64,000 nucleotides of DNA from Candidatus Woesebacteria bacterium (GTDB lineage Bacteria > Patescibacteriota > Microgenomatia > UBA1406 > GWC2-37-13): the NCBI GenBank assembly GCA_020429045.1, contig JAGQLS010000005.1, positions 1 to 64,000 of the forward strand, read 5' to 3'. Below are positions 1 to 64,000 of the stretch, one piece after another. A program made the position numbers and the translations under genes. The notes below the pieces were generated by a model that was not told the DNA's origin, searched no databases, and saw nothing but the letters and a program-made list of their open reading frames with translations. Within the stretch, counting starts at the first letter, position 1, and the number at the start of each line of letters is the position of its first letter.

Positions 1-446
1 CCCGGTGGAGGGGTGTTTGTGGGTGGTGGCACTGGAGTATTTGTTGCTCCAGGTGGAGGGGTGTTGCTGGGGGTTGGGCTTGCCGGGTTGGGAGGAGTTG
101 GGGTAAGAGAAATATAATGACAGTTCATGGTCTCAAAAGGTATACCCGGCGGATCACACGTTGTACTTGCGCACTGCCCCCCTGCGTTGACAAAACACGT
201 ACGTGTATCTAAAGGTTCTATACATACTCTATGATCAAGCTGACATAGATCCGGTTCATAGCCACACGCGTCTAAATTTCCTGGAAAACACACGTCGTTT
301 GTTCCTAAACATTCATACACTTCCAAAATGCTCGTACAACACTTACCCGGAGCACCCGTACAAATCTGTGCCTGAACTTGGTTTTGGTTGACAAAAAGAA
401 AAGAAAGAGAGCAAACGACCAGTACTGCAACTCTACGAGCATTCAT
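1..446 (-). CDS. Secreted Cys-rich protein with Pro/Thr-rich tail (partial)
   Basis: An open frame begins with ATG at 446-444 and runs off the left edge, giving about 148 residues. It opens with a signal peptide (MNARR, then a hydrophobic stretch ending near VQAQ). A region of about 90 residues with many cysteines follows (CTGAPGKCC, YECLG, DVCF, CGYEPDLC, CFVNAGGQC). The part at the edge is a repetitive linker built from TNTPPPG/TPVPPP-like units. The start overlaps the stop of the upstream gene by ATGA, so the two are co-translated. Disulfide-rich exported domain plus a flexible stalk suggests a surface or secreted protein. Family not recognised; the C-terminus is outside the window. Confidence 0.75.
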   Translation of the reverse strand, partial: MNARRVAVLVVCSLSFLFVNQNQVQAQICTGAPGKCCTSILEVYECLGTNDVCFPGNLDACGYEPDLCQLDHRVCIEPLDTRTCFVNAGGQCASTTCDPPGIPFETMNCHYISLTPTPPNPASPTPSNTPPPGATNTPVPPPTNTPPP

Positions 447-1024
447 GATTTTGAATCAACGGTAATGAAATTTACTTTTTCTCTGTATTCCTGATACAAC
501 CTTGTCTTGTCCCGGGCAAGCGCATCTAATGAATCGTGAACAATAATGTCTTCGGCTAAAGCACTAAAGAGGGAAAAGTTGAGAACACGAGCATAAGCCT
601 CAAGGTCTTCAGAGTTATCTTGAGCGTAAATAGTGATGGTGAGGGAGTCCTGGTCCTGTATCCGTTTGTATCCAGAACTTATCCCTCCTTTACCATCCGA
701 TACGAGGTTGTTTACTTCTGCAACATTGTTAGTTGCAATGATGTTTAGCTTCTTATATGTCGTTCCTTTTGCAAGATTGATTGTTGTTGAGGATACTAAA
801 AATGCACTCAGGTCTGCGGTGTTGAGTGTAAGCTTGAAAGGCGTAGCGTTTTGAAATGAAATATTATCAGACCGTAATAATTTTACTTCTTTTTGCTGGT
901 TGGGTGTGTACGTGCGAGGAACAATTGAAGAAATGTTGACTGAAGAATCAGAAAGAAAGAAAAATACAATTCCTATCGCTGCACCAAGCAAAACAAAAAA
1001 GCCAATCAAAAGCCTATTATCCAT
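443..1024 (-). CDS. Membrane-anchored hypothetical protein
   Basis: 193 residues. An N-terminal hydrophobic helix (about residues 4-24, LLIGFFVLLGAAIGIVFFFL) preceded by one Arg acts as a signal anchor, leaving a soluble outer domain of about 165 residues. The rest is rich in beta-forming and polar residues, with no cysteine and no motif I recognise. Its stop overlaps the start of the cysteine-rich secreted protein (ATGA at 446-443), so the two probably form one unit; the lipoprotein-like gene upstream ends 45 bases before this start. The function is unknown. A role at the cell surface is inferred only from the anchor and the neighbours. Confidence 0.7.
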   Translation of the reverse strand: MDNRLLIGFFVLLGAAIGIVFFFLSDSSVNISSIVPRTYTPNQQKEVKLLRSDNISFQNATPFKLTLNTADLSAFLVSSTTINLAKGTTYKKLNIIATNNVAEVNNLVSDGKGGISSGYKRIQDQDSLTITIYAQDNSEDLEAYARVLNFSLFSALAEDIIVHDSLDALARDKTRLYQEYREKVNFITVDSKS

Positions 1025-1069
1025 AGTACTATGGTACGGGGTTGATTTCGCAATATCAAGAAGTAGATA

Positions 1070-2428
1070 TTACTTAACAGTAAATAAAGAACTAACTGAA
1101 ACTCTGCCATCGTCTGATAAACGTGCTCCAAAGAGAATTTTAGCTAAGGCTGCCGAATAATCACTAAATTGATTTTTGGGGTCAGGGCCAAAACCTCCAC
1201 GCAGCCCTAATCCTTTGTTCATAAATTCTGTGAGCCCATATAATAATGAAGTGGTTAGAGAGGCTGGATGTTCTGGGTCAAGATGCAGCTGATTTGTTCT
1301 TACTTCAACCGCACCATTAGGTAGAAGATTCCAATCAAAACCACCATTTTCGCTTGGCGCGTTACCTAAGGAGCCCCTAAAGATAGTATAAACAAGGCCA
1401 GCTTGAGGATCCCACCCACCACCATTTTTGTTCTGTTCTACTGTTTGCGCCGCTAGCCATTGCAATGCGGCTGCTATACGTTGAGCGCTCGGTGCATCTG
1501 GGGGTGGTTCAAATGAACCAACGTCCGTACCGGCAATTGCTAACCACGGTTCTTTTGTGAGATTAGTAGGATCAGAAAGAGCTGCTATCACATCATGATC
1601 GTCGACTTTCTCACCGCCATAGTCGATCGCACCAACAGCCGGATCTACACGTATTACGATTGGGATCGGCGTAACCGATGAACTCTCATATAAAGGATCG
1701 TCGGGAGGAATAAACTGTGATATTCTCCACTCGTATCTATTGTTGTCGGTTGTCCAACGATAAGCGCCTACAAACTCGGGGTTAGTTACATAATCAAGCA
1801 AAGAAGTGGTTGACATCCCAAAAACGTCTGGGGTGGAAAGAATTGAACCGTCTGTAACTCCCTCTTTTGTTGGATCAGGCCCCTCGGAAGGCATACCTGG
1901 TCTTGGAGGGGTGTTGGTGGGTAAGGGAGGTGGGGGTGGTGTACCAGCCTCTTCTGTTGGTGCTGCGACGGCAGTTTCTGTCATTTGTGCTTCTGCTGTT
2001 GTGGCGTTATTTGTTTCAATCTCAGCTTCTTCTGTCCCAGCCTTCGCTGTAACATCCGCGTTAGCTTGAGTGGCTACTATGCCGATCGTGGGTTCTAGGT
2101 TTTGATCCTGGGCTGCTTGTGCGGTACAAGCAGCAAGTTCTGGAGAAAGAGCACACAGTACACAAAGCATTAAGAATCCTCTAGTTGCTACTGGAGAAAA
2201 GGCTGGTTCTTTCCTGAGCGGAATACCATTTGGTGCAAAAAGAGAACGAATAAGAGCTGTACGAGCATTTGGTGGTAAGACTTGTATTGTCTGTCTAAAG
2301 TCCGCAAGACCGGGAGGGATAAATTTTAACCCTTCGTTCATTGTTGGGGGACCAGGTTGATACCCAAGACCAACAGCCCTAGAACCTTGTATTACTGGAA
2401 ATTTTTTTCCTATTCCTTCGGTTGCCAT
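1070..2428 (-). CDS. Putative lipoprotein with long N-terminal extension
   Basis: 452 residues. About 80 residues of soluble N-terminus precede a hydrophobic stretch (GFLMLCVLCALSPELAAC) that ends in a lipobox-like LAAC. After it comes a Thr/Glu/Ala-rich, then Pro-rich linker (TPPPPPLPTNTPPRPG) and a folded domain of about 270 residues with many Trp and Asp. Either this is a lipoprotein whose true start lies downstream, or a single-pass protein with a cytoplasmic head; the ATG at 2428 has a TATAGT box 12 bases upstream. No known family was recognised. The linker resembles those of the secreted proteins at both ends of the window. Confidence 0.65.
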   Translation of the reverse strand: MATEGIGKKFPVIQGSRAVGLGYQPGPPTMNEGLKFIPPGLADFRQTIQVLPPNARTALIRSLFAPNGIPLRKEPAFSPVATRGFLMLCVLCALSPELAACTAQAAQDQNLEPTIGIVATQANADVTAKAGTEEAEIETNNATTAEAQMTETAVAAPTEEAGTPPPPPLPTNTPPRPGMPSEGPDPTKEGVTDGSILSTPDVFGMSTTSLLDYVTNPEFVGAYRWTTDNNRYEWRISQFIPPDDPLYESSSVTPIPIVIRVDPAVGAIDYGGEKVDDHDVIAALSDPTNLTKEPWLAIAGTDVGSFEPPPDAPSAQRIAAALQWLAAQTVEQNKNGGGWDPQAGLVYTIFRGSLGNAPSENGGFDWNLLPNGAVEVRTNQLHLDPEHPASLTTSLLYGLTEFMNKGLGLRGGFGPDPKNQFSDYSAALAKILFGARLSDDGRVSVSSLFTVK

Positions 2429-2576
2429 ATTCTAAATGTACTATAACTTTTACTATAAGTCAAGTAAATTTATCTAATTTACATACTCATTATGTACTAT
2501 AGTTTTTTGTGTCAATCTCGTGTCTTTTTTAGAGTAGCACCTATAAGACTTGAATGCAAGCACTTATAATGGTTTT

Positions 2577-3419
2577 TCAAAATGTCGTGACAAAAACATC
2601 AGATGGAAGTTGGGGTTGCGATTCGTAGAGCGACACAATACGCGAAACACCATTGGTAGAATATGCTTCGGATCGGATCGTTCTCCCCTGCGAGGGGATC
2701 TGCGCCCCGCCGACAAACCCAACACGCGTCGTACCAAAAAGCGAACGCACAAAAAGAATCTTCGGCTCAGTAATAGTTGAAAAATCTATCGGATTTGTCG
2801 TGTGGTACGTAAACGTATAATTTTCTCCGTCAAATGAAAGCGGAAAAGAGCCAGAAATAAGAGTTAAGTCGTTTGCCCCGCCGGTGCTGTGTATATACGG
2901 ATCTGCAGCACACGGTTCTGCAACCCATCGCAGGACCTTGTCGGTATCGTAGAAAACGGTGATCTCCAGAGCTGGAGTTGTGCGGGTACCGCAGGCAGTC
3001 GGGCCTTCAGAATCGAAATAAATGTCAAGGGTGGTATCGTAAAAACTCGTGTAGTTCGGATAATCTGACAAATGAAACGTAAATTGTTGATCCTTGGTGA
3101 CCAAAGGTGACACAAACGTCGTCCCGCTGGTGGGGTTTATGAGGATACGGCTGTTTTGACTGTCGATGCCGTCTATGGCGAGTCCGAGGTCGTCAAATGT
3201 CTGGATAACCGCGGAATCGGAAGGTGCCAGAGAAAGGGCTTTTTCTATACCTGTATCTGCTGCTGCCAATACTTGTATCGATTGCTCCTGCACTTCGGTG
3301 AGCGCGGTTTCTGAGGTGAGTCGATATGATGTGGCCACGACAACTGTAATGATGAGAGACAACAAGAGCACCATGATAAGAAGTGTTTGACCTTGCTGAT
3401 CCGCCTTCGAAAACTTCAT
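2577..3419 (-). CDS. PilX-like type IV pilin-related protein
   Basis: 280 residues from the ATG at 3419. The open frame extends further upstream into the response regulator gene, but a TATAAT box at 3431-3426, six bases before this ATG, fixes the start and suggests a leaderless mRNA. The N-terminus has a short charged leader and then GQTLLIMVLLLSLIITVVV, the layout of a prepilin-peptidase site plus hydrophobic alpha-1 helix, with Q in place of the usual F. A coiled-helix segment (ETALTEVQEQ) follows, as in PilX/PilW minor pilins. The C-terminal 200 residues are beta-rich. Probably a minor pilin or pilus-assembly protein; the exact role is not shown. Confidence 0.7.
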   Translation of the reverse strand: MKFSKADQQGQTLLIMVLLLSLIITVVVATSYRLTSETALTEVQEQSIQVLAAADTGIEKALSLAPSDSAVIQTFDDLGLAIDGIDSQNSRILINPTSGTTFVSPLVTKDQQFTFHLSDYPNYTSFYDTTLDIYFDSEGPTACGTRTTPALEITVFYDTDKVLRWVAEPCAADPYIHSTGGANDLTLISGSFPLSFDGENYTFTYHTTNPIDFSTITEPKILFVRSLFGTTRVGFVGGAQIPSQGRTIRSEAYSTNGVSRIVSLYESQPQLPSDVFVTTF

Positions 3420-3426
3420 ACTTTTA

Positions 3427-3837
3427 TTATAACGAAGAGTGAACTTTGTGGTTCGACAAATATCCGTGAATCTCTTTGATAAGCTCGTCGGGCGTGTAGT
3501 CGCTCTTGACCATATATCCCCGCACGTTGTACTCAAGCGCCTTGGCAACAACCAATTCTTGACCTAAATTTGTCAGTAACACAACTGATCGTCCGATATC
3601 TTTTATGCCATGGTCTTTTTGTAGCTTTTCCAAAAGCTGCAAACCATCCAAATGAGGAAGGATTATGTCAAGAAGTATGAGGTCGTACTGATTTTCTTTG
3701 ATAAGCTTTAATGCCACTTCTCCGTCTTTGGCTTGCACGACTTCGTAGCCGGCTTCTTGAAGGACGTCAACATATAACTGACGCAACGCATCTTCATCTT
3801 CAACAACTAAAAGTTTATACTTTTTCGTATTGTTCAT
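3427..3837 (-). CDS. Single-domain response regulator (REC)
   Basis: 136 residues forming one CheY-like receiver domain and nothing else. Acidic pocket E13/D14, phospho-acceptor D57 in DLILLDIILP, switch T89 and conserved K111 (YMVKSDYTP) are all present, so it should accept phosphate. It lies 9 bases downstream of the histidine kinase gene and is its likely partner. With no DNA-binding output domain it must act by protein contact, or relay phosphate to another protein. The next gene encodes a pilin-like protein, so control of pili or motility is a reasonable guess, but it is only context. Confidence 0.93.
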   Translation of the reverse strand: MNNTKKYKLLVVEDEDALRQLYVDVLQEAGYEVVQAKDGEVALKLIKENQYDLILLDIILPHLDGLQLLEKLQKDHGIKDIGRSVVLLTNLGQELVVAKALEYNVRGYMVKSDYTPDELIKEIHGYLSNHKVHSSL

Positions 3838-3846
3838 AGGAATCGT

Positions 3847-6003
3847 CTACTTTTTATGCAACTTCGGTAAAAGCACGGTAAACGTCGTTCCCTTGTCTAC
3901 AACAGATTGTACTTCAATATCGCCTCCGTGTAAAGAAACAATCTGTTTCGAAATGTAAAGCCCCAACCCTGTGCCCGGTTGGCTGCTATGTTTGGAATAA
4001 GAATACTCGATTTTGCTAAATTTTTGAAATAACTTCCCCATATCTTCTTTGGGGATACCCGAGCCGGTGTCGGATATCGTAACGACAACCATATTCCCCT
4101 TTTCGTCGGCATTGACCTCGATTGTTCCTTTTTCCGGGGTGAATTTGAGCGCGTTTCCGATAATGTTTTGGTAAACTTCGCGGAGTTTGACTTGGTCGCC
4201 TTTGACCATGAGTTTCTTCGTACCGTATGAAAATGTGAAGTCGATATGTTTCTCTTGGGCAGTGATGGCAAGTTCATCTTTGATGAGGTTGAGGATGTCT
4301 ACGATATCTGTTTCCTCCATCTTGAACGCGATTTTGTTGCGTTCGATGCGCGAAACCGTGAGCATGTCGTTTACTAGGTGAATGAGACGCTCTGTAGATT
4401 TGTAGGAAATGTCGAGGTATTTCTGCATGTCTGGACTCAATTTTTTGCCTTTATTAAGCGCCATCCACAAATAGCTTTTGATCGCGGTCATGGGGGTGCG
4501 TAGCTCATGAGAGGCGATGGAGACAAATTCGTCTTTGAGTTGATCGAGTTCTTTGAGGCGCTTGTTGGCGTGACGCAACCTGCTGGTTGCGCGCTTGACT
4601 TCTTCTTCGAGCGTAATGTTAAATTTTCTGATTTCTTCAAATGAAAGTGCGTTTCTGACGGCAACGGCAATTTCCGGAGCCAAAATCTTGAGTACGTTGA
4701 TGTCTTCGGATGAGTAAATTTCCCCAGATGCCTTCTCGCCCAATAGTATACCCCCGATGAGTTTATTTCTCACTGTTAATGGAATAACGATTGTAATATT
4801 ATGATCGCGCATTTTTTGCTTATTTGCCGATTCAGAAAGCTCTTCAAATACCAATAAACGCTCATCATTTTCACGAGCTGTACTTGATTTATGAATTAAC
4901 GCTACAATGTCTTTTCCATGAAATGCGTGCTGAGACACCGAACCTTGACTACCAACCCAAACGATTGAAGAATCATGAAGCAACACAACTGCGCCATAAC
5001 TTATTTTCATCTGTTCCAGTAAACTTTTGAGAAATTCGTCAGTAAGTTTGGTGAGGTTGAGGGTTGATGCCATGATATGGCTAAGGCTCCAAAGCAATTC
5101 GTTTTCATCATAATGATCACGAAAAAATATTTTGTCAGTCGCCTTTTCAATGTAGCTAAGGATCGTTTGAAAAGCAAGAACAGCAACCACCATGAATGCA
5201 ATCGAAATAGTTATGTTGGAATAATTAATCTGTTGTTTTGTGATAAAGGTATTTAAACCTATCAGTAAGCCGGAATAGATCAAAGCAGCAATAAAAATGA
5301 GCGATAAATACGCCACGGAACGCGCAACCACAAGTCGAAGATCGAGAAATCTGTGTCTGATAATCGAATAGCTCGTAAGCGCAATAAAGATGAGTGTATA
5401 AATGGGTAGAAGGTTTACAAAATTGGTAGTTTTAAATAATATAACGATAAGAAAATTTGTGATAAATATCGACATGAGCATTATTGTCGCGCCGAACATG
5501 ACAAACTTCAGTTGATTCTTTTCCAAACCTTCTGCAGAAATATATCGCTTGATAAGAGTCGCTACTCCCCCAAGAAGATAGATTATTGTGTGGGCAAGAA
5601 AAATTGGCATACCGATGCCAGGATTGGGAATATTAGTGTTCGGTTGAAGACTAGAAAAGACTAAATTCGATTGGGTTAGATAAACCATAAATAATGTCCA
5701 TATGATAGACAAAATCAAAAGTGGTTTAGAAAGAGGAATATTCGCGTTTGGAATAGTATTTGCAAGAAGAAAAAAGAATAAATTGATAAACGAAGCCAGC
5801 GTCATGACTGTTCGAATAAAAAAAAGGGTTGTGATATCGTTAAAAGGAATCGTAGCAAGATAATTCGCGAATAAATACGTTGCAACAGTCAAAGTAAAAA
5901 AGAGAAATAGCTTATTGGTGGCGCTCTTTGGATTTTTAGTATAGGTAAGAAGGCCTAAGAAAACAATGCTTACAATTGCGATAACGAGAACAAAAACAGC
6001 CAT
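3847..6003 (-). CDS. Membrane sensor histidine kinase (7TM-GAF-HisKA-HATPase)
   Basis: 718 residues. Seven to eight hydrophobic helices fill about residues 1-290, resembling the 7TM N-terminal region of HisKA_7TM kinases. A GAF-like domain covers about 310-450, then a helical linker, the dimerisation helix with phospho-accepting His near residue 499 (SHELRTP), and a HATPase domain with N box (IGNALKF), G1 (DTGSGIP) and G2 (GTGLGL). All catalytic motifs look intact. The GAF domain has no obvious cofactor cysteine. It sits between the Acg-like gene (15 bases) and its likely response regulator (9 bases), so the sensor may be transcribed with the lyase/ligase/ThiF cluster. The signal is unknown. 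Confidence 0.93.
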   Translation of the reverse strand: MAVFVLVIAIVSIVFLGLLTYTKNPKSATNKLFLFFTLTVATYLFANYLATIPFNDITTLFFIRTVMTLASFINLFFFLLANTIPNANIPLSKPLLILSIIWTLFMVYLTQSNLVFSSLQPNTNIPNPGIGMPIFLAHTIIYLLGGVATLIKRYISAEGLEKNQLKFVMFGATIMLMSIFITNFLIVILFKTTNFVNLLPIYTLIFIALTSYSIIRHRFLDLRLVVARSVAYLSLIFIAALIYSGLLIGLNTFITKQQINYSNITISIAFMVVAVLAFQTILSYIEKATDKIFFRDHYDENELLWSLSHIMASTLNLTKLTDEFLKSLLEQMKISYGAVVLLHDSSIVWVGSQGSVSQHAFHGKDIVALIHKSSTARENDERLLVFEELSESANKQKMRDHNITIVIPLTVRNKLIGGILLGEKASGEIYSSEDINVLKILAPEIAVAVRNALSFEEIRKFNITLEEEVKRATSRLRHANKRLKELDQLKDEFVSIASHELRTPMTAIKSYLWMALNKGKKLSPDMQKYLDISYKSTERLIHLVNDMLTVSRIERNKIAFKMEETDIVDILNLIKDELAITAQEKHIDFTFSYGTKKLMVKGDQVKLREVYQNIIGNALKFTPEKGTIEVNADEKGNMVVVTISDTGSGIPKEDMGKLFQKFSKIEYSYSKHSSQPGTGLGLYISKQIVSLHGGDIEVQSVVDKGTTFTVLLPKLHKK

Positions 6004-6018
6004 AATATAAGTTTATAC

Positions 6019-7032
6019 TCATACCATGACGTCTTCAAGCGTTCGTCTTGGACTATGGTGGGGAATGCGGTTCACATAAGCTACCCGGCAAAAAAAGGAT
6101 GGTGATCCGAAAATATTTATTGCCTTTTTAAGTTGTTGCTTCGATGATTCGTGTTCGATGATACCTGCCATCGGCGCAGTGAATAAATTATATTTTGTAC
6201 ATAACAACGAAAACCGTTGAAATGACTGACCGGTTTTAACCCACCCGATTCTGTCATCTGTACCTATTGTAAATATTGCAAGAGCCTGTGAGGCAAGTAT
6301 GAGGTTTTTGTCTTGTCTTGACTGTCTCGATGAAGGAACATTCTTTACCAAATAAGGACCGATGATTGTAAGTATGTCTGGTAAACCACTATCAAAAAGT
6401 GGTATCCCATCATGTTGTTGAGTATAGTTTGATCGGATCCAATGAGAAAGTTCTGTTTTGAAAACGACATCTCCGAAAGCAAAATTAATTGCGTGCTCCA
6501 TAATATCCGCAATTATCTTTTTTTTCTTTTCGTCAATGATGATCTCTATACCTGTTCCTGGCTCTATATCGACTTGTTGAATCATTTGCGCTGCTTGTTT
6601 TGTCATTTTTCTTTGAGAAGGGGGGAAACGATTGGTTACTCGGTCGATGAGATAATTAAATAGTTCGTCGTGCTTTTTTTTCTTTATTTTGTGCGTTCTG
6701 ATGATGATCGCATCGGCTATAAAGCTTTCAGGGAAATATGATACTTCATACGCAAAAGAAAAACGTTTAAGTGCTAATAATAAATTTTCAAGCGCACACC
6801 CTATACTTATATATGCTTCTTGGTTTTTTCGATCTCCATACGGAATAGTGCGTGACCAGTCCAATGAAAGATAAATTGTAGAATCTTTGATTTCGAAGCG
6901 CCATGGTTGGGTATTGTGACTGCTAGGAGCCAAAATTGCATACCCAATACAAAATTTTAGTTGTTCTTCATATGCGCCGCGTGTGGGGAATAAGGATTCA
7001 TTTATTTTCCAAGCGTCATAGTTGTGTAACAT
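6019..7032 (-). CDS. Acg-type nitroreductase-like flavoprotein
   Basis: 337 residues. APSSHNTQPW at 35-44 is the signature of the Acg branch of the FMN-binding nitroreductase superfamily, and the C-terminal PRRTLEDVMV matches the end of that fold. Members are often flavin-binding proteins with uncertain or no reductase activity. The upstream gene encodes a ThiF-like protein six bases away. In mycobacterial Rv1355c (MoeY) proteins a ThiF domain and a nitroreductase domain are fused in one chain, so this pair looks like the split form of that fusion. The substrate is unknown; a dehydrogenation or flavin-storage role in the lyase/ligase pathway is inference. Confidence 0.8.
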   Translation of the reverse strand: MLHNYDAWKINESLFPTRGAYEEQLKFCIGYAILAPSSHNTQPWRFEIKDSTIYLSLDWSRTIPYGDRKNQEAYISIGCALENLLLALKRFSFAYEVSYFPESFIADAIIIRTHKIKKKKHDELFNYLIDRVTNRFPPSQRKMTKQAAQMIQQVDIEPGTGIEIIIDEKKKKIIADIMEHAINFAFGDVVFKTELSHWIRSNYTQQHDGIPLFDSGLPDILTIIGPYLVKNVPSSRQSRQDKNLILASQALAIFTIGTDDRIGWVKTGQSFQRFSLLCTKYNLFTAPMAGIIEHESSKQQLKKAINIFGSPSFFCRVAYVNRIPHHSPRRTLEDVMV

Positions 7033-7038
7033 GCAAAA

Positions 7039-8031
7039 TTAAGTAATGTGTTGTAACAGGGTTGCCTTTTTCTTCTGAGTTAACTCTTGATCGTCATCAC
7101 TACCAAATATGTCATCTAACATTACATAGTAGCGACTTGATCGCAATAACGAACCGGTCAGGATTTTTGTCAAAATCGTAGTAACGATTCCGCCCGCAAT
7201 GCTGGCAGTAGCCCCTAATTGAGGCCATGTAGGTACATTGGCGTTTATTGCAAATAACGAATTTAGCATGCGTTCAGAATTATTGTCTAAACCAACAAGC
7301 TGAATGATAAATTTTTTCCTCTCTTGTTCGTCCAACAAAGTAAAATCGATATTTTCTGGATTTTCTACTCTACCTAAAAACATTTGTGTTTTAGGATCCA
7401 AATCATATCGCTCGACATCGACAAAAACGTTGTTGCCTACATCTACTGAGGAAACAAGTGGTATACCCAATTCTCGGGCAAATTTTCTCAACAGTATTTT
7501 ATGTTCAAAATTGTCTATCTCGTCAACTACGGCGTCTAATTTGGGTTTTCCAAAAAAAATCGCTTTTATGCTCTTTGTATCGGTTTTTTTTGATATTGTA
7601 ACGCGGATTAACGGATGCATCGCTTGTATTTTTTTTTTCACAACATCAACTTTATATTTGTCGACCGCAGACCACGGAAATCTTAATCGATTGAGATTCG
7701 TTGCATCAACAACATCGGGGTCGGAGATCTTTATGTAATAGGGTCGAATTTGCATGACCCATGTAAGAGCGGCATGACTCCCAACGCTCATGCCAAAAAA
7801 TCCAACTGTTTTTTTGCGTAGTTCTATTTGTTCATCAGGATATATCAAATTGCGATTACGAGCTGAGGTAAGCTCATAATATGCTTTCGTAGAGTACGGC
7901 ATAATGGTGGGCGTCGTCTTTGATTCCGTAATAACTTCTCGCTTGAGTACCTTCAACTCACTAGGGCTTGGGTTCTCGATATGAGCGTTTCGTATCTTAA
8001 ATAGTTTCATCAAAATATCGTCGCTTAACAT
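7039..8031 (-). CDS. ThiF/E1-like adenylyltransferase without cysteine
   Basis: 330 residues. Rossmann-type ATP site GFFGMSVGS (about 78-85), then DPDVVDATNLNR (104-115) and the acidic VVDEIDN (168-174), all typical of ThiF/MoeB/E1 enzymes that adenylate a carboxyl group. I find no cysteine anywhere in the chain, so neither the E1 thioester cysteine nor the CxxC zinc site of MoeB/ThiF is present. This resembles MccB-like or Rv1355c-like members that adenylate without a thioester step. It lies between the ligase (5 bases) and the Acg-like gene (6 bases). No ubiquitin-like partner with a GG tail is visible nearby. The substrate is unknown. Confidence 0.85.
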   Translation of the reverse strand: MLSDDILMKLFKIRNAHIENPSPSELKVLKREVITESKTTPTIMPYSTKAYYELTSARNRNLIYPDEQIELRKKTVGFFGMSVGSHAALTWVMQIRPYYIKISDPDVVDATNLNRLRFPWSAVDKYKVDVVKKKIQAMHPLIRVTISKKTDTKSIKAIFFGKPKLDAVVDEIDNFEHKILLRKFARELGIPLVSSVDVGNNVFVDVERYDLDPKTQMFLGRVENPENIDFTLLDEQERKKFIIQLVGLDNNSERMLNSLFAINANVPTWPQLGATASIAGGIVTTILTKILTGSLLRSSRYYVMLDDIFGSDDDQELTQKKKATLLQHIT

Positions 8032-8036
8032 GTGGA

Positions 8037-9533
8037 TTATGCATTTTTTATAACTTTCTTTCGAGGAAATTTTTTTGGGTCTCCATGTTTGTATAGCATA
8101 ATTTTTGGATGGGTTTTCTCACCTACATGATTCGATACATATTCGTATTCTTTATTAATCGCAATTAGTTCTCTCACAAATGTCTCTCTAATGAGCGAAG
8201 TGAGGCTTTTATCTGGTTCTTGTTTGCGCATAAGTTCGACATGACACAAGAACAAAGAATTCCCCGCGTCGTCGTCGACAACCTCCATTGTAAACCGACC
8301 AGTAATATATTCTTGCAATGACTCGTGATTTAATACGTGGTCGACGTGTTCTGAGTAAATGTTTGCCCCATATATTTTAACCATAAATTTATCTCTTCCA
8401 AAAAGATACACAAATGGAAGCTTCCATGCATTGCTTAGGTTGTTTTTGAAATCAGGGAAAGAAGTAAAATCGAAGTGTTTTATCATGGTCGAATATCCTA
8501 CCACCCCACCTTCGTCATGAATGTTATAGCGCACCAATGGACAACCAGCGTCTTTCGTAATATGCAATTCGCCATCGACAGCCTCAATAAAGGTAAGTCT
8601 TGGATCAAAAACGAATAATGCCGGCAAACGATTCTTTTTAACAATGATTTCTTTCAATTTTACATTTTTGGACATCACCTTGCGCATGTTAATGGTTAAT
8701 GCGCTTTCCCAACCCATGAGGGCGGCATCAGCTGAACCATAGAGGTTTACAATAGTTTCTTGATTTCTGTTTCCAAGTTGTTCACCAAGATGATCGCGGA
8801 GTCTTTCTGTTATCGCCTGTCCTGTACCCAAAAGTCGCACATTCGCTTTGCCGATCAACGCTTGTTCTTTTATTACTTCAACAACCTCTTTAAGAAACGG
8901 GATGTGGCCCGAGATAATGATTTCGTCAAAGGCATCCTTGTTTTGTCTAACAACAGAAAGCACCTCTTCTAGTACATATCCTGGTGACATAAGAGTAACG
9001 TTGTATCCCTTCCACGCAACAAGCTGTACAGCCATTTGGGTGAACGTCCCAGCTATCCAATTCCCTAAAGCAAAACCGTTAATAAACAATACGGATTTAT
9101 TTTTAAGCCCAAACGTGTCTCTAAAGATAAGTTCGTGCGCATGAGCGCCATCAATCTCGTGTGAAAGGTTTCTGGGCCAAAGATGAGGGTCTCCTGTGGT
9201 TCCTGAACTTGTCGAAATAATGGTTACATCCTTAAATGATCCATCCCAGGTTCGAGATTTTATGTCATATTGAATTATATAGTTTTCTTTTGTTGTTACG
9301 GGGACATGACAAAAATCCTCGATGGTTGTAATTGTCGCGGGTTGTATGCCATTCTTATGTAGGAAATCTTTATATGCCGGTACGCGTTTTGCAGCAGCAT
9401 GAAAAAGAGACAGTGCGTTTTTCCTAGCTTGTATTATGATCTTTTTTTCATTGTTTAATAATGAAGGTGAATAGAAGGATTCGTCTGATAACCATTGATT
9501 CAATCTTCGCTTGTTTTGAGTAGTTAAACTCAT
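8037..9533 (-). CDS. PaaK-like adenylate-forming carboxylate ligase
   Basis: 498 residues of the phenylacetate-CoA ligase/F390 synthetase branch of the ANL superfamily. The phosphate loop is STSSGTTGDPHLWPR (about 107-121); LYGSADA, the RYNIHDEGGVV motif and GRDKFMVKIYGANIY near the hinge follow in the normal order. The reaction would be activation of a carboxylic acid as an acyl-adenylate and transfer to CoA or another acceptor. Its ATG overlaps the stop of the aromatic lyase gene by four bases, which makes the cinnamate-type product of that lyase the obvious candidate substrate. That link is inference; the acceptor cannot be read from the sequence. Confidence 0.85.
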   Translation of the reverse strand: MSLTTQNKRRLNQWLSDESFYSPSLLNNEKKIIIQARKNALSLFHAAAKRVPAYKDFLHKNGIQPATITTIEDFCHVPVTTKENYIIQYDIKSRTWDGSFKDVTIISTSSGTTGDPHLWPRNLSHEIDGAHAHELIFRDTFGLKNKSVLFINGFALGNWIAGTFTQMAVQLVAWKGYNVTLMSPGYVLEEVLSVVRQNKDAFDEIIISGHIPFLKEVVEVIKEQALIGKANVRLLGTGQAITERLRDHLGEQLGNRNQETIVNLYGSADAALMGWESALTINMRKVMSKNVKLKEIIVKKNRLPALFVFDPRLTFIEAVDGELHITKDAGCPLVRYNIHDEGGVVGYSTMIKHFDFTSFPDFKNNLSNAWKLPFVYLFGRDKFMVKIYGANIYSEHVDHVLNHESLQEYITGRFTMEVVDDDAGNSLFLCHVELMRKQEPDKSLTSLIRETFVRELIAINKEYEYVSNHVGEKTHPKIMLYKHGDPKKFPRKKVIKNA

Positions 9534-11209
9534 AACGTCTGATAAATTTCTTTCATGACATGAGTTATCATTTCACCATTAACTATGCTTTGATATAAAT
9601 CTTCTATCATTCCTCCCAATGGTTCCTCTCGGGTTACATAATTGGTTTTACTACGTAAAAAATTATACATGGGGCGTGTTTTTGACGAAAGTAAATGGCT
9701 GCCTCCTCGCAGATCAACCGCCTGTGCAACAGCAAGAAGATTCTGTGCACATGAATAACGCGCTACCCGAAGATTCTCTAAACCCAATATTCCCGATGTC
9801 AACGCGTGCGAGGTGATGTCTTGATTGCCCTCCTCATGAACACCAAAAAAAGTACTCACTGGAATTGATAATAATGAAGAATATACGTCAAACATACCCG
9901 ATTGGATTTGTATTCCTTTAAAGGCACATTGTGTTATGGCATCTTTATCTGAAAGATTTGCTGGAAGACCGTTATTTTCATGTGGGCTTACCATTCGAGC
10001 CAAATGCCTATCGTTCAATTTCGTGATTTGCGTAAGAATTTTACGTGTAGAATCTGCCACTTCTACCATATTCATAGCTATAAAATTTCCTCCACTAACC
10101 CATTGCCATGGTTCTTCGTTCTCATTGGTAAACTCAGGAGCTACCCACAATGGATTGTCTGACGAAGAATTTATGTTGATTGTTATTATATCAAGATTGT
10201 GCTTTATTTTTTCAATATTTATACCTTGATATTGGGCTAAACAACGCAAACTATATCCATCTTGAACTTTGACTCCTTTTGGTCGCAATTGATGACCAGA
10301 CATCTCCTGATATGCTAATTTGCTCCCATTGAGAAGGTGTCTAAAAATTGATGCAGCCTCTGCGTGGCCAGGATGGGGTCTCACGTTCTCTAACAACTTA
10401 TGAAAGGACCTGTCTGTTCCTTTCAAAACCTCAATAACCATTGCTCCCAGGACAAAAGAAATCATTAAGAGATTAATCGTATCGATAACAAGGAATGTTG
10501 TAAGCGCAGAAGAGAAATTGTCCCCGTTCACAAAACCCAAGCCGGCTTTAGGATCTAAAACTAATGGCGTTATGCCAGCTTTTTTCAGTGCTTTTTTTGC
10601 TTCAACTATTTTACCCTGTTTATCAAGCACTTTTGTACCACTTAGTTGCCTCAAGGCGCTCAAAACTCTAGCGTTATGTGCTAAATCTCCTGAAGCACCT
10701 ATGCCCCCATACTGACTCACAATAGGAGTAATTTGGTGATTTAAAAGCGAAATAAGTTTTTCTATGTCTGGCTGTTTGACTGCGCTTACTCCTTTTAAGA
10801 GCATATTTGCGCGGATAAGCATAGCGGCACGCACGACATCTGTATCGAATTTTGGCCCAACAGTTACATCTACGTGCACAATTCCTTCCGAAATCATTTT
10901 TGCCATTTTCAATCTCTCTTGTTTAGTCCCGTCAACAAGAACTCGTGAAGCACGTGCGCCAAAACCAGTGTTACAGCCATATACTGGTACTCCATTTTCT
11001 ATATCGCTCATCATATGCTGAAAGGAGTCTTTAAGTCTTTTACTTTGTTTTGTATCAAGATGAATGGCGGCTTTTGTTTTTTTTCTTCCTACTGCAAAAA
11101 TCTCTTGTATTGTTAGCGATTGTCCATCAAGATCAACGGTTTTTTTAAAAGAATTGATCAATTGGGCAATTTCAATAATATTGAAAGAGTTATAAGTATG
11201 ATTTTTCAT
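9530..11209 (-). CDS. MIO-dependent aromatic amino acid ammonia-lyase or aminomutase
   Basis: 559 residues of the HAL/PAL family. The MIO-forming Ala-Ser-Gly is at 172-174 (GGIGASGDLAH), the catalytic Tyr77 loop is YGCNTGFG, and QDGYSLRC (316-323), SSSDNPLW (348-355) and HEEGNQD (458-464) follow. The selectivity pair aligns as Met105-Ile106. That is hydrophobic as in phenylalanine lyases, not the His of tyrosine lyases nor the Ser-His of histidases. I therefore favour phenylalanine or a similar hydrophobic substrate, forming cinnamate; an aminomutase cannot be excluded. It is coupled to the ligase by overlap. A histidine-degradation role is unlikely, as no hut genes are near. Confidence 0.87.
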   Translation of the reverse strand: MKNHTYNSFNIIEIAQLINSFKKTVDLDGQSLTIQEIFAVGRKKTKAAIHLDTKQSKRLKDSFQHMMSDIENGVPVYGCNTGFGARASRVLVDGTKQERLKMAKMISEGIVHVDVTVGPKFDTDVVRAAMLIRANMLLKGVSAVKQPDIEKLISLLNHQITPIVSQYGGIGASGDLAHNARVLSALRQLSGTKVLDKQGKIVEAKKALKKAGITPLVLDPKAGLGFVNGDNFSSALTTFLVIDTINLLMISFVLGAMVIEVLKGTDRSFHKLLENVRPHPGHAEAASIFRHLLNGSKLAYQEMSGHQLRPKGVKVQDGYSLRCLAQYQGINIEKIKHNLDIITININSSSDNPLWVAPEFTNENEEPWQWVSGGNFIAMNMVEVADSTRKILTQITKLNDRHLARMVSPHENNGLPANLSDKDAITQCAFKGIQIQSGMFDVYSSLLSIPVSTFFGVHEEGNQDITSHALTSGILGLENLRVARYSCAQNLLAVAQAVDLRGGSHLLSSKTRPMYNFLRSKTNYVTREEPLGGMIEDLYQSIVNGEMITHVMKEIYQTL

Positions 11210-11218
11210 TGAAAAATT

Positions 11219-11785
11219 TTATGCGCTCCTCATGTGACTTACAATAAGATCGCGAAGAAATTTCGACTTCGTGATGCCGTGCTGTTTGCTGGTCTTATCC
11301 AGATAATCAAGAAGTTTTGGACTCAAGAAAAAATTAAAGCGCTTATCTCGTTTTTCTCGCGCCAGTTTTATTAACTTCTTGACAACCTGTTTAAAATTCT
11401 TCTCATCGTAGCTATGAATAAGAATCTTATCGCTATCAAGAACCGACAAAAGGTGTGGTCTTTTGTTTTTATAATACAAAATGATCGTGGGTTTATTATT
11501 CTCCAAAGCTTTATCAATAAGATATCCTGTTCCAAGACTCTGAAAGCTTACTTCGAACACACAAATATCGGCGTTTTTAACGTGGTCAACAAATTTTATG
11601 AGTCCTTTGCGGTAAGCTTCGGTGACTTTGCCATCCATGCTTTTTTTAATCTCTTCGCGAATATCGTGACGAAGTGGCTCTTTGTCGATCAACTTGAACC
11701 CTAAAGAGACAATATATTCAAATACAAGTTTTATTTGCGAATCGTATTCTGTTGAAACCGGACTCGCATAAAAAAAGATTTTCAT
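11219..11785 (-). CDS. Nucleoside 2-deoxyribosyltransferase-like domain with C-terminal ribbon-helix-helix
   Basis: 188 residues. About 1-130 resemble the nucleoside 2-deoxyribosyltransferase/LOG-like Rossmann fold (KIFFYASPVS at the start, ADICVFEVSFQSLGTGYLI in the middle, KPTIILYY). About 145-188 (FFLSPKLLDYLDKTSKQHG, KSKFLRDLIV) look like a ribbon-helix-helix DNA-binding segment. The combination suggests a ligand-sensing regulator more than a metabolic enzyme, but I cannot show that. It is the first gene of the tight minus-strand run, nine bases before the aromatic lyase, so it could regulate that cluster. Nothing in the sequence proves nucleoside binding. Confidence 0.6.
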   Translation of the reverse strand: MKIFFYASPVSTEYDSQIKLVFEYIVSLGFKLIDKEPLRHDIREEIKKSMDGKVTEAYRKGLIKFVDHVKNADICVFEVSFQSLGTGYLIDKALENNKPTIILYYKNKRPHLLSVLDSDKILIHSYDEKNFKQVVKKLIKLAREKRDKRFNFFLSPKLLDYLDKTSKQHGITKSKFLRDLIVSHMRSA

Positions 11786-11821
11786 TTGATTAGACTAATA
11801 TAACATGATCTTCATACCAAA

Positions 11822-12727
11822 TCAATCTGACAAATCATGTTGAACTAATAATTGATTGTAATGATCCATAATTGTAGAGCCGACCTCTGGAGATGCTCCT
11901 TCTTGAAAAACATAAGGGATGTGTGTTAAACCGGTTGTTCGCATAAGGGTTTCCATGGCTCTACAATTTATCGTTTTAGCGTTGAGGTCTGGCTCGGGAG
12001 GAACGAGTACGCCCGACTGTTGAACGTATGTTTCATACATATTGTATGCATTCCAGTTAACAGCTTGTGATAGCCTTTCGGGGTCCTGTGAAAAAAGCCC
12101 TATCTTTTCCATCATCTTTTCTAAAGCCAACATTGAGGCCTGTGTTTGGTTTTGAGAAGAGTTGGGCATAACTAGGCTCGGGTGATATAATGTATGGGTG
12201 ATATTAAATTGTTGTGTAAGATTAAGTGCGCCTATAAAAGTACGATAAGCACTATGGAAATTTTCTGTTAATTTTTCCTTTCCGAGCTTGTCAGTTGAAA
12301 AATTTCTCAGCCACGATTCTAACATTTTGCTTGGATGTTGCACGGTGAATATGACGCGGATTTGAGAAGGAATAAAATACTCTAAATACAACTCAAGAGG
12401 GTTAAATAAACTTTCTTCGTCGGTAAAACAAATCGATTCTTTTAGAACAACGGTGCCGTCTGCATTTACCCCTTGAGCAATTTTAATAGCCTCAGGGTTT
12501 TGTTTACCCGCTTGTTGCATCCTCAAAATAGACTTGCCTGGTTGATACCACCACCTATGAAAGTTGTGTGTCGGCTTGTTGTTGACATATCTGCCCATAA
12601 CTCTCCCCATCGTTGTGCTCCCCGACCTACCAACACCCGCAACAAGCACAATGTTGTCGACGCCATCAAAATTAAGATATGGTAAAATCCGATCGTATTC
12701 TACGTGTGGTTGTATAATTTCACCCAT
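11822..12727 (-). CDS. P-loop sulfotransferase-like protein
   Basis: 301 residues. The N-terminal NIVLVAGVGRSGSTTMGRVM (about 26-45) matches the 5'-phosphosulfate loop of sulfotransferase-family P-loop proteins. The later FTVQHPSKMLESWLRNF resembles the 3'-phosphate-binding segment, with His in place of the usual Arg-Asp. The middle and C-terminal parts are unfamiliar. If active, it would transfer sulfate from PAPS to a glycan or small molecule; the family also has non-catalytic members. No PAPS-making genes are visible here. It stands alone, about 100 bases from the PBP2 gene and 37 from the deoxyribosyltransferase-like gene. Confidence 0.6.
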   Translation of the reverse strand: MGEIIQPHVEYDRILPYLNFDGVDNIVLVAGVGRSGSTTMGRVMGRYVNNKPTHNFHRWWYQPGKSILRMQQAGKQNPEAIKIAQGVNADGTVVLKESICFTDEESLFNPLELYLEYFIPSQIRVIFTVQHPSKMLESWLRNFSTDKLGKEKLTENFHSAYRTFIGALNLTQQFNITHTLYHPSLVMPNSSQNQTQASMLALEKMMEKIGLFSQDPERLSQAVNWNAYNMYETYVQQSGVLVPPEPDLNAKTINCRAMETLMRTTGLTHIPYVFQEGASPEVGSTIMDHYNQLLVQHDLSD

Positions 12728-12825
12728 TGTTGTGTTTCAATAAATATCCTCTAATAATCTTAAGAGTTATATTATAAGATATATTTTAGCCAAATAGTAA
12801 TACTTGTGTAGCTTCAATATGTACT

Positions 12826-14511
12826 TTATTCGTACTGCTCGAAATAGTATTGCAGCAATTCTTTTGCAATTGGTGCAGCCACATCAGAACCCTGGCCTCC
12901 TTCTTCAACAAGCACTGTGACAATAATTTCCGGTTTATCAAACGGAGCAAAGACTGTAAACCAAGCGTGTGGCTTGCCAGATTCTGCATGAGATTCGGCG
13001 GTGCCTGTTTTACATCCGATTTCTATCCTTTTCTCTCTTATTATCGGACTTATTTGTGTTATTTTTTCTTCCTTGCTTTGGGCAAAAAGCGCCGAAGGTG
13101 TTGCTACTTTGAAATCAAACAGTGGCCACCCTGTACCTCCGGTCTCACAGGCTGCTTTCATACCATCGCGGACCAATTCGTACGTCTTGTCAGAAATGGG
13201 CACGTCTTTACAATTTGTTTCTGATGAGGTAGTTTTTAATAATTGTGGTTTACATATCTTTTTATCATATGCAAATGCAGAAGTCGCGACCGCAAGTTGT
13301 AACGGAGTCACTGACACATATCCCTGACCGATTGATAAATTATATGAGTCTCCCAAGTACCATCGTTCGCCGAGTGTATCTTTTTTCCAAAAATCTGACG
13401 GAATAAGTCCTTCGGTCTCGGGTAAGCCGATGCCGGTTTTTGCATTAAACCCGAACAGTTCTGCCCATTTTTTGATCTTGACGGGTCCCAGTTTGCCACC
13501 TAATTCATAGTAAAAAATGTCGTTTGACCGCTGGAGCGATTTCACAATATCAACAAATCCTTCGGTGCGGCCGTAGTCTGTGTAGTACCAATTGTAAAAT
13601 GTCTGTGGTCCTGCCTTGAGAAACCCGTGGTCTTCAATTTGGGTTGTTTCGTCTATCACTCCTTCTTCTAACCCTGCACTAGCTATAAAGGGCTTAAATG
13701 TTGAGCCTGGTGGATATTGGCCTTCGGTAGCACGGTCGAAAAGCGGTTTGTCCGGATCGGTGAGAAGCGTTTCTGCAGCTTTTGAGTTTTTGGCAAAAAG
13801 TGACGGGTCATAGCTTGGAGCAGAAACAAGCGTGAGCACCTCCCCGGTTGTAGGCTTGAGTGCAACGATCGCTCCTTTTTTCTCCTGCATCAGTTGGTAA
13901 GCCTTTTCTTGAAGCTTTACATCAAGCGCCAGTTGAATATCTTCGCCTGGCGCCGAATCAACCAACCCAATTGTTTCTTCGTATTGACCTTGTGCATCGA
14001 ATTCTACGAGTTTTTTTCCGTTTACACCGCGCAGTACACATTCGAACAACGATTCTACTCCTTTTTTCCCTATTCGATCGCCCAGCTGGAGTCGACGTTG
14101 ACATTCGTCTTGACTGATATCCTGAGTGTCTGCAATTTGAACATACCCTAAAATAGTGCTTGTCACAGAACTAAAAGGATACGTGCGCTCTGATTCGCTT
14201 CTCCCTTCGATGACGGATGTCGCATCTTGTGTGGTGTTTGCGGCAACAACAATCCCTTTTCTATCGGTGATAATTCCTCGAGGCGCTTCAAGCACAACCT
14301 CGCGGATCCGATTATTATCTGCAAGAAGGGCGTAATATGAACCTTTGACAACGGTAAGATGTATAAGTCGTAGAACGATAAAAACGAGTGCAACACCCAC
14401 ACACAATATATAGCTATAAAAAATGAGTCGGTTGTCGTTAACCCGTGTTTTTTGTATGTGGAAACTGCCGGTGTCGCCTTTTTCTATTGCTATGCGTGTC
14501 TTTATAAACAT
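12826..14511 (-). CDS. PBP2-type peptidoglycan transpeptidase
   Basis: 561 residues, a little shorter than most class B penicillin-binding proteins. One membrane helix near residues 28-50, then the pedestal segment APRGIITDRKG, and the transpeptidase domain with SxxK at about 271 (PPGSTFKPF), SxN (RSND, about 327) and KTG (GCKTGTAES, about 503). All three active-site motifs are intact, so it should crosslink peptidoglycan during cell elongation. TATAAT at 14523-14518 lies six bases before the ATG, so the message is probably leaderless. The VirB4 gene ends 70 bases upstream. No RodA-type partner is seen in the window. Confidence 0.93.
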   Translation of the reverse strand: MFIKTRIAIEKGDTGSFHIQKTRVNDNRLIFYSYILCVGVALVFIVLRLIHLTVVKGSYYALLADNNRIREVVLEAPRGIITDRKGIVVAANTTQDATSVIEGRSESERTYPFSSVTSTILGYVQIADTQDISQDECQRRLQLGDRIGKKGVESLFECVLRGVNGKKLVEFDAQGQYEETIGLVDSAPGEDIQLALDVKLQEKAYQLMQEKKGAIVALKPTTGEVLTLVSAPSYDPSLFAKNSKAAETLLTDPDKPLFDRATEGQYPPGSTFKPFIASAGLEEGVIDETTQIEDHGFLKAGPQTFYNWYYTDYGRTEGFVDIVKSLQRSNDIFYYELGGKLGPVKIKKWAELFGFNAKTGIGLPETEGLIPSDFWKKDTLGERWYLGDSYNLSIGQGYVSVTPLQLAVATSAFAYDKKICKPQLLKTTSSETNCKDVPISDKTYELVRDGMKAACETGGTGWPLFDFKVATPSALFAQSKEEKITQISPIIREKRIEIGCKTGTAESHAESGKPHAWFTVFAPFDKPEIIVTVLVEEGGQGSDVAAPIAKELLQYYFEQYE

Positions 14512-14580
14512 CTCTTTATTATAGTGGATCGGGAGAATGGGAAGTATGGGAAGGTTGACGAACGATATGCGACATAAATA

Positions 14581-16350
14581 TTACTCTATGGTTCTCTTTT
14601 CCTCCTCCGAAGCAATAACTTGGAATCCAACGTGCGACTGACCCGCAAAGAAGAGTCCTTCTCCCACGCCAGTAGAAAGCAAAAAGTGTTTTTCTCCTCC
14701 GGTCAAATAAAACACTTTGCTGATTTTCTCAATGGCGGCTGTTGACTGCTTGAGAATAATCTGCAAGCTCGAATTGGTTATGATCGCCTTGCCTTCGTCG
14801 GTTGCCAGGAAATCTTCGACGTCTTGAGTAATCGTCGTCATACCGAGCTTGTATTTGCGTGCACGCTTTGCAAAATTGTGCAAATATGCTCCGGAATCTT
14901 TGTTTTTGATGAGATACCACGCCTCGTCGACTACCAACACGCGTTTGTGTGGTTCGCCGCGACGGATGAGGTGCCAGATATAGTCGAGGACGATATACAT
15001 AGCCACCGGCCGCAAATTTTCCTCGAGATCGCGGATACCAAACACTGTGAGTTGATTTTTAATATCGAAATTCGATTGGCTATTAAAAATACCAGATGCA
15101 GAGCCGCGGACAAATTTTTCCAGACGGTCTGCAAGCTCCTTTGCCTCGACTGTTTCCATGCCGATCAAAATTTTGTACAAATCCTCAAGAAGCGGCGGCT
15201 CATTTTTGAACGTTTCCAGGTCCTGGGTGATCCCTTTATCTCGATACGTTAACACCAAGGCCCTATCAAGAAGCGCATCCTGAGAAGGGGTAAGGTCTCC
15301 CATAATCACTTTCATAAGAGAGTGCAAATCTAAAATCTTGTTTGAAAGTTCGTCTGGCTCTATTTCCTCGACGTTGAGGTCAAACGGGTTTAACTTGAAT
15401 TCGGCGCTTGCAGAGAAATTGATAAACTCGCCTCCCAAATTATTGGCAAGCGCCTCGTATTCGTTTTCCGGGTCGATGATGATAACCTCTGTCCCCATCA
15501 TGAGCAAACGAAGCGCCTCGAGTTTGACCATGAAGCTCTTTCCGCCTCCTGATTTACCCAAAATAACCGAGTTTGCATTTTCAAGAGTAAAGCGATCGAA
15601 AATAATCAAACTCCCATCGTGCTCGTTGAGGCCGTACAAAATCCCCTCGTTGCGCGTGAGTGACGCGGTTGAAAAGGGAAACGTCATGGCAAGAGAGGTG
15701 CTGTCCATATTGCGCCATACCGATAGTTTGTCGGTGAACATGGGTAGTGTAGATTTGAAGCCTTCTTCTTGCTCCAGCGTGGCTTGTTTGGAAATAATCA
15801 GGAGCGATGAAAGCGTTGAATCGATTTGTTTTGTAATTGTGTCGAGTTCCTCCAACGAATCTGCAGGAATAGTGATATACAATCCAAACTGAAAAAATCG
15901 TTCGGCGCCTTTGGCAAGCTCTGCCTGCAAAGCCATGGCGTCATCGAGCGCAACCTGTACCGTCGGATCGACAACTTTGCCAGCTTTTATGTCTGTTTGA
16001 ATCGTCGCCTCCATTTCGGCAATTTTGCGCTTGAGCTCCTGTAGGACCTCTTTTGATTCTGTTGGATAAATAAACATCGAAACATTGAGTGCGTGGTCAA
16101 ATGTGATGAGCGAATAAAGCCAATTGGCAGAAACATAGCGCGGATACCCAACGACAAACAGGGTGCGATAATATTTATTGTCAATCTTGAGGTGGTTGAA
16201 ATCGACTTCGATATACGACGGTGCGACGATATCAGAGATGTTCAAATTTCCTTTCGCAAGCATTTCGCTCACCTTTTTAACGCCGGTTGGAACCCTTGTT
16301 GCTGATGTTTTTTTACTGTCTTGTTTTTTCTTTTTATTAAAAAATCCCAT
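14581..16350 (-). CDS. VirB4/TraC-type secretion ATPase
   Basis: 589 residues. The Walker A motif GKSGGGKS lies near residue 267 and is followed by EVIIIDPENEY. The Walker B sequence is VLVVDEAWYLI, and the C-terminus has a RecA-like core with the TTITQDVEDFL and NSSLQIILKQS segments seen in VirB4/TraC conjugation ATPases. The chain is shorter than VirB4 because the N-terminal domain seems to be a separate gene just upstream (16372-17043). It would power assembly or transport by a type IV secretion-like machine at the inner face of the membrane. In CPR genomes such clusters are common without a full conjugation set; here too no VirD4 or relaxase is seen. Confidence 0.9.
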   Translation of the reverse strand: MGFFNKKKKQDSKKTSATRVPTGVKKVSEMLAKGNLNISDIVAPSYIEVDFNHLKIDNKYYRTLFVVGYPRYVSANWLYSLITFDHALNVSMFIYPTESKEVLQELKRKIAEMEATIQTDIKAGKVVDPTVQVALDDAMALQAELAKGAERFFQFGLYITIPADSLEELDTITKQIDSTLSSLLIISKQATLEQEEGFKSTLPMFTDKLSVWRNMDSTSLAMTFPFSTASLTRNEGILYGLNEHDGSLIIFDRFTLENANSVILGKSGGGKSFMVKLEALRLLMMGTEVIIIDPENEYEALANNLGGEFINFSASAEFKLNPFDLNVEEIEPDELSNKILDLHSLMKVIMGDLTPSQDALLDRALVLTYRDKGITQDLETFKNEPPLLEDLYKILIGMETVEAKELADRLEKFVRGSASGIFNSQSNFDIKNQLTVFGIRDLEENLRPVAMYIVLDYIWHLIRRGEPHKRVLVVDEAWYLIKNKDSGAYLHNFAKRARKYKLGMTTITQDVEDFLATDEGKAIITNSSLQIILKQSTAAIEKISKVFYLTGGEKHFLLSTGVGEGLFFAGQSHVGFQVIASEEEKRTIE

Positions 16351-16371
16351 ATGTTTTTAGGTAAAAATAGA

Positions 16372-17043
16372 CTAACCGCTCGTGAGAACAACATCGGTAT
16401 AACTATCCACAGGGGCAAGCTGTCTGCCGGTAGACAGTGGGTTGTACATGTTATAAAACAAGAGTGTCAGTTCTTGTTTTTGTAAAACCGTAGGCTTTAG
16501 ACCAACCTTTGTCAACAAACGCATGAGGTGGTCTCGCTTTGGGTAGAGCGATGTTTTTGCCCTGCTGACCAAATATTCTTTCCCCAAGTGACCTGCTCCA
16601 ACCCCTACAGCTCCGAGTTCAAGTGGATTAAATGGAATGGCGAAAAAAAATCGTTTTTCCAAAACAGTATTTTTTTTCACTATTGTAGAAATAAATTCCT
16701 TGTAACTTTCGAGTCGCTGCTTTATTGCGTCCTCTTTGTTTTCGGCGATCTTTGCTTTGAGAAATTCAAGATACGAAGATATATTCATCATTTTGGAAAC
16801 AATAACAATCTGCACGGGAAACGAAAGCGAGTTGAGTAAGCTTCCATACGTATAGATCATAGAGGTTTGTTCCTCGGCAGAAAGCAGCCAAAAATTGACT
16901 GCGCCCACTTCAATGACCGTGACCGCAGAGTGGTCCTTCATGAGGATAACGTCATCGAAAATATCATCGATGTTTATAAACGTTTGGGTTGTCGCGGTTT
17001 GTTTCGGGTTTGGCTTTGACACGCCTTTTTTTTGTTTAGCCAT
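16372..17043 (-). CDS. TraC/VirB4 N-terminal-domain-like protein
   Basis: 223 residues. A disordered Lys/Thr-rich start of about 22 residues precedes an alpha/beta region (FINIDDIFDDVILMKDHSAVTVIEV) like the first domain of TraC-type proteins. A helical segment and a C-terminal LVSRAKTSLYPKRDHLMRLL follow. It lies 21 bases before the VirB4-type ATPase and 25 bases after the PrgI-like gene, so all three are probably made together. I read it as the detached N-terminal part of a VirB4/TraC protein that docks the ATPase at the membrane; the split is inferred from order and size, not from a strong motif. Confidence 0.65.
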   Translation of the reverse strand: MAKQKKGVSKPNPKQTATTQTFINIDDIFDDVILMKDHSAVTVIEVGAVNFWLLSAEEQTSMIYTYGSLLNSLSFPVQIVIVSKMMNISSYLEFLKAKIAENKEDAIKQRLESYKEFISTIVKKNTVLEKRFFFAIPFNPLELGAVGVGAGHLGKEYLVSRAKTSLYPKRDHLMRLLTKVGLKPTVLQKQELTLLFYNMYNPLSTGRQLAPVDSYTDVVLTSG

Positions 17044-17068
17044 AGGTATAGCAATATAATGGTGCTGG

Positions 17069-17896
17069 TTATAACATTTCCTTTGAAAAAAAGGTTAAAG
17101 AGTCAATTTTCTCTGTTCCTACGTGTAATTTCATTGTATCAAAAAAGTAGTGCGTGTTTGGGTCCGAGAGTTCAAACACATAATCGCCTTCTTGCAAAGG
17201 GCTATACGTTGCAAAAACCCCGTGGGGATTGGTTTTCAATAAGCGCACCTGCTGTCCGTTTGTGTCTCGAACAGAAACCAAAACGCCCGGTATGGGTATT
17301 TGCTTCCTGTTTTTTACGACGCCGGAAAGATAGGGGTGCTGCAGTTGTTGCTCGCCCAAACGTTCCTTCGCGGTTGGCTGCTTTGTTTTAGAGCCTTGAA
17401 AAAATTCAACGCTAGGCTGCTTTCCTTGTTTTTTTAGTAAATCGTCGATGTGGTTTTTCTTTTTATTGCGCCGCGCTTCTAAACTTTGCTCTTCTGCTGC
17501 TTTTTTTTCACTCATGTAGGCTGCAAGTTTGTCTTTGGATTCGATGTGTGTAAGTGCAAGATGGGGGTCGCTGACAAAATAGAGATCTTTGAGAAAGTAG
17601 ACCGACTCTTCGTTTTTTTTGTATCGATACTGTGTTGGCGACCGCATGCGTTTAATGAAGTTTTTGATCCACTCATCAAGCGGCCTGTCTTGAATTGGAA
17701 TAAATGCAAGGGCCGCGCCGACAAGACCAACGAGAACGCCACCAAGAATATTGACAATCGGTGTGGGGATAAGTTTGTAGACGATAAAACCAATTGCAGC
17801 AAAAATGATGATATAGATAAACTGCTTCAAAGTCATGAAGCCGATGAGTTTAAATTCGAATGTGGTGATTTGTCGAGGAACCGGGTGTTGGTCCAT
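17069..17896 (-). CDS. PrgI-family membrane protein with carboxypeptidase-regulatory-like domain
   Basis: 275 residues. The first 100 match the PrgI family: HPVPRQITTFEFKLIGFMTL, then two membrane helices (about 25-45 and 50-70) and a cytoplasmic RPLDEWIKNF segment. Residues about 185-275 look like a CarboxypepD_reg/transthyretin-like beta sandwich (LSGVVKNRKQIPIPGVLVSV, GVFATYSPLQEGDYVFEL). PrgI proteins are the VirB3-like partner of VirB4 in Gram-positive-type secretion systems. The extra beta domain after a charged linker is unusual for the family. TATACT lies eight bases before the ATG, so this starts the PrgI-TraC N-VirB4 unit. Confidence 0.82.
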   Translation of the reverse strand: MDQHPVPRQITTFEFKLIGFMTLKQFIYIIIFAAIGFIVYKLIPTPIVNILGGVLVGLVGAALAFIPIQDRPLDEWIKNFIKRMRSPTQYRYKKNEESVYFLKDLYFVSDPHLALTHIESKDKLAAYMSEKKAAEEQSLEARRNKKKNHIDDLLKKQGKQPSVEFFQGSKTKQPTAKERLGEQQLQHPYLSGVVKNRKQIPIPGVLVSVRDTNGQQVRLLKTNPHGVFATYSPLQEGDYVFELSDPNTHYFFDTMKLHVGTEKIDSLTFFSKEML

Positions 17897-17995
17897 ATGA
17901 TTTAAGTATAGCGAAGGAATGAGAAAACGTGAAATCGATACGCAAAAAATGTTGCGGATCTTGTGATGGAGCGAAAGTCGAGATAAAATTTTAGA

Positions 17996-18409
17996 TTATT
18001 CTTTTTCTTGCGCGTCCAAAGCTTGGTTGACCAAGGCGTCGGCTTGTTTGTTTTTTTCACGCACGACGTGGACATAACGAGGAACAAGACCAAGCTCCAT
18101 CTCGAGCTGTTTTATGTGGTTGTAGAGCGGTCGAATATCTGGATGTTTGACTTTATATTCCCCTTTCAGCTGTTTCACCATGAGTTCGGAATCTGCATAA
18201 CACGTGATCGAGGAAAGAACAGAATTGTGGCTTTTGACTGATATGAGTGCACGGATAAGGGCTGTGTATTCTGCAACATTATTAGAGGCTATACCAATAT
18301 ATGTAGCGTGTTTATAAAGAAGTGTGTCGTTTTCAAATACTAAGTAACCTATTGCTGCATGTCCTGGATTGCCTCGCGACCCCCCATCGGTATAAATAGT
18401 TATATCCAT
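17996..18409 (-). CDS. rnhA: Ribonuclease HI-like protein
   Basis: 137 residues from the ATG at 18409; an upstream ATG in frame is unlikely because TATAAT (18422-18417) lies between it and this start. The RNase H fold motifs are clear: IYTDGGSRGNPG with the first Asp, SNNVAEYTAL with the Glu, CYADSELMVKQL with the next Asp, and KQADALVNQAL near the end. It would cut RNA in RNA-DNA hybrids. The compact form, with no basic protrusion region, resembles the RNH-like proteins common in Gram-positives and archaea. It stands between PrgI and the recombinase, with its own leaderless-type promoter. Confidence 0.9.
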   Translation of the reverse strand: MDITIYTDGGSRGNPGHAAIGYLVFENDTLLYKHATYIGIASNNVAEYTALIRALISVKSHNSVLSSITCYADSELMVKQLKGEYKVKHPDIRPLYNHIKQLEMELGLVPRYVHVVREKNKQADALVNQALDAQEKE

Positions 18410-18500
18410 AGACAGTATTATAAAGCGCGAGAAAAACAAATCCTACTGAAAATACAGTCTATTGTCTGTGTATTAAAGAATGTAATGTGAGCGTGGTCCG

Positions 18501-19364
18501 TTATAAAACGCCAAGTTTTTCTTTTTTCTCAGATTCTTGTTGAACAAGGTTGAGAAAACGTTCGGTTGAAGAAATCCTGCGGTGCCCGACGACTTTTGCA
18601 ATATATTCAAGCGACGAACCGTTGGTCAACTGATGAGCGATGAATGTGTTGCGCAGATCGTTGACTGTTGCGTTTTCGATACCAACCTCTTGAAAACAGC
18701 GGTCGATAATCTGTCTAATATTGCGAACCAAAAGCTGATTGCCTGTTCTGGTTATAAAAATGTTTGGGTTTTCGTGGTTGTTTTCCCGAATTTTGAGATA
18801 ACCCTTGAGTGCTTTTTGTGCTGCTGGATTGAGAGGAACATCGCGTTCGATATTTTTGCCATATTTCCTCACGTGGAGCGCATCGCCCTTCACATCCTCA
18901 AGTTGAAGCGTCGCTAGTTCTCCGATTTTAATCCCTGTCTGGAGCAAAAGTTCAACCAGCGCATAAGTACGAGGGTCTTCCTTTGCAACGTCGCGAAGAG
19001 CTCTGTATTCCATTTTGGTTAAAATACGTGGTGGCGTTTGTGCATATTTGGGGTGAGAAATATCAAATGCCGGATTGACCTTGATAATTCCTTCGTGTTT
19101 GAGAAATCTAAAGAACGTGCGAATAGAATTAAGCTTACGAGAAGCAGACTTTTTAGTGTAATTTCTGGCTAAAAGATCCTTGATAAATCCGTCTATTTCT
19201 TCTTTTTTGACCTCGCGAATATCGCTCACTTGGATAGAGGTCAAATAGCCGATAAATTGTTCTATGTCTTTCCTGTAAGCAACCACAGTAAATTTAGATC
19301 TTCCGTGATCCTGCAAAAAAACAATAAAGCGTTCTAATAGTTTTGGTAGGAGGTAATCGTTCAT
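18501..19364 (-). CDS. Xer-like tyrosine recombinase lacking the catalytic tyrosine
   Basis: 287 residues with the full XerC/D layout: N-terminal core-binding domain (about 1-105) and C-terminal catalytic fold. Aligned by eye with XerD, the first catalytic Arg is Lys146 (TGIKIGEL), the HxxR His is Asn235 (NDLR, with R238 kept), and the nucleophilic Tyr is Phe270 (STERFLNL, codon TTT). The beta-strand Lys and His261 (GHRR) remain. Without the Tyr it cannot make the covalent DNA link, so it may be a DNA-binding or architectural protein, or a partner in a hetero-complex. A TATTAT box lies seven bases before the ATG. Length and fold look well kept, arguing against simple decay. Confidence 0.85.
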   Translation of the reverse strand: MNDYLLPKLLERFIVFLQDHGRSKFTVVAYRKDIEQFIGYLTSIQVSDIREVKKEEIDGFIKDLLARNYTKKSASRKLNSIRTFFRFLKHEGIIKVNPAFDISHPKYAQTPPRILTKMEYRALRDVAKEDPRTYALVELLLQTGIKIGELATLQLEDVKGDALHVRKYGKNIERDVPLNPAAQKALKGYLKIRENNHENPNIFITRTGNQLLVRNIRQIIDRCFQEVGIENATVNDLRNTFIAHQLTNGSSLEYIAKVVGHRRISSTERFLNLVQQESEKKEKLGVL

Positions 19365-19528
19365 GTGACCTATAATATATCACAGGTGTTTGGGTTTTTC
19401 AATAGGTCATTCTTGCTCGTTTTTTATAATAGTATATATCGGATATGTAATCGTTGTTTTTTTTCTTTGTTTGCAACCATAAAAAAATGTGTGTAAAATT
19501 CAAGTGTTACTATTTTTATCTGATTATT

Positions 19529-19846
19529 ATGGCAGTTGCACATATAACAAACGATTCTTTCCAAAGCGAAGTTGCGGACCACAAGGGAACGGTTCTTGTA
19601 GATTTTTATGCCGATTGGTGTGGGCCTTGTAAGGCTACGGGGCCTATTATCGAGGCGCTTGCCGAAGAGATGACGGATGTAAAATTCGTAAAAGTAAATG
19701 TTGACGAAAATCAACAACTTGCTGGTAAATATTCTGTCTTTTCCATCCCTACGTTTATGGTTTTTAAAGATGGCAAAATGGTAAACCAATTTGTCGGCGC
19801 GCGCAGTAAAGACGGTTTTCAAGAAGAAATCAAAAAGGCGATGTAA
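19529..19846 (+). CDS. trxA: Thioredoxin
   Basis: 105 residues from the ATG at 19529; the frame is open upstream, but the upstream residues are not thioredoxin-like. Active site WCGPCK at 30-35, the cis-Pro region FSIPTFMVF, and the usual NVDENQQLAGKY helix start. It is a cytoplasmic dithiol reductant, and the natural electron donor candidate for the class II ribonucleotide reductase in this window, although that link is not shown. It is a single gene on the plus strand, divergent from the recombinase. Confidence 0.95.
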   Translation: MAVAHITNDSFQSEVADHKGTVLVDFYADWCGPCKATGPIIEALAEEMTDVKFVKVNVDENQQLAGKYSVFSIPTFMVFKDGKMVNQFVGARSKDGFQEEIKKAM

Positions 19847-19918
19847 AATGATCTATTTGGGACATACGGCGACAGTTTTATAGTCTTTTTTAAAATTCTA
19901 CCGTCCTGTCGATTTCCC

Positions 19919-20377
19919 CTATCGTTGCAGAATCCGTACCACTTTCCCATGTATGGTTTTGAGCGTAAGATGGGCCTGGTGAAGCAAAAAAAGACACAAC
20001 TCAGCCAACCAGCGATACGAAGAAGTTATGGGTTTGTGTAGTCCGGTCACCACCTTGTCGTCTGAAATAGGTAGTGCGATTTTGTGTTTTGTGTCGAGAG
20101 AGCTCGCATCAACCGTCTGAAGGCCTGCCTTTTTGAGATGGGGGTGTAGTTCAATCGTGTCTTTTTTGATTTCAACATATTCTGCTACCTCTTTATCCTC
20201 TATTTTTGGCTCTGTGTCAACAAATTCTATATCCGGAGTGATTTCGGCGCCTTCGTGCTTTATAGAGCGGGGTTCTGTTTCTTTCCCCCCAAATGAGTGT
20301 GTCGCCAAATTTTTTGCGTGTCCTTTTCCAAGAATTACATCTTCGACGTTGATGGGGGTGAAATTCTTGGTTGTCAT
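19919..20377 (-). CDS. Hypothetical protein
   Basis: 152 residues, not recognised. The first 90 are polar and acidic (many Glu, Asp and Lys) and probably flexible. The C-terminal 60 (ISDDKVVTGLHKPITSSYRW, then LAELCLFLLHQAHLTLKTIH and a basic RILQR end) look like a short folded or membrane-touching helical domain. A TACACT box five bases before the ATG supports expression. Its neighbour upstream is the riboswitch-controlled zinc-ribbon gene, whose stop lies 63 bases before this ATG. It could belong to the same transcript, which would put it under cobalamin control too. Confidence 0.55.
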   Translation of the reverse strand: MTTKNFTPINVEDVILGKGHAKNLATHSFGGKETEPRSIKHEGAEITPDIEFVDTEPKIEDKEVAEYVEIKKDTIELHPHLKKAGLQTVDASSLDTKHKIALPISDDKVVTGLHKPITSSYRWLAELCLFLLHQAHLTLKTIHGKVVRILQR

Positions 20378-20440
20378 ACTCTAGTGTAATTGATAATAGG
20401 ACATCAAAGCAAGATTATTCTCGTACAGCAAGATAAGTAA

Positions 20441-21622
20441 TTAATTATTAGATTCACATTTTTCATTGCCACACGTATATTCTTCTTCCTTTGAATTAAA
20501 GGTGTTGCCTTTCTTATTGCCACAATAGGGGCATGTCACACATGCTTCTTTTGTTTTTTTATTGCTGGAAAAACTTAGTGAAGATGGTTGTCGAGCGGCT
20601 GTTGAATACATACTGCCCAAACCAAAAGGAAGAAGCGGTGGTTGTGAAAAGGATAAGTTTGGCTGGTTCGGCAAGGAAAAAAGAGATGTGGTGGTGCACC
20701 CATACAGCACTGTTGATCCACCGTTTCGCATAGCTTCTGCATAAACCATACTGAGGTACATGTGCTGAATAGCGTTTTGGTCCACTGTAAAGGTCCCTTT
20801 CTGTCTAGTCAAACGAAGCCACTCGTCATCAACAGAGGCTTCTTGAAGTCCGCCCTGTTGTTGCAAAGCGTAATATTGACGAGACACTTCGTCCAACATA
20901 TCTCGCATGGAGTGCTGTTTTGGGTTGTTAGAGTGGCGTTTTGAAATATATGCGGGATTGTCGATGTGTGCATAGAATAGTGAACTCATGCGCCACAATA
21001 GCTCGTCAAGCGTTTGGTTTGTTGCGATTGGATGTTGTAAATAATCAAGTAGGCTAAGCTCTTCTTGCTTTGACAAGGAGTCGAGTAATGTTTGTATCGG
21101 AAATCGCGATTCATCTATTTTTACATTGAGGTGAATCGAGGTGCCGTCTTGTTGTTTTATGCCAAAATAGAGCCTGCCCGAATCAAAAAAAAGCTTGTCA
21201 AACGGCTCTTGATCGCCGGCTGAGCCCGCAGGAGAATACCACAATGCAACATTCCCAGGCTTACTGTCAAAAATGAGGTCTTGATATGCTCGAAAGCCTT
21301 CTATTGTTGCCCCGTTGCGCTCACCAGGGTGGATTTGTGATTCAATACGAAATAATTCGTTCTCTGTAGGTTCGGAATAAAAACCCGTTGGAAAGTGATG
21401 ATACCGATATGCGCACGACACCGGCTCGTCTTGCAAAAATTCGCGTTCGTAGGCTTCTTTGTTTCTATAAAGCTCCCTGAGCGCAACACTCTGGCCTACC
21501 GCTTCACTAACGCGCATATAGCGCTCATACTCCCATTGAGAAGAAATGCCAAGTTCTGCAAGTTCTTTGAAGGGTGTTGTATATAATCGGGGCTCTATAA
21601 CGGTGGTCTCTACAATACTCAT
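20441..21622 (-). CDS. Riboswitch-controlled zinc-ribbon protein of unknown function
   Basis: 393 residues from the ATG at 21622, chosen because an AGGGA ribosome site lies four bases upstream; the longer frame needs a TTG at 21649. No known family was recognised. The N-terminal 300 residues are rich in aromatic and acidic residues, with no membrane segment and no signal peptide. A Ser/Pro/Leu-rich linker (about 320-360) is followed by a zinc ribbon with CPYC and CGNEKC pairs at the C-terminus. The striking feature is its leader: a complete adenosylcobalamin riboswitch ends 73 bases before the start. That makes it a candidate corrinoid-linked protein (uptake, handling, or a B12-free replacement), though nothing in the protein itself shows B12 binding. 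Confidence 0.75.
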   Translation of the reverse strand: MSIVETTVIEPRLYTTPFKELAELGISSQWEYERYMRVSEAVGQSVALRELYRNKEAYEREFLQDEPVSCAYRYHHFPTGFYSEPTENELFRIESQIHPGERNGATIEGFRAYQDLIFDSKPGNVALWYSPAGSAGDQEPFDKLFFDSGRLYFGIKQQDGTSIHLNVKIDESRFPIQTLLDSLSKQEELSLLDYLQHPIATNQTLDELLWRMSSLFYAHIDNPAYISKRHSNNPKQHSMRDMLDEVSRQYYALQQQGGLQEASVDDEWLRLTRQKGTFTVDQNAIQHMYLSMVYAEAMRNGGSTVLYGCTTTSLFSLPNQPNLSFSQPPLLPFGLGSMYSTAARQPSSLSFSSNKKTKEACVTCPYCGNKKGNTFNSKEEEYTCGNEKCESNN

Positions 21623-21694
21623 ATTCCCTGCTCGGGGCGCAAGACGCAAAAGAAGAGCGATAGCAATCTACCCAACGGTCTTGACGCTTTTCTA

Positions 21695-21901
21695 GAAATT
21701 TGGTCGGTCTTCGGACTTATAAATAGTTCGTTAAATATGAGATGATTAGATACTAAAAAATATTCTAATAACTCAATTATCTAACAGACCATAACTATCT
21801 ACTTACCGCTGCGGCACAGTCACGGATTTACACCGTGTTCCCTATGTATGAAGTGTGTCTTCCCGTCTCTTTCAAAAAAACAGTGACACACACCAAACTT
21901 C
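21695..21901 (-). promoter_or_regulatory. Adenosylcobalamin (cobalamin) riboswitch
   Basis: Read on the minus strand, the 5' GAAGTTTGGT (21901-21892) pairs with the 3' ACCAAATTTC (21704-21695) to close P1. GTGTGTC and GACACAC form an inner stem. The conserved core follows: GGGAA, CACGGTGTAAATCCGTG, ACTGTGCCGCAGCGGTAAG, a variable AT-rich arm with a TTAGA/TCTAA hairpin, and AGTCCGAAGACCGACC (21717-21702). These match the cobalamin riboswitch consensus in order and spacing. The first gene downstream starts at 21622. Its AGGGA ribosome site can pair with CCC in GCCCCGAGCAGGG, so control at translation start is likely. Confidence 0.92.
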
Positions 21902-21971
21902 GAAATGATAACACCCATAGCATATCGCTGGAACAAAATATTTTCAAGTAGATTTTTTTATCAATGTGGGG

Positions 21972-23297
21972 TTATTTATGGGAATAGGCTGAAACAACGC
22001 GTTCAAATTCTTTTGCGGATACAATTTTTTCTTCTATCATCACTTGTTTGAATGTTTTTCCTTTTTGTATTGCCTCATGCACGCAACGAGAAACAGTATC
22101 GTACCCATAGGTTGGAGTGAAAAGTGTAGCAAATGCAGTCGTCTTGTCTAAAAGCTCGCGTGAACGGTTTTTGTTTACCTGAAGCGTTGCAAAACATTTT
22201 GTGTTAAAGAGTAAAACCCCCTCGGCGAGCGTCTTAAGCGAGGTTAAAACAGCCTCAGCAATCGTAGGGAACATGATGTCAAGCTCAAGATGTGCGTGTT
22301 CCGTAGCCTGAACAAGAGCCACATATCGTCCCAACACGAGATAATATAGTTGATTGACGAGTTCGGGGATGATCGGATTTACTTTTCCTGGCATAATCGA
22401 CGAGCCAGCTTGCAACTCTTCCAAAACAATCTCGCCAATACCTCCTTTTGGTCCGCTTGACAAAAAACGTATATCGTTTGCGATTTTTGAGATGTCTGCT
22501 GCAGTCATGACGAGCAATCCGCAAATGTGGACAAAATCTGCAGCGCTACTTGTGAGCGACATGAGGTTTCCCGCTTTTTTCATCGGAAGGTTAGTGATTG
22601 TTTCAAGGTGATGATAAAAACCTTTTACAAACAGGGCTGGGGCGTTTATGCTGTTGCCAACCGCGGTGCCACCCATGTTGAGTTCGTAAAGATACGGCAG
22701 GACTTCTTTGAGTTTCTTACCGTTTCTGTCGATGATAAAAGCGTATGATGTAAATTCCTGACCAACCGTGATAGGCACTGCGTCTTGTGTGTGTGTTCTC
22801 CCCAATTTGATTGTTTTTGAATATTTTTTTGCTTGTTTTTTCATGGTGCTGGAAAGTGATCGTAGCTCGTCAACGAGCTCTTTGAGTAAACGGATCGAGC
22901 ATATGCGCAGGGCCGAAGGCATGACGTCATTTGTCGACTGGTGCATGTTCACGTGGTCATTGGGGTGAACAGCGCACGCTCCTCCCGAGAGTTCTGTGGC
23001 GCGTGTCGCAATAACCTCGTTAACATTCATGTGTATCGACGTTCCTGCTCCACCCTGAATGACAGGAAGCGTAAATTGATCATCAAAAGCACCGCTTATA
23101 ATTTCATCACACGCTTCAACGATGTGTTCCGTTCTTTCTGGCGAGAGATAGCCGCCATCTTTGTTTGCAAGAGCAGCAGCCTTTTTTATTTCAACGACTG
23201 CGTATATGTGTTCCAAAGGCGCACTACTTATAGACAGAGGAAAATTGTGAAAGGCTTTCTTTGTTTCCTTACCAAAATATTGTTTTTTGCGAGACAT
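21972..23297 (-). CDS. aspA: Aspartate ammonia-lyase
   Basis: 441 residues of the aspartase/fumarase superfamily. QGGAGTSIHMNVNEVIATRA near residue 80 is the aspartase form (fumarases usually read QSGSGT). TNDVMPSA, LGRTHTQDAVPITVGQEF and the signature SSIMPGKVNP (about 300-309, catalytic Ser loop) follow. The reaction is aspartate to fumarate plus ammonia. It is slightly shorter than the usual 460-470 residues. A TACAAT box lies 19 bases upstream of the ATG. It stands just upstream of the riboswitch with no visible coupling to it. With no TCA-cycle genes in view, fumarate is probably excreted or used by a neighbouring pathway. Confidence 0.87.
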   Translation of the reverse strand: MSRKKQYFGKETKKAFHNFPLSISSAPLEHIYAVVEIKKAAALANKDGGYLSPERTEHIVEACDEIISGAFDDQFTLPVIQGGAGTSIHMNVNEVIATRATELSGGACAVHPNDHVNMHQSTNDVMPSALRICSIRLLKELVDELRSLSSTMKKQAKKYSKTIKLGRTHTQDAVPITVGQEFTSYAFIIDRNGKKLKEVLPYLYELNMGGTAVGNSINAPALFVKGFYHHLETITNLPMKKAGNLMSLTSSAADFVHICGLLVMTAADISKIANDIRFLSSGPKGGIGEIVLEELQAGSSIMPGKVNPIIPELVNQLYYLVLGRYVALVQATEHAHLELDIMFPTIAEAVLTSLKTLAEGVLLFNTKCFATLQVNKNRSRELLDKTTAFATLFTPTYGYDTVSRCVHEAIQKGKTFKQVMIEEKIVSAKEFERVVSAYSHK

Positions 23298-23372
23298 ATG
23301 TGGTTACGAAATGTAGTTATTGTATAACCAGTCGGGTAAAACCGCAATACATTGATGATGTATACTGTGCTT

Positions 23373-23690
23373 ATGAATAATGCACAAAAACTCGTTTCAA
23401 GTCTTTTCCAAACGCGAGATCGGGCGGTAAAAAAGACTGACAAAAACCTTTTTTTATCAACACAGGGCGGTGTTGAAATTGAAAAATCTGGGAGCCGCGG
23501 TTACATGGAAACCGACGAATTGAAGACCACGGTTCTTGCCACGCATAAAGACAGGGTACAAAAAAATCTTATCGTTGTGTTTGTAGAAGAAGAATATTTC
23601 TATGGTGGCGTGTTTTCGCATAGCCAATACTTACTCTACAAAATTCTGCAAAACGATGAGCTTTTGACTGTTGTAGACATTGTGTGGTAG
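23373..23690 (+). CDS. Small hypothetical protein
   Basis: About 105 residues from the ATG at 23373; two ATGs 21 and 18 bases upstream are also possible. The N-terminus is helical and basic (NNAQKLVSSLFQTRDRAVKK), the middle is polar, and the C-terminus (QKNLIVVFVEEEYFYGGVFS) looks like a small beta-alpha unit. No family recognised. A TATACT-like box sits about 12 bases upstream of the start. It is divergent from aspartase and converges with the membrane thioredoxin gene 21 bases away. Confidence 0.5.
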   Translation: MNNAQKLVSSLFQTRDRAVKKTDKNLFLSTQGGVEIEKSGSRGYMETDELKTTVLATHKDRVQKNLIVVFVEEEYFYGGVFSHSQYLLYKILQNDELLTVVDIVW

Positions 23691-23711
23691 CAAAATTTTT
23701 TGAGTATGGCC

Positions 23712-24191
23712 CTACCGAAGGTTGGTAAGAAGTGTGCGTACCCCTTGCCCGCCACTGTTCCACTTTGTTATTTCATTACCCCGCCCATCTACTTGCACAA
23801 ACGTGTCCTGGACAATTACATTGTATTTCTTTTTCAGTTCTTTTTCCGTGTCATAATCGGCTTTGAAGATGGTCACATTGTTTGGGATTTTGTCTGCGTT
23901 TGCCCGAAAGTCTGCCTCTGCAGCTCGGCACGTCGGACACCAGGCAGCATGGAAAAAAATAACTGTTTTGTCGCCGCGCGCAGTGGCAGCAGCAAAATTT
24001 TGTTCGCTGTACGGAACGAGCGGAGAAATAGAATCTTGTTGGTCTTGTGAATATACGTCGCTTGCCGCCTCTTGTGAGATAGCGACTTCTCTCTGATTTC
24101 CTGACCATTTCGGCGCTTGTTTCAAAACAAACAGTCCAATCGCCAAAACAACAACGATGATGACGGTTGCGATAAGTGTTTGGTTTTTCAT
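23712..24191 (-). CDS. Membrane-anchored thioredoxin-like protein
   Basis: 159 residues. A single N-terminal helix (about 6-25) anchors a thioredoxin fold on the outer face of the membrane. Active site AAWCPTCRAAE near residues 83-93, with a Cys pair CxxC (C-P-T-C). The fold ends with TFVQVDGRGNEI, where the cis-Pro position is less clear than in true thioredoxins. Probably an extracytoplasmic disulfide reductase or oxidase serving the cysteine-rich secreted proteins seen at the window ends. It faces the small hypothetical gene and is divergent from the MFS transporter. Confidence 0.85.
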   Translation of the reverse strand: MKNQTLIATVIIVVVLAIGLFVLKQAPKWSGNQREVAISQEAASDVYSQDQQDSISPLVPYSEQNFAAATARGDKTVIFFHAAWCPTCRAAEADFRANADKIPNNVTIFKADYDTEKELKKKYNVIVQDTFVQVDGRGNEITKWNSGGQGVRTLLTNLR

Positions 24192-24308
24192 CTTACTTGA
24201 AATAAAACGGTTAGTCTCCTTTCGTTTATTGTATCAAAGGTTGTTATTATTGGCTAACCGTTTTATTATGTTTGGATTGTTACCCTTGAAGTCGATATAA
24301 TAGTCTCT

Positions 24309-25478
24309 ATGAAAGAGGTTCGCAAATATTATCTTTTAGAGTTTTTTTCTACGCTTCATCTTTTTGGCGCAGTCATGATACCAATGTTTCTTATGTGGGG
24401 AAAAATTTCTCAAGCGCAGATTCTTTTTCTACAATCATGGTTTATGGCGTGGATTTTTTTGCTTGAGGTGCCTACCGGTGTTGTTGCAGATTTCTTTGGC
24501 AGAAAATATTCCTTGGCTCTGGGAAGCTTTATTATCGGAATTGCCGCACTCTTGTATGGGAGTGCTCCACACATGAGCGTGTTTCTTGTGGGTGAATTTC
24601 TTTTTGCGCTTGGCGTCTCGCTATGGTCGGGTGCGGATAAAGCATTGCTGTATGATCTTATCGTTGAGCTGAATCTTAAGGATAAAAAGGAAGAAATATT
24701 TGGGCGGTCAAAGGCGTTTAGTTTTTTAGGGCTACTCGTAGCTGCGCCTATTGGTGCATATATTGCTCAACACGTATCGCTGAATGCGCCGTTGCTTTTT
24801 ACTTCTATTCCTCTGTTTGTAGCTGCTATTGTGGCGTTGATTATAAAAGAGCCCAAGCGTCATTCTCAAGAGCAGGAAAAAACCCGATATGTCGAAATTA
24901 TGAAGAAGGGGTGGCGATATTTTAGAACACACCAAGACATACCTCGGATCACGATAAATGCTGTTATTGTTGCTGCGGCGGCCTATTTCGTTGTTTGGTT
25001 GTATCAAAATATACTTACCGATTTACGAATATCGCTTGTGTTTTTTGGTTGGGTAAACGCGCTGCTTGTGGGTTTGGAGCTTATAGTTAGTTCTGTATAT
25101 TTACAACTTGTTACGTTTTTTGGCTCAAAAAAGCGCTATTTACAATTTACAGCGCTCATAACAACGTTTGGGTTCTTTCTTGTGGGGTTTTTCCCAAACA
25201 AATTAACAGTGCTCGTTTTCGTTGCAACTTCAGGAGCGCTCGGACTAACGCGCTTTGAGTTTATATCATTTTATTTGAACGATTTCATACCTTCTGCCCA
25301 ACGAGCAACGATGTTGTCGTTTGTATCTATGGTGCGTAGATTTGCACTTATTATCATAAATCCCTTGGTCGGACTCATGATTGAACGTTTGCTTTATCCA
25401 ACACTTATACTCATCGGCCTACTCCCCTTTTTAAGTTTTTTCTTCCCTCTTGAACGAAAGAAGGCGGCAAAAAATTAA
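24309..25478 (+). CDS. MFS transporter
   Basis: 389 residues with about 12 membrane helices. The loop 2-3 motif VVADFFGRKYSLALG is the classical major-facilitator signature. A central cytoplasmic loop (EPKRHSQEQEKTRYVEIMKK) separates the two halves. The ATG is preceded seven bases upstream by TATAAT (24296-24301), so the message is likely leaderless. Substrate unknown; the closest impression is of drug or small-molecule exporters, but I see nothing that fixes it. Confidence 0.9.
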   Translation: MKEVRKYYLLEFFSTLHLFGAVMIPMFLMWGKISQAQILFLQSWFMAWIFLLEVPTGVVADFFGRKYSLALGSFIIGIAALLYGSAPHMSVFLVGEFLFALGVSLWSGADKALLYDLIVELNLKDKKEEIFGRSKAFSFLGLLVAAPIGAYIAQHVSLNAPLLFTSIPLFVAAIVALIIKEPKRHSQEQEKTRYVEIMKKGWRYFRTHQDIPRITINAVIVAAAAYFVVWLYQNILTDLRISLVFFGWVNALLVGLELIVSSVYLQLVTFFGSKKRYLQFTALITTFGFFLVGFFPNKLTVLVFVATSGALGLTRFEFISFYLNDFIPSAQRATMLSFVSMVRRFALIIINPLVGLMIERLLYPTLILIGLLPFLSFFFPLERKKAAKN

Positions 25479-25519
25479 TGCTTTGTGAAAAATATATGCG
25501 TTCTTGATACAATGGTACC

Positions 25520-26650
25520 ATGGATGCAAATAGACCATTCCTTGTTGTGCCCAAACTTGTCGAGCAACCTACGTGGGGTGGAACATATTTGGCTAAGCTC
25601 AAAGGTTGGCAAAAAAGAGCAGCTCTTCAAAACACACGTATTGGTCAAACATATGAGCTAAGTGGCTCTTCGCAACTTGCTGTAGAACTTTCTGACAGTA
25701 ACGACGAACGATTCGTCGAAGAAGGGGTTGTCGCCGCCAGGGTTATTTCTCTTAAAAACCTCATCAATTCCGATCCGAAAGCAATATTGGGGGAAAAAGT
25801 CTACAACAACCACGGGAAAATGCCTCTTCTTATTAAACTCAATCAAGCCAAAGGGAACTCGTTTCAACTCCATGTAAGGAACGGGGTTGTTGACGATCGG
25901 TGGAGACCAAAGCCTGAATCGTGGTATTTTTTAGAGGATGGGTATATCTCGTGTGGGGTGCGGGACGATGCAGACGTAAGAGAATACAAAGCTGTCTGTC
26001 AGGAAATCGAAAAACATATGAAAGACCTAAGCGAGCGCGTTGTTATCGGCGAATTGCTGGTTTCTCAGGCCAGAGAGGATGCTATAACCTTCATTTCTCA
26101 GCGCGACCCCCACCGGTTTGTTAACCTACAACACACATCCAAACACGAACTTATTGATTTAAGCCTTGGCGGAATTCATCATTCTTGGGAAGAAGACTCA
26201 GAAAACCCGTTGGGAAACATACTTTTTGAAATCCAATATGATGTGATGGATGAATTTTGCACCATTCGCTCCTTTGACCAAGGAAAAATCAAAGATGATG
26301 GTACAATACGTGAAATTCATATTGATGACTATTTTAAATATATTGATACTAGGCCTCAGAATAATAATGTAACCAATCTAAAACCTACGCCGCAAGGAGA
26401 AACGCTTCTTGCAACCCCCTACTACAACCTCGATCTCCTTGATATTCAACAAACACGAACTATCAACGTGCACGACTCGTTTCATCATATGTATGTACGC
26501 GATGGGGTGGTTGAAATAACCTCGTATTCTGGCGTCAAAATACGGGTTTCCCGCGGACACTCATGTTTTATCCCGTACTGTGTTGGTTCATACACCGTAC
26601 AACCAGTAGAACCATCGGTATTGTTAAAAAGTTACATTTACACCACATGA
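25520..26650 (+). CDS. manA: Type I mannose-6-phosphate isomerase-like protein
   Basis: 376 residues, cupin fold. The N-terminus has the family's opening (PFLVVPKLVEQPTWGGTYLA). Metal-ligand candidates follow in order: Gln and His in SFQLHVRNG, Glu in KPESWYFL, and a later His in GGIHHSWEED. It interconverts mannose-6-P and fructose-6-P at a metal site. TACAAT six bases before the ATG implies a leaderless transcript. The stop overlaps the pgi start (ATGA), so fructose-6-P made here and glucose-6-P are handled by one translational unit. The C-terminal cupin (NVHDSFHHMYVRDGVVEITS) is intact. Confidence 0.82.
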   Translation: MDANRPFLVVPKLVEQPTWGGTYLAKLKGWQKRAALQNTRIGQTYELSGSSQLAVELSDSNDERFVEEGVVAARVISLKNLINSDPKAILGEKVYNNHGKMPLLIKLNQAKGNSFQLHVRNGVVDDRWRPKPESWYFLEDGYISCGVRDDADVREYKAVCQEIEKHMKDLSERVVIGELLVSQAREDAITFISQRDPHRFVNLQHTSKHELIDLSLGGIHHSWEEDSENPLGNILFEIQYDVMDEFCTIRSFDQGKIKDDGTIREIHIDDYFKYIDTRPQNNNVTNLKPTPQGETLLATPYYNLDLLDIQQTRTINVHDSFHHMYVRDGVVEITSYSGVKIRVSRGHSCFIPYCVGSYTVQPVEPSVLLKSYIYTT

Positions 26651-27933
26651 AATTTCACTATACAGATACGTGTGGTCTTTTTGATTTGACGATCGAAGAG
26701 ACACAAAAACAATTAACCCCCTACACTCAACACCTACAGAGCGTGGTTGCAAAACAAAATTATGAACATTCTGAAAGCTCAATCAATCTTCCGACAGATA
26801 CTAAACTAGAGGCACAAGTGAAACAATTAGCTTCAGAAAAAATTACACAAAAACTAAAATACGTTGTTATTATTGGTATTGGGGGCTCTAATCTTGGTAC
26901 AAAGGCTGTTTACGATGCATTGCGTGGTTACTATGACCAAGTGGAACAAACTCGGTTTCCCCGCATGGTTTTCTTAGATACCCAACACGAAGAAACCCTT
27001 TCTCGCGTTATCAATTTGATTCAGTCGCTTGGTGATAAAGAAGAAATACTGATAAACGCGATAAGTAAATCTGGTGGAACTACCGAAACCATTGTGAACC
27101 TCGAGGTGGTGTTTGACGCAATGAAAGAAAAATTTCAACACGTCGAAGATCGCTTTGTTATAACCACGAGTAAAGATTCTGCATTTCAAAACAAGGCGCA
27201 CGAGCTTGGTATCGCAACCCTTACGATTCCTGAAACCGTGGGTGGTCGATTCTCTGTGCTTTCGGCGGTTGGGCTTTTTCCTTTGTTGGCTGTTGGAATA
27301 AATATCGATTTACTCAGACAAGGTGCTACGGAGATGCGCAATCTGTGTGTCGATGGTGATTTGAAAACGAATCCTGCCGCGCTTTCTGCAACAATCCTCT
27401 ATCTTCACAACAAAGAGGGTAAAAATATCCACGATTCGTTTTTCTTTGCACCACAACTTGAGTCGCTCGGCAAATGGTATCGTCAGCTCACCGGAGAAAG
27501 TATCGGAAAGGAAGGAAAAGGAATTACACCAACGGCTTCTGTCGGCTCCAACGACCTACATTCTGTTGTGCAGCTTTATTTGGGTGGGCCGAAAGACAAA
27601 ATTACCTCGTTTGTATATCCGATTCATTCTTCAGAAGGTCAAGTTTGGATTCCACAACAACCAGTTTTTGGCATTGTTCAAGGAATTGCAAAAAAACAAG
27701 TGTCTGCGGTGATGAAAGCGATTATTGAAGGGGTGAAGATTGCGTATAAAAAACGAGAGCGGCCGTATGTTTTGATTGAGATTGAAGAAATAGGAGAAAA
27801 AGAACTTGGGGCTTTCCTGCAATTTAAAATGATTGAAATGATGTATCTGGGCAGGCTTCTTGAAGTGAATACATTCGACCAACCCGAAGTTGAGCTTTAC
27901 AAAATTGAAACAAAACGGATTTTACAAAGTTAA
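26647..27933 (+). CDS. pgi: Glucose-6-phosphate isomerase
   Basis: 428 residues from the ATG at 26647, which overlaps the upstream TGA (ATGA). The frame is open further upstream, but that part lies inside manA. Sugar-phosphate binding motifs are IGIGGSNLGTKAVYDAL, NAISKSGGTTETIVN and GGRFSVLSAVGLFPL (PGI signature). ESLGKWYRQLTGESIGKEG then leads to the catalytic region. It links glucose-6-P and fructose-6-P in glycolysis and in sugar-nucleotide supply for cell wall synthesis. The length matches the short bacterial/Firmicutes-type PGIs. Confidence 0.93.
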   Translation: MKFHYTDTCGLFDLTIEETQKQLTPYTQHLQSVVAKQNYEHSESSINLPTDTKLEAQVKQLASEKITQKLKYVVIIGIGGSNLGTKAVYDALRGYYDQVEQTRFPRMVFLDTQHEETLSRVINLIQSLGDKEEILINAISKSGGTTETIVNLEVVFDAMKEKFQHVEDRFVITTSKDSAFQNKAHELGIATLTIPETVGGRFSVLSAVGLFPLLAVGINIDLLRQGATEMRNLCVDGDLKTNPAALSATILYLHNKEGKNIHDSFFFAPQLESLGKWYRQLTGESIGKEGKGITPTASVGSNDLHSVVQLYLGGPKDKITSFVYPIHSSEGQVWIPQQPVFGIVQGIAKKQVSAVMKAIIEGVKIAYKKRERPYVLIEIEEIGEKELGAFLQFKMIEMMYLGRLLEVNTFDQPEVELYKIETKRILQS

Positions 27934-27948
27934 TTGCGCTTGCTGCTT

Positions 27949-28674
27949 TTATAAACACGTCATCTCTCGTGCGAGTTGGTTGAGCTCTTCTCCGTTTATT
28001 GCTAAACTTGTAAAAAAGACTCCGTTTTTCTGCGCACTTTGTATCCTTCTATTTTTTACAAGTTTTTCGAGGTTTTCGGGTAAAACAATAATTACTAGGT
28101 GGGGTGGTGGAAAGTTGTAGAAAAAATAGTGTATGTTATGTATTCTTTGCGGGCTTAAGACTGGATGTTTGTCACGATCAAACATGAGTGATTTATAAAC
28201 TTGTCTCGGGCTTCCGGTTTTAATCTCAAAAACAACTGGAGTCATTGTTGGTCGCCACATTCTTACGTTGTCCATTTGTAAAAAAGTCCTCCCGGTTGTG
28301 GGTCTTGTTAAAAGAACACTTCCTGTTGCCCGATCTATATAGCAACCACCCGAAAACAAAATTGGGTGGTTATTAAAAGCTTCTCGCACGCACTCCTCAC
28401 CATCTAACAACTGCCTAATACTCTCGAGCTGTGCGTTCGCAACAACTTCTGCTAAATACCCTCGTGCGTGTTGGTTTATTTGAGATGAAGATATAATATG
28501 ACGCCATGTCTGGCTTCTTTGTAACTCAACTTGAAGCGCTTGTTTGTCAATTGTTGGTTTGTTGTGTTGAAGGGTTTGTTGTAGTTCTAATGGTAATGGT
28601 TTCGTCCCGCGCTCCACAAACCATGCTTGGGCGGCGTTTTCTTGTTGAATAAGCCAGGCTGGGTATGTATACAT
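27949..28674 (-). CDS. PD-(D/E)xK-like predicted nuclease, copy 2
   Basis: 241 residues from the ATG at 28674, chosen because it aligns with its neighbour; a TTG at 28713 would overlap the upstream gene. It is a clear paralogue of the gene next to it: both share a WxxI start, ARGYLAEVV, a NHP[IL]L stretch and a VV[FV]E[IV]KTG core. The Glu of LAEV, an Asp in LQMDNVRMW and the E-I-K of FEIKTG fit the order of a PD-(D/E)xK nuclease site. The Asp region is less like the standard than in copy 1. Role unknown: restriction, repair or plasmid defence are all possible. Confidence 0.6.
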   Translation of the reverse strand: MYTYPAWLIQQENAAQAWFVERGTKPLPLELQQTLQHNKPTIDKQALQVELQRSQTWRHIISSSQINQHARGYLAEVVANAQLESIRQLLDGEECVREAFNNHPILFSGGCYIDRATGSVLLTRPTTGRTFLQMDNVRMWRPTMTPVVFEIKTGSPRQVYKSLMFDRDKHPVLSPQRIHNIHYFFYNFPPPHLVIIVLPENLEKLVKNRRIQSAQKNGVFFTSLAINGEELNQLAREMTCL

Positions 28675-28697
28675 TTTTATGAAATAGTTATCAATGT

Positions 28698-29501
28698 TTA
28701 CACTTGAGTACAATTCAATGCTTCTCGGATAAAACTTTCCAACTCTTCCTCGCTAAGTGGTAGCGAAACAAACAATATACCCGATTCTTCTGCTTCTTTC
28801 ACCATTTGGTGTTTTCTTATTCTCTCAATTTGGTTTTGTGGAACAGCAACGACAATGTGTAATGTAGATGATTTATATAATGTGGAGGATAATAATGACA
28901 ACCTCTGATCGCTGAGGGTTTGGTTTGTGCCCTCCCCGTAAAACAAATCTCTGATAATGTTTTTTGCTTTGCCCGTCTTGACCTCCACCACGATGGGTGT
29001 TTCTGCTCGCTTCCTTTTTGAACCCATCATAATAAGTCCGTCTATTTCAGAAGCGCATTTGTTTGTTTGTGGGTTAAAAACACACACTCCACCAGTAACG
29101 GGATCTATCATTCTGTGTTCTCCAGATAAAAGCGGGTGGTTCCTGAAAAATTCCTCAGTAACCTCTTGTCCACAATGAAGCTTTGGAATATTACTCAGAA
29201 AATCCATCATAACTACTTCGGCCAGATACCCCCTTGCTCTCAGAAAAAAATAACCACCCGGGCCCACCCTATAACTTTCTTCACGACGCCAATGCGCTTG
29301 TATATTTCTCCACCGGCGACTTTTTTGTATTTCTACATACAATTCCTGTCTGTTGAGATTGTAATGAGCCGATCTTGTTGCAATAAGGTTTTGTACCCAT
29401 TCTGGCACTGGTTGTATTTTCTGATTTAAGCACCACAACTGACCATCATATCGACCACCACCTAGCCACCCTGGAACAGATTCGTGTATAGTAGTAGCCA
29501 T
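28698..29501 (-). CDS. PD-(D/E)xK-like predicted nuclease, copy 1
   Basis: 267 residues from the ATG at 29501. An upstream GTG at 29540 is part of a TATAAT promoter box, so it cannot be the start. Motif order: RGYLAEVV (Glu), SEIDGLIMM (Asp), then PIVVEVKTGKA (Glu-x-Lys), the layout of a restriction-endonuclease-fold active site. A C-terminal helix-strand part (LHIVVAVPQNQIERIRK, GILFVSLPLSEEELESF) is shared with the paralogue downstream. Two adjacent copies suggest a heterodimer or functional split. No methyltransferase is nearby, so a classic restriction system is not supported. Confidence 0.62.
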   Translation of the reverse strand: MATTIHESVPGWLGGGRYDGQLWCLNQKIQPVPEWVQNLIATRSAHYNLNRQELYVEIQKSRRWRNIQAHWRREESYRVGPGGYFFLRARGYLAEVVMMDFLSNIPKLHCGQEVTEEFFRNHPLLSGEHRMIDPVTGGVCVFNPQTNKCASEIDGLIMMGSKRKRAETPIVVEVKTGKAKNIIRDLFYGEGTNQTLSDQRLSLLSSTLYKSSTLHIVVAVPQNQIERIRKHQMVKEAEESGILFVSLPLSEEELESFIREALNCTQV

Positions 29502-29729
29502 TGGTAAGTGTCTTATGTGTAACTCATATGTATTATACACTACTATAGGCTTTATATAAATTCTTCTTGGTTTCTTGATAAATGCAAGGTTCTAATCCAT
29601 GCTATCTTTGTTATTGTCTAAAGTGTCTATAATAAGGGGTTTAGGGCGAAGGTCCACAAATGAAAAATTAGAAGGAAAAAGGATGGCTACTGACGAGACG
29701 AAAGATAATCTTCTGAGTCAAAATGGGTG

Positions 29730-30251
29730 TCATACTTCTCTATCTTTTTCCGTATGCTTTCTCGCGAGGAGGAAAAGTAGATCAGAAAGCCTGTTGAGGT
29801 ATTGTAAAATGAGTTTATCGTCGTTTGTTTTTTGCTTTTTCTGGTGTAAAAATCCAGCCACTCTGCGTTCTGCCCTACGAACCACGGTGCGGGCAAGATG
29901 AAGGTGTGTCGATAGTATGCTTCCTTGGGGTAAAATAAAAACGGTTAGTTTTGGTAAGGCTTTCTCAAGGCCCACAATCTCCTTTTCGGTCTCTCTTAAA
30001 TAGTTTTTAATGGACGATTTTTTTAATTGGGCACCCGACAAATACGCCATAATAAGATACAGAGCGGTCTGTGTATTGGTTAATATCAGATGAACATGTT
30101 TGTCTAAACTTTTCTCGAGGGCCAAACCAATCGTGCCACTTGCCTCGTCGACGGTGCCGCATGCTTCGACTTGTGGGTCGTTTTTTAGCAGCCGCTTACC
30201 CCCAAAAATCGCCGTTGTGCCATCATCGCCTGTTTTTGTACTGATAGACAT
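29730..30251 (-). CDS. pduO: PduO-type ATP:cob(I)alamin adenosyltransferase
   Basis: 173 residues. The N-terminal STKTGDDGTTAIFGGKRLLK with the following KNDPQVEACGTVDEASGTIG is the PduO signature. PKLTVFILPQGSILSTHLH, RTVVRRAERRV and YLNRLSDLLFLLAR complete it. It transfers adenosyl from ATP to cob(I)alamin, making the cofactor needed by the B12-dependent ribonucleotide reductase encoded two genes upstream. It lies seven bases after the ECF S-component gene, so uptake and adenosylation are made together. All nucleotide and corrinoid contacts that I can recognise are present. Confidence 0.93.
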   Translation of the reverse strand: MSISTKTGDDGTTAIFGGKRLLKNDPQVEACGTVDEASGTIGLALEKSLDKHVHLILTNTQTALYLIMAYLSGAQLKKSSIKNYLRETEKEIVGLEKALPKLTVFILPQGSILSTHLHLARTVVRRAERRVAGFLHQKKQKTNDDKLILQYLNRLSDLLFLLARKHTEKDREV

Positions 30252-30258
30252 AGTCTTA

Positions 30259-30789
30259 TTATTTTAACGCAAGTTTTTGCATGATGTAGTTTGTCTCTAG
30301 TTTCGGGTTTGCGATAACCCATTGATATATAAGTGGGGAAAGAATAAAAGACAACACAACGTTCCCCGACAAGTGGTAAAGAGTAAAGGGAATTTGCCCA
30401 AAAAATGCCTCGGAAAAAGATTGATAAAAAAACAAGGGCCCAATGGTGAAACCCGTAAAGGCATCGTACAAAAGTGTGCCAACTACGGCAAATGTTACAT
30501 ATCCCCACACATTATTTCCTTTTTGTTTTGAAAAATATATTCCAGCCAACAAACCCAACAACCCATACGATGTGGCTGTTATTAATGTCCATACGCCAAG
30601 TGTTTGTGTTAGGAAATCGTAGGCGATAATTGCTAAAACGCCAAATACAAGACCGCTCCACTTTCCCCACTTTCTCGAAAACGGCATCATGGTGGTCATA
30701 ATTGGTTCTGTGTTTGGTGGATGAGGAATCAAACGCAGCGCCACAATAATAGTTAGTCCGATAATATATTTGATTGTGTTTTTTTTCAC
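30259..30789 (-). CDS. ECF transporter S component, probably for a corrinoid
   Basis: 176 residues with about six membrane helices and little else, the size of an energy-coupling-factor substrate-binding (S) subunit. The stretch RLIPHPPNTEPIMTTMMPFS after the first helix is like the substrate-side loop of several S components. The specificity is inferred from place: it lies between nrdJ (24 bases) and pduO (7 bases). The shared EcfA/EcfT energising module is not in the window. A precursor such as cobinamide, or a B12-binding alternative, cannot be told apart by reading. Confidence 0.75.
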   Translation of the reverse strand: MKKNTIKYIIGLTIIVALRLIPHPPNTEPIMTTMMPFSRKWGKWSGLVFGVLAIIAYDFLTQTLGVWTLITATSYGLLGLLAGIYFSKQKGNNVWGYVTFAVVGTLLYDAFTGFTIGPLFFYQSFSEAFFGQIPFTLYHLSGNVVLSFILSPLIYQWVIANPKLETNYIMQKLALK

Positions 30790-30813
30790 TTTTTTCCCTA
30801 AACTTGTTGTTTC

Positions 30814-33222
30814 TTAACACTCCGCATAACCGCAGCCATAGCATTTTGCACACCCTTCTTCACGTGCCAAAAGCGCTTGGCCGCACTCTTTGCAAATATC
30901 AAAATGTTTCTCTGTTGGTGTGGGTGACACGTCAATCCGCGCCGGTTGGTGTTCGTCTTGAGGCAACTCTGGTTGTTCAACCACACTCATAAGCTCAACA
31001 TCGTGCGACGTGCCATTCCCGTTTGTTGGCGTTTCTGGTTGAGCCAGCTTCTGAAAATGCATATCCAACACTTTCGCAAGGGCGTCGGGAAGGCTGCGTA
31101 CACGATCTTTCCCAAACCCAAGCGCTCGGCCACCGCCGATGCCGCGCAGTTGTTTAATAATGTTTTTCGCTTTTTCAGCACCGTTAACATGGTTGGTGGT
31201 GCGGAAGTACAAAGAAATCATCTTTCCCAAACCCTCCGCCATAGCAAACACGTCTGTTCCTGCTTTGCCAACGTTGATAAACACCTCGTGGGGCTCGTTG
31301 TTGCCGTTTGTGTTAATGGTGATATATGCGCGACCAACCGGCGTATCAATTTTATACGTTGCTCCATACACAACCATTGGTCGTGGCTTGACTGCATACG
31401 AGGGAAGCGCTGGTGTTTGTTCTTTTTCTTGAGGTTTTTTTTTGTCGCTATCTTCACGCTCCAAAACACCCTGGCGCGATCCATCGCGCATGTAGGCGAT
31501 GCCTTTGAGACCATGATCGTACGCGAGAGTATAAAGTCGTTTCACGTCTTCCACTGTGTGTGTGTTGGGTGCGTTTACTGTTTTTGAAATCGATGCGTCG
31601 ACGTATTTCTGAATAGTTGCCTGGACCATAACGTGGTCCTCGGGCGTCAAGTCGTTTGCGGAAACAAAATAATCAGGGCGCTCCAGCGAACCTTCATCTA
31701 CCTCATTTTGGTGTTTTTGATACCACTCTTCATATAAATGGTGGCGCATCACGTGTTTTCCCAGTCGATCTCGTCGAATAAACTCAAATTCGTATACCGG
31801 CTCGATGCCCGAAGAAGTGTTTGCCATAAGCGACGTGGAGCCTGTTGGTGCCTGCATGAGGATTACTGAATTGCGAATCCCGTGGGCGCGCACTTCTTTG
31901 CGAATTTCCTCTGGCATTTGTTTCATAAAACCGCTTTGGACAAATTTTTCTGCAACAAACCGTGGGAATGAGCCTTTTTCTTTTGCAAGCTCAACTGACG
32001 CGCTGTATCCTTCGTAGCAAATGATTTTGTATATCTTTTCAATAAACTCGAGCGATTCTTTTGAACCATAGCGAATGTGGAGTTTGATAAGGGTGTCACC
32101 CAAACCCATGGTTCCCAGACCAATGCGGCGTTCACCCTCAAGTTGGGTCTTTTTTATACCCTCAAACACATATGGGTCCATGTCGACAACGTTGTCTTGG
32201 AAGCGAACCGCGGTTTGCACTGTTTCGCTCAACAAATCAAAATTAAACGTTCCTGCTTTGTCTATCTCGTAACCTTCGACAAACGCAGAGAGGTTTATAG
32301 AGCCCAAATTACACACACCCCACGGGGGAAGTCCCTCTTCGCCACACGGGTTGACACAGACAATTCTGTTCCAATAATAATTGTTGTGCATTTTGTTGTA
32401 TCGTTCAAGAAACACCACGCCTGGTTCGGCAGACTTCCAAGCCGCTTTTGCAATGAGGTCCCAGATTTTTCGCGCTTTCACCACCTTATGTACGTTTATT
32501 TTCTTTCCCATTTCTTTCCATTTTTGGATGTCTCCATCCCACTTTTCGTCATATTCAAGGTCGTTTTTGTCGGGGAAAATGAGTGGCCAATCCTCGTCTT
32601 TTTTTACTGCTTCCATAAACAAATCGGAGACACACACTGAGAGGTTGGCGCCATTGATGCGAGCGAGGTCTTGTTTAACCGTAATAAATTCTTCAATATC
32701 TGGGTGCCAATCCCATAGCATAAGCATAAGTGCGCCACGACGAGTACCACCTTGTTGAATAATGTCTTTGGTCGCAAGAGAAAAAATTTCTGCCCAATTG
32801 CAAGGCCCCGAAGAGAAACCATTCACTTTCTCAACGCGCGCACCACGTGGGCGAAGGGTAGATAAATTGATACCAACACCGCCCCCGCGAGCCATAATCT
32901 CAATCATGTTTCCCAACGTATCGAGTATCCCCTGTCGTGAATCTTGTGGAGAGGGAATAACAAAACAATTGTAAAAGGTTACTGCAAAGCCTGTACCAGC
33001 TCCAGCGAGTATTCTTCCTCCTGGAACGTATTTGAAGTCTTCCATCGCCGAATGGAATTTCTTTGCCCACTCTTTTCGCTTGTCTGGTTTTTCTTTTTCT
33101 GCAACTGCGTCTGCAACACGCTGCCACATCTCTTCCGGCGTTTTTTCCAAAGGGTCGCCTTTTTTGTTTTTGAGAGAATAACGATCTAAAAAAACCTTCT
33201 CTGATACTCCTTTAAGTTTCAT
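30814..33222 (-). CDS. nrdJ: Adenosylcobalamin-dependent (class II) ribonucleotide reductase
   Basis: About 802 residues from the ATG at 33222 (a TTG at 33240 is the longer option). NrdJ-type features: VPGGRILAGAG near the N-terminus, FYNCFVIP and later NPCGEEGLPPWGVCNLGSIN, ARGGGVGINLS, and PTGSTSLMANTSSGIEP. The C-terminal zinc ribbon CKECGQ...CAKCYGCGYAEC is typical of class II enzymes and re-reduces the active site. It needs adenosylcobalamin; genes for uptake and adenosylation lie directly downstream. The regulator nrdR is directly upstream (about 80 bases). No other ribonucleotide reductase is seen in the window. Confidence 0.95.
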   Translation of the reverse strand: MKLKGVSEKVFLDRYSLKNKKGDPLEKTPEEMWQRVADAVAEKEKPDKRKEWAKKFHSAMEDFKYVPGGRILAGAGTGFAVTFYNCFVIPSPQDSRQGILDTLGNMIEIMARGGGVGINLSTLRPRGARVEKVNGFSSGPCNWAEIFSLATKDIIQQGGTRRGALMLMLWDWHPDIEEFITVKQDLARINGANLSVCVSDLFMEAVKKDEDWPLIFPDKNDLEYDEKWDGDIQKWKEMGKKINVHKVVKARKIWDLIAKAAWKSAEPGVVFLERYNKMHNNYYWNRIVCVNPCGEEGLPPWGVCNLGSINLSAFVEGYEIDKAGTFNFDLLSETVQTAVRFQDNVVDMDPYVFEGIKKTQLEGERRIGLGTMGLGDTLIKLHIRYGSKESLEFIEKIYKIICYEGYSASVELAKEKGSFPRFVAEKFVQSGFMKQMPEEIRKEVRAHGIRNSVILMQAPTGSTSLMANTSSGIEPVYEFEFIRRDRLGKHVMRHHLYEEWYQKHQNEVDEGSLERPDYFVSANDLTPEDHVMVQATIQKYVDASISKTVNAPNTHTVEDVKRLYTLAYDHGLKGIAYMRDGSRQGVLEREDSDKKKPQEKEQTPALPSYAVKPRPMVVYGATYKIDTPVGRAYITINTNGNNEPHEVFINVGKAGTDVFAMAEGLGKMISLYFRTTNHVNGAEKAKNIIKQLRGIGGGRALGFGKDRVRSLPDALAKVLDMHFQKLAQPETPTNGNGTSHDVELMSVVEQPELPQDEHQPARIDVSPTPTEKHFDICKECGQALLAREEGCAKCYGCGYAEC

Positions 33223-33300
33223 GTCTGTGTGTATAAGCAACTAATAATAAATTGTTTCTTGTTTTGGGTCTCTTATTATATAACCTTAACAAGATGTGTG

Positions 33301-33750
33301 TTACCCTGTTAATTTTTTAAGCTCTTTCTCAAACTCTTCAACGTCGACAAACCGCTTAAATACTGAGGCAAAACGTATATATGCTAGTTTGTCGAGTTCT
33401 TTGAGTTGGCTTGCAACTAGCTCCCCTATCCTTTGGCTTTGTATTTCAGTCTTTCCTCTGTGTGTCGCTTCTTGTTCTATAGTGTTTACAATATTTTCAA
33501 CCTGGTCTGCGGTAATGGTTGTTTTACCAACCGCCTTCACGATCCCTTCTCTTAGTTTTTTCCTGTCGAACCGCTCGCGCCGTTTGTCTTTTTTAATAAC
33601 AAGTATTGGAAGCTCTTCTACGCGCTCATAGGTGGTAAAACGCTTGCCGCAATCTGGACACGACCTTCTTCTTCTTATGGTTGTGCCGTTTTCAGAAACC
33701 CGCGTTTCTATAACTTCCGTGTTTGTATATTGACAAAATAAGCACTTCAT
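33301..33750 (-). CDS. nrdR: NrdR transcriptional repressor
   Basis: 149 residues. Zinc ribbon with Cys3, Cys6, Cys31 and Cys34 (MKCLFCQYTNTEV, RRSCPDCGKRF) and an ATP-cone domain (LVIKKDKRRERFDRKKLREG). It senses ATP/dATP and represses ribonucleotide reductase genes. It is the first gene of the nrdR-nrdJ-ECF S-pduO series. Two NrdR boxes lie at and upstream of its start codon, so it likely controls itself and, by read-through, the B12 salvage genes. Length is normal for the family. Confidence 0.96.
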   Translation of the reverse strand: MKCLFCQYTNTEVIETRVSENGTTIRRRRSCPDCGKRFTTYERVEELPILVIKKDKRRERFDRKKLREGIVKAVGKTTITADQVENIVNTIEQEATHRGKTEIQSQRIGELVASQLKELDKLAYIRFASVFKRFVDVEEFEKELKKLTG

Positions 33751-33791
33751 ATATTGTGTACTGTTTGAATTTATAACACTATTTGTAGTAT
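33744..33791 (-). promoter_or_regulatory. Pair of NrdR boxes upstream of nrdR
   Basis: Two 16-base sites resemble the NrdR consensus ACACTATATATAGTGT. Box 1, ACTTCATATATTGTGT at 33744-33759, covers the nrdR start codon and matches at about 12 of 16 positions. Box 2, ACACTATTTGTAGTAT at 33776-33791, matches at about 13. They start 32 bases apart, three helical turns, the usual spacing for paired NrdR binding. The rest of the gap to 34069 is AT-rich, with nothing else I can name. Confidence 0.75.
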
Positions 33792-34069
33792 TTCAAGTTC
33801 AATTATTATATCAAAATATATCATGTAGTAAATAGGTGTTTTTAGACTATCCTATAAAAATTTATTCGTTTTTCGTATATATTTTGAACAAAAACAAACA
33901 AACGTTAAACGTTGGTAACTAAAACTCGATTGTGTGAGATTGTGATATTTTTTTCTCTTTTTGTGGGAAGCTCTCATATAGCAAAAGCGCCGATTCTTTG
34001 TGTGTTTGGTTGTTGTCTTTTTACTGCTTTTTAATCTTAAACCTCTTTATTTACAGATGTGCTTGTTGG

Positions 34070-34075
34070 TATAAT
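34070..34075 (+). promoter_or_regulatory. -10 box of the RNase P (HARP) gene, leaderless type
   Basis: TATAAT lies six bases before the ATG at 34082, so transcription would begin at or within a base or two of the start codon. No convincing -35 element at 17 bases; a TTTACA at 34050-34055 is too close (14 bases). There is no ribosome-binding site between box and start. Confidence 0.65.
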
Positions 34076-34081
34076 GTAAAT

Positions 34082-34705
34082 ATGAAAAAAATCGTAATAG
34101 ACACAAATGTTCTTTTTAACATGAGTGCTGGCATCAATCTTGGCTCGACCACCAAAGAGGTTGTGGGTTTAATATCACAATCAGTGAGCGGGGCTCAGGG
34201 AAAAGAAAAAATCGCTCTCTTTACCACCCCTGGGGTTGTTAAAGAAATAGAGTCTTTTTTCGAAAACAACGATAAGGCTCTCCTACAAGACTTTCTTCAG
34301 TGTGTCACAATTAAATCCCCGTCTATTTTTCAAACATCTATTCCTGCATCAATTATGAAGGAGTATATAAACGAGTCGAGAGCTCGTGCTTATAGAGGTT
34401 TAACCATCGCGGAAGAAGAAATTATTAACGTTGGGAGGTTGTTTATGGGAAAAGAAGCGCTCCCAGAAAAAGAGTTTCAAATGACGGTGGGAAAAGTTAT
34501 TAAAAACGTTCGTGAACGCTATAGAAACGCTACGAGGACTGGTTTCATCGATAGTACAACAGATTTCGAACTTATTATTCTAAGCAGGGTTATTGAGGGG
34601 TATTTGGTTTCAACAGATGAAGGCGTTATGAAGTGGGCGCGGAAGTTTGGTGTTCTGGAGATGTCTCCAGAGGTTTTTGGAAAAGAGATTCGAGCGTGTG
34701 CTTAA
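34082..34705 (+). CDS. Protein-only RNase P of the HARP type (PIN-domain nuclease)
   Basis: 207 residues. The PIN-domain start KIVIDTNVLF carries the first Asp. The C-terminal half reads YRGLTIAEE, then VGKVIKNVRERYRNATRTG, FIDSTTDFELIILS and GYLVSTDEGVMKWARKFGV. This order and wording closely follow HARP (homologue of Aquifex RNase P; older name 'RNA ligase partner'), where the helical insert lets the protein form a ring-like oligomer. The role is 5' maturation of tRNA. The final 80 bases overlap a convergent membrane-protein gene. If the genome lacks RNase P RNA (rnpB), this would be the sole RNase P; that is not visible here. Confidence 0.87.
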   Translation: MKKIVIDTNVLFNMSAGINLGSTTKEVVGLISQSVSGAQGKEKIALFTTPGVVKEIESFFENNDKALLQDFLQCVTIKSPSIFQTSIPASIMKEYINESRARAYRGLTIAEEEIINVGRLFMGKEALPEKEFQMTVGKVIKNVRERYRNATRTGFIDSTTDFELIILSRVIEGYLVSTDEGVMKWARKFGVLEMSPEVFGKEIRACA

Positions 34706-35309
34706 CTTTGTTGAGTTTGTCTTCTTCTTCAATTTTCATCGTAAAATTATTGTTGGTTTTTAGCTCTTCTGGTTCATCCTCGGGAATAAAAAAAGAAAGC
34801 CAATCTATCATTTTATCGGTGAGGTTTTTTTGTGGTTTATCTTGAAAAATAATGTGCTCCACCAATATTTTAGTTACTTTTTTTTCTATCTCTTTGTTGG
34901 GAATGATTAAATACGAGTGGAGATTGTATGGTGGATCTGTTACAACAATAAGAACGGTGAAGCCGAAGAGTTCTTTAAAATAAAAGTGGGATAAGCTGTC
35001 CCAACGTAGTGTAATTCCGGCCGTTTCAATACCAAACTTTGTGATTTTGTTTTCAATAATTGGTGGTGGTGTAATAGTGAAGGTATAAAACAAAAACAAG
35101 GCCCCCCATGTAGGAAGAATAAGGATGGGGTCACTAAAAAAATAAACAATTATTGATAAAAGTAGTGCCACAGCTAAATAAAAACGGAGGGTTTTTTTAC
35201 TCTGTCTCTTGTACGCTCGCAGTGGGGCCTTCCACAAAAACACAACTTGCGGGTTTGTTTGTTGTTTTTGGGATGAATATTGGGGATTTTTTTTATCCTG
35301 ATCGTCCAT
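34626..35309 (-). CDS. Membrane protein of unknown function
   Basis: 227 residues from the ATG at 35309. Charged, Gln/Lys-rich N-terminus (about 35 residues), then two close membrane helices (about 45-85), and a cytoplasmic domain of about 130 residues (KFGIETAGITLRWDSLSHFY, YNLHSYLIIP) reminiscent of PH-like membrane-protein domains. An acidic tail follows (EDEPEELK). The last 80 bases overlap the 3' end of the HARP gene on the other strand, leaving no room for a terminator between them. It lies 50 bases downstream of the signal peptidase-CAP gene. Function not recognised. Confidence 0.65.
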   Translation of the reverse strand: MDDQDKKNPQYSSQKQQTNPQVVFLWKAPLRAYKRQSKKTLRFYLAVALLLSIIVYFFSDPILILPTWGALFLFYTFTITPPPIIENKITKFGIETAGITLRWDSLSHFYFKELFGFTVLIVVTDPPYNLHSYLIIPNKEIEKKVTKILVEHIIFQDKPQKNLTDKMIDWLSFFIPEDEPEELKTNNNFTMKIEEEDKLNKVKHTLESLFQKPLETSPEHQTSAPTS

Positions 35310-35358
35310 ATATCTATTGTTATATGTTAAAAAAGAAAAGTCAAGTTGTGTCTCCTTA

Positions 35359-36705
35359 TTATTGTTTAAAAGACCGAATTCTTTCATTCAACAAGTCTGC
35401 GATTTGGTTTTGTTCGTTACTTAAGTCTTTATCTTCTTCTGTCCAGTTTTTCTCTTCTTCTGTTAACCACTCGTTCTTTATAAGTGTATCTGTAATTGTG
35501 GTTATCCTATAAATTCGTAAAGAAATAATCTCATTAATTCTATCTATGTCTTTTTTGTTTTGCTCATAAAAAGCGTTGTTTTGTTTTAAATCAATCCACC
35601 CTTTTTGAACTTGGATAAGATTTTCTTTAGCGCCATTCCAGGAAGCAATTTGTTCTGTTGAATAGTTTGGTGGCACATACCCAGCGAGGTGCTGAACAAC
35701 AACTTGAACCGGACAACTGTTGAGGGTTGCTACAAAACTACTCACCCCCACCTCTTGATAGTTTTTGTTCAAAAGGAAATCGCTTGTGTTTTGTTGCTCA
35801 AAAAAAGCATCAAACAATTCTTGTTCATCGTAATAACCCACGATAGGAAACTCCCCCAGAACAATGTTTGTGTAGCCAACATCTTGAAGCGCCCTCTCCA
35901 TGGTATAACCACTTTTTGGGGCTTTTGGGTCAAAGTCGTCATATTGAAGCATGTTTTCTGCCCGAAGTCTTGCGGATTGCTCTAGTTTTAGCTGGTATTC
36001 AAGGGGTGGCAGGTTGTATTTTTCTCTTTCTGTGTTTAATAATTTAAGATACTTTGCGGTATCAAACAGTGTTTTGTTTTGGGTGGCGGAATCGTTTATT
36101 GTGTCTCTCCAGTGCTTGCTAAAAATCCCTTCTTGTTTATCGAAAGGAATATAGTGCGAAATATTTTGTATCGAAATGATGCCTATTTGTCGAGAATCCA
36201 TACTCACCTTTCTGTTGTCACCAAGAACGAAATAGTGGTCTTCTGGGATGGTTGTTTTTTGGCAGTCTTTTATTTCGTCCCCACCAAACGTCGATCGTGC
36301 CTTGAGGGTATATGGCTCATCTATAATGGTGTTGTTAACATAAACAAAGCCGTCTTTTATCTCAACGGTGTCTCCTGGCATCCCAACTATCCTCTTTACG
36401 AAACCGTTTGCTTGTTTGTTTTGTTCTTTGAGAATTTGTTCCGTTTTGTTGTTATCAAAAACAACAATGTCTCCTTTATGAAGTTTAGGTTTAAAATAGT
36501 GTTCAATTAGTGGAAAAAAAGCGTACTTTTGAAAAGGTACAGTCCCCTTCTCTGGAAGTGTGGGGAGCATCGATGCGCCAGAAACAGGCACCTGCTCTTT
36601 TAAAACACCAAACAAATATAAACCAAAATAACACCCAATACAAATACAAAAAATAAAAAGAGTCAAAATAGCCGCTTTGAAGAAAAACCGAAGTTTTTGT
36701 ATCAT
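35359..36705 (-). CDS. Signal peptidase I fused to a CAP/SCP domain
   Basis: 448 residues from the ATG at 36705. Residues 1-200 are a type I signal peptidase: one membrane helix (about 10-33), Ser45 in VSGASMLPTL, Lys104 in GFVKRIVGMPGD and the GDNRKVSMDSRQIG box. About 210-350 form a CAP (SCP/PR1-like) domain: LLNTEREKYNLPPLEYQLKL, ARLRAENML, VLGEFPIVGY, and a late YQEVGVSSF. About 95 more helical residues end the chain. Both halves sit outside the membrane. CAP domains are usually secreted alone; fusion to the leader peptidase is unusual. The CAP part lacks the clear His pair of some members, so it may be structural. Confidence 0.88.
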   Translation of the reverse strand: MIQKLRFFFKAAILTLFIFCICIGCYFGLYLFGVLKEQVPVSGASMLPTLPEKGTVPFQKYAFFPLIEHYFKPKLHKGDIVVFDNNKTEQILKEQNKQANGFVKRIVGMPGDTVEIKDGFVYVNNTIIDEPYTLKARSTFGGDEIKDCQKTTIPEDHYFVLGDNRKVSMDSRQIGIISIQNISHYIPFDKQEGIFSKHWRDTINDSATQNKTLFDTAKYLKLLNTEREKYNLPPLEYQLKLEQSARLRAENMLQYDDFDPKAPKSGYTMERALQDVGYTNIVLGEFPIVGYYDEQELFDAFFEQQNTSDFLLNKNYQEVGVSSFVATLNSCPVQVVVQHLAGYVPPNYSTEQIASWNGAKENLIQVQKGWIDLKQNNAFYEQNKKDIDRINEIISLRIYRITTITDTLIKNEWLTEEEKNWTEEDKDLSNEQNQIADLLNERIRSFKQ

Positions 36706-36752
36706 AATTCCCGCATAAAATCCGCACTTTTGCCGCAGATATATTACCCGCA

Positions 36753-37745
36753 CTATTTCCGCACTTTTGCCGCGGCACTTATTCCCCTGTATTCTTGAAA
36801 AAATGTTTCGATAAATAAAAATATTGGGATAGATAAAATAATTCCAATAACCCCACCTATGCGACCCCCAACCAAAAGGGTAATAAGTGTTACGATGGGG
36901 TGGAGGCCAACGGCCCGCCTCATAATTACAGGTACAATAATGTTGTTTTCAAGTTGTTGTACAAAAATATAAAGCGCGAGAACAGAAAAACCAGAAAGAT
37001 ATGAGGAAGTAAACGCGATAAGAATCGCTGGAATAGCCGAGACAAGGGGGCCAATGTTCGGAACCACTTCAAGCAACCCCGCTAAAACAGCGAGGGGTAA
37101 TGCGTATCGTGTTCCTAAAAGGACTAGACCTATATATGTTAAGATTCCAACAAAAAACATGAGCGAAATTTGACCCCAAAACCACGAAGACATGCGTTTT
37201 TCTGCTTTTTTTAGAGCGCCGACAAAAACCGCGAGTTGTTTATTATTGAGAAACCGGCAAGCTACCGTTTCAATAAGCGCATCATCAAGAAGAAAATAAA
37301 ATGCAAAAAACAACGTGGAGACAAGAAAAAAAGTGTTTGAGAAAATACTTCCAATAACACCAACAATGTTGTTTGTTGCTGTGGGTAAATATTGCGAAAA
37401 AGCGTCTACAGAAAGATTTGGGTAGAGTTCGGTAATGTATACAGGAAGACTAATAATAAGGCTTGTTGTTTCTTGAATAATCGGCGGAAAGATAAGGGAA
37501 ACTAATAATATTAACACTGCAACGAAACACACATAAATAATTACCGAGGCTACCTTTTTTGGAACCCCGCGCTTTGTCATAACCTCAACTGCAGGACGAA
37601 GCGCGCTCATAAAAATAAAACCAATAAGGATAGAGTATAAGATGTCTTTTATCGACCATAGCGCATACAGACCCAAAGGAAGAAAAATAAAATAAAGAAT
37701 TGTTCTTGTGTTAATTGATACCGAAATTTGTTTGTTTTCGTCCAT
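36753..37745 (-). CDS. AI-2E-type membrane permease
   Basis: 330 residues with about eight membrane helices. The N-terminus (TILYFIFLPLGLYALWSIKD), SALRPAVEVMTKRGVPKKVA after helix 2-3, and GLLEVVPNIGPLVSAIPAIL in the C-terminal half are typical of the AI-2E family (PF01594). Members export varied small molecules or act as sodium/proton antiporters, so autoinducer export should not be assumed. It starts 3 bases downstream of the dnaN stop and is probably co-transcribed with dnaN. A small 16-base repeat spans its 3' end. Confidence 0.88.
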   Translation of the reverse strand: MDENKQISVSINTRTILYFIFLPLGLYALWSIKDILYSILIGFIFMSALRPAVEVMTKRGVPKKVASVIIYVCFVAVLILLVSLIFPPIIQETTSLIISLPVYITELYPNLSVDAFSQYLPTATNNIVGVIGSIFSNTFFLVSTLFFAFYFLLDDALIETVACRFLNNKQLAVFVGALKKAEKRMSSWFWGQISLMFFVGILTYIGLVLLGTRYALPLAVLAGLLEVVPNIGPLVSAIPAILIAFTSSYLSGFSVLALYIFVQQLENNIIVPVIMRRAVGLHPIVTLITLLVGGRIGGVIGIILSIPIFLFIETFFQEYRGISAAAKVRK

Positions 37746-37747
37746 TG

Positions 37748-38845
37748 TTATTCTTGAATTCGTACCGGCATAATGATGTGGGTTAGGTGTGGTTGTTTTT
37801 TGTCTTTAAAAACAACCGGTGCGTCTGACCTTAATAAATCAATTGTAATAAATTCTCCTTTAGTATTGTTGAGAAAATCAAGTATGTATTTGTAATTAAA
37901 CGCTATAGTTATTTCATTACCCTTTTGTTTTGCTTCCATTTCTATACTGTTTTCCTTATTTCCTTGTTTTTTTGGCCGTAATAGCAACTTATCTTTTTCG
38001 AAACAAAACACAATAACGTTTGAGTAATCGCGGGCAAAAATCGAAATAATTTTTACGTTTCTTTCTAATTCTTCTTTATTTATCTCGATGGTTGCTTCTT
38101 TTTCTGTGGGTAAAACGCGCTCATATTGTGGGAAAGTGCCTTCGATAAGCCGCGAATAATATTTCGTGTTTTTATATTCCACACATATCATTTTTTCTTC
38201 TTCAAGGTAATAAGTTGTGGTTTTTTTTATATCGATGTTTTTTATCACATCTCTTATAAAACTCGCAGGAATTATTAGTTGTTGTTCTTTCTCTTCTGTC
38301 TCTTGTTGTGATAAAGAAAGCCTGAATCCGTCTGTTGTCACAACGGTTCTCTCTTTTTCTTCGATGGAAACGTATACGCCTGTTAGGATTGGCCTCGTGT
38401 CGTCCTTCGACGCGGAGAAGAGCACGGTTGTTGCGTCTTCGAAGAGGTTTTGTGGTTCTTTAAGTTTTTTTGCCTTTTTAAACGAGGGTGGGTAAGGAAA
38501 GTCTTGCGTTTGCTCTATAGGGAAGCTTCCTTTTTTTGTACCCTGTTTAATAACGAGCGTGCTCTCCTGAAAAGAGATGGTTATTTCCCCCGACGGCAAG
38601 AGCTGAAGAAACTCCAATAGTTTCCTTGTTGTGATAATGATTTTCTTTTGCTTTGTTTCTTCTGGGAGAGGCATACTACTTTCGAAATACCTATTAAGGT
38701 CTGTTGCAAGAATCTGCATCGTTTTTCCCTTAAATTCTAAAAGCACGCCCCTAAGTGCAGTGTTTGTATTTATTTTTTCAGAGGAAAAAAGAGATGCTTG
38801 CGTAAGTTTTTCAATAAGTGTGTCTTTTTGTATGTTTAATGTCAT
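37748..38845 (-). CDS. dnaN: DNA polymerase III beta sliding clamp
   Basis: 365 residues with the three-fold clamp layout: LEFKGKTMQILATDLNRYFE in domain 1, RPILTGVYVSIEEKERTVVTT at the domain 1-2 boundary, and a C-terminal APVVFKDKKQPHLTHIIMPV matching the conserved clamp end. It encircles DNA and tethers the replicative polymerase. It lies downstream of dnaA across the putative origin, the classical dnaA-dnaN order. Confidence 0.94.
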   Translation of the reverse strand: MTLNIQKDTLIEKLTQASLFSSEKINTNTALRGVLLEFKGKTMQILATDLNRYFESSMPLPEETKQKKIIITTRKLLEFLQLLPSGEITISFQESTLVIKQGTKKGSFPIEQTQDFPYPPSFKKAKKLKEPQNLFEDATTVLFSASKDDTRPILTGVYVSIEEKERTVVTTDGFRLSLSQQETEEKEQQLIIPASFIRDVIKNIDIKKTTTYYLEEEKMICVEYKNTKYYSRLIEGTFPQYERVLPTEKEATIEINKEELERNVKIISIFARDYSNVIVFCFEKDKLLLRPKKQGNKENSIEMEAKQKGNEITIAFNYKYILDFLNNTKGEFITIDLLRSDAPVVFKDKKQPHLTHIIMPVRIQE

Positions 38846-38977
38846 TTTCTTAGTTATATTGAATTAATAAATAGAGAAAACAGTAGTAGTAGGGGGTGTG
38901 AATAAGTGTATAAAATTACGTTTGGATTTTCAATACAAACAAAAAATAAAAAGATAAATGTTTAAAGCGCGTGGATA
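38846..38977. other. Putative replication origin (oriC) core between dnaA and dnaN
   Basis: The 132-base gap holds, read on the minus strand, two head-to-tail DnaA-like boxes (TTATACACT at 38913-38905 and TTATTCACA at 38905-38897). A C-run of four comes next (38896-38893), then TAC TAC TAC TG (38892-38881), the complement of four DnaA-trio units, then AT-rich DNA. This is the box - GC cluster - trio - AT order of the bacterial core unwinding element described for B. subtilis. The coding-strand bias flips at this point. Confidence 0.75.
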
Positions 38978-40300
38978 TCATGTTGAAGGAAAAAGAGAAG
39001 ATGTTATTGCAAAAACATCTTCCTTAATTGCGGTGTCTTTCATTAGTATCCCTTTAATTTTGTTAACCCCATACATAACCGTTGTGTGGTCTTTTCTTTT
39101 TAACAAACGAGCGATTTCTTCAAACCCCAACCCCATTTCCGTTCTAAGGACAAACATGGCGATTTGTCGGGCGAACGCAATATTACTTTTTCTCGTTTTG
39201 TCCTTAATTTGTGTCGGCTTTATGTTGTAAAAAGAACAAACCGCCTTAATGGCTTCTTGTGGAGAGGTTTTTGGACGCCGCTCTTTTTTTTGAAAAAGGA
39301 ACCGCTCAACAGAAGGCAGGCTTATTTCGGAGCCCGCATCAACTGTTCGCGCATACAGCGTTAAAAGCGAACCCTCAAGCGCCCGCGCATCCATAACGTT
39401 CTCTGCTATTTTTTTTGCGGCATCAATACCAATATCGATGTTTTTTTCCCGCGCTTTAATGAGAAGGATCGCCGTTCTTAGTTCAAAGTCTGGGTTTTGA
39501 ATATCGACAATAAGACCCCCAGAAAACCGAGAGCGCAGGCGGTCTTCGAGGTTTTTAATTTCGTGTGGGGGGCGGTCTGATGTGAGGATGATTTGTCCGC
39601 CCGAAGAAACAACACTATTAAAGGTGTGAAAAAATTCTTCTTGGACGGTTCGTTTGCCGGCGATAAACTGTATATCGTCGACAACAATAAGGTTAAGACC
39701 ACGGTATTTTTTTCTAAATTTTGGCGTTGTTTTTGTTCGGATAGATTCAATAAGCTCGTTCATAAAGCGCTCCCCAGAACAAAAAAACACACCAATATCT
39801 GGGTTTTCAAGCAGAACAGCCCGCGCGGTAGCTTGCGCAAGGTGTGTTTTACCGACACCAACACCCCCATAGATAAAAAGGGGGTTATATGAAGATCCGG
39901 GTTGTTTTGAAACCGCCTGCGCAGCAGCGAAAGCAACTTGATTTGTTGGAGAGACGGCAAAGCTTTCAAAAGTGAAGTTTGTGCGAAGCCCTGCTGCGCG
40001 CACAACATCGTTTTTTGTTGGTTCATAGTTAAGGAGGGGTGTCTTTTTTTGTTTTTTTTCCTCTCTTAGAACAAAAACAACAGAAACGTTTTTTTTAATA
40101 AATTCAGAAAGCTCTCCTTCAAAATCGTTTTGTTTTTTTTGCATGTAGTTTTTCGCACCAACACTGCCACAACCAAAAACAACCGTATCATCAGAAACCT
40201 CCAGCACATCAAGGTCAGAAAGAATGGAGTAGTAAATAGGGTTTTGTTTTTTAAGTTCTTCTAAAGTTGTTAGAAATGATTGCCAAAAAGACCCAGACAT
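38978..40300 (-). CDS. dnaA: Chromosomal replication initiator DnaA
   Basis: 440 residues from the ATG at 40300. Domain III (AAA+) has Walker A YGGVGVGKTHLAQA, Walker B LIVVDDIQFIAGK and the sensor region ILTSDRPPHEI. Domain IV ends with the DnaA box-binding helix RKSNIAFARQIAMFVLR and KRKDHTTVMYGV. It binds DnaA boxes to open the origin. The N-terminal domain I/II part (about 90 residues) is short. Two perfect inverted DnaA boxes lie just upstream of the start, consistent with self-regulation or an origin sub-site. Confidence 0.96.
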   Translation of the reverse strand: MSGSFWQSFLTTLEELKKQNPIYYSILSDLDVLEVSDDTVVFGCGSVGAKNYMQKKQNDFEGELSEFIKKNVSVVFVLREEKKQKKTPLLNYEPTKNDVVRAAGLRTNFTFESFAVSPTNQVAFAAAQAVSKQPGSSYNPLFIYGGVGVGKTHLAQATARAVLLENPDIGVFFCSGERFMNELIESIRTKTTPKFRKKYRGLNLIVVDDIQFIAGKRTVQEEFFHTFNSVVSSGGQIILTSDRPPHEIKNLEDRLRSRFSGGLIVDIQNPDFELRTAILLIKAREKNIDIGIDAAKKIAENVMDARALEGSLLTLYARTVDAGSEISLPSVERFLFQKKERRPKTSPQEAIKAVCSFYNIKPTQIKDKTRKSNIAFARQIAMFVLRTEMGLGFEEIARLLKRKDHTTVMYGVNKIKGILMKDTAIKEDVFAITSSLFPST

Positions 40301-40314
40301 CAAAGTAAATAATT

Positions 40315-40333
40315 TGTGGATAACTTATCCACA
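40315..40333. promoter_or_regulatory. Inverted pair of perfect DnaA boxes upstream of dnaA
   Basis: TGTGGATAA (40315-40323) and TTATCCACA (40325-40333) are perfect consensus boxes facing away from each other with one base between them. They lie between dnaA and the divergent comF gene (64-base gap). They may autoregulate dnaA and act together with the dnaA-dnaN gap as a bipartite origin. Confidence 0.85.
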
Positions 40334-40364
40334 AATAATAAACAGAATTTATTGAGTTTTCAAC

Positions 40365-41081
40365 ATGAATTTTATACGTTATACTCTTTTCGTGTTTAAG
40401 GTGCTTACCAACATTCTTTTTCCTCATTATTGTTTGGTTTGTAAAAAAATAGGAAAAAGTATTTGTTACGCGTGTTACAAAAAACTAGAAAAAACACCAC
40501 TTTCTTGTCCATATTGTCTAAAAAAAACCAAAGATGGCGCGTTTCATGATACATGCGTCCGCCCCGGTGGTATTGACGGCCTCATTAGTCTTTTTTATTA
40601 CAATAGATCACTTATGAAATTTTTGTTTGGTATTAAATACCGATTAGCAAAAGGGGCTTTACAAGAGCTTTTTGTCCGTGATGATTATATTAAACAAAGG
40701 GTGGCGGTTTTAAAAAAACACAACATCGGCGCGATTGTGCCCATACCACTTTCTCGAATAAGAGAAAACAAGCGCGGCTTTAACCAGTCTAATATTATTG
40801 CTGGTCTTGTTTCACACCAGATAAAAAAGCCTGTTTGGCAGGTACTTATAAGAAAAAAGAATACACAACCCCTTGCAAAAACAAAATCCAAACTCGAACG
40901 CGCAGAGATTATTCACAACGCCTTTGAGGTTGATGAAAGATATATGAAAGACACGGTAGGAAAAACTCTTTTGCTTGTTGACGATGTATATACAAGTGGA
41001 GCAACAACAAGAGAAGCAGCAAAAACGCTTAAAGCTTGTGGTGTGAGGCGTGTTTTTGTGTTTGTTGTTGCGCAGGGTTGA
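40365..41081 (+). CDS. comF: ComF-family phosphoribosyltransferase-like protein
   Basis: 238 residues. N-terminal zinc-ribbon pairs (CLVCKK, CYACYKK and CPYCLKK) and a PRTase fold with PIPLSRIRENKRGFNQSNIIA and the PRPP-type loop LLLVDDVYTSGATTRE. ComF proteins help single-stranded DNA cross the inner membrane in natural transformation. CPR bacteria usually have type IV pili and Com proteins for DNA uptake, and a pilin-like gene lies elsewhere in this window. First gene of the plus-strand arm right of the origin. Confidence 0.9.
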   Translation: MNFIRYTLFVFKVLTNILFPHYCLVCKKIGKSICYACYKKLEKTPLSCPYCLKKTKDGAFHDTCVRPGGIDGLISLFYYNRSLMKFLFGIKYRLAKGALQELFVRDDYIKQRVAVLKKHNIGAIVPIPLSRIRENKRGFNQSNIIAGLVSHQIKKPVWQVLIRKKNTQPLAKTKSKLERAEIIHNAFEVDERYMKDTVGKTLLLVDDVYTSGATTREAAKTLKACGVRRVFVFVVAQG

Positions 41082-41116
41082 TTGAAAAAGAACCCACAGG
41101 GTGATATAATTGCGGC

Positions 41117-41479
41117 GTGAACACAAATAGAACCATCTCTCTTATTTTAGGCTTTGTTATCATAATATTAGTTTTTGTTTGGGTAAATAACCAACTCCGC
41201 TCAAAACCCTCAATCCAAGGAGAAAGCACCGCCCAAACAACCCCAACCCCAACCCAAACCAAAAGCAAAAACCCCTTTTCTGGCCTATTTGGTGGCTTAA
41301 TCAATTCTCCAACCCCAACTCAAACACCCACCCCAACAACAAACAAACAAGCAAATCAAGAAAACGGTGTTTTGTCCGAGGTTCATTCGATCCCAAAAAC
41401 CGGCACGCCAACAATAATTGTCCCCCTTCTCTTCTCCTCTTTGGGGATAGGCACATATCTAAGGCGTAAAACTTCATAA
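41117..41479 (+). CDS. Small surface protein with LPXTG-like sorting signal
   Basis: 120 residues from a GTG start; TATAAT ends six bases before it (41105-41110), so leaderless. Signal anchor at about 6-26, then a Thr/Pro/Gln-rich stalk (TPTPTQTKSK, NSPTPTQTPTPTTNK), then IPKTG, a hydrophobic stretch of about 18 and a basic RRKTS end. This is the layout of a sortase sorting signal, with Ile in place of the first Leu. Probably a cell-wall-linked stalk protein, or a decoy with no globular domain. No sortase gene is seen here. Confidence 0.72.
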   Translation: MNTNRTISLILGFVIIILVFVWVNNQLRSKPSIQGESTAQTTPTPTQTKSKNPFSGLFGGLINSPTPTQTPTPTTNKQANQENGVLSEVHSIPKTGTPTIIVPLLFSSLGIGTYLRRKTS

Positions 41480-41546
41480 TTTAGTATTGACCCTATATTT
41501 TTTTTGTGCCATAATTACATAACCATTACAAATTACGGTTATTATT

Positions 41547-42587
41547 ATGTCCACTAAAAATGTTAAAAAAGAGCCTGAAAACGAAAAAAATAAAGCAATC
41601 GAGTTGGCTTTGGAACAAATTAAACAACGATTCGGGAAGGGTGCCATTATGAAGATGGGTGAGGAGCCAACAACACAAGTTCAAAGCGTTCCAACGGGCA
41701 TTTTGTCGCTCGACGTCGCGCTTGGTATTGGCGGCATACCACGCGGAAGAATTATTGAGGTTTATGGACCAGAGGCTTCTGGTAAAACAACAATTAGTTT
41801 GTCTCTTATAGCGCAGGTACAAAAGTCTGGCGGCACAGCGGCTTTTATTGATGCAGAGCACGCCCTCGATCCTTCATGGGCAGAGAAGATCGGCGTCGAC
41901 CTAGACCAACTTCTTATCTCTCAACCCGACACCGGCGAACAAGCACTAGAAATAGTTGAAACCCTCGTGCGATCCGGAGCAGTTGATCTTATTGTTATAG
42001 ATTCGGTTGCCGCCCTTGTCCCCAGATCAGAAATTGAAGGAGATATGGGAGACGCGCAAATTGGTTTGCAAGCAAGGCTTATGTCACAAGCTTTAAGAAA
42101 ACTTACCTCTGTTGTTTCTCGATCGAAAACCATCGTTCTTTTCACAAATCAATTGCGCATGAAAATAGGTGTGATGTTTGGTAACCCTGAAACAACCCCG
42201 GGTGGTATGGCACTCAAGTTTTACTGTTCTGTTCGTATGGATGTGCGTAAAACCCAAACACTTAAAAAAGGCACAGAGCCCTATGGAGCACGCATCCGTG
42301 TCAAAGTTGTGAAAAACAAAGTTGCCCCACCGTTTAAACTTGCCGAGTTTACCATTACCGCCGAGGGGGTAGACACACTTGGATCTTTGGTTGATATGGC
42401 TGTTGAAAGAGGTATTTTAGAAAAAAGCGGGTCTTTTATTAAGTACAACAACGAGGTTGTTGGGCAGGGCATTGAACAAGCAAAAGAAACCTTCTTGAAC
42501 GACGCAAAGTTAAAACACGAAATTGCAAAAAAAGTGTATGACGTACTCAAACACAAAGAAACCAAAGGAGCACCCACAAAAAAATAA
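41547..42587 (+). CDS. recA: Recombinase A
   Basis: 346 residues. Walker [28 protein letters not shown], the [22 protein letters not shown] region and the L2 loop [22 protein letters not shown] are all intact. It drives homologous recombination and repair. The recX frame starts inside its 3' end. No intein is seen. An ATAACC/GGTTAT hairpin (about 41519-41542) sits in the leader just before the start codon; I cannot assign it to LexA control. Confidence 0.97.
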
Positions 42588-43053
42588 TAAACCAAAAGAA
42601 GAAACAACCTTTTTGTTACAAAACGCATACTTTTTTTTAAGATTTCGTGAAAGATCAGAACAGGAAATGCATGCGTATTTACAAAAAAAAGCACAAAAAC
42701 ACAACATTGATGAGTGGGTTGTTAATATTGTTTTGGAAGATTTAAAAAAGAATAATTATATAAATGATGGCCGGTTCATTGAGTCTTTCGTTTCTTCAAG
42801 ATTGCGGAACAAACAAAAAAGCCCTTACGTTTTGAAATACGAATTACGCAAAAAAGGCATATCAGAAGAAGACATCGAATCTTTTTTTTCTTCGCATACC
42901 ATCCATGAGGGGAACCTTATAAAACAACTCCTTAATAAATATTCCTATTCACAACGTTTGGGAAAAAAAGAACAAAACAAGATAATCAACAGGCTTATAC
43001 GAAGGGGGTTTCGTTATGCCGACATCAAAAAAACGATTGAAGAAGGTCTTTAG
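42538..43053 (+). CDS. recX: RecX-like regulator of RecA
   Basis: About 171 residues from an ATG at 42538 inside recA; a TTG at 42613 after the recA stop is an alternative start. RecX features: [43 protein letters not shown] and RSKNKQKSPY-like ([21 protein letters not shown]), with further three-helix repeats. It binds RecA filaments and limits or modulates them. The first 30 residues are Lys-rich and unrelated to the family, so the true start may be the TTG. Confidence 0.88.
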
Positions 43054-43232
43054 AAAGAGTACAATAGGCGCATTAATAATTTTAAAGGTAAAGAACACCA
43101 ATTTTTATTACATTTATTAAAAAAAGCAATTATTACTATGATTTTTATGTTCAAACCAACAACCATACTGGTTTAGCTTTTTCCACAACATTTTTGGTGT
43201 TTTAATTCCTTTCGTTATATTTTTTTATTCTT

Positions 43233-44681
43233 ATGAACAACATTATACATTTACTGTTTAAAAAACAAAAACAAGAGCTTCTCACCGAAGCAAAAAAAGA
43301 AGCAAAAGAAATCATTCTTGATGCGAACGAGCAGGCATTAAAAATCAAACAACACGCAGAAGCAGATGCGAGAAAGGCCACACAGGAAGGGTTGAGTATA
43401 GAAAAGCGCCTCGCAGAGAAAGAGCGATCTCTCAACCATCTCAAGTCTAATCTTGACAAAGAGAAGCAAAGCCTTTTAGACAAAAACAAGCACATCGAGG
43501 AAATAAAAAAAGACTACGAGCAAAAACGCGACAAAATACTCATTAAGCTAGAAAAAGTTGCCCAAATGACCAAAGACGACGCACGAAAACTTCTATTACA
43601 AGCGTGGGAAGACCGCCTAGCAAAAGATATAGCAGATAGAGTGCGAGAGGCTGAGGATAAAATTAAAAAAACAAGCGAAGATAAAGCGAAAGAAATACTA
43701 CTTGACTCAATGCGATATGGAGCAACCGATTATGTTTCTGAGTACACCCTTTCTGTTATACACCTCCCAAACGACGACTACAAAGGAAGAATTATCGGAA
43801 AAGATGGAAGAAATATCCGCGCATTTGAGCTTGCAACCCAAGTGGACGTCGATCTTGAAGAAGAAGGAATCATTCGTGTTTCGTCTTTTGACGCAATTCG
43901 TAGAGAGGTCGCCCGCATTTCGCTTGAAAGACTCATTAAAGACGGCAGAATTCAACCTCAAAGAATCGAAGAGGTTGTTAAGAAGGTAAGACAAGAAATG
44001 GACAAAACCATTCTCAAAGCTGGTGAAGAACTAACTCACAAGGTCGGCGTTTTTAACCTTCCAACAGAGATAACAAAAATGCTCGGGAAGTTTAAATACC
44101 GATTTTCTTACGGGCAAAACATGATTCTACATACGCTTGAGGAAACCAGAATAGGCATCGCGCTTGCCCACGAACTGAAAGCCGATGTAAACGTGGTGAA
44201 GCTCGGTTGTTTATTGCACGACATAGGGAAGGTTGTTACTGAAGAAGAGGGTTCACACGTTGATCTTGGTGTAGAGCTTCTAAAAAAACACGGTTTCCCT
44301 GAAAAAGTGATTGGCTGTGTTGCTGCCCATCATGAAGACATCCCTTTCCCATCAAAAGAGGCGGTTATTGTATATATTTCAGATGCGGTTTCTGGAGGTA
44401 GGCCAGGCGCACGACACGAAGACTTTCAAGAATATCTCAAGCGCATTAAAACTATAGAAGAGACCGCAAAACAGATGAAGGGTGTAAAAGAAGCATACGC
44501 TCTCCAGGCAGGGAGAGAGCTACGAGTTATTGTGGAGCCGAAAGATGTTTCTGATGACGAAGCTGTCGTAATGTCAAACAAAATACGCGAAAACTTAGAG
44601 AAAAAATTTGATGTATTCCCGGGCCAAATTAAAACAACAGTATTGCGAGAATTTCGCGCAGAATCAACAACAAAAATATAA
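43233..44681 (+). CDS. rny: Ribonuclease Y without membrane anchor
   Basis: 482 residues. A long coiled coil (about 8-150), a KH domain (PNDDYKGRIIGKDGRNIRAF), an HD domain with HTLEETRIGIALAHE and LLHDIGKVV, and the C-terminal RNase Y region (GKEAYALQAGRELRVIVEP-like) are present in order. The usual N-terminal membrane helix of about 25 residues is missing: the chain starts MNNIIHLLFKKQKQEL and no in-frame extension upstream provides one. It would start mRNA decay from the cytoplasm, not from the membrane. The catalytic His-Asp pair is intact. Confidence 0.93.
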   Translation: MNNIIHLLFKKQKQELLTEAKKEAKEIILDANEQALKIKQHAEADARKATQEGLSIEKRLAEKERSLNHLKSNLDKEKQSLLDKNKHIEEIKKDYEQKRDKILIKLEKVAQMTKDDARKLLLQAWEDRLAKDIADRVREAEDKIKKTSEDKAKEILLDSMRYGATDYVSEYTLSVIHLPNDDYKGRIIGKDGRNIRAFELATQVDVDLEEEGIIRVSSFDAIRREVARISLERLIKDGRIQPQRIEEVVKKVRQEMDKTILKAGEELTHKVGVFNLPTEITKMLGKFKYRFSYGQNMILHTLEETRIGIALAHELKADVNVVKLGCLLHDIGKVVTEEEGSHVDLGVELLKKHGFPEKVIGCVAAHHEDIPFPSKEAVIVYISDAVSGGRPGARHEDFQEYLKRIKTIEETAKQMKGVKEAYALQAGRELRVIVEPKDVSDDEAVVMSNKIRENLEKKFDVFPGQIKTTVLREFRAESTTKI

Positions 44682-44768
44682 TAAGGAAGAATGGGGAAAA
44701 TTCCCTTTCTAACAAAACATACGGCACAAATGATATAGATTGAACGAAAAAGATAAAGATAATATAGA

Positions 44769-44797
44769 TTGACAAGACGCGATTTTGAGAGTACTCT
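44769..44797 (+). promoter_or_regulatory. Promoter of the HU gene
   Basis: TTGACA at 44769-44774 and TACTCT at 44792-44797 are 17 bases apart, a good -35 with a weaker -10. The start codon at 44883 is about 80 bases downstream, so this gene, unlike most in the window, has a real leader. Confidence 0.7.
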
Positions 44798-44819
44798 ATG
44801 TACAGATTACGTTAGAGTA

Positions 44820-44852
44820 TTGTTAGGCGCTAAACAAGCGCACACCTAACAA
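44820..44852 (+). promoter_or_regulatory. Leader hairpin of the HU mRNA
   Basis: TTGTTAGG (44820-44827) pairs with CCTAACAA (44845-44852), and an inner CGC (44828-44830) pairs with GCG (44838-44840) around a TAAACAA loop. It ends about 13 bases before a strong ribosome site (AAGAAAGGGGGTG, 44860-44872). It may steady the message or control its translation; no T-run follows, so it is not a terminator. Confidence 0.6.
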
Positions 44853-44882
44853 TTACTAAAAGAAAGGGGGTGAAAAACGAAT

Positions 44883-45158
44883 ATGACAAAAGCTGATTTA
44901 ACCGCTCAAGTTGCAAAAAAAGTCCAAGGCTTAACAAACAAAGCCGCAAAAGACGCTGTCGATGCAGTCTTTGAAGCAGTCGCAGGAGCACTCGAACGAG
45001 GAGAGAAGGTTGTTGTAACCGGATTTGGAACCTTCTTGGTTAGAAGTAGAGCCGCAAGGAAAGGACGAAACCCACAAACAGGGGCAGTCATTGAAATTCC
45101 TGCAACAAAAACACCTGGCTTTACTGCAGGTAAAAGTCTTAAAAGAAGAGTTAAATAA
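44883..45158 (+). CDS. hup: HU-family DNA-binding protein
   Basis: 91 residues. Full HU/IHF fold: [20 protein letters not shown] at the start, then [20 protein letters not shown], the arm [20 protein letters not shown] with the Pro that bends DNA, and [12 protein letters not shown] at the end. A nucleoid protein that bends and compacts DNA. It has a proper promoter, a leader hairpin and a strong purine-rich ribosome site 10 bases upstream of the ATG, as expected for a highly made protein. Confidence 0.97.
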
Positions 45159-45242
45159 AACTCACCAACCCTACTATTTTGGTTCAATATAGACCTTAAT
45201 TAGTGGGGTTGTGTTTTATTATCAGCTTGATATAATAGTATA

Positions 45243-45782
45243 ATGCGAAAAATAGTTGTTTTCTTTTTAACCTTTTTCCTTCTTCTTATTTCTGTGCCCT
45301 CAACATATATGATTTCTCAATCTCAAAATATACAAATTGAGCCAAAAACAGTTGTGTACAACCTTCCCTACCCCGGCATCTTACCAGATCACCCACTATA
45401 TTTTCTTAAATCAATTCGAGACGATCTACTTTTGGTGACAACGCGAGACCCTAATAAAAAGGCGCAGCTACTATTACATTTATCTGATAAGCAAATCGCC
45501 ACATCTAAAGCGCTTCTTGAAAAAGGTAAGGAAGAGAAGGCGCTAGGGAGTCTAGATAAATCTCAAGATTTATTTAAAGATATTTTCTCGATTATTAAGA
45601 CGGCCAAAGCGCAAGGACAAGACGTTCCAAGCGAATTTAAAGAAACACTACTTCAAAGCAACACAAAACATAAAGAAGTTGTCTCGGAGATTCTCGAAGA
45701 AGTAAGCGAGGCAAACATCCCAACTATTCAACGGATTTTAGAAACAAACCAAACCATCCTTAATGAAATTGAAAAAACGTGA
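45243..45782 (+). CDS. Secreted DUF5667-like protein
   Basis: 179 residues. Signal peptide (about 1-25), then a helical domain starting YNLPYPGILPDHPLYFLKSI, which is the DUF5667 opening (a proline-led, short 'GILPDHPLY' and 'LKSIRD' run). Helices follow with regular Leu, Lys and Glu, probably a bundle or coiled coil. The function of the domain is unknown; it is frequent in CPR and some Actinobacteria on the outer face. TATAAT (45231-45236) six bases before the ATG suggests leaderless transcription. Confidence 0.75.
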   Translation: MRKIVVFFLTFFLLLISVPSTYMISQSQNIQIEPKTVVYNLPYPGILPDHPLYFLKSIRDDLLLVTTRDPNKKAQLLLHLSDKQIATSKALLEKGKEEKALGSLDKSQDLFKDIFSIIKTAKAQGQDVPSEFKETLLQSNTKHKEVVSEILEEVSEANIPTIQRILETNQTILNEIEKT

Positions 45783-45827
45783 TAAATATGATATATTCTT
45801 AACCTATAAATCAGGAGGAACGCATTA

Positions 45828-46904
45828 ATGACAAACAAAACCCAAACCCACAACAAAAACAGCATTATGGAAGCGCTTCTTGCTTCTAAAACAATCAAAA
45901 ATATTCGAAAAGGAGAAGAAATAGACGCAACCATCCTCAAGCTTTCTAAAAAGGCAGTTTTGTTTGATCTTGGCGCAAAAGCCCACGCGGTTTTAGGCGA
46001 CAGAGAGCTTCGACAGGTGGCCACCTATTTACCTTATCTTGAAAAAGGCCAAAATATTGCCGTACGCGTTGTTTCTGAAGAATCTCGCGACGGGTACCCC
46101 GTTGTTTCTCTTCAGCGCTTTTTTGATAAAGGAAAGTGGAAAATTTTAGAATCTAAGAAAGAAAAAGAAGAAACCATAGAGGTTGTTTGCGGAGAATACG
46201 GAAAAGGTGGCGTTTTTATTGATTTTATGGGTATTCGTGGTGTTATTCCTAAAATTCAACTCACACAAGAATTTCTACAAGACCCTTCAAAACTACAAGG
46301 GCAACGAATAGAAGTAAAGGTGCTTGAGGTTGACGAAGCAAAAAATCGTCTTGTTGTGTCGAAGAAGGCAGCGGAACTAAACATTTCCCAAAAAGAACTC
46401 AAAGAACGCTTTGATAAAATTAAAGAAGGAGAAACCTACGAAGCAAACGTTTTGGGCGCTTCAGAGTTTGGTATTTTCTGCGAAATAGACGGCGTTGAAG
46501 GATTGGTGCACATCTCTGAAATCTCTTGGGAAAAGGTAACAAATGCATCTATCTACGTTAAACCCGGAGACACTATTAAAGTTCTTGTTGTTGAGAAAAA
46601 CGCCGGCGATCTCAAACTAAACCTTTCTATTAAACGCCTACAGAGCGATCCATGGAAGGATATTCAAAAACGCTATCCCAAAGATAAAGAACATAAAGGT
46701 GAGGTAATTAGAAAAGAGCGATATGGATATTTTGTTCGGCTTGAACCCGGTGTAGAAGGCTTGATTCATATCAGTAAACTTACGGGAGAAGAAAATATAA
46801 ACATCGGAGATACTGTTGGTGTGTTTATTGAACGCATCAACACCAAAGAGCGCAGAATAAGCCTCGTTCTTCCCCAAAGAGAAAAGCCAATCTTCTATCG
46901 CTGA
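45828..46904 (+). CDS. rpsA: Ribosomal protein S1 (four S1 domains)
   Basis: 358 residues with four S1/OB repeats; the clearest are GEEIDATILKLSKKAVLFDL, ETYEANVLGASEFGIFCEID and HKGEVIRKERYGYFVRLEPG. Proteins with six repeats are the rule in Gram-negatives, four in Gram-positives and CPR-like lineages. It helps mRNAs bind the 30S subunit, which would matter little for leaderless messages. AGGAGG six to eight bases before the ATG (45828) is one of the few textbook ribosome sites in the window. Confidence 0.93.
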   Translation: MTNKTQTHNKNSIMEALLASKTIKNIRKGEEIDATILKLSKKAVLFDLGAKAHAVLGDRELRQVATYLPYLEKGQNIAVRVVSEESRDGYPVVSLQRFFDKGKWKILESKKEKEETIEVVCGEYGKGGVFIDFMGIRGVIPKIQLTQEFLQDPSKLQGQRIEVKVLEVDEAKNRLVVSKKAAELNISQKELKERFDKIKEGETYEANVLGASEFGIFCEIDGVEGLVHISEISWEKVTNASIYVKPGDTIKVLVVEKNAGDLKLNLSIKRLQSDPWKDIQKRYPKDKEHKGEVIRKERYGYFVRLEPGVEGLIHISKLTGEENINIGDTVGVFIERINTKERRISLVLPQREKPIFYR

Positions 46905-46950
46905 ACGATCTTCTACCCGCACTGAATACGTTTCTTATGACTTCAATACA

Positions 46951-47379
46951 TTAAACGTTACTTTTTTGAATAACTTTAATGGGTCGGATAAGTTGTGTCC
47001 CCAAATAAGCAATTTTGTACCCAAAACCCAACACAAACTGCATCACAAGATAATATACCGTAGTGTTTAGAATACCCTCAAACATTGTTGGGTCGAAAAA
47101 CTGCATTTGTGGTATGGGGCTAGTTGCTCCGAGGTTGGGCCGACCATTCTTCCCCAGCAAATTTGTTAATTGGTTCAATTGATCTGTGCCATTATTCTGA
47201 TCGAGAGTTTGTTTGGGTTGAGTAGGTTCATGCATTGTCGCGGTTTTTTGACTTTGTAAGTTGATGATGGTTGGAACAGCGGCTTTTCCCATTATGACGG
47301 AAATAATAGCTATGAGAGCAAAAGTCATCGCAGTGATTCCTAAAACAAGAAGTGTGTACCCAATATTTTTTTCAGTCAT
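46951..47379 (-). CDS. Two-helix membrane protein, unknown function
   Basis: 142 residues. First helix (about 7-32, GYTLLVLGITAMTFALIAIISVIMG), a Gln/Thr/Pro-rich external loop of about 70 residues (TMHEPTQPKQTLDQNNGTDQ), and a second helix (about 103-125, TTVYYLVMQFVLGFGYKIAY). A short cytoplasmic Ile/Lys tail follows. No family recognised. It converges with rpsA (46 bases apart) and is divergent from EndoQ, with the paired TGCAA dyads in between. Confidence 0.6.
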   Translation of the reverse strand: MTEKNIGYTLLVLGITAMTFALIAIISVIMGKAAVPTIINLQSQKTATMHEPTQPKQTLDQNNGTDQLNQLTNLLGKNGRPNLGATSPIPQMQFFDPTMFEGILNTTVYYLVMQFVLGFGYKIAYLGTQLIRPIKVIQKSNV

Positions 47380-47463
47380 ATAGTGTTAGTATACGGCTTT
47401 CCTTATTATTTACAAAGCAAACACTTTGTCCAAATTCAAAGACTGTATTTTATTATTCATTAC

Positions 47464-47530
47464 ATGCAACCTAATTGCATATATGTTTTAAAATCATATT
47501 TATTAAATATTTAACGCAACCAAATTGCAT
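47464..47530. promoter_or_regulatory. Two 17-base dyads, ATGCAACC(T/A)AATTGCAT type
   Basis: ATGCAACCTAATTGCAT at 47464-47480 and ACGCAACCAAATTGCAT at 47514-47530 are near-identical palindromes with arms TGCAA/TTGCA, 50 bases apart (about five helical turns). They lie in the 257-base divergent gap between the membrane protein gene and EndoQ. Same-face spacing and symmetry suggest an operator pair for a dimeric repressor. The cognate protein is not known. Confidence 0.6.
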
Positions 47531-47636
47531 TTAATATTCTTGTTTTCAACACCACCCTCTCTTTAAAAATGTTTAAAAAATTGAAGATAACAACCACACG
47601 TTTTAATTTATAGCACCATTCACTATAATAGCAAGC

Positions 47637-48932
47637 ATGAATACAGAACACGTTGTCGACCTACACATACACTCACACTATTCGCGCGCAACGAGCAAAC
47701 ACTCAACACTCGAAGGATTATACTATTGGGGAAAAATTAAAGGAATCACCATCATTGGCACTGGAGATTTCACTCACCCACAATGGTTTGCAGAGATTAG
47801 AGAAAAACTCGAACCCGCAGAGGGTGGTTTGTACAAACTTAAAGACGAACTTGCCAACGAAATAGACAAAACACTCCCCCAATCGGTAAAAAACAACCAC
47901 ATGCGTTACGTGTTGACCGTTGAGATAAGTAATATTTATTCAAAAAAAGGAAAAGTGCGCAAACTACACAACGTTGTCATTGTCCCAGACTTTGAAGCTG
48001 CATCAAAAGTTATTTCCCAACTTGATCGTATTGGTAACCTCAAAGCAGACGGCAGGCCTATTTTGGGGATGGATAGTAAACACCTTCTTGAAATTACACT
48101 TGCATCCCACCCAGACAGTTTGTTTATCCCGGCCCACATTTGGACCCCATGGTTTGCTATGTTTGGTTCAAAGTCCGGCTTTGATTCGATTATCGAAGCG
48201 TTCGAAGACCTTGCTCCAGAGATAAAAGCGATAGAAACCGGCCTATCCTCCGACCCGTTTATGAACTGGCGCGTTGACGAACTCCAAAGCGTGACTTTAG
48301 TTTCCAACTCTGACGCGCATTCTCCGCAAAAGCTTGGTCGCGAAGCCAACATCATTTGTTCATCATTAAGCTACAAAGATATCATTGATGCAATCAAAAC
48401 AAACGACAAGCGCTTTGTTGGGACAATTGAATTTTTTCCTCAAGAAGGGAAATATCATTTTGATGGACACAGGGTTTGTGGGGTGAGATTTACCCCATCC
48501 GAAACAAAAAAACACAAAGGGGTTTGTCCAAAATGCCACAAGCCCCTGACCGTAGGTGTTGATTTTAGAGTTGGTAAACTCGCTAACCACCCCGAAGATT
48601 ACAAACCAAAAAAACACAAACAGGTTGAATACATCATTCCGCTCGCGGAAATCATTGCAGAGCTCAAAGGAAGAGGTGTGAACACAAAAACAGTCCAACA
48701 AGAATACAACAAAGTAATAGAAATTCTCGGCAACGAGTTTGATATTTTAAGAACCATTCGTGTTGGAGACATCGAGAATAAAGGGTTTGAGGAGCTCGCT
48801 CACGTTATCAAGAGGATGAGAATGGGTGACGTACATATAGAGCCGGGCTACGATGGCGTGTTTGGGGTTATTAGACTTTTTAAAAACGTGCAAGAACGAG
48901 CATCGCTCAAAAACCAGACGACATTGATATAA
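47637..48932 (+). CDS. EndoQ-type PHP-family endonuclease
   Basis: 431 residues. PHP metal site DLHIHSHYSRATSK, then GTGDFTHPQW, RKLHNVVIVPDFEA, GMDSKHL, FIPAHIWTPWFAMFGSKSGF, AIETGLSSDPFMNWR, SNSDAHS and a zinc-like CPKCHKPLT near the end. This is the EndoQ/TIGR00375 family (archaeal endonuclease Q and a few bacterial relatives), which nicks DNA 5' of deaminated bases and abasic sites. Bacterial cases are few. TATAAT (47624-47629) lies seven bases before the ATG. It heads a three-gene unit with a nucleotidase and a helicase. Confidence 0.88.
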   Translation: MNTEHVVDLHIHSHYSRATSKHSTLEGLYYWGKIKGITIIGTGDFTHPQWFAEIREKLEPAEGGLYKLKDELANEIDKTLPQSVKNNHMRYVLTVEISNIYSKKGKVRKLHNVVIVPDFEAASKVISQLDRIGNLKADGRPILGMDSKHLLEITLASHPDSLFIPAHIWTPWFAMFGSKSGFDSIIEAFEDLAPEIKAIETGLSSDPFMNWRVDELQSVTLVSNSDAHSPQKLGREANIICSSLSYKDIIDAIKTNDKRFVGTIEFFPQEGKYHFDGHRVCGVRFTPSETKKHKGVCPKCHKPLTVGVDFRVGKLANHPEDYKPKKHKQVEYIIPLAEIIAELKGRGVNTKTVQQEYNKVIEILGNEFDILRTIRVGDIENKGFEELAHVIKRMRMGDVHIEPGYDGVFGVIRLFKNVQERASLKNQTTLI

Positions 48933-48938
48933 TAAGAT

Positions 48939-49514
48939 ATGATTATAGCGGTTGATCTTGATGACGTTCTTTCGGCAACCACCCCGGCGTTTATTGACTA
49001 TTACAACACAATACGAAAAACAGATTTTAGGCTGGAGGATTTCCACACATACTATTGGCACAATATAGTTGGTGAGGCACGCGATGATGTTTTCCGACTC
49101 GTACACGATTTCTATTTTTCTCCAGATTTTGCCCCAAAACCGGTTATAGGAGCGATAGAGGGAATCAAAAAACTCGCACAATCACACTCACTTCACATTG
49201 TCACTTCTCGTCAAGAAGAATTTGCAGACATTACACACAAATGGGTAAACAATCATTTTCCCACACTCTTTCAGAAAGTTCACATCGCAAACCACGCTCA
49301 TTGGGCAACCCAAGGCACATCGCGCACAAAAAAAGAAATCTGCCAAGAAATTGGCGCAGAAGTGTTAATAGAAGACAACCTTGATTATATCGAAGAATGC
49401 GCTGACCTCGGCATACGTTCCATCCTTCTTGATCGTCCTTGGAACAAAAGCAAAACACCCAAAAGCACAACAAGGGCATACTCATGGAACGACATTATTA
49501 CAAATCTTGCATGA
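48939..49514 (+). CDS. HAD-type 5'(3')-deoxyribonucleotidase-like protein
   Basis: 191 residues. The HAD motif I is AVDLDDVLSATTPAF, motif II IVTSRQEEF and the acidic motif IV LIEDNLDYIEEC, as in NT5C-like deoxyribonucleotidases. It would remove phosphate from (d)NMPs. It starts six bases after the EndoQ stop, and its stop overlaps the helicase start (ATGA at 49511-49514). It could clear damaged or surplus deoxynucleotides released in repair; this is an inference from context. Confidence 0.78.
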   Translation: MIIAVDLDDVLSATTPAFIDYYNTIRKTDFRLEDFHTYYWHNIVGEARDDVFRLVHDFYFSPDFAPKPVIGAIEGIKKLAQSHSLHIVTSRQEEFADITHKWVNNHFPTLFQKVHIANHAHWATQGTSRTKKEICQEIGAEVLIEDNLDYIEECADLGIRSILLDRPWNKSKTPKSTTRAYSWNDIITNLA

Positions 49515-51334
49515 CCGACACATTTTCGTCTCTTAACATCAAACAACAAGAAGCAGTATGCTCAGAAGGGCCAACATGTGTTGTTGCCGGCCCAGGGACA
49601 GGAAAAACACACGTTATCGTTATGCGTGTATGGTACCTTGTCAGCAAGCTCAAGGTTGATCCACGAGAGATTCTTATACTTACATTCACCAGGAAAGCTG
49701 CAACTGAGTTGCAAGAACGACTATTCACGATCGTAAACAAGAAGATTACCGCAAAAACGTTTCACAGCCTTTGTTTTGATATTCTCTCGGCCGAGCACCA
49801 AACTCCACACATTATTGATGATCAAGAGCGAGATCGTATTATCCGTTTGATTCGTCGCAATCGAGGAATCAAACAATCAGTTCGAGACCTTACGTTACGC
49901 ATTGCACATAACAAACACAACAATCAACAAGACGAAATAGTTGAAGTGTATCAATCAGAACTTGCAAAACGCGGGCTCGTAGACTACGAAGACGTCCTCC
50001 TACACACAAAAAAACTATTATCCCAAAAGCGGAACGCTCACCTCTTTCCATATATTTTTATCGACGAATTTCAGGACACAAATACCACTCAATACACACT
50101 TGTGAAACAACTTCTACAAAAAGACAACCTTTTTGCAATCGGGGACCCAAACCAGTCAATTTATGCGTTTCGGGGGTCAAATAGCGCTATTTTTTCTCAA
50201 ATCGCCGAAGATTTTCCCAACACCAACACGATAACACTCGATATAAATTATCGATCTCAGAAACACATAATTGACGTTGGCTCCTGTTTATTTCCTTCGG
50301 CGCCAAAACAAGCGCCATTTTCTGAGCAAAACGACGGGGAGACCGTACTCCTTCAGACCGAGAACGAATTTTCAGAAGCACATTGGGTTGTTGAAAAAAT
50401 CGAACAACTCGTTGGCGGGACCGATTTGTTACAAGCAGGCGACAATGCTTACAAAGAACACTCAACCACATTTCGCGACATCGCCATCGTGTGTCGCACT
50501 CATTATCTCAATAAATATATAGAAAAAGAGTTGAGCGCAAAAGGTATTCCGTACCAAAAAATAGGAGCACAAAGCTGGTACAACAATCCGCGCATGGTGT
50601 TGGTTTTTGCAATGTTGCGCTACATCCAGCGCCCTTCTTATCAAGAATTATTTACCCTTATTTCCGTGGCGGGTACGGGGTTGTCGCAAAAGGCGCGGAA
50701 CATTTTGACCAATAATTATGTTGAAAATCCTGAAACATTTCGTTTGCTAAGCAGCCAACTACCCAAGCAAGACCAAGTTCGTATTCAAACGATCGAAATC
50801 AAACTTAATGCGCTTCGCGACAAGGGGCAACCTCTTACCTTATCTCAACTCATCGGCACTTGTTGGGAAATGACAGGAGAAGGCCAAACCGAAGAAGAAC
50901 AGCTTTACTTGAGTTTGGTTTGTCACATCGCGCTGCAGTTTGAAAAGAACAAACAGCCCCTTCAGGCATTTCTTGCGCACCTTGACAGCCTAGCAGACCA
51001 CGACTATTATGACTCGACTATCGATGCCGTCTCGGTTTTAACCATGCATGCATCAAAAGGGCTCGAATTCAAACACGTCTTCATCACTGGATTTGAGGAA
51101 GGTGTTATTCCCCTCAAACGAGCAGGTGAGATAGAAGACGCGAATGAGGAAAAGCGGTTATTGTATGTTGCGATAACTCGTGCAAAAGAAGACCTTTATT
51201 TCACATACACAAAACAAAGGAATAAAATAAAGCGCTCAGTTTCGCCATTTTGGGCACTATTAAAGAAAAGCGGGTGCGCGCAAGAGATGATTGACCCTAA
51301 AATCGCAGTAATGGAGAAAAAAAGAGTCAAATGA
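49511..51334 (+). CDS. UvrD/PcrA-type superfamily 1 helicase
   Basis: 607 residues from the ATG at 49511, which overlaps the TGA of the nucleotidase. The open frame extends upstream, but inside that gene. Walker A VVAGPGTGKTH, motif II YIFIDEFQDT, motif III IGDPNQSIYAFRGS, motif IV LDINYRSQ, and motifs V-VI VLTMHASKGLEFKHVFITG and EEKRLLYVAITRAKEDL are all intact. It unwinds DNA 3'-5' in repair. Its length is short compared with the 720-residue UvrD, mostly because of reduced inserts. Coupling to EndoQ suggests a base-damage repair unit. Confidence 0.92.
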   Translation: MTDTFSSLNIKQQEAVCSEGPTCVVAGPGTGKTHVIVMRVWYLVSKLKVDPREILILTFTRKAATELQERLFTIVNKKITAKTFHSLCFDILSAEHQTPHIIDDQERDRIIRLIRRNRGIKQSVRDLTLRIAHNKHNNQQDEIVEVYQSELAKRGLVDYEDVLLHTKKLLSQKRNAHLFPYIFIDEFQDTNTTQYTLVKQLLQKDNLFAIGDPNQSIYAFRGSNSAIFSQIAEDFPNTNTITLDINYRSQKHIIDVGSCLFPSAPKQAPFSEQNDGETVLLQTENEFSEAHWVVEKIEQLVGGTDLLQAGDNAYKEHSTTFRDIAIVCRTHYLNKYIEKELSAKGIPYQKIGAQSWYNNPRMVLVFAMLRYIQRPSYQELFTLISVAGTGLSQKARNILTNNYVENPETFRLLSSQLPKQDQVRIQTIEIKLNALRDKGQPLTLSQLIGTCWEMTGEGQTEEEQLYLSLVCHIALQFEKNKQPLQAFLAHLDSLADHDYYDSTIDAVSVLTMHASKGLEFKHVFITGFEEGVIPLKRAGEIEDANEEKRLLYVAITRAKEDLYFTYTKQRNKIKRSVSPFWALLKKSGCAQEMIDPKIAVMEKKRVK

Positions 51335-51353
51335 AGCTGTTTTGAAAGGGGTG

Positions 51354-51824
51354 TTATACACCTTCGCGTTGATCTACAAACCCACCCATGTAACTTGCAT
51401 GGTACATTTCATCATCACCTGCGCGGATGTGTTCTGTGCCAGAAAAGCGTTCCATCGTCCCTTCCCACGCGTTCGTATATACATACAAACCTTTTTTGTA
51501 CTCTTTGGGCCCGCGGAACGGGTGGTCTTTTGGCATGAGCATAAGAGCCTCACGCAAAATTTCGTATATTTTGTTCGTATCTTCTCCTTTTTTCACCCAC
51601 CCATAATACACCATTATCCACACAGGCTTGTTTTGATAAAACACGACACTTCTCCCACCATAAGGCTCTCCGCCGAAAAAGTTATCGTAAGATTTCCACA
51701 ACCCTTTTTCAAAAACAATGGTGGTTGAATGGTCTTTCTCGTGTTTCCATTGTTTTTCTTTACCACCGGCATACCCTGCACGGTTTGCTGCAAGGAGAAA
51801 TTCCTTCAAACGTTTCATACTCAT
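51354..51824 (-). CDS. DUF5680-like protein
   Basis: 156 residues. Opens KRLKEFLLAANRAGYAGG, then FEKGLWKSYDNFFGGEPYGG, VWIMVYYGWV and YTNAWEGTMERFSGTEHI. The pattern resembles DUF5680, an all-beta domain often linked with helix-turn-helix regulators, but here it stands alone. TAAAAT six bases before the ATG. It converges with the helicase (20 bases) and follows glmS downstream by 23 bases. Confidence 0.6.
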   Translation of the reverse strand: MSMKRLKEFLLAANRAGYAGGKEKQWKHEKDHSTTIVFEKGLWKSYDNFFGGEPYGGRSVVFYQNKPVWIMVYYGWVKKGEDTNKIYEILREALMLMPKDHPFRGPKEYKKGLYVYTNAWEGTMERFSGTEHIRAGDDEMYHASYMGGFVDQREGV

Positions 51825-51846
51825 GCACCCATTTTATCACGCCCTG

Positions 51847-53628
51847 TCACTTCACCGTCACGCTTTTTGCGATATTGCGCGGCTTGTCGACGTTGTTTCC
51901 CAGTTCAACCGCCATAAAATAGGCAAGTAGCTGAAGAGGAACAACGTTTCCTATCGCATCGGTTTCTCCCGTGTCCGGAACGGGAAGAAAATAGTCATAG
52001 TTCTCTTGCTTCTTATGCCCGATAGCTATAACTTCAGCTCCTCGCAAGCGTACTTCGTTTATGGCGGTATTCATATCGTTTTTAACCACATCATCCGAGA
52101 CCACAGCGATGACAGGCACACCTTCCTCCATCAGGGTTATAGCATAGTGTTTAAGGTCGCCGGCGGGTATGGCATGTGCATGATGGTATGCTCCTTCGAC
52201 AATCTTTACCATCCCTTCGTTGACAACTGCAAGGTTTTGGTATTTACCTAACAAGAAAATGTGCTGTTTACGCGCTAAATGTTTTGCCAACATTTTCACA
52301 CGCGCGATATTTTGATTTTGCTCAAGATATGTGTGCAGCGCATAGGCAAGAAACTCGAGGTGCTTGTGCCCATTTTCATATTGCTCTTGTAGGGTTTTTG
52401 CCACGAGATACCCCCACGCAATCTGGGAAGAAAATACTTTCGTTGACATAACGCAAATTTCTGGTCCCGCTTCGCTCATGAAGGGGTAATCTGACATACG
52501 CGTCATCATGGAGCCCGGCATGTTGACCACAGAAGCGATTTTCATTTTTTTGTTTTTTGCATATTCGAGAACTTCCATAACATCTGCGGTTTCGCCGCTT
52601 TGCGAAGGGGCAATGATAAGATCATCTTTTTGAAACAAACCATAATAACTGCGTGCGTCTGCACCAACAAGGTTCGTCGCGCGTATACCACCAAACACCC
52701 TAAGGTAAAAGGCGATTTGAGAAGCGGCAAATCCAGCCGTGCCCGAACCGATCGTGTACACATGAGGTGCGCGTTTTGTTGCGTTAGCGAGTTCTTCATA
52801 CGTTCCCTTTGGTTGGGAAAGGAGCTTTCGTATAGCCTGCGGCGTCTCGAAAATTTCTTTGACCATAAAGTGGTCATGACCCTCTTTTTGTATGGTATCT
52901 GCTTTTATTGTCATAGGCTCAAACACAAAGGTCTTTTTTGTACCATCTTTAACGTCAAAAAGCGATACGTCGCCACCCTTACCAATCTGTATCATTTGAT
53001 TGTTTTCAACAACCGCCATAGTATCGACATATGGCGCAAAAGAAAGGACATCAGACGAAACAAATATATCGTTGGTTTTTGTATCTTTCCCGACAACCAG
53101 CGGCGAGCCATTGCGTGCAGCGTAGATTTCTCCCTCCTTGGTGAGGGCGATGATGGTGTTTCGCCCATCAAGCTGAAGGAACGCCGCCCTTATTGCTTCT
53201 AAAAGCGACTTTTGTGTTTTTTGTTTCTCTTCGATGAGCCGTACGATAACTTCGGTGTCTGTTTCGCTTGCAAAGCGATAGTTTTTTTCAACAAGCATTT
53301 TTTTGAGTTCGTCGAAGTTTTCTACGATGCCATTTTGCGCCAACACAAACGATTTGTCGGTGCTATAGTGTGGGTGTGCGTTGGTTGTATTGACCGCGCC
53401 AGTTGTGGCCCAGCGCGTATGGGCGATGGCACAATTACCGTTGGGAAGTTTTTCAAGCGAGCGTATGTCGCTTATTTTCCCCACTTCTTTTTCAACAAAC
53501 AGCGCATTATCCGCGCATACTGCAACACCCCACGAGTCGTACCCACGATAGTCTAATCGTTTGAGGCCGTTTATAACAATGGAGCCAGCGTTGGTTTTTA
53601 CTCCTTTGTACCCATAGATTCCACACAT
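51847..53628 (-). CDS. glmS: Glutamine--fructose-6-phosphate aminotransferase
   Basis: 593 residues. N-terminal glutamine amidotransferase with Cys2 (MCGIYGYKG), RLDYRGYDSWG, and HTRWATTG; then two SIS domains (IGSGTAGFAASQIA, SQSGETADVMEVLEYAK) and the C-terminal GDLKHYAITLMEEG and DKPRNIAKSVTV. It makes glucosamine-6-phosphate for peptidoglycan. A catalytic RNA-like leader lies upstream, which would cut the message when the product accumulates. Its substrate fructose-6-P is supplied by manA/pgi elsewhere in the window. Confidence 0.97.
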   Translation of the reverse strand: MCGIYGYKGVKTNAGSIVINGLKRLDYRGYDSWGVAVCADNALFVEKEVGKISDIRSLEKLPNGNCAIAHTRWATTGAVNTTNAHPHYSTDKSFVLAQNGIVENFDELKKMLVEKNYRFASETDTEVIVRLIEEKQKTQKSLLEAIRAAFLQLDGRNTIIALTKEGEIYAARNGSPLVVGKDTKTNDIFVSSDVLSFAPYVDTMAVVENNQMIQIGKGGDVSLFDVKDGTKKTFVFEPMTIKADTIQKEGHDHFMVKEIFETPQAIRKLLSQPKGTYEELANATKRAPHVYTIGSGTAGFAASQIAFYLRVFGGIRATNLVGADARSYYGLFQKDDLIIAPSQSGETADVMEVLEYAKNKKMKIASVVNMPGSMMTRMSDYPFMSEAGPEICVMSTKVFSSQIAWGYLVAKTLQEQYENGHKHLEFLAYALHTYLEQNQNIARVKMLAKHLARKQHIFLLGKYQNLAVVNEGMVKIVEGAYHHAHAIPAGDLKHYAITLMEEGVPVIAVVSDDVVKNDMNTAINEVRLRGAEVIAIGHKKQENYDYFLPVPDTGETDAIGNVVPLQLLAYFMAVELGNNVDKPRNIAKSVTVK

Positions 53629-53699
53629 AGTAAAAAAGTGAATGAATAATTACTGACCCGAAATGGGCTAGCAGAAAGAAAAAGAGAAGTGGAAGGCTT

Positions 53700-53904
53700 G
53701 GGAGTGTCTCTGTTCCGAATCTTGCGAATCGGTTTTAAACAACTCTTTTTTGGTAGGTGCGCCACCACACCTGAGGGTCTCCGCTGATACTCCTGTCAAA
53801 CCGCGTGGTCAAACAGGGTCCGATTGTTCTTCAAACTACAACGTGTGTTGAAGAACCCCTCTTCCTCGTCTTCCCGATATCCTTACGTCATCGGGACCAG
53901 TCGC
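53700..53904 (-). promoter_or_regulatory. glmS-ribozyme-like leader RNA
   Basis: On the minus strand: AA|GCGAC TGG, then hairpin TCCCGAT...ATCGGGA (53896-53872), AGACGAGG (53871-53864), GAGGG pairing with CCCTC, two inserted hairpins (GTTCTTCAA/TTGAAGAAC and CCTGT/ACAGG), AGCGGAGACCCTCAGG (53785-53770), and a last hairpin AGGTG...CACCT (53772-53755). This is the order of the glmS ribozyme core (cleavage-site GCGCC, P1, GACGAGG, GCGGAU...CUCCCGG, P4) with changed bases and added stems. The proposed cut is after A53905. It sits directly 5' of glmS. Confidence 0.75.
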
Positions 53905-53956
53905 TTGTAACAGACCAAATTGTATAATTGGTCACTTTCTTGATCTTTCTGTGAAA

Positions 53957-53985
53957 AGAATAGCAACAACACTCTGTAATGTCAA
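53957..53985 (-). promoter_or_regulatory. glmS promoter
   Basis: TTGACA (53985-53980) and TATTCT (53962-53957) are 17 bases apart on the minus strand. Transcription would start near 53950, leaving about 45 bases before the ribozyme cut site and about 320 bases of leader before the glmS start. It is the strongest -35/-10 pair I see in the window. Confidence 0.8.
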
Positions 53986-54014
53986 GAAATTTCACCGCAA
54001 CGATTAAAACGCCA

Positions 54015-54332
54015 TCAACACTTTATGAGCAACAAGAATCCAAATATAATCAAACCGAGTGAAAACACAGTATAGATAATCATGTCGATCGTCGTGAAGG
54101 GCTGATATGGGCCCCAGCGCGGTCTGACCCAGCCGGTTTGATGAAGGACGTAACCTTCAATACCAAACAAAAGACCAAGATTGATCAGAAAATATGCATA
54201 TTGACCTATCGCGAGTAAAAGGAACATAACTATAAGAATTAATATTCCAAGTGGAGACCTTATGGTTTTATGATAGCGAATTGCAGCTTTAAGACCTTTT
54301 TTGCTTTGTGGTTTTGTTTTATTATTTATCAT
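54015..54332 (-). CDS. Small membrane protein
   Basis: 105 residues. Basic N-terminus (KTKPQSKKGLKAAIRYHKTIR) followed by three hydrophobic helices (about 28-46, 48-64 and 83-103), with GWVRPRWGPYQPFTT between the last two. No known family. It lies about 30 bases upstream of the glmS promoter -35 and is transcribed in the same direction, without evident coupling. Confidence 0.6.
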   Translation of the reverse strand: MINNKTKPQSKKGLKAAIRYHKTIRSPLGILILIVMFLLLAIGQYAYFLINLGLLFGIEGYVLHQTGWVRPRWGPYQPFTTIDMIIYTVFSLGLIIFGFLLLIKC

Positions 54333-54411
54333 TTGTTAGGAAGAATTTATTCTATAGTTTTACTCCGCGCGGCAAAATCAAATCAATCAAAATTTTTTAA
54401 AAAAATCAACT

Positions 54412-54873
54412 CTACCTTCCCCCCTCAACATAATAGTCGGGAATGGCAGCAACTTGTTTATAGCCGCTCTTTTTATAAAATGCCCTTGCTGGCGCATACG
54501 AGTCGATATCACATGATAGGGCATGGATATAACGACCACCAATTTTTTTAACAAACCGTTCAAGATGTGATAATAGTCGAGAAGCTAGTCCTTGATGTCT
54601 GTATTGTTTATGTACAGCAAAATAATCTTCATCCATTTCATAACCACCACTACCATATTTGTTTTCTCTCACGCCCATTGCGGCGATGATTTTTCCTTCA
54701 TCTTCTATGTACCAATATTGGTGACGGTTAGAATCAAGACTTTCAATAACGGCTTTTTCAACAATCTTTTTTTCATTGGGTGCCCAAGTTTGATCAAAGG
54801 CGTTCGGTCCGGTGAGAAAAGCCGCTATTTTTACAGCGGTTTCTTTATTTGTTAATGTTTTTATTTCCAACAC
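54412..54873 (-). CDS. GNAT-family N-acetyltransferase
   Basis: About 153 residues from a GTG at 54873; the TATAAT at 54885-54880 lies six bases before it and rules out the longer frame from 54897. GNAT core: YWYIEDEGKIIAAMGVR, EDYFAVHKQYRHQGLASRLL (acetyl-CoA loop QxxGLA) and ARAFYKKSGYKQV. It transfers acetyl to an amine; the target is unknown. The mRNA is leaderless. Downstream is the small membrane protein. Confidence 0.85.
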   Translation of the reverse strand: MLEIKTLTNKETAVKIAAFLTGPNAFDQTWAPNEKKIVEKAVIESLDSNRHQYWYIEDEGKIIAAMGVRENKYGSGGYEMDEDYFAVHKQYRHQGLASRLLSHLERFVKKIGGRYIHALSCDIDSYAPARAFYKKSGYKQVAAIPDYYVEGGR

Positions 54874-55005
54874 AAAAGTATTATAACAAGATAGCACAAA
54901 GTCTATTACGCAAAGATTTAATGATTGAGAGTTATAGTTTAAATTGTGTTGCGCAATTTAAACCGAAATGATATTATGGTTTAATTAACAATTATACACA
55001 TAGTT

Positions 55006-56145
55006 ATGCAAATTGGAAAATTAGTACAACAATCAGGTGGTTATAAAGCTTTTATACCAAACTCGTTTCCACCCGACATAACAAATCTACGATTGGATCA
55101 AGAAGTATCTGAATGTGAATTTTGGGCAGGACACCACTTAGCAAAATTAGATGGAATAACGCAAAGACTTCCTGACCTAGACCTTTTCATATTTATGTAT
55201 ATAAGGAAAGAAGCAGCCTTATCAAGCAACATCGAAGGGACAAAAGCAACAATAATTGACAGTATTAAAGCAGAAGCCAACATTGTTGAAGGGTTACCAG
55301 AAGACGTTGACACAATTCAATCATACATTGGTGCCATGAATTATGGGTTAAGCAGAATGGAGAAATTACCTCTTTCTTTAAGGTTTTTAAAAGAAACGCA
55401 TAAAATATTACTCTCGGATAATAAATATCATATAAAAACACCGGGTGAATTTAGAAAATCACAGAATTGGATATCTGGAACATCTCCAAATGACGCAAAA
55501 TATGTACCTCCTCCCACTTACGAAATGAATATAGCGCTTGGTCAACTGGAAAAATTTCTATATAGCAGCTATTACAGTCCGCTCATGAAAATTGCTATGG
55601 CCCATGCACAGTTTGAAACAATTCATCCATTCCAGGATGGAAACGGCAGAACGGGGAGATTGTTAGTCACGTTTTACTTATACAAGGAGAAAGTACTTGA
55701 AAGGCCGGTCTTATACCTCTCAAAATTTTTTGGAGGCAATGAAAAACGGAGAGAGAAATATTTTGATATGCTTCACAACTACCACTCCAAAGGAGGGGTA
55801 AAGCAATGGCTAACCTTCTTTTTTAAAGGAATATCAGAGGTTGCTCAAGACGCAATAAAGACATCAAACAAGATCATGAATTTAAGAGAGAAAGATATGG
55901 AAAAGATACATTCTTTAGGGAAAGGAGCGTCGACCGGGGTTGCGCTACTTCGCAATTTATACAGCCTACCTATCGTAGATGCAAAAAAAATTTCAGAATG
56001 GACAGGGCATTCTATACAAGCATCGTATAAAACTATTAATAAGTTTGTAGAAATTGGCATTCTAGAACAAAGAGATGAAAGCAAGGTATACGGGAAGACA
56101 TATGTATACAAAGATTATCTCGCGTTGTTTACTGATGAAAAGTAA
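55006..56145 (+). CDS. Fic-family AMPylase-like protein with N-terminal inhibitory helix
   Basis: 379 residues. Fic motif HPFQDGNGRTGR near residue 207 is perfect, so the catalytic His is present. The inhibitory motif SxxxEG is at 73-78 (SSNIEG), placing it among class II Fic proteins with an intrachain inhibitor. A C-terminal winged-helix-like part (ATGVALLRNLYSLP, ISEWTGHSIQASYKTINKFV) completes the common Fic-wHTH layout. Members transfer AMP or related groups to protein Ser/Thr/Tyr. No antitoxin gene is needed. Possibly a stress regulator or mobile-element cargo near the tRNA. Confidence 0.92.
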   Translation: MQIGKLVQQSGGYKAFIPNSFPPDITNLRLDQEVSECEFWAGHHLAKLDGITQRLPDLDLFIFMYIRKEAALSSNIEGTKATIIDSIKAEANIVEGLPEDVDTIQSYIGAMNYGLSRMEKLPLSLRFLKETHKILLSDNKYHIKTPGEFRKSQNWISGTSPNDAKYVPPPTYEMNIALGQLEKFLYSSYYSPLMKIAMAHAQFETIHPFQDGNGRTGRLLVTFYLYKEKVLERPVLYLSKFFGGNEKRREKYFDMLHNYHSKGGVKQWLTFFFKGISEVAQDAIKTSNKIMNLREKDMEKIHSLGKGASTGVALLRNLYSLPIVDAKKISEWTGHSIQASYKTINKFVEIGILEQRDESKVYGKTYVYKDYLALFTDEK

Positions 56146-56183
56146 TCAAAAACACCAATAAAACTCCGCCACCTTTTTCTTCC

Positions 56184-56198
56184 TGGCTGCCCAGCTAG
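56184..56198. repeat. 15-base copy of the tRNA-Gln 3' end
   Basis: TGGCTGCCCAGCTAG at 56184-56198 repeats 56352-56366, which is the CCA plus acceptor 3' strand of tRNA-Gln. Next to it is a CCTGCCGGCAGG palindrome. Further on, ATTAACTGTCAG (56231-56242) and ATTAACTGACAG (56260-56271) form a small repeat pair. Such a duplicated tRNA end is what an integrated element can leave, but the segment between copies is only about 150 bases and carries no gene. Confidence 0.6.
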
Positions 56199-56351
56199 CC
56201 TGCCTGCCGGCAGGGATTTACCCAAAGGGCATTAACTGTCAGAAACATTCGCACAGCTCATTAACTGACAGTGTAAACGAACCATCGGTTCTCAATATCA
56301 AAACCGGATAATCAAACAAAAAAAGATAGAACGAGTCTGTCTTTTTTTGTT

Positions 56352-56425
56352 TGGCTGCCCAGCTAGGATTCGAACCTAGATTAGACGGTTCAGAGCCGTC
56401 TGTCCTACCATTAGACGACCGGGCA
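56352..56425 (-). tRNA. tRNA-Gln (anticodon CTG)
   Basis: A 74-base cloverleaf on the minus strand: acceptor TGCCCGG pairs with CTGGGCA (one G-T), D arm GTC...GAC, anticodon stem GACGG/CCGTC around loop CTCTGAA (anticodon CTG, Gln CAG), T arm with TTCGAATC. The discriminator is G, and CCA is encoded in the DNA. The surrounding 56426-56555 holds no gene that I can see. Confidence 0.95.
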
Positions 56426-56555
56426 AACCAACAACACCGACACTTGTTGTCCACCATTACCCCTCACAGCGGGGCAGGGCCTACAGGATAAAAATCTGTT
56501 CACCATACAAACCCAACAACAGTTCTTGCAACGAGACGGCGAATAGACCATTGTA

Positions 56556-57737
56556 TCAAACCTTATCCTTATTTAGTAGCCCAAAAAGCACTGCGAGCAA
56601 CAAAAAATTTTGTTGAATAGTCAACCAATAATGGTCAAACATGCCCGTTGCGACAACAACAAATAGTACAATCCACCACTGTTTTGTTTGTGTTCTTTTT
56701 TTCAACCACTTCCATGCACCACATGCGAGCAACCCAGAGACCACGACGCCAACTTCTGCAACAAACAGCAAAAAAACGTTGTGCACGGGTTGTATGAAAA
56801 CATAAGGGAACGCTCCATCGATTGATCCCTGCTCAAAGAGATAATTTTTGAGTCCGACACCAAAGAAGGGGTGTGTGCTTATGATTTCAACAGCTTTTTT
56901 TGTCAGCAACCCACGTTTGTACAACGAAAGTGGGTCGCCCTGGAATTGGAAAGCAATTCCCAACACGAGGAGAAATGTCAGCAATCTTGTTACAAAACAA
57001 AACACACAATGTTTATATAGTTTTACATCAAACGCGTAGTACATATTTATCATTGCAAAAACAATAATTGCTGTTCGCGAAAATGAAATCAAAATGAGAA
57101 GGGAAGAAATAATCATTAACAAAAACCGCGCGGCTGATCTAGTTTTTGTATCCCACAAGGCAAACACATAAAGAGCGAGGTAAAATCCGCCAAGCGCATT
57201 GGGGTGAGGAAATGTCGAGTAGGGCCTCAACAGCTGTTTGCCATGCGCTGTGATAGTTGCAATACCAATCGTGTCTATAGTAAAGTTTCGTTCTCCAAGA
57301 AAGTACCATATCCCCTGCAGTGCGCCTTGGTGGACAATTTGTGCAAGTGCCAAAAAAAACACAACAACGGCACCAGCAAAAAACGCAGTATACATACGAC
57401 TTCTCTTCACACGACTATTTTTCACCAACACGGAAAGCCCGTACAGTTCCAGCACTTTTAGTGTGCCATACAAAGCCAGAAACGTTTGTTGAGCGAGTAA
57501 AACGTTACTTACTAGAATCAAAAGTACGACGCTAAACCATTTTTTACGACAGGTTTTGAGCAACAATTTCCACTTTGAAGCAAGGAGTATGAAAACAAGG
57601 ATGTCTGTTAAAAAAAGGGCCGGAGCCAGATAGTCTACGCGCACTCCTTGGACAAACGAAAAGTCAAAAAAGAAGAATGTACCAAACTGGGTGGGAAGGG
57701 AAAACGCTAAAAGCAGCAACAAAGTTTCGCCTATCAT
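56556..57737 (-). CDS. O-antigen-ligase-like membrane protein
   Basis: 393 residues with about ten membrane helices. The C-terminal half has the external loop of Wzy/WaaL-like proteins: ISTHPFFGVGLKNYLFEQGS and the following PVHNVFLLFVAEVGVV, which is the conserved HNxxL part. PHPNALGGFYLALYVFAL is another family-like region. These enzymes join or polymerise lipid-linked glycans on the outer face. TATAAT lies nine bases before the ATG. Polymer and partner genes are not in the window. Confidence 0.8.
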   Translation of the reverse strand: MIGETLLLLLAFSLPTQFGTFFFFDFSFVQGVRVDYLAPALFLTDILVFILLASKWKLLLKTCRKKWFSVVLLILVSNVLLAQQTFLALYGTLKVLELYGLSVLVKNSRVKRSRMYTAFFAGAVVVFFLALAQIVHQGALQGIWYFLGERNFTIDTIGIATITAHGKQLLRPYSTFPHPNALGGFYLALYVFALWDTKTRSAARFLLMIISSLLILISFSRTAIIVFAMINMYYAFDVKLYKHCVFCFVTRLLTFLLVLGIAFQFQGDPLSLYKRGLLTKKAVEIISTHPFFGVGLKNYLFEQGSIDGAFPYVFIQPVHNVFLLFVAEVGVVVSGLLACGAWKWLKKRTQTKQWWIVLFVVVATGMFDHYWLTIQQNFLLLAVLFGLLNKDKV

Positions 57738-57807
57738 ATATAAAGCATTATATATTTCCTATCGTTTATTTACCGCTTGATCAACAATTGTGTATACTTA
57801 AAATACT

Positions 57808-59235
57808 ATGGAGCGAGCGAAAGGAGAGATAACAACACTACTTGCGGTTGGAGCATTGGTTGTTGTTGGCATTGCTTCCTTTATCACTTCTACACTTAAC
57901 ACTAGGCCAATCAAAACGCAAACACAGGCGGCGCAAGCTATATGGACATGCCCACAAGATGGCTCTCAGGCTGATGCTGAAGCGATTGATACGTTCACAC
58001 GTGTTTGGGGAGGAGAACAAAACGGCGCCATGCGTTGGCGCTATGAGAGGGCACTTTTTTTGACCGACTGTCAGAATCCGAATATTTGTGAAGGAGGATC
58101 GGCGCAAAACAGTTTTGCTGGTTCAGGAAGTGTACCGGTGTGGCTCAATTGCACCAACCCTCCGCCTGCAGGAGGTGGGGGCGGATCTCAACCACCACCT
58201 GGCGGAGGTGGAACAGGAACGGGTACTGGTGGTACGGGAGGTACATACAGCGGTCAAGGCTTTATCTGCTACAACAATAAAGAAAGCAACGGGAGTTTTA
58301 CAGAAACAAACCAAGCCACACGACAATCGTTCATTTCAGTGTGGGGAGGGAAGTGCGCAGAACCCGAACGTGCAGGAGCATCGCGATGGCGCTACCAGCG
58401 GAGTTTGTATCTTGATCCGGGGAGCGATGGTTCGACCTGCGAACAAGACCAAAACAATAGAGATCATAAATACTGGGATGGGTGTCCGACGCCAAGCCCG
58501 ATTGCAGCGCCGACACCCGTGGGCGCTGGAGGCGGTGGGTCAGGTTCTGGGAGTGGTTTGGGAGGCACAGGAGGAACCGGTACGCCTACCGGGGTATTAT
58601 CAGGGACACCTTCTGTCTCGCCAATCAGCGGAACAGTCACTCCGACCCCCACACCAATAATTACTCCAACCCAGACAGAATATACTTACAAAGCAACAGT
58701 AACGATCAAAGTACAATATGCAGATGAATGCAGCAAGTACGGTTTAGTCAGCTTGCATATAAACAACATATACATACGAGGAGATAATACAGGCTCGCTA
58801 TGGTTTCAGGAGAACACCCCCTTATCCTTTAACATTGATTTGAATAGTGCTACGCATGAAACAATCACTGATTATACCTTTTCTGCAAGCTACGCAGAGA
58901 CAATGACGATTTATTACGATACAATATATTTTCAAACCACCATAAATCGTCCTTATTATTTTTCCAATCGAAGTTCAGGCAACCTTACTCCGGTCTGGAA
59001 CGGCAGTATGTATGAAGTGTCAGACGAATATGTCATTGACTGTCGCGACATAACAACAATTATTACCTCCGGTCTTCCTACGAATACGCCGAAATCCACC
59101 AATACGCTTTCTCCAACCTCTTATAACCTTTGGTTATTATATTGCTTTCGTATCAGGTGCGTATGGATTTTATTTTTTAATAAAAACTCAACGCCCAATC
59201 AATGTATGCAGACCTGCATGGCTTTGGCGAAATAA
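57808..59235 (+). CDS. Large secreted protein with repeated Cys domain and Gly/Pro linkers; C-terminus probably frameshifted
   Basis: 475 residues. Signal anchor (about 11-30), then two copies of a roughly 65-residue Cys-containing unit (first with RVWGGEQNGAMRWRYERALF, second with VWGGKCAEPERAGASRWRYQ). The units are separated by Gly/Pro/Thr linkers, and the second is followed by a beta-rich domain. The last 40 residues (SYNLWLLYCFRIRCVWILFF) are not folded-looking. The +1 frame from about 59115 instead encodes a membrane helix with a basic end (LITFGYYIAFVSGAYGFYFL, then KTQR). This suggests that a frameshift replaced a C-terminal anchor. An IS630-type element lies about 150 bases downstream. 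Confidence 0.72.
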   Translation: MERAKGEITTLLAVGALVVVGIASFITSTLNTRPIKTQTQAAQAIWTCPQDGSQADAEAIDTFTRVWGGEQNGAMRWRYERALFLTDCQNPNICEGGSAQNSFAGSGSVPVWLNCTNPPPAGGGGGSQPPPGGGGTGTGTGGTGGTYSGQGFICYNNKESNGSFTETNQATRQSFISVWGGKCAEPERAGASRWRYQRSLYLDPGSDGSTCEQDQNNRDHKYWDGCPTPSPIAAPTPVGAGGGGSGSGSGLGGTGGTGTPTGVLSGTPSVSPISGTVTPTPTPIITPTQTEYTYKATVTIKVQYADECSKYGLVSLHINNIYIRGDNTGSLWFQENTPLSFNIDLNSATHETITDYTFSASYAETMTIYYDTIYFQTTINRPYYFSNRSSGNLTPVWNGSMYEVSDEYVIDCRDITTIITSGLPTNTPKSTNTLSPTSYNLWLLYCFRIRCVWILFFNKNSTPNQCMQTCMALAK

Positions 59236-59390
59236 TTTCATGTACTTGAACTGTAACAACAGATGCAGTAAGATCAAGATAAAATAGTTTTTTAAGTCTG
59301 TCTAAACCTAGACTCTGAAATTTTTTGGATGATAAACATACTGGTTTTTAGCTCCTTTATGGGTGTATCAGCTAATTATATATCACTCTC

Positions 59391-60460
59391 AAAACCAGTT
59401 GTCAGATTTGATACAGAAAAGTTTGTTGGTGGGTTAGTTGTATAAATTGTTGTTTGATTTGCTCAAAAGTTCTATTTGCCCTGTTGGCTAGTTTGGTTTT
59501 AGCATAACCCCACACATGTTCAATGGGATTGGTTTCTGGAGCATAGGGAGCAAGAGCAATGAGATGAATTTTCTCCAGTGATTTCCCTCTTTTTAGCTGT
59601 TCTCGTAGTTGTTTTGACTTGTGCCACTTGGCATTATCCCAAGCAATGCAAAGCTTTTTATCGGGATATTGCTTGATTAGCTTTTTAAGCACCCCAATGG
59701 TTTCTGTTGAGTTACCTCTCTTAATTGGGAATATGTGGCAAATATGGATGTTTTGGTCAAGAAACCCGAGGTAATTTTGATGTTGCTTACTCCTCTCGGT
59801 TTTAACAACAGTCCGTTTGCCTTTTACTAACCAAGCTCTTCTAATTTCCGCCTCCTTTTGGAGCCTAGTTTCATCAGCGGCAAAAACTACCCACTCACCA
59901 CTTTCCAGAAGTGGTTTAATTTCTCTCCTAATCTCCCTCACTCTTTTCTTAATGGCTTCTTCGTCTCTTCTGGGACTCACTACATCTGGATACTTGAGAG
60001 AGAGACCACAAAACTTAAGGAGTAAGTGATAACTGACGTCACTCTCATAGACCACATCAAATACTGCACTCACATATTGCTTTAGCTTGGGTACATCCCA
60101 AAACCTTGATGGTATCCTGTACTCATCTGGTGGTTGACTGAGTAACCACTTAATTTCTTTCTTCTGCTCTCTGGTTAACTTGGCTGCATTCTCATTACCA
60201 ATATTGTTTGAAAAAAGACTAGCCAATCTTCTCTGAATGAATGCTTTTAGCCAACGGGTAATTGTCCGCACAGAAGTGATTAAAGATTCAGCAATCGTTT
60301 TGATTTTTACCCCGGCCGCTCTGAGCAATACTGCTTGAGCCCTTAGTCTTACTGATTCAAGAGTTGATTTCCTTAGTTGTCTCCCAAGTAGTTCTTTCTC
60401 TGGCATGGTGAGCACTATTATGTACATTACCTCACTATATCAAATCTGCCATTTGGTTTT
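59391..60460. mobile_element. IS630-type insertion sequence
   Basis: About 1070 bases. Imperfect 26-base inverted repeats: left 59391-59416 begins AAAACCAGTTGTCAG, right 60435-60460 (reverse complement begins AAAACCAAATGGCAG); 22 of 26 positions agree. One intact transposase lies inside. A TA flanks the right end, but not the left, so the target duplication is not clear. Just outside the left end, ACTGGTTTT (59340-59348) mirrors the end sequence. Confidence 0.8.
59402..60427 (-). CDS. IS630-family transposase
   Basis: 341 residues (or 334 from the ATG at 60406). N-terminal helix-turn-helix (KIKTIAESLITSVRTITRWL) and a DDE core: first Asp in FAADETRLQ, second in CIAWDNAKWHKS, Glu in APETNPIEHVWGYAK. 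All three catalytic acids are present, so the element could be active. It runs from inverted repeat to inverted repeat. No frameshift between two frames, unlike many IS630 elements, so it is a single-frame form. Confidence 0.93.
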   Translation of the reverse strand: MYIIVLTMPEKELLGRQLRKSTLESVRLRAQAVLLRAAGVKIKTIAESLITSVRTITRWLKAFIQRRLASLFSNNIGNENAAKLTREQKKEIKWLLSQPPDEYRIPSRFWDVPKLKQYVSAVFDVVYESDVSYHLLLKFCGLSLKYPDVVSPRRDEEAIKKRVREIRREIKPLLESGEWVVFAADETRLQKEAEIRRAWLVKGKRTVVKTERSKQHQNYLGFLDQNIHICHIFPIKRGNSTETIGVLKKLIKQYPDKKLCIAWDNAKWHKSKQLREQLKRGKSLEKIHLIALAPYAPETNPIEHVWGYAKTKLANRANRTFEQIKQQFIQLTHQQTFLYQI

Positions 60461-60477
60461 TAAGGGGCTATATATTA

Positions 60478-61212
60478 GGGTCTTGCCCAGCTAACCAACC
60501 GATAAACGGTTAAAATAGCTACAATGATAGGAAGATTTAACATTAACGCACATACATTTCAAGGCGATAATTTGACATGCTATTTGATTGTTTTGTTGCA
60601 GATATACCCTCACAAAAAACATCAATAATTAGTCATGTAAACAGAAAAACAACAGATAGATATTTTGGAATATTTAGACAGTTGATAATGGTAAATGCAC
60701 TCGAGGAACGTAGATCAGCTAATTGAGCAAACGGGATAGAAGTAGATGAAAGTTATTTTGGTCCAACGAGAGTTAGGGGAAAACGAGGACGCGGAGCAGG
60801 AGGGAAAACGATAGTATTTGGGTTATTAAAGCGAAATGGAAAGGTATATACAGAGATAATTAAAACAGCAGAAAGACTTGAGATAATGCCAATAATTCGA
60901 AAGGTAGTACGATCTGGAGCAGATATATATACAGACGGATGGAGAAGTTATACTGCATAGTGGTATATGGATACAATCACAAGAAAGTGAATCACAACAA
61001 GAATGAATTTACAAAGGAAAAAGACACGCATATCAACGGAATTGAAAGTTTCTGGAGTTGGACAAAGAGAAGATTACAAAAGTTTAATGGAGTTTCAAAG
61101 AGATTGTTTAGTGAATATTTGCTAGAATCAGAATGGAGATTTAATCATAGAATGAAGTTAAGAAAATATCTCCGAAAGTTACTTAAATTTACAAGTTAGT
61201 TGGGCAAGGCCC
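60478..61212 (+). mobile_element. Decayed IS1595-type (ISXO2-like) element with 8-bp target duplication
   Basis: 735 bases between inverted repeats GGGTCTTGCCCAGCTAAC (60478-60495) and GTTAGTTGGGCAAGGCCC (61195-61212). Both sides carry the identical octamer ATATATTA (60470-60477 and 61213-61220), the 8-bp duplication typical of this family. The transposase inside is broken. The left end lies only about 9 bases from the IS630-type element, so the two insertions are nested side by side. Confidence 0.9.
60530..61199 (+). pseudogene. IS1595-family transposase, broken
   Basis: The pieces EVDESYFGPTRVRGKRGRGA, GKTIVFGLLKRNGKVYTEII and IYTDGWRSYTA (around 60735-60955) match ISXO2-like transposases. 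A TGA interrupts the frame just before (about 60724), a TAG follows SYTA at about 60958, and the rest continues in another frame from 60939 with THINGIESFWSWTKRRLQKF and a WRFNHR end. At least one frameshift and two stops separate the parts, so no intact enzyme is made. Confidence 0.85.
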
Positions 61213-61390
61213 ATATATTATTTATATGCTCTAGACTCAACTCTTTATAGAATATATAACGTTTCATATCAACACTGAATCCGACAATAGGCCATTATCT
61301 TTTTTTGATGCAAGTACGATGGTTTGGCGGACAGGATAATTTATAAACATCATTAATAGCATAAAACTCTATAACCCAAAAAAATATTTT

Positions 61391-61798
61391 ATGATCACTC
61401 TGGCAATAGCTGGAGCTTTGTTTATCTCGTGGTTTGTCAACACTACGGTTTTTCTTGCCAACTCGCCGCATATTCGTACCAACGCAGGCACAAACTTTCT
61501 AGCGCATCTTGATCCGCGCAACTGGGGCGCATATTTTGAAGATCAACAAAAACAAAACGAGATCGACAAGCGCTTTGCCGAGCTCCCCTTGACCCAGGTC
61601 TCCCGCGGTGTGTATGCGAAAAGTTATGCAAATAAAGCACAAACCGTTGTAAAGGTTGCTGAAATGGAATGGATATCACAGACTGTATTGGTAGACGGGA
61701 AAGAATACACAGTATACATACCAAGCGACGCAGCAGTGTCACCCGAAGCGTTAGCCGACGTTGTACGATCCCAACATAAACAACAAGAAGATAAATAG
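61391..61798 (+). CDS. Small membrane-anchored protein
   Basis: 135 residues. One N-terminal helix (about 2-25) followed by a polar external or cytoplasmic part with LAHLDPRNWGAYFEDQQKQN and a compact region VSRGVYAKSYANKAQTVVKV. Family not recognised. It begins 178 bases after the decayed IS1595 copy, a gap with no gene visible, and is followed by a small multi-helix protein. The two may be a pair. Confidence 0.5.
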   Translation: MITLAIAGALFISWFVNTTVFLANSPHIRTNAGTNFLAHLDPRNWGAYFEDQQKQNEIDKRFAELPLTQVSRGVYAKSYANKAQTVVKVAEMEWISQTVLVDGKEYTVYIPSDAAVSPEALADVVRSQHKQQEDK

Positions 61799-61836
61799 AA
61801 CTTGTTTTATTCTTTAATACTTTTTATAGTAATAAT

Positions 61837-62133
61837 ATGTACCTTGGACCTTTCTTTTTTGATACAAAAGAAATTTTTCTCATCCTTGCCACCATCTTGC
61901 TTAGCGTGGCGCTTGTTTTTGGTTTGCCTATTGCCTGGTTTGACACAACGTCGCTTCTGACCATCGTTATTCTTATGCTCATCACTAAAGGGCTGTTACC
62001 CGCCATCCACAACGAAGCGTTTTTCATTCTTGCTATCGTGACAATATTTCTTACTGTTTACCTCCCGAGCTGGCAGGTTGTGCTTTTTTATCTTCTGAGT
62101 TTTTTGTTTTTTCGTTTACTCCGCGTCATCTGA
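61837..62133 (+). CDS. Small multi-helix membrane protein
   Basis: 98 residues, nearly all in three or four hydrophobic helices (FLILATILLSVALVFGLPIA, TSLLTIVILMLITKGLLPAI, FFILAIVTIFLTVYL, and the last VVLFYLLSFLFFRLL). No charged or catalytic motif. It precedes the UbiA-family gene by 27 bases and may be co-expressed; it could be an accessory subunit. Not recognised. Confidence 0.55.
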   Translation: MYLGPFFFDTKEIFLILATILLSVALVFGLPIAWFDTTSLLTIVILMLITKGLLPAIHNEAFFILAIVTIFLTVYLPSWQVVLFYLLSFLFFRLLRVI

Positions 62134-62160
62134 CCGCCTGGTACTGTATAATGTAACATA

Positions 62161-63153
62161 ATGAAAAGTAAGCTCCTCACCTATGCGCGAGCACTGCGCG
62201 TCAATCAGTGGATCAAAAACGTCATTATTTATTCTTCTATTCTTTTTGCGGGAAAATTATTTGATACCAACCTTTTTCTTATCAGCACCTGGGCGGTAGT
62301 TATCTATTGTTTACTCTCGTCGGCTTCGTATTTGTTAAACGACATCATTGATTATCAATACGACAAAAAACACCCCACCAAACGATTTCGTCCGGTAGCT
62401 TCTGGAAAAATCAGCATTCCGCAGGCGAGTTTTAGCGTGTTTTTACTTTCTATCGTCGCATTGCTACTATCGTTGAGTATCTCAATATCGTTTTTTCTCC
62501 TCGCTCTCATATTCTTACTCCTCCATTTTTATTATTCGCTTCATTTGAAGAAGTTGCCGGTTGTTGACATTTTTGTTATTTCATTATCGTTTGTCATCCG
62601 CACGCTCGCTGGTGTTGCGGCAACGGGGTATCATGTACCCATTTGGCTTTTGATGACGGTTTTTTTCATGTCGCTTTTTATGGCTTCGGTGAAGCGCCAT
62701 TCCGAACTTGTCAATGTAGGCACTGACGCGCGCGAGTCACTTTTGGGTTATCGCAACCATCTTCTTTATTTTCTTTCCGCAACTTTCGCAACGCTGACGA
62801 TCGTTTCATATGCTTTGTATACGTACACGCTCTATGTAGATCCTGCTCAGCAAACGCTTTTTATTGAAAACACGTTTTGCGACAGGACGGACCTAACGTA
62901 TGATGAACGGAACGAGTGCCAGAAGCAAGAATTTACCCAATTTATTCCTCGTCTATTTCCGTCGCTTGAAGCGCGAAAGCTCATGATGGTGACTATACCA
63001 TTTGTAGTTTATGGCGTTGCTCGATACGCTCAGCTTTTGTATGATAAAGAAAAAGGAGAGCGACCAGAAAAACTTATAACCACAGACAAACCACTTATTG
63101 GAACGATATTTCTGTGGGGCCTTACCGTAACCATTCTCATTTATATTCTGTAA
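62161..63153 (+). CDS. UbiA-family transferase, decaprenyl-phosphate phosphoribosyltransferase-like
   Basis: 330 residues with about nine membrane helices. ALRVNQWIKNVIIYSSILFA is the start seen in DPPR synthases; SYLLNDIIDYQYDKKHPTKR carries the NDxxDxxxD metal motif. MASVKRHSELVNVG lies in the second conserved segment. The activity would attach phosphoribose to a polyprenyl phosphate for arabinose-like cell-envelope glycans. TATAAT (62147-62152) eight bases before the ATG. An unusual acidic insert (CDRTDLTYDERNECQKQEF) lies between helices near residues 240-262. Confidence 0.82.
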   Translation: MKSKLLTYARALRVNQWIKNVIIYSSILFAGKLFDTNLFLISTWAVVIYCLLSSASYLLNDIIDYQYDKKHPTKRFRPVASGKISIPQASFSVFLLSIVALLLSLSISISFFLLALIFLLLHFYYSLHLKKLPVVDIFVISLSFVIRTLAGVAATGYHVPIWLLMTVFFMSLFMASVKRHSELVNVGTDARESLLGYRNHLLYFLSATFATLTIVSYALYTYTLYVDPAQQTLFIENTFCDRTDLTYDERNECQKQEFTQFIPRLFPSLEARKLMMVTIPFVVYGVARYAQLLYDKEKGERPEKLITTDKPLIGTIFLWGLTVTILIYIL

Positions 63154-63244
63154 CCGCAGCTTTTTGCGTTGTTCAAGTCGAGCAGCACAACCGACAACCG
63201 CTATTGATAAAAAAATTACAATGAGCCTTTTGAGTCCATGGAAG

Positions 63245-64000
63245 CTACTGTCGGTAAATGTTTCCCTTGCAGGTTGTTGCTGCATCACAGGTGCCGATGA
63301 CATCGGTTTGTATGTCTTTGTGTTTTACTAAACCATTTGGTTCACATTGGTAGACACCTTCGCGAATATATGTTTCCCATCGTATACCTTCTGTATTTAT
63401 CGTGTTTGCGTTTGCCCCGAGATTCACGAGCACCGTACGGATCGACGCAAAGGAAAATACTTTTCCACCCGCGACATCATAAAATACATTGTTTTCAGAA
63501 GATGGATAGTTGGGCCAGGCTGCATCGCTCGTCTCGGCGAATGAACTGTAGCTGAAGTCGATATTGAATGTTGGCGTACATGCGACTTGCCCGCCGCCAA
63601 AAAAACACGTCCAAACAGAGGAAAGCTCATTCCAGATGTGCCCGCCATAATTTGTGCGAAATGTTATTTCTTGATTGTCTGGCACCGTGATGTTGTTTGA
63701 CGTCATCATAAGGTGCTCGGGAGGACCACCGGTTGCAGGGGCAGCTTGTAGCCCATCGCAGTAGATAGAAAAATGGGGAAGCGGTGGAGTTGGACTTACC
63801 GAAGGTGCAGGAGTACGCGTTGGGCTGGGAGTACGTGTGGGGGTTGGGGTTCGAGTGGGAGACGGCGTTCTTGTAGGTGAAGGAGTACGTGTTGGGGTGG
63901 GTGTTTTTGTTTTGGTTGGTGTCGGAGTTGACGTATTGGTTGGGATCGGTGTGTAGGTAGCCGTCGGGACAAGAGTGTTTGTTGGCACGAGCGTATTGGT
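63245..64000 (-). CDS. Secreted protein with Thr/Pro-rich repeat stalk (partial)
   Basis: At least 250 residues; the frame remains open at the right edge, so its N-terminus is outside. The visible start is a stalk of TPTPTR/TPSPTR-type repeats (TNTSTPTPTKTK, RTPSPTRTPSPTRTP), coded by an equally repetitive DNA stretch at 63790-63970. A C-terminal globular region with cysteines (IYCDGLQAAPATGG, VWTCFFGGGQVACTP, GVYQCEPNGLVKHK and CDAATTCKGN) follows. It is probably a cell-surface or secreted protein; family not recognised. Its design matches the partial gene at the left edge. Confidence 0.72.
   Translation of the reverse strand, partial: TNTLVPTNTLVPTATYTPIPTNTSTPTPTKTKTPTPTRTPSPTRTPSPTRTPTPTRTPSPTRTPAPSVSPTPPLPHFSIYCDGLQAAPATGGPPEHLMMTSNNITVPDNQEITFRTNYGGHIWNELSSVWTCFFGGGQVACTPTFNIDFSYSSFAETSDAAWPNYPSSENNVFYDVAGGKVFSFASIRTVLVNLGANANTINTEGIRWETYIREGVYQCEPNGLVKHKDIQTDVIGTCDAATTCKGNIYRQ

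Follow-up and report, generated by a model that had tools for sequence, protein, structure and literature searches.

A cobalamin riboswitch ahead of a protein family with swapped zinc-ribbon tails in CPR bacteria

Cobalamin riboswitches of the Rfam family RF00174 typically control genes for the uptake or synthesis of B12 or for known B12-free isoenzymes, metE being a classical B12-off target, and an L5–L13 kissing-loop platform is known in other members of this group. Our search of the open-access literature found no paper joining cobalamin riboswitches with CPR bacteria (Patescibacteria). Here we analyse such a riboswitch in a 64,000-nucleotide stretch of Candidatus Woesebacteria DNA (the window). 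The locus shares with the described Shine–Dalgarno-occluding L5–L13 switches a full aptamer, complementary L5 and L13 loops and a Shine–Dalgarno sequence in the hairpin arm. It departs from known RF00174 switches in its target, here called family A, which is not an uptake, synthesis or known B12-free isoenzyme gene, and in its platform, which is very short (about 10–60 nt). The features of the leader and its gene are as follows.

21685–21912, minus strand: cobalamin riboswitch aptamer (RF00174; cmscan, full length over model positions 1–189)
21809–21819, minus strand: P5/L5, CUG-UGCCG-CAG, the loop UGCCG being the proposed kissing partner (placed by sequence position)
21625–21637, minus strand: putative expression hairpin P13/L13, CCC-CGAGCA-GGG(A) (conserved motif)
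20441–21622, minus strand: family A protein, 393 amino acids, predicted soluble (ORF with ATG at 21622 and stop at 20441; 54-member alignment)

With cmscan run over the whole window, the RF00174 match scored 55.3 bits (gathering score 31.5; E = 5.3e-11), which bears out the preliminary description of this leader as a cobalamin riboswitch. The 10-bp P1 given there, GAAGUUUGGU/ACCAAAUUUC, likewise appears in the minimum-free-energy fold, and the leader is more stable than 100 shuffled sequences (z = −2.8). A search of the whole genome found no second cobalamin riboswitch. The leader had also been said to read straight into the protein; family A is indeed the next gene on the strand, but 62 nt lie between the Rfam match and the family A ATG, and the expression hairpin sits inside those 62 nt.

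The L5 loop UGCCG occupies positions 21816–21812, and the L5 pattern CTGTGCCGCA[GA] recurs in 49 of 54 family leaders. In the P13/L13 hairpin, which ends 2 nt before the ATG in the window, the 3′ arm (AGGGA or GGGA) is a Shine–Dalgarno-like sequence, and the general motif CCC(C)G-N(1–2)-GCAGG(G)A, with the start close behind it, stands ahead of most family A start codons. This L13/Shine–Dalgarno motif was found in 45 of the 54 family leaders (0.15 expected from mononucleotide shuffles). Leaders from the rest of the class had it in 33 of 49 cases (0.05 expected from shuffles). L5 is equally conserved. The loop of L13, CG-N-GCA, is complementary to UGCCG over five pairs, with the N bulged. From this complementarity and conservation we infer an L5–L13 kissing pairing, both loops varying too little to show covariation. 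Folded alone, the short hairpin prefers another pairing, which is consistent with, and does not prove, a need for the kissing contact to stabilise it.

The platform is readable because the 3′ arm of the L13 hairpin carries the Shine–Dalgarno sequence and its loop matches L5, and such a kissing platform would imply that translation is off when cobalamin is bound. Binding of cobalamin, probably adenosylcobalamin (AdoCbl), would allow UGCCG of L5 to kiss CG-N-GCA of L13; the Shine–Dalgarno sequence in the 3′ arm would then be blocked and family A left untranslated, to be made when cobalamin is scarce.

The comparison covered 72 genomes of the window's GTDB family and a class sample of 373 genomes with that family included, all of them draft MAGs in which start codons were picked mechanically, and some relatives' Rfam scores fall under the gathering cut-off. 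A cobalamin riboswitch was present in 57 of the 72 family genomes, almost always once per genome, and at 54 of the 58 sites the first long downstream ORF was a homologue of family A, full-length in every case (about 350–490 amino acids). The preliminary description had left to such a survey whether relatives of the gene follow the same leader, and they do. The other four sites comprise one with a further member of the family that is cut by a contig end (G066), one with no sequence left (G070), one preceding metE (G033; confirmed by Pfam) and one preceding a short DUF4430-like gene (G015; called by eye). The metE leader of G033 (L020, C12:1021–1192) is a strong cobalamin riboswitch of 98.7 bits, and the same genome also has a family A riboswitch.

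Across the class sample, members of the GTDB family included, 176 of 373 genomes carry the riboswitch. Among 72 loci analysed outside the family, 50 precede family A; others precede large ‘family B’ proteins (12 loci, the assignment being loose for one or two) or uptake genes of the DUF4430/ECF-S type (8 loci, identified by Pfam at one, with DUF4430 at 1.5e-17 and DUF6580 at 6.1e-53, and by eye at the others), and 2 loci are unassigned. The named relatives are Candidatus Roizmanbacteria and Microgenomates MAGs, and outside the class the matches to the family A profile come from the ribbon part only. One family A copy, G291:C2, has a score and tail identical to those of G044:C6 (L168) from a genome of a different family, and is probably contamination of the G291 bin.

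Family B (loci L138, L143, L153, L157, L160, L164, L169, L172, L173, L177 and L180) follows the same riboswitch in other families. Its proteins are 546–821 amino acids long with long low-complexity middles, and in one subgroup a GIIF motif is conserved at the C-terminus. A relationship between their N-terminal part and the core of family A is conceivable, with hhalign E-values of 0.005 and 0.016 (one comparison each) and an HMM E-value of 6e-15 for L173; we regard these values as only suggestive and do not claim the relationship.

Two features within the family A gene recur in the comparisons that follow.

20696–20698, minus strand: codon of Cys309, in a GSC motif (Cys in 101 of 103 homologues)
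20456–20542, minus strand: C-terminal zinc ribbon, C361/C364/C367/C384/C389, tail type T7 (alignment)

The core of family A gave no sequence or profile match in Pfam, NCBIfam, PHROGs, PADLOC or the PDB, zinc-ribbon models alone matching weakly, and no curated family covers it, in agreement with the earlier placing of the 393-residue protein outside known families. The initial observation, a riboswitch ahead of a protein without a family, is confirmed. Column identity averages 17% over the 54-member alignment. AlphaFold2, run with 54 homologues, predicts a core (residues 30–250) mostly at pLDDT above 90, whereas the linker comes out disordered and the ribbon is poorly placed; a short member of 302 amino acids folds likewise (mean pLDDT 86.9). 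For neither of these two models did the PDB yield a match at E ≤ 0.001, and BFVD (viral) yielded none for the window's model at that threshold. PAS-like domains among the weak fold matches (TMt up to 0.49, E = 0.3) were not used as evidence. Fold comparison gave no significant match to a corrinoid-binding protein. The B12-binding domain PF02310 is absent by Pfam and by fold search, and neither Pfam/NCBIfam nor fold comparison revealed an RNR barrel or radical domain.

Unlike ECF/ABC B12 transporters, 102 of 103 family A members have no TM-like segment in a 19-mer scan, and no signal peptide was seen. Conservation among the 103 homologues is highest at Cys309 (98%), S130 (96%) and P131 (91%), followed by P198 (85%), E61 (84%) and R102 (78%). 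There is about one copy of family A per genome. PADLOC returned nothing for the window protein and five isolated weak matches among the 54 members, and a three-sequence query found no family A on viral contigs.

The C-terminal zinc ribbon reported earlier stands: C364, C367, C384 and C389 are 98–99% conserved in the 103 homologues, and the window's T7 ribbon is the sole copy in its genome. Setting tail types by hand and eye, we distinguish about nine, to which 86 of the 103 tails were assigned. These tails have been swapped between family A homologues, which is a new finding. The T7 tail of the window is about 50% identical to those of G025 and G059, while their cores are 18–20% identical; G032 and G033 share 77% identity in the tail and 19% in the core, and L126 and L125 share 72% and 13% respectively. 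The reverse is seen in G017 and G024, with cores 63% identical and unrelated tails (9%). On an 86-tip core tree, at least 43 changes of tail type are needed, against a minimum possible of 8, a shuffled mean of 58.6 and a lowest shuffle of 50. Misplacement in the core tree is an unlikely cause of the swaps, because close sisters with different tails are well supported (91–100).

In its constant core, swapped C-terminal modules and one orphan module, the family resembles polymorphic-toxin-like proteins, from which it differs in having small Cys ribbons for all its tail types, with no toxin domain or export-like segment seen. The orphan family A C-terminal module (L196, 1125–1422; G012 C36:17640–17867) shares a contig with the full gene, at a distance of about 10 kb. 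We considered and rejected the ribbon as a general targeting tag, types T1, T2 and T7 being essentially restricted, in the genomes searched, to family A genes and fragments of them. In several related genomes, ClpC-like ATPases (L189–L194) also have a C-terminal zinc ribbon, and beyond the ribbon they are unrelated to family A.

The wider neighbourhood in the window contains the following genes.

33301–33750, minus strand: nrdR (Pfam)
30814–33240, minus strand: nrdJ, adenosylcobalamin-dependent class II RNR (Pfam; TIGR02504, E = 2.8e-173)
30259–30789, minus strand: ECF S-component-like (DUF6580-like) gene, putative B12 uptake (sub-threshold PF12822 and PF20221; clusters with relatives' ECF-S)
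29730–30251, minus strand: pduO-type cobalamin adenosyltransferase (PF01923, E = 1.8e-46)
19919–20377, minus strand: P145, conserved protein of about 145 amino acids downstream of family A (same blastp cluster in 28 loci)
19454–19846, plus strand: thioredoxin, convergent with P145 (PF00085, E = 2.4e-33)

That the same cell has a B12-dependent RNR with adenosylation and uptake genes, as described before, holds for NrdJ, PduO and NrdR, with the ECF-S-like gene falling below the Pfam cut-off. P145 has no Pfam match. In the window, family A and the nrdR-nrdJ-ecfS-pduO operon (29730–33750) lie on the same strand with 8 kb between them. The order in relatives, on one strand, is nrdR-nrdJ-pduO-(DUF4430-ecfS)-[riboswitch]-A-P145 and then a convergent thioredoxin, a thioredoxin-like gene occupying this place in many of them, and the separation in the window looks derived. 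PduO was linked in 34 of the compared loci, P145 in 28 and NrdJ in 22, counts drawn from loci of unequal length, many of them truncated, with those of f18/f30 chosen for a nearby NrdJ (a biased sample) and those of family f1 chosen otherwise. Beside pduO in the window, two overlapping tandem ORFs of 254 and 280 amino acids (27949–29540, minus strand) are apparently paralogous, the 254-residue one having no Pfam match.

In G166 the slot that family A has elsewhere is taken by DUF4430 and ecfS, which the riboswitch, placed after nrdR-nrdJ-cobA, drives. In G301 the riboswitch is followed by a family B gene and then nrdR-nrdJ. The CPR uptake operons with DUF4430 and a DUF6580/ECF S-component are like the family A locus in having the same riboswitch and the slot behind nrdR-nrdJ-adenosyltransferase (L217); family A itself is soluble, unrelated to them in sequence and able to coexist with them. 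Strong NrdJ matches occur in 145 of 150 genomes with family A and in 157 of 223 without it (Fisher p = 8e-12, not corrected for phylogeny, from genome lists compiled by hand), NrdJ being common across the class (strong in 302 of 373 genomes). A search of the window's genome for B12-binding proteins of PF02310 gave none, and NrdJ may therefore be the main B12 client.

We favour, with a probability of roughly 0.4, a riboswitch of the OFF type and a family A protein that acts as a cytosolic corrinoid-handling factor in the B12-dependent RNR module. This reading is preferred because of the B12-off control, the membership of nrdJ/pduO operons, the cytosolic character and the near-invariant Cys; the riboswitch ahead of metE in G033 also supports B12-linked control. 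Family A would capture, de-ligate or reduce, or deliver scarce corrinoid to PduO/NrdJ. Cys309 might ligate the cobalt or act as a thiol, and a partner might dock on the exchangeable zinc ribbon. The cobalt-ligand idea follows the precedent of BtuM, in which a Cys is reported to ligate cobalt and drive decyanation (PMC6072759). The likeness to BtuM, CbrT and MMACHC-type handling proteins lies in the proposed role only, the Cys cobalt ligand being BtuM's in that account (PMC6072759); BtuM and CbrT are membrane S-components, and the searches revealed no similarity of family A to any of the three in sequence or fold. Against corrinoid handling stand the lack of a fold match to any corrinoid-binding protein and the rapid divergence and tail swapping, which would be unusual for a cofactor chaperone. 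Family A is not a simple replacement for uptake, because some genomes carry it next to DUF4430-ecfS and PduO. With B12-free isoenzymes (metE, nrdAB/nrdDG) it shares B12-off control, and it has no RNR or methyltransferase domain.

B12-off control and linkage to RNR would also suit a B12-starvation stress factor, which at low AdoCbl/NrdJ would use its ribbon to bind a cellular machine and so slow replication or translation or spare dNTPs. Binding to nucleic acid or ribosomes is common among zinc ribbons, and the apparent standing of NrdJ as main B12 client in a genome where the search gave no PF02310 protein also fits; we nevertheless consider this unlikely, as ribbon types swap fully while cores stay, which would be odd for a conserved machine, and the fold search found no known inhibitor fold. 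The swapping itself, at least 43 tail-type changes on the core tree, could instead point to an outward-facing or conflict protein (an effector, or one interacting with phage or host) induced by lack of B12, its polymorphic C-terminus under diversifying selection. The orphan module in G012 and, in one family, a T4SS coupling ATPase after P145 are in keeping with this, but neither signal peptide nor TM segment was seen, copy number is about one per genome, the window protein has no PADLOC family, the three-sequence query of viral contigs was negative and gene order is tied to nrdJ/pduO, and we judge such a role improbable.

The preliminary description had proposed a corrinoid-linked function separate from RNR. 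The window gene does lie 8 kb from nrdJ, and five family A genomes have no strong NrdJ match, in at least one of which (G189) family A is at a contig start and nrdJ is perhaps missing from the assembly. Relatives, however, place the riboswitch–A unit behind nrdR-nrdJ-pduO, within the nrdJ operon, and the co-occurrence with NrdJ and the failure to find PF02310 also speak against a separate function, leaving it very doubtful and the earlier interpretation as a whole partly supported. That the riboswitch is a relic with no control over the downstream gene is scarcely credible: matches are weak and truncated in some relatives (e.g. G024, G051), but aptamer core, L5, L13 and Shine–Dalgarno spacing are conserved across proteins only 15–20% identical.

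In these ultra-small CPR bacteria, family A probably represents a new element in coping with scarce B12. More tentatively, it could be an undescribed, new-fold family restricted to a single CPR class, where it would be the principal and usually the sole target of the riboswitch and would act in a new step of B12 economy serving class II RNR, with the recombining ribbon specifying a lineage-specific partner. Many CPR cells of the class depend on AdoCbl for their class II RNR, and a single riboswitch devoted to one gene would mark family A as the cell's main response to B12 scarcity. Family A may offer a way into the question of how a cofactor of DNA synthesis is acquired or rationed in ultra-small bacteria, and it would widen the targets of cobalamin riboswitches past uptake, synthesis and isoenzymes; that a single-copy gene under cofactor control exchanges its ribbons could bring to light a new type of interaction specific to lineages.

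Elsewhere in the window, a glmS ribozyme (RF00234; 53690–53916, minus strand; 45.5 bits) lies upstream of glmS (51847–53628) in this CPR genome. At 6019–11209 (minus strand), ORFs examined by eye include ammonia-lyase-like (aromatic amino acid), phenylacetate-CoA-ligase-like, ThiF/E1-like and nitroreductase-like genes, which together resemble a biosynthetic cluster of small size, in a genome that is itself tiny.
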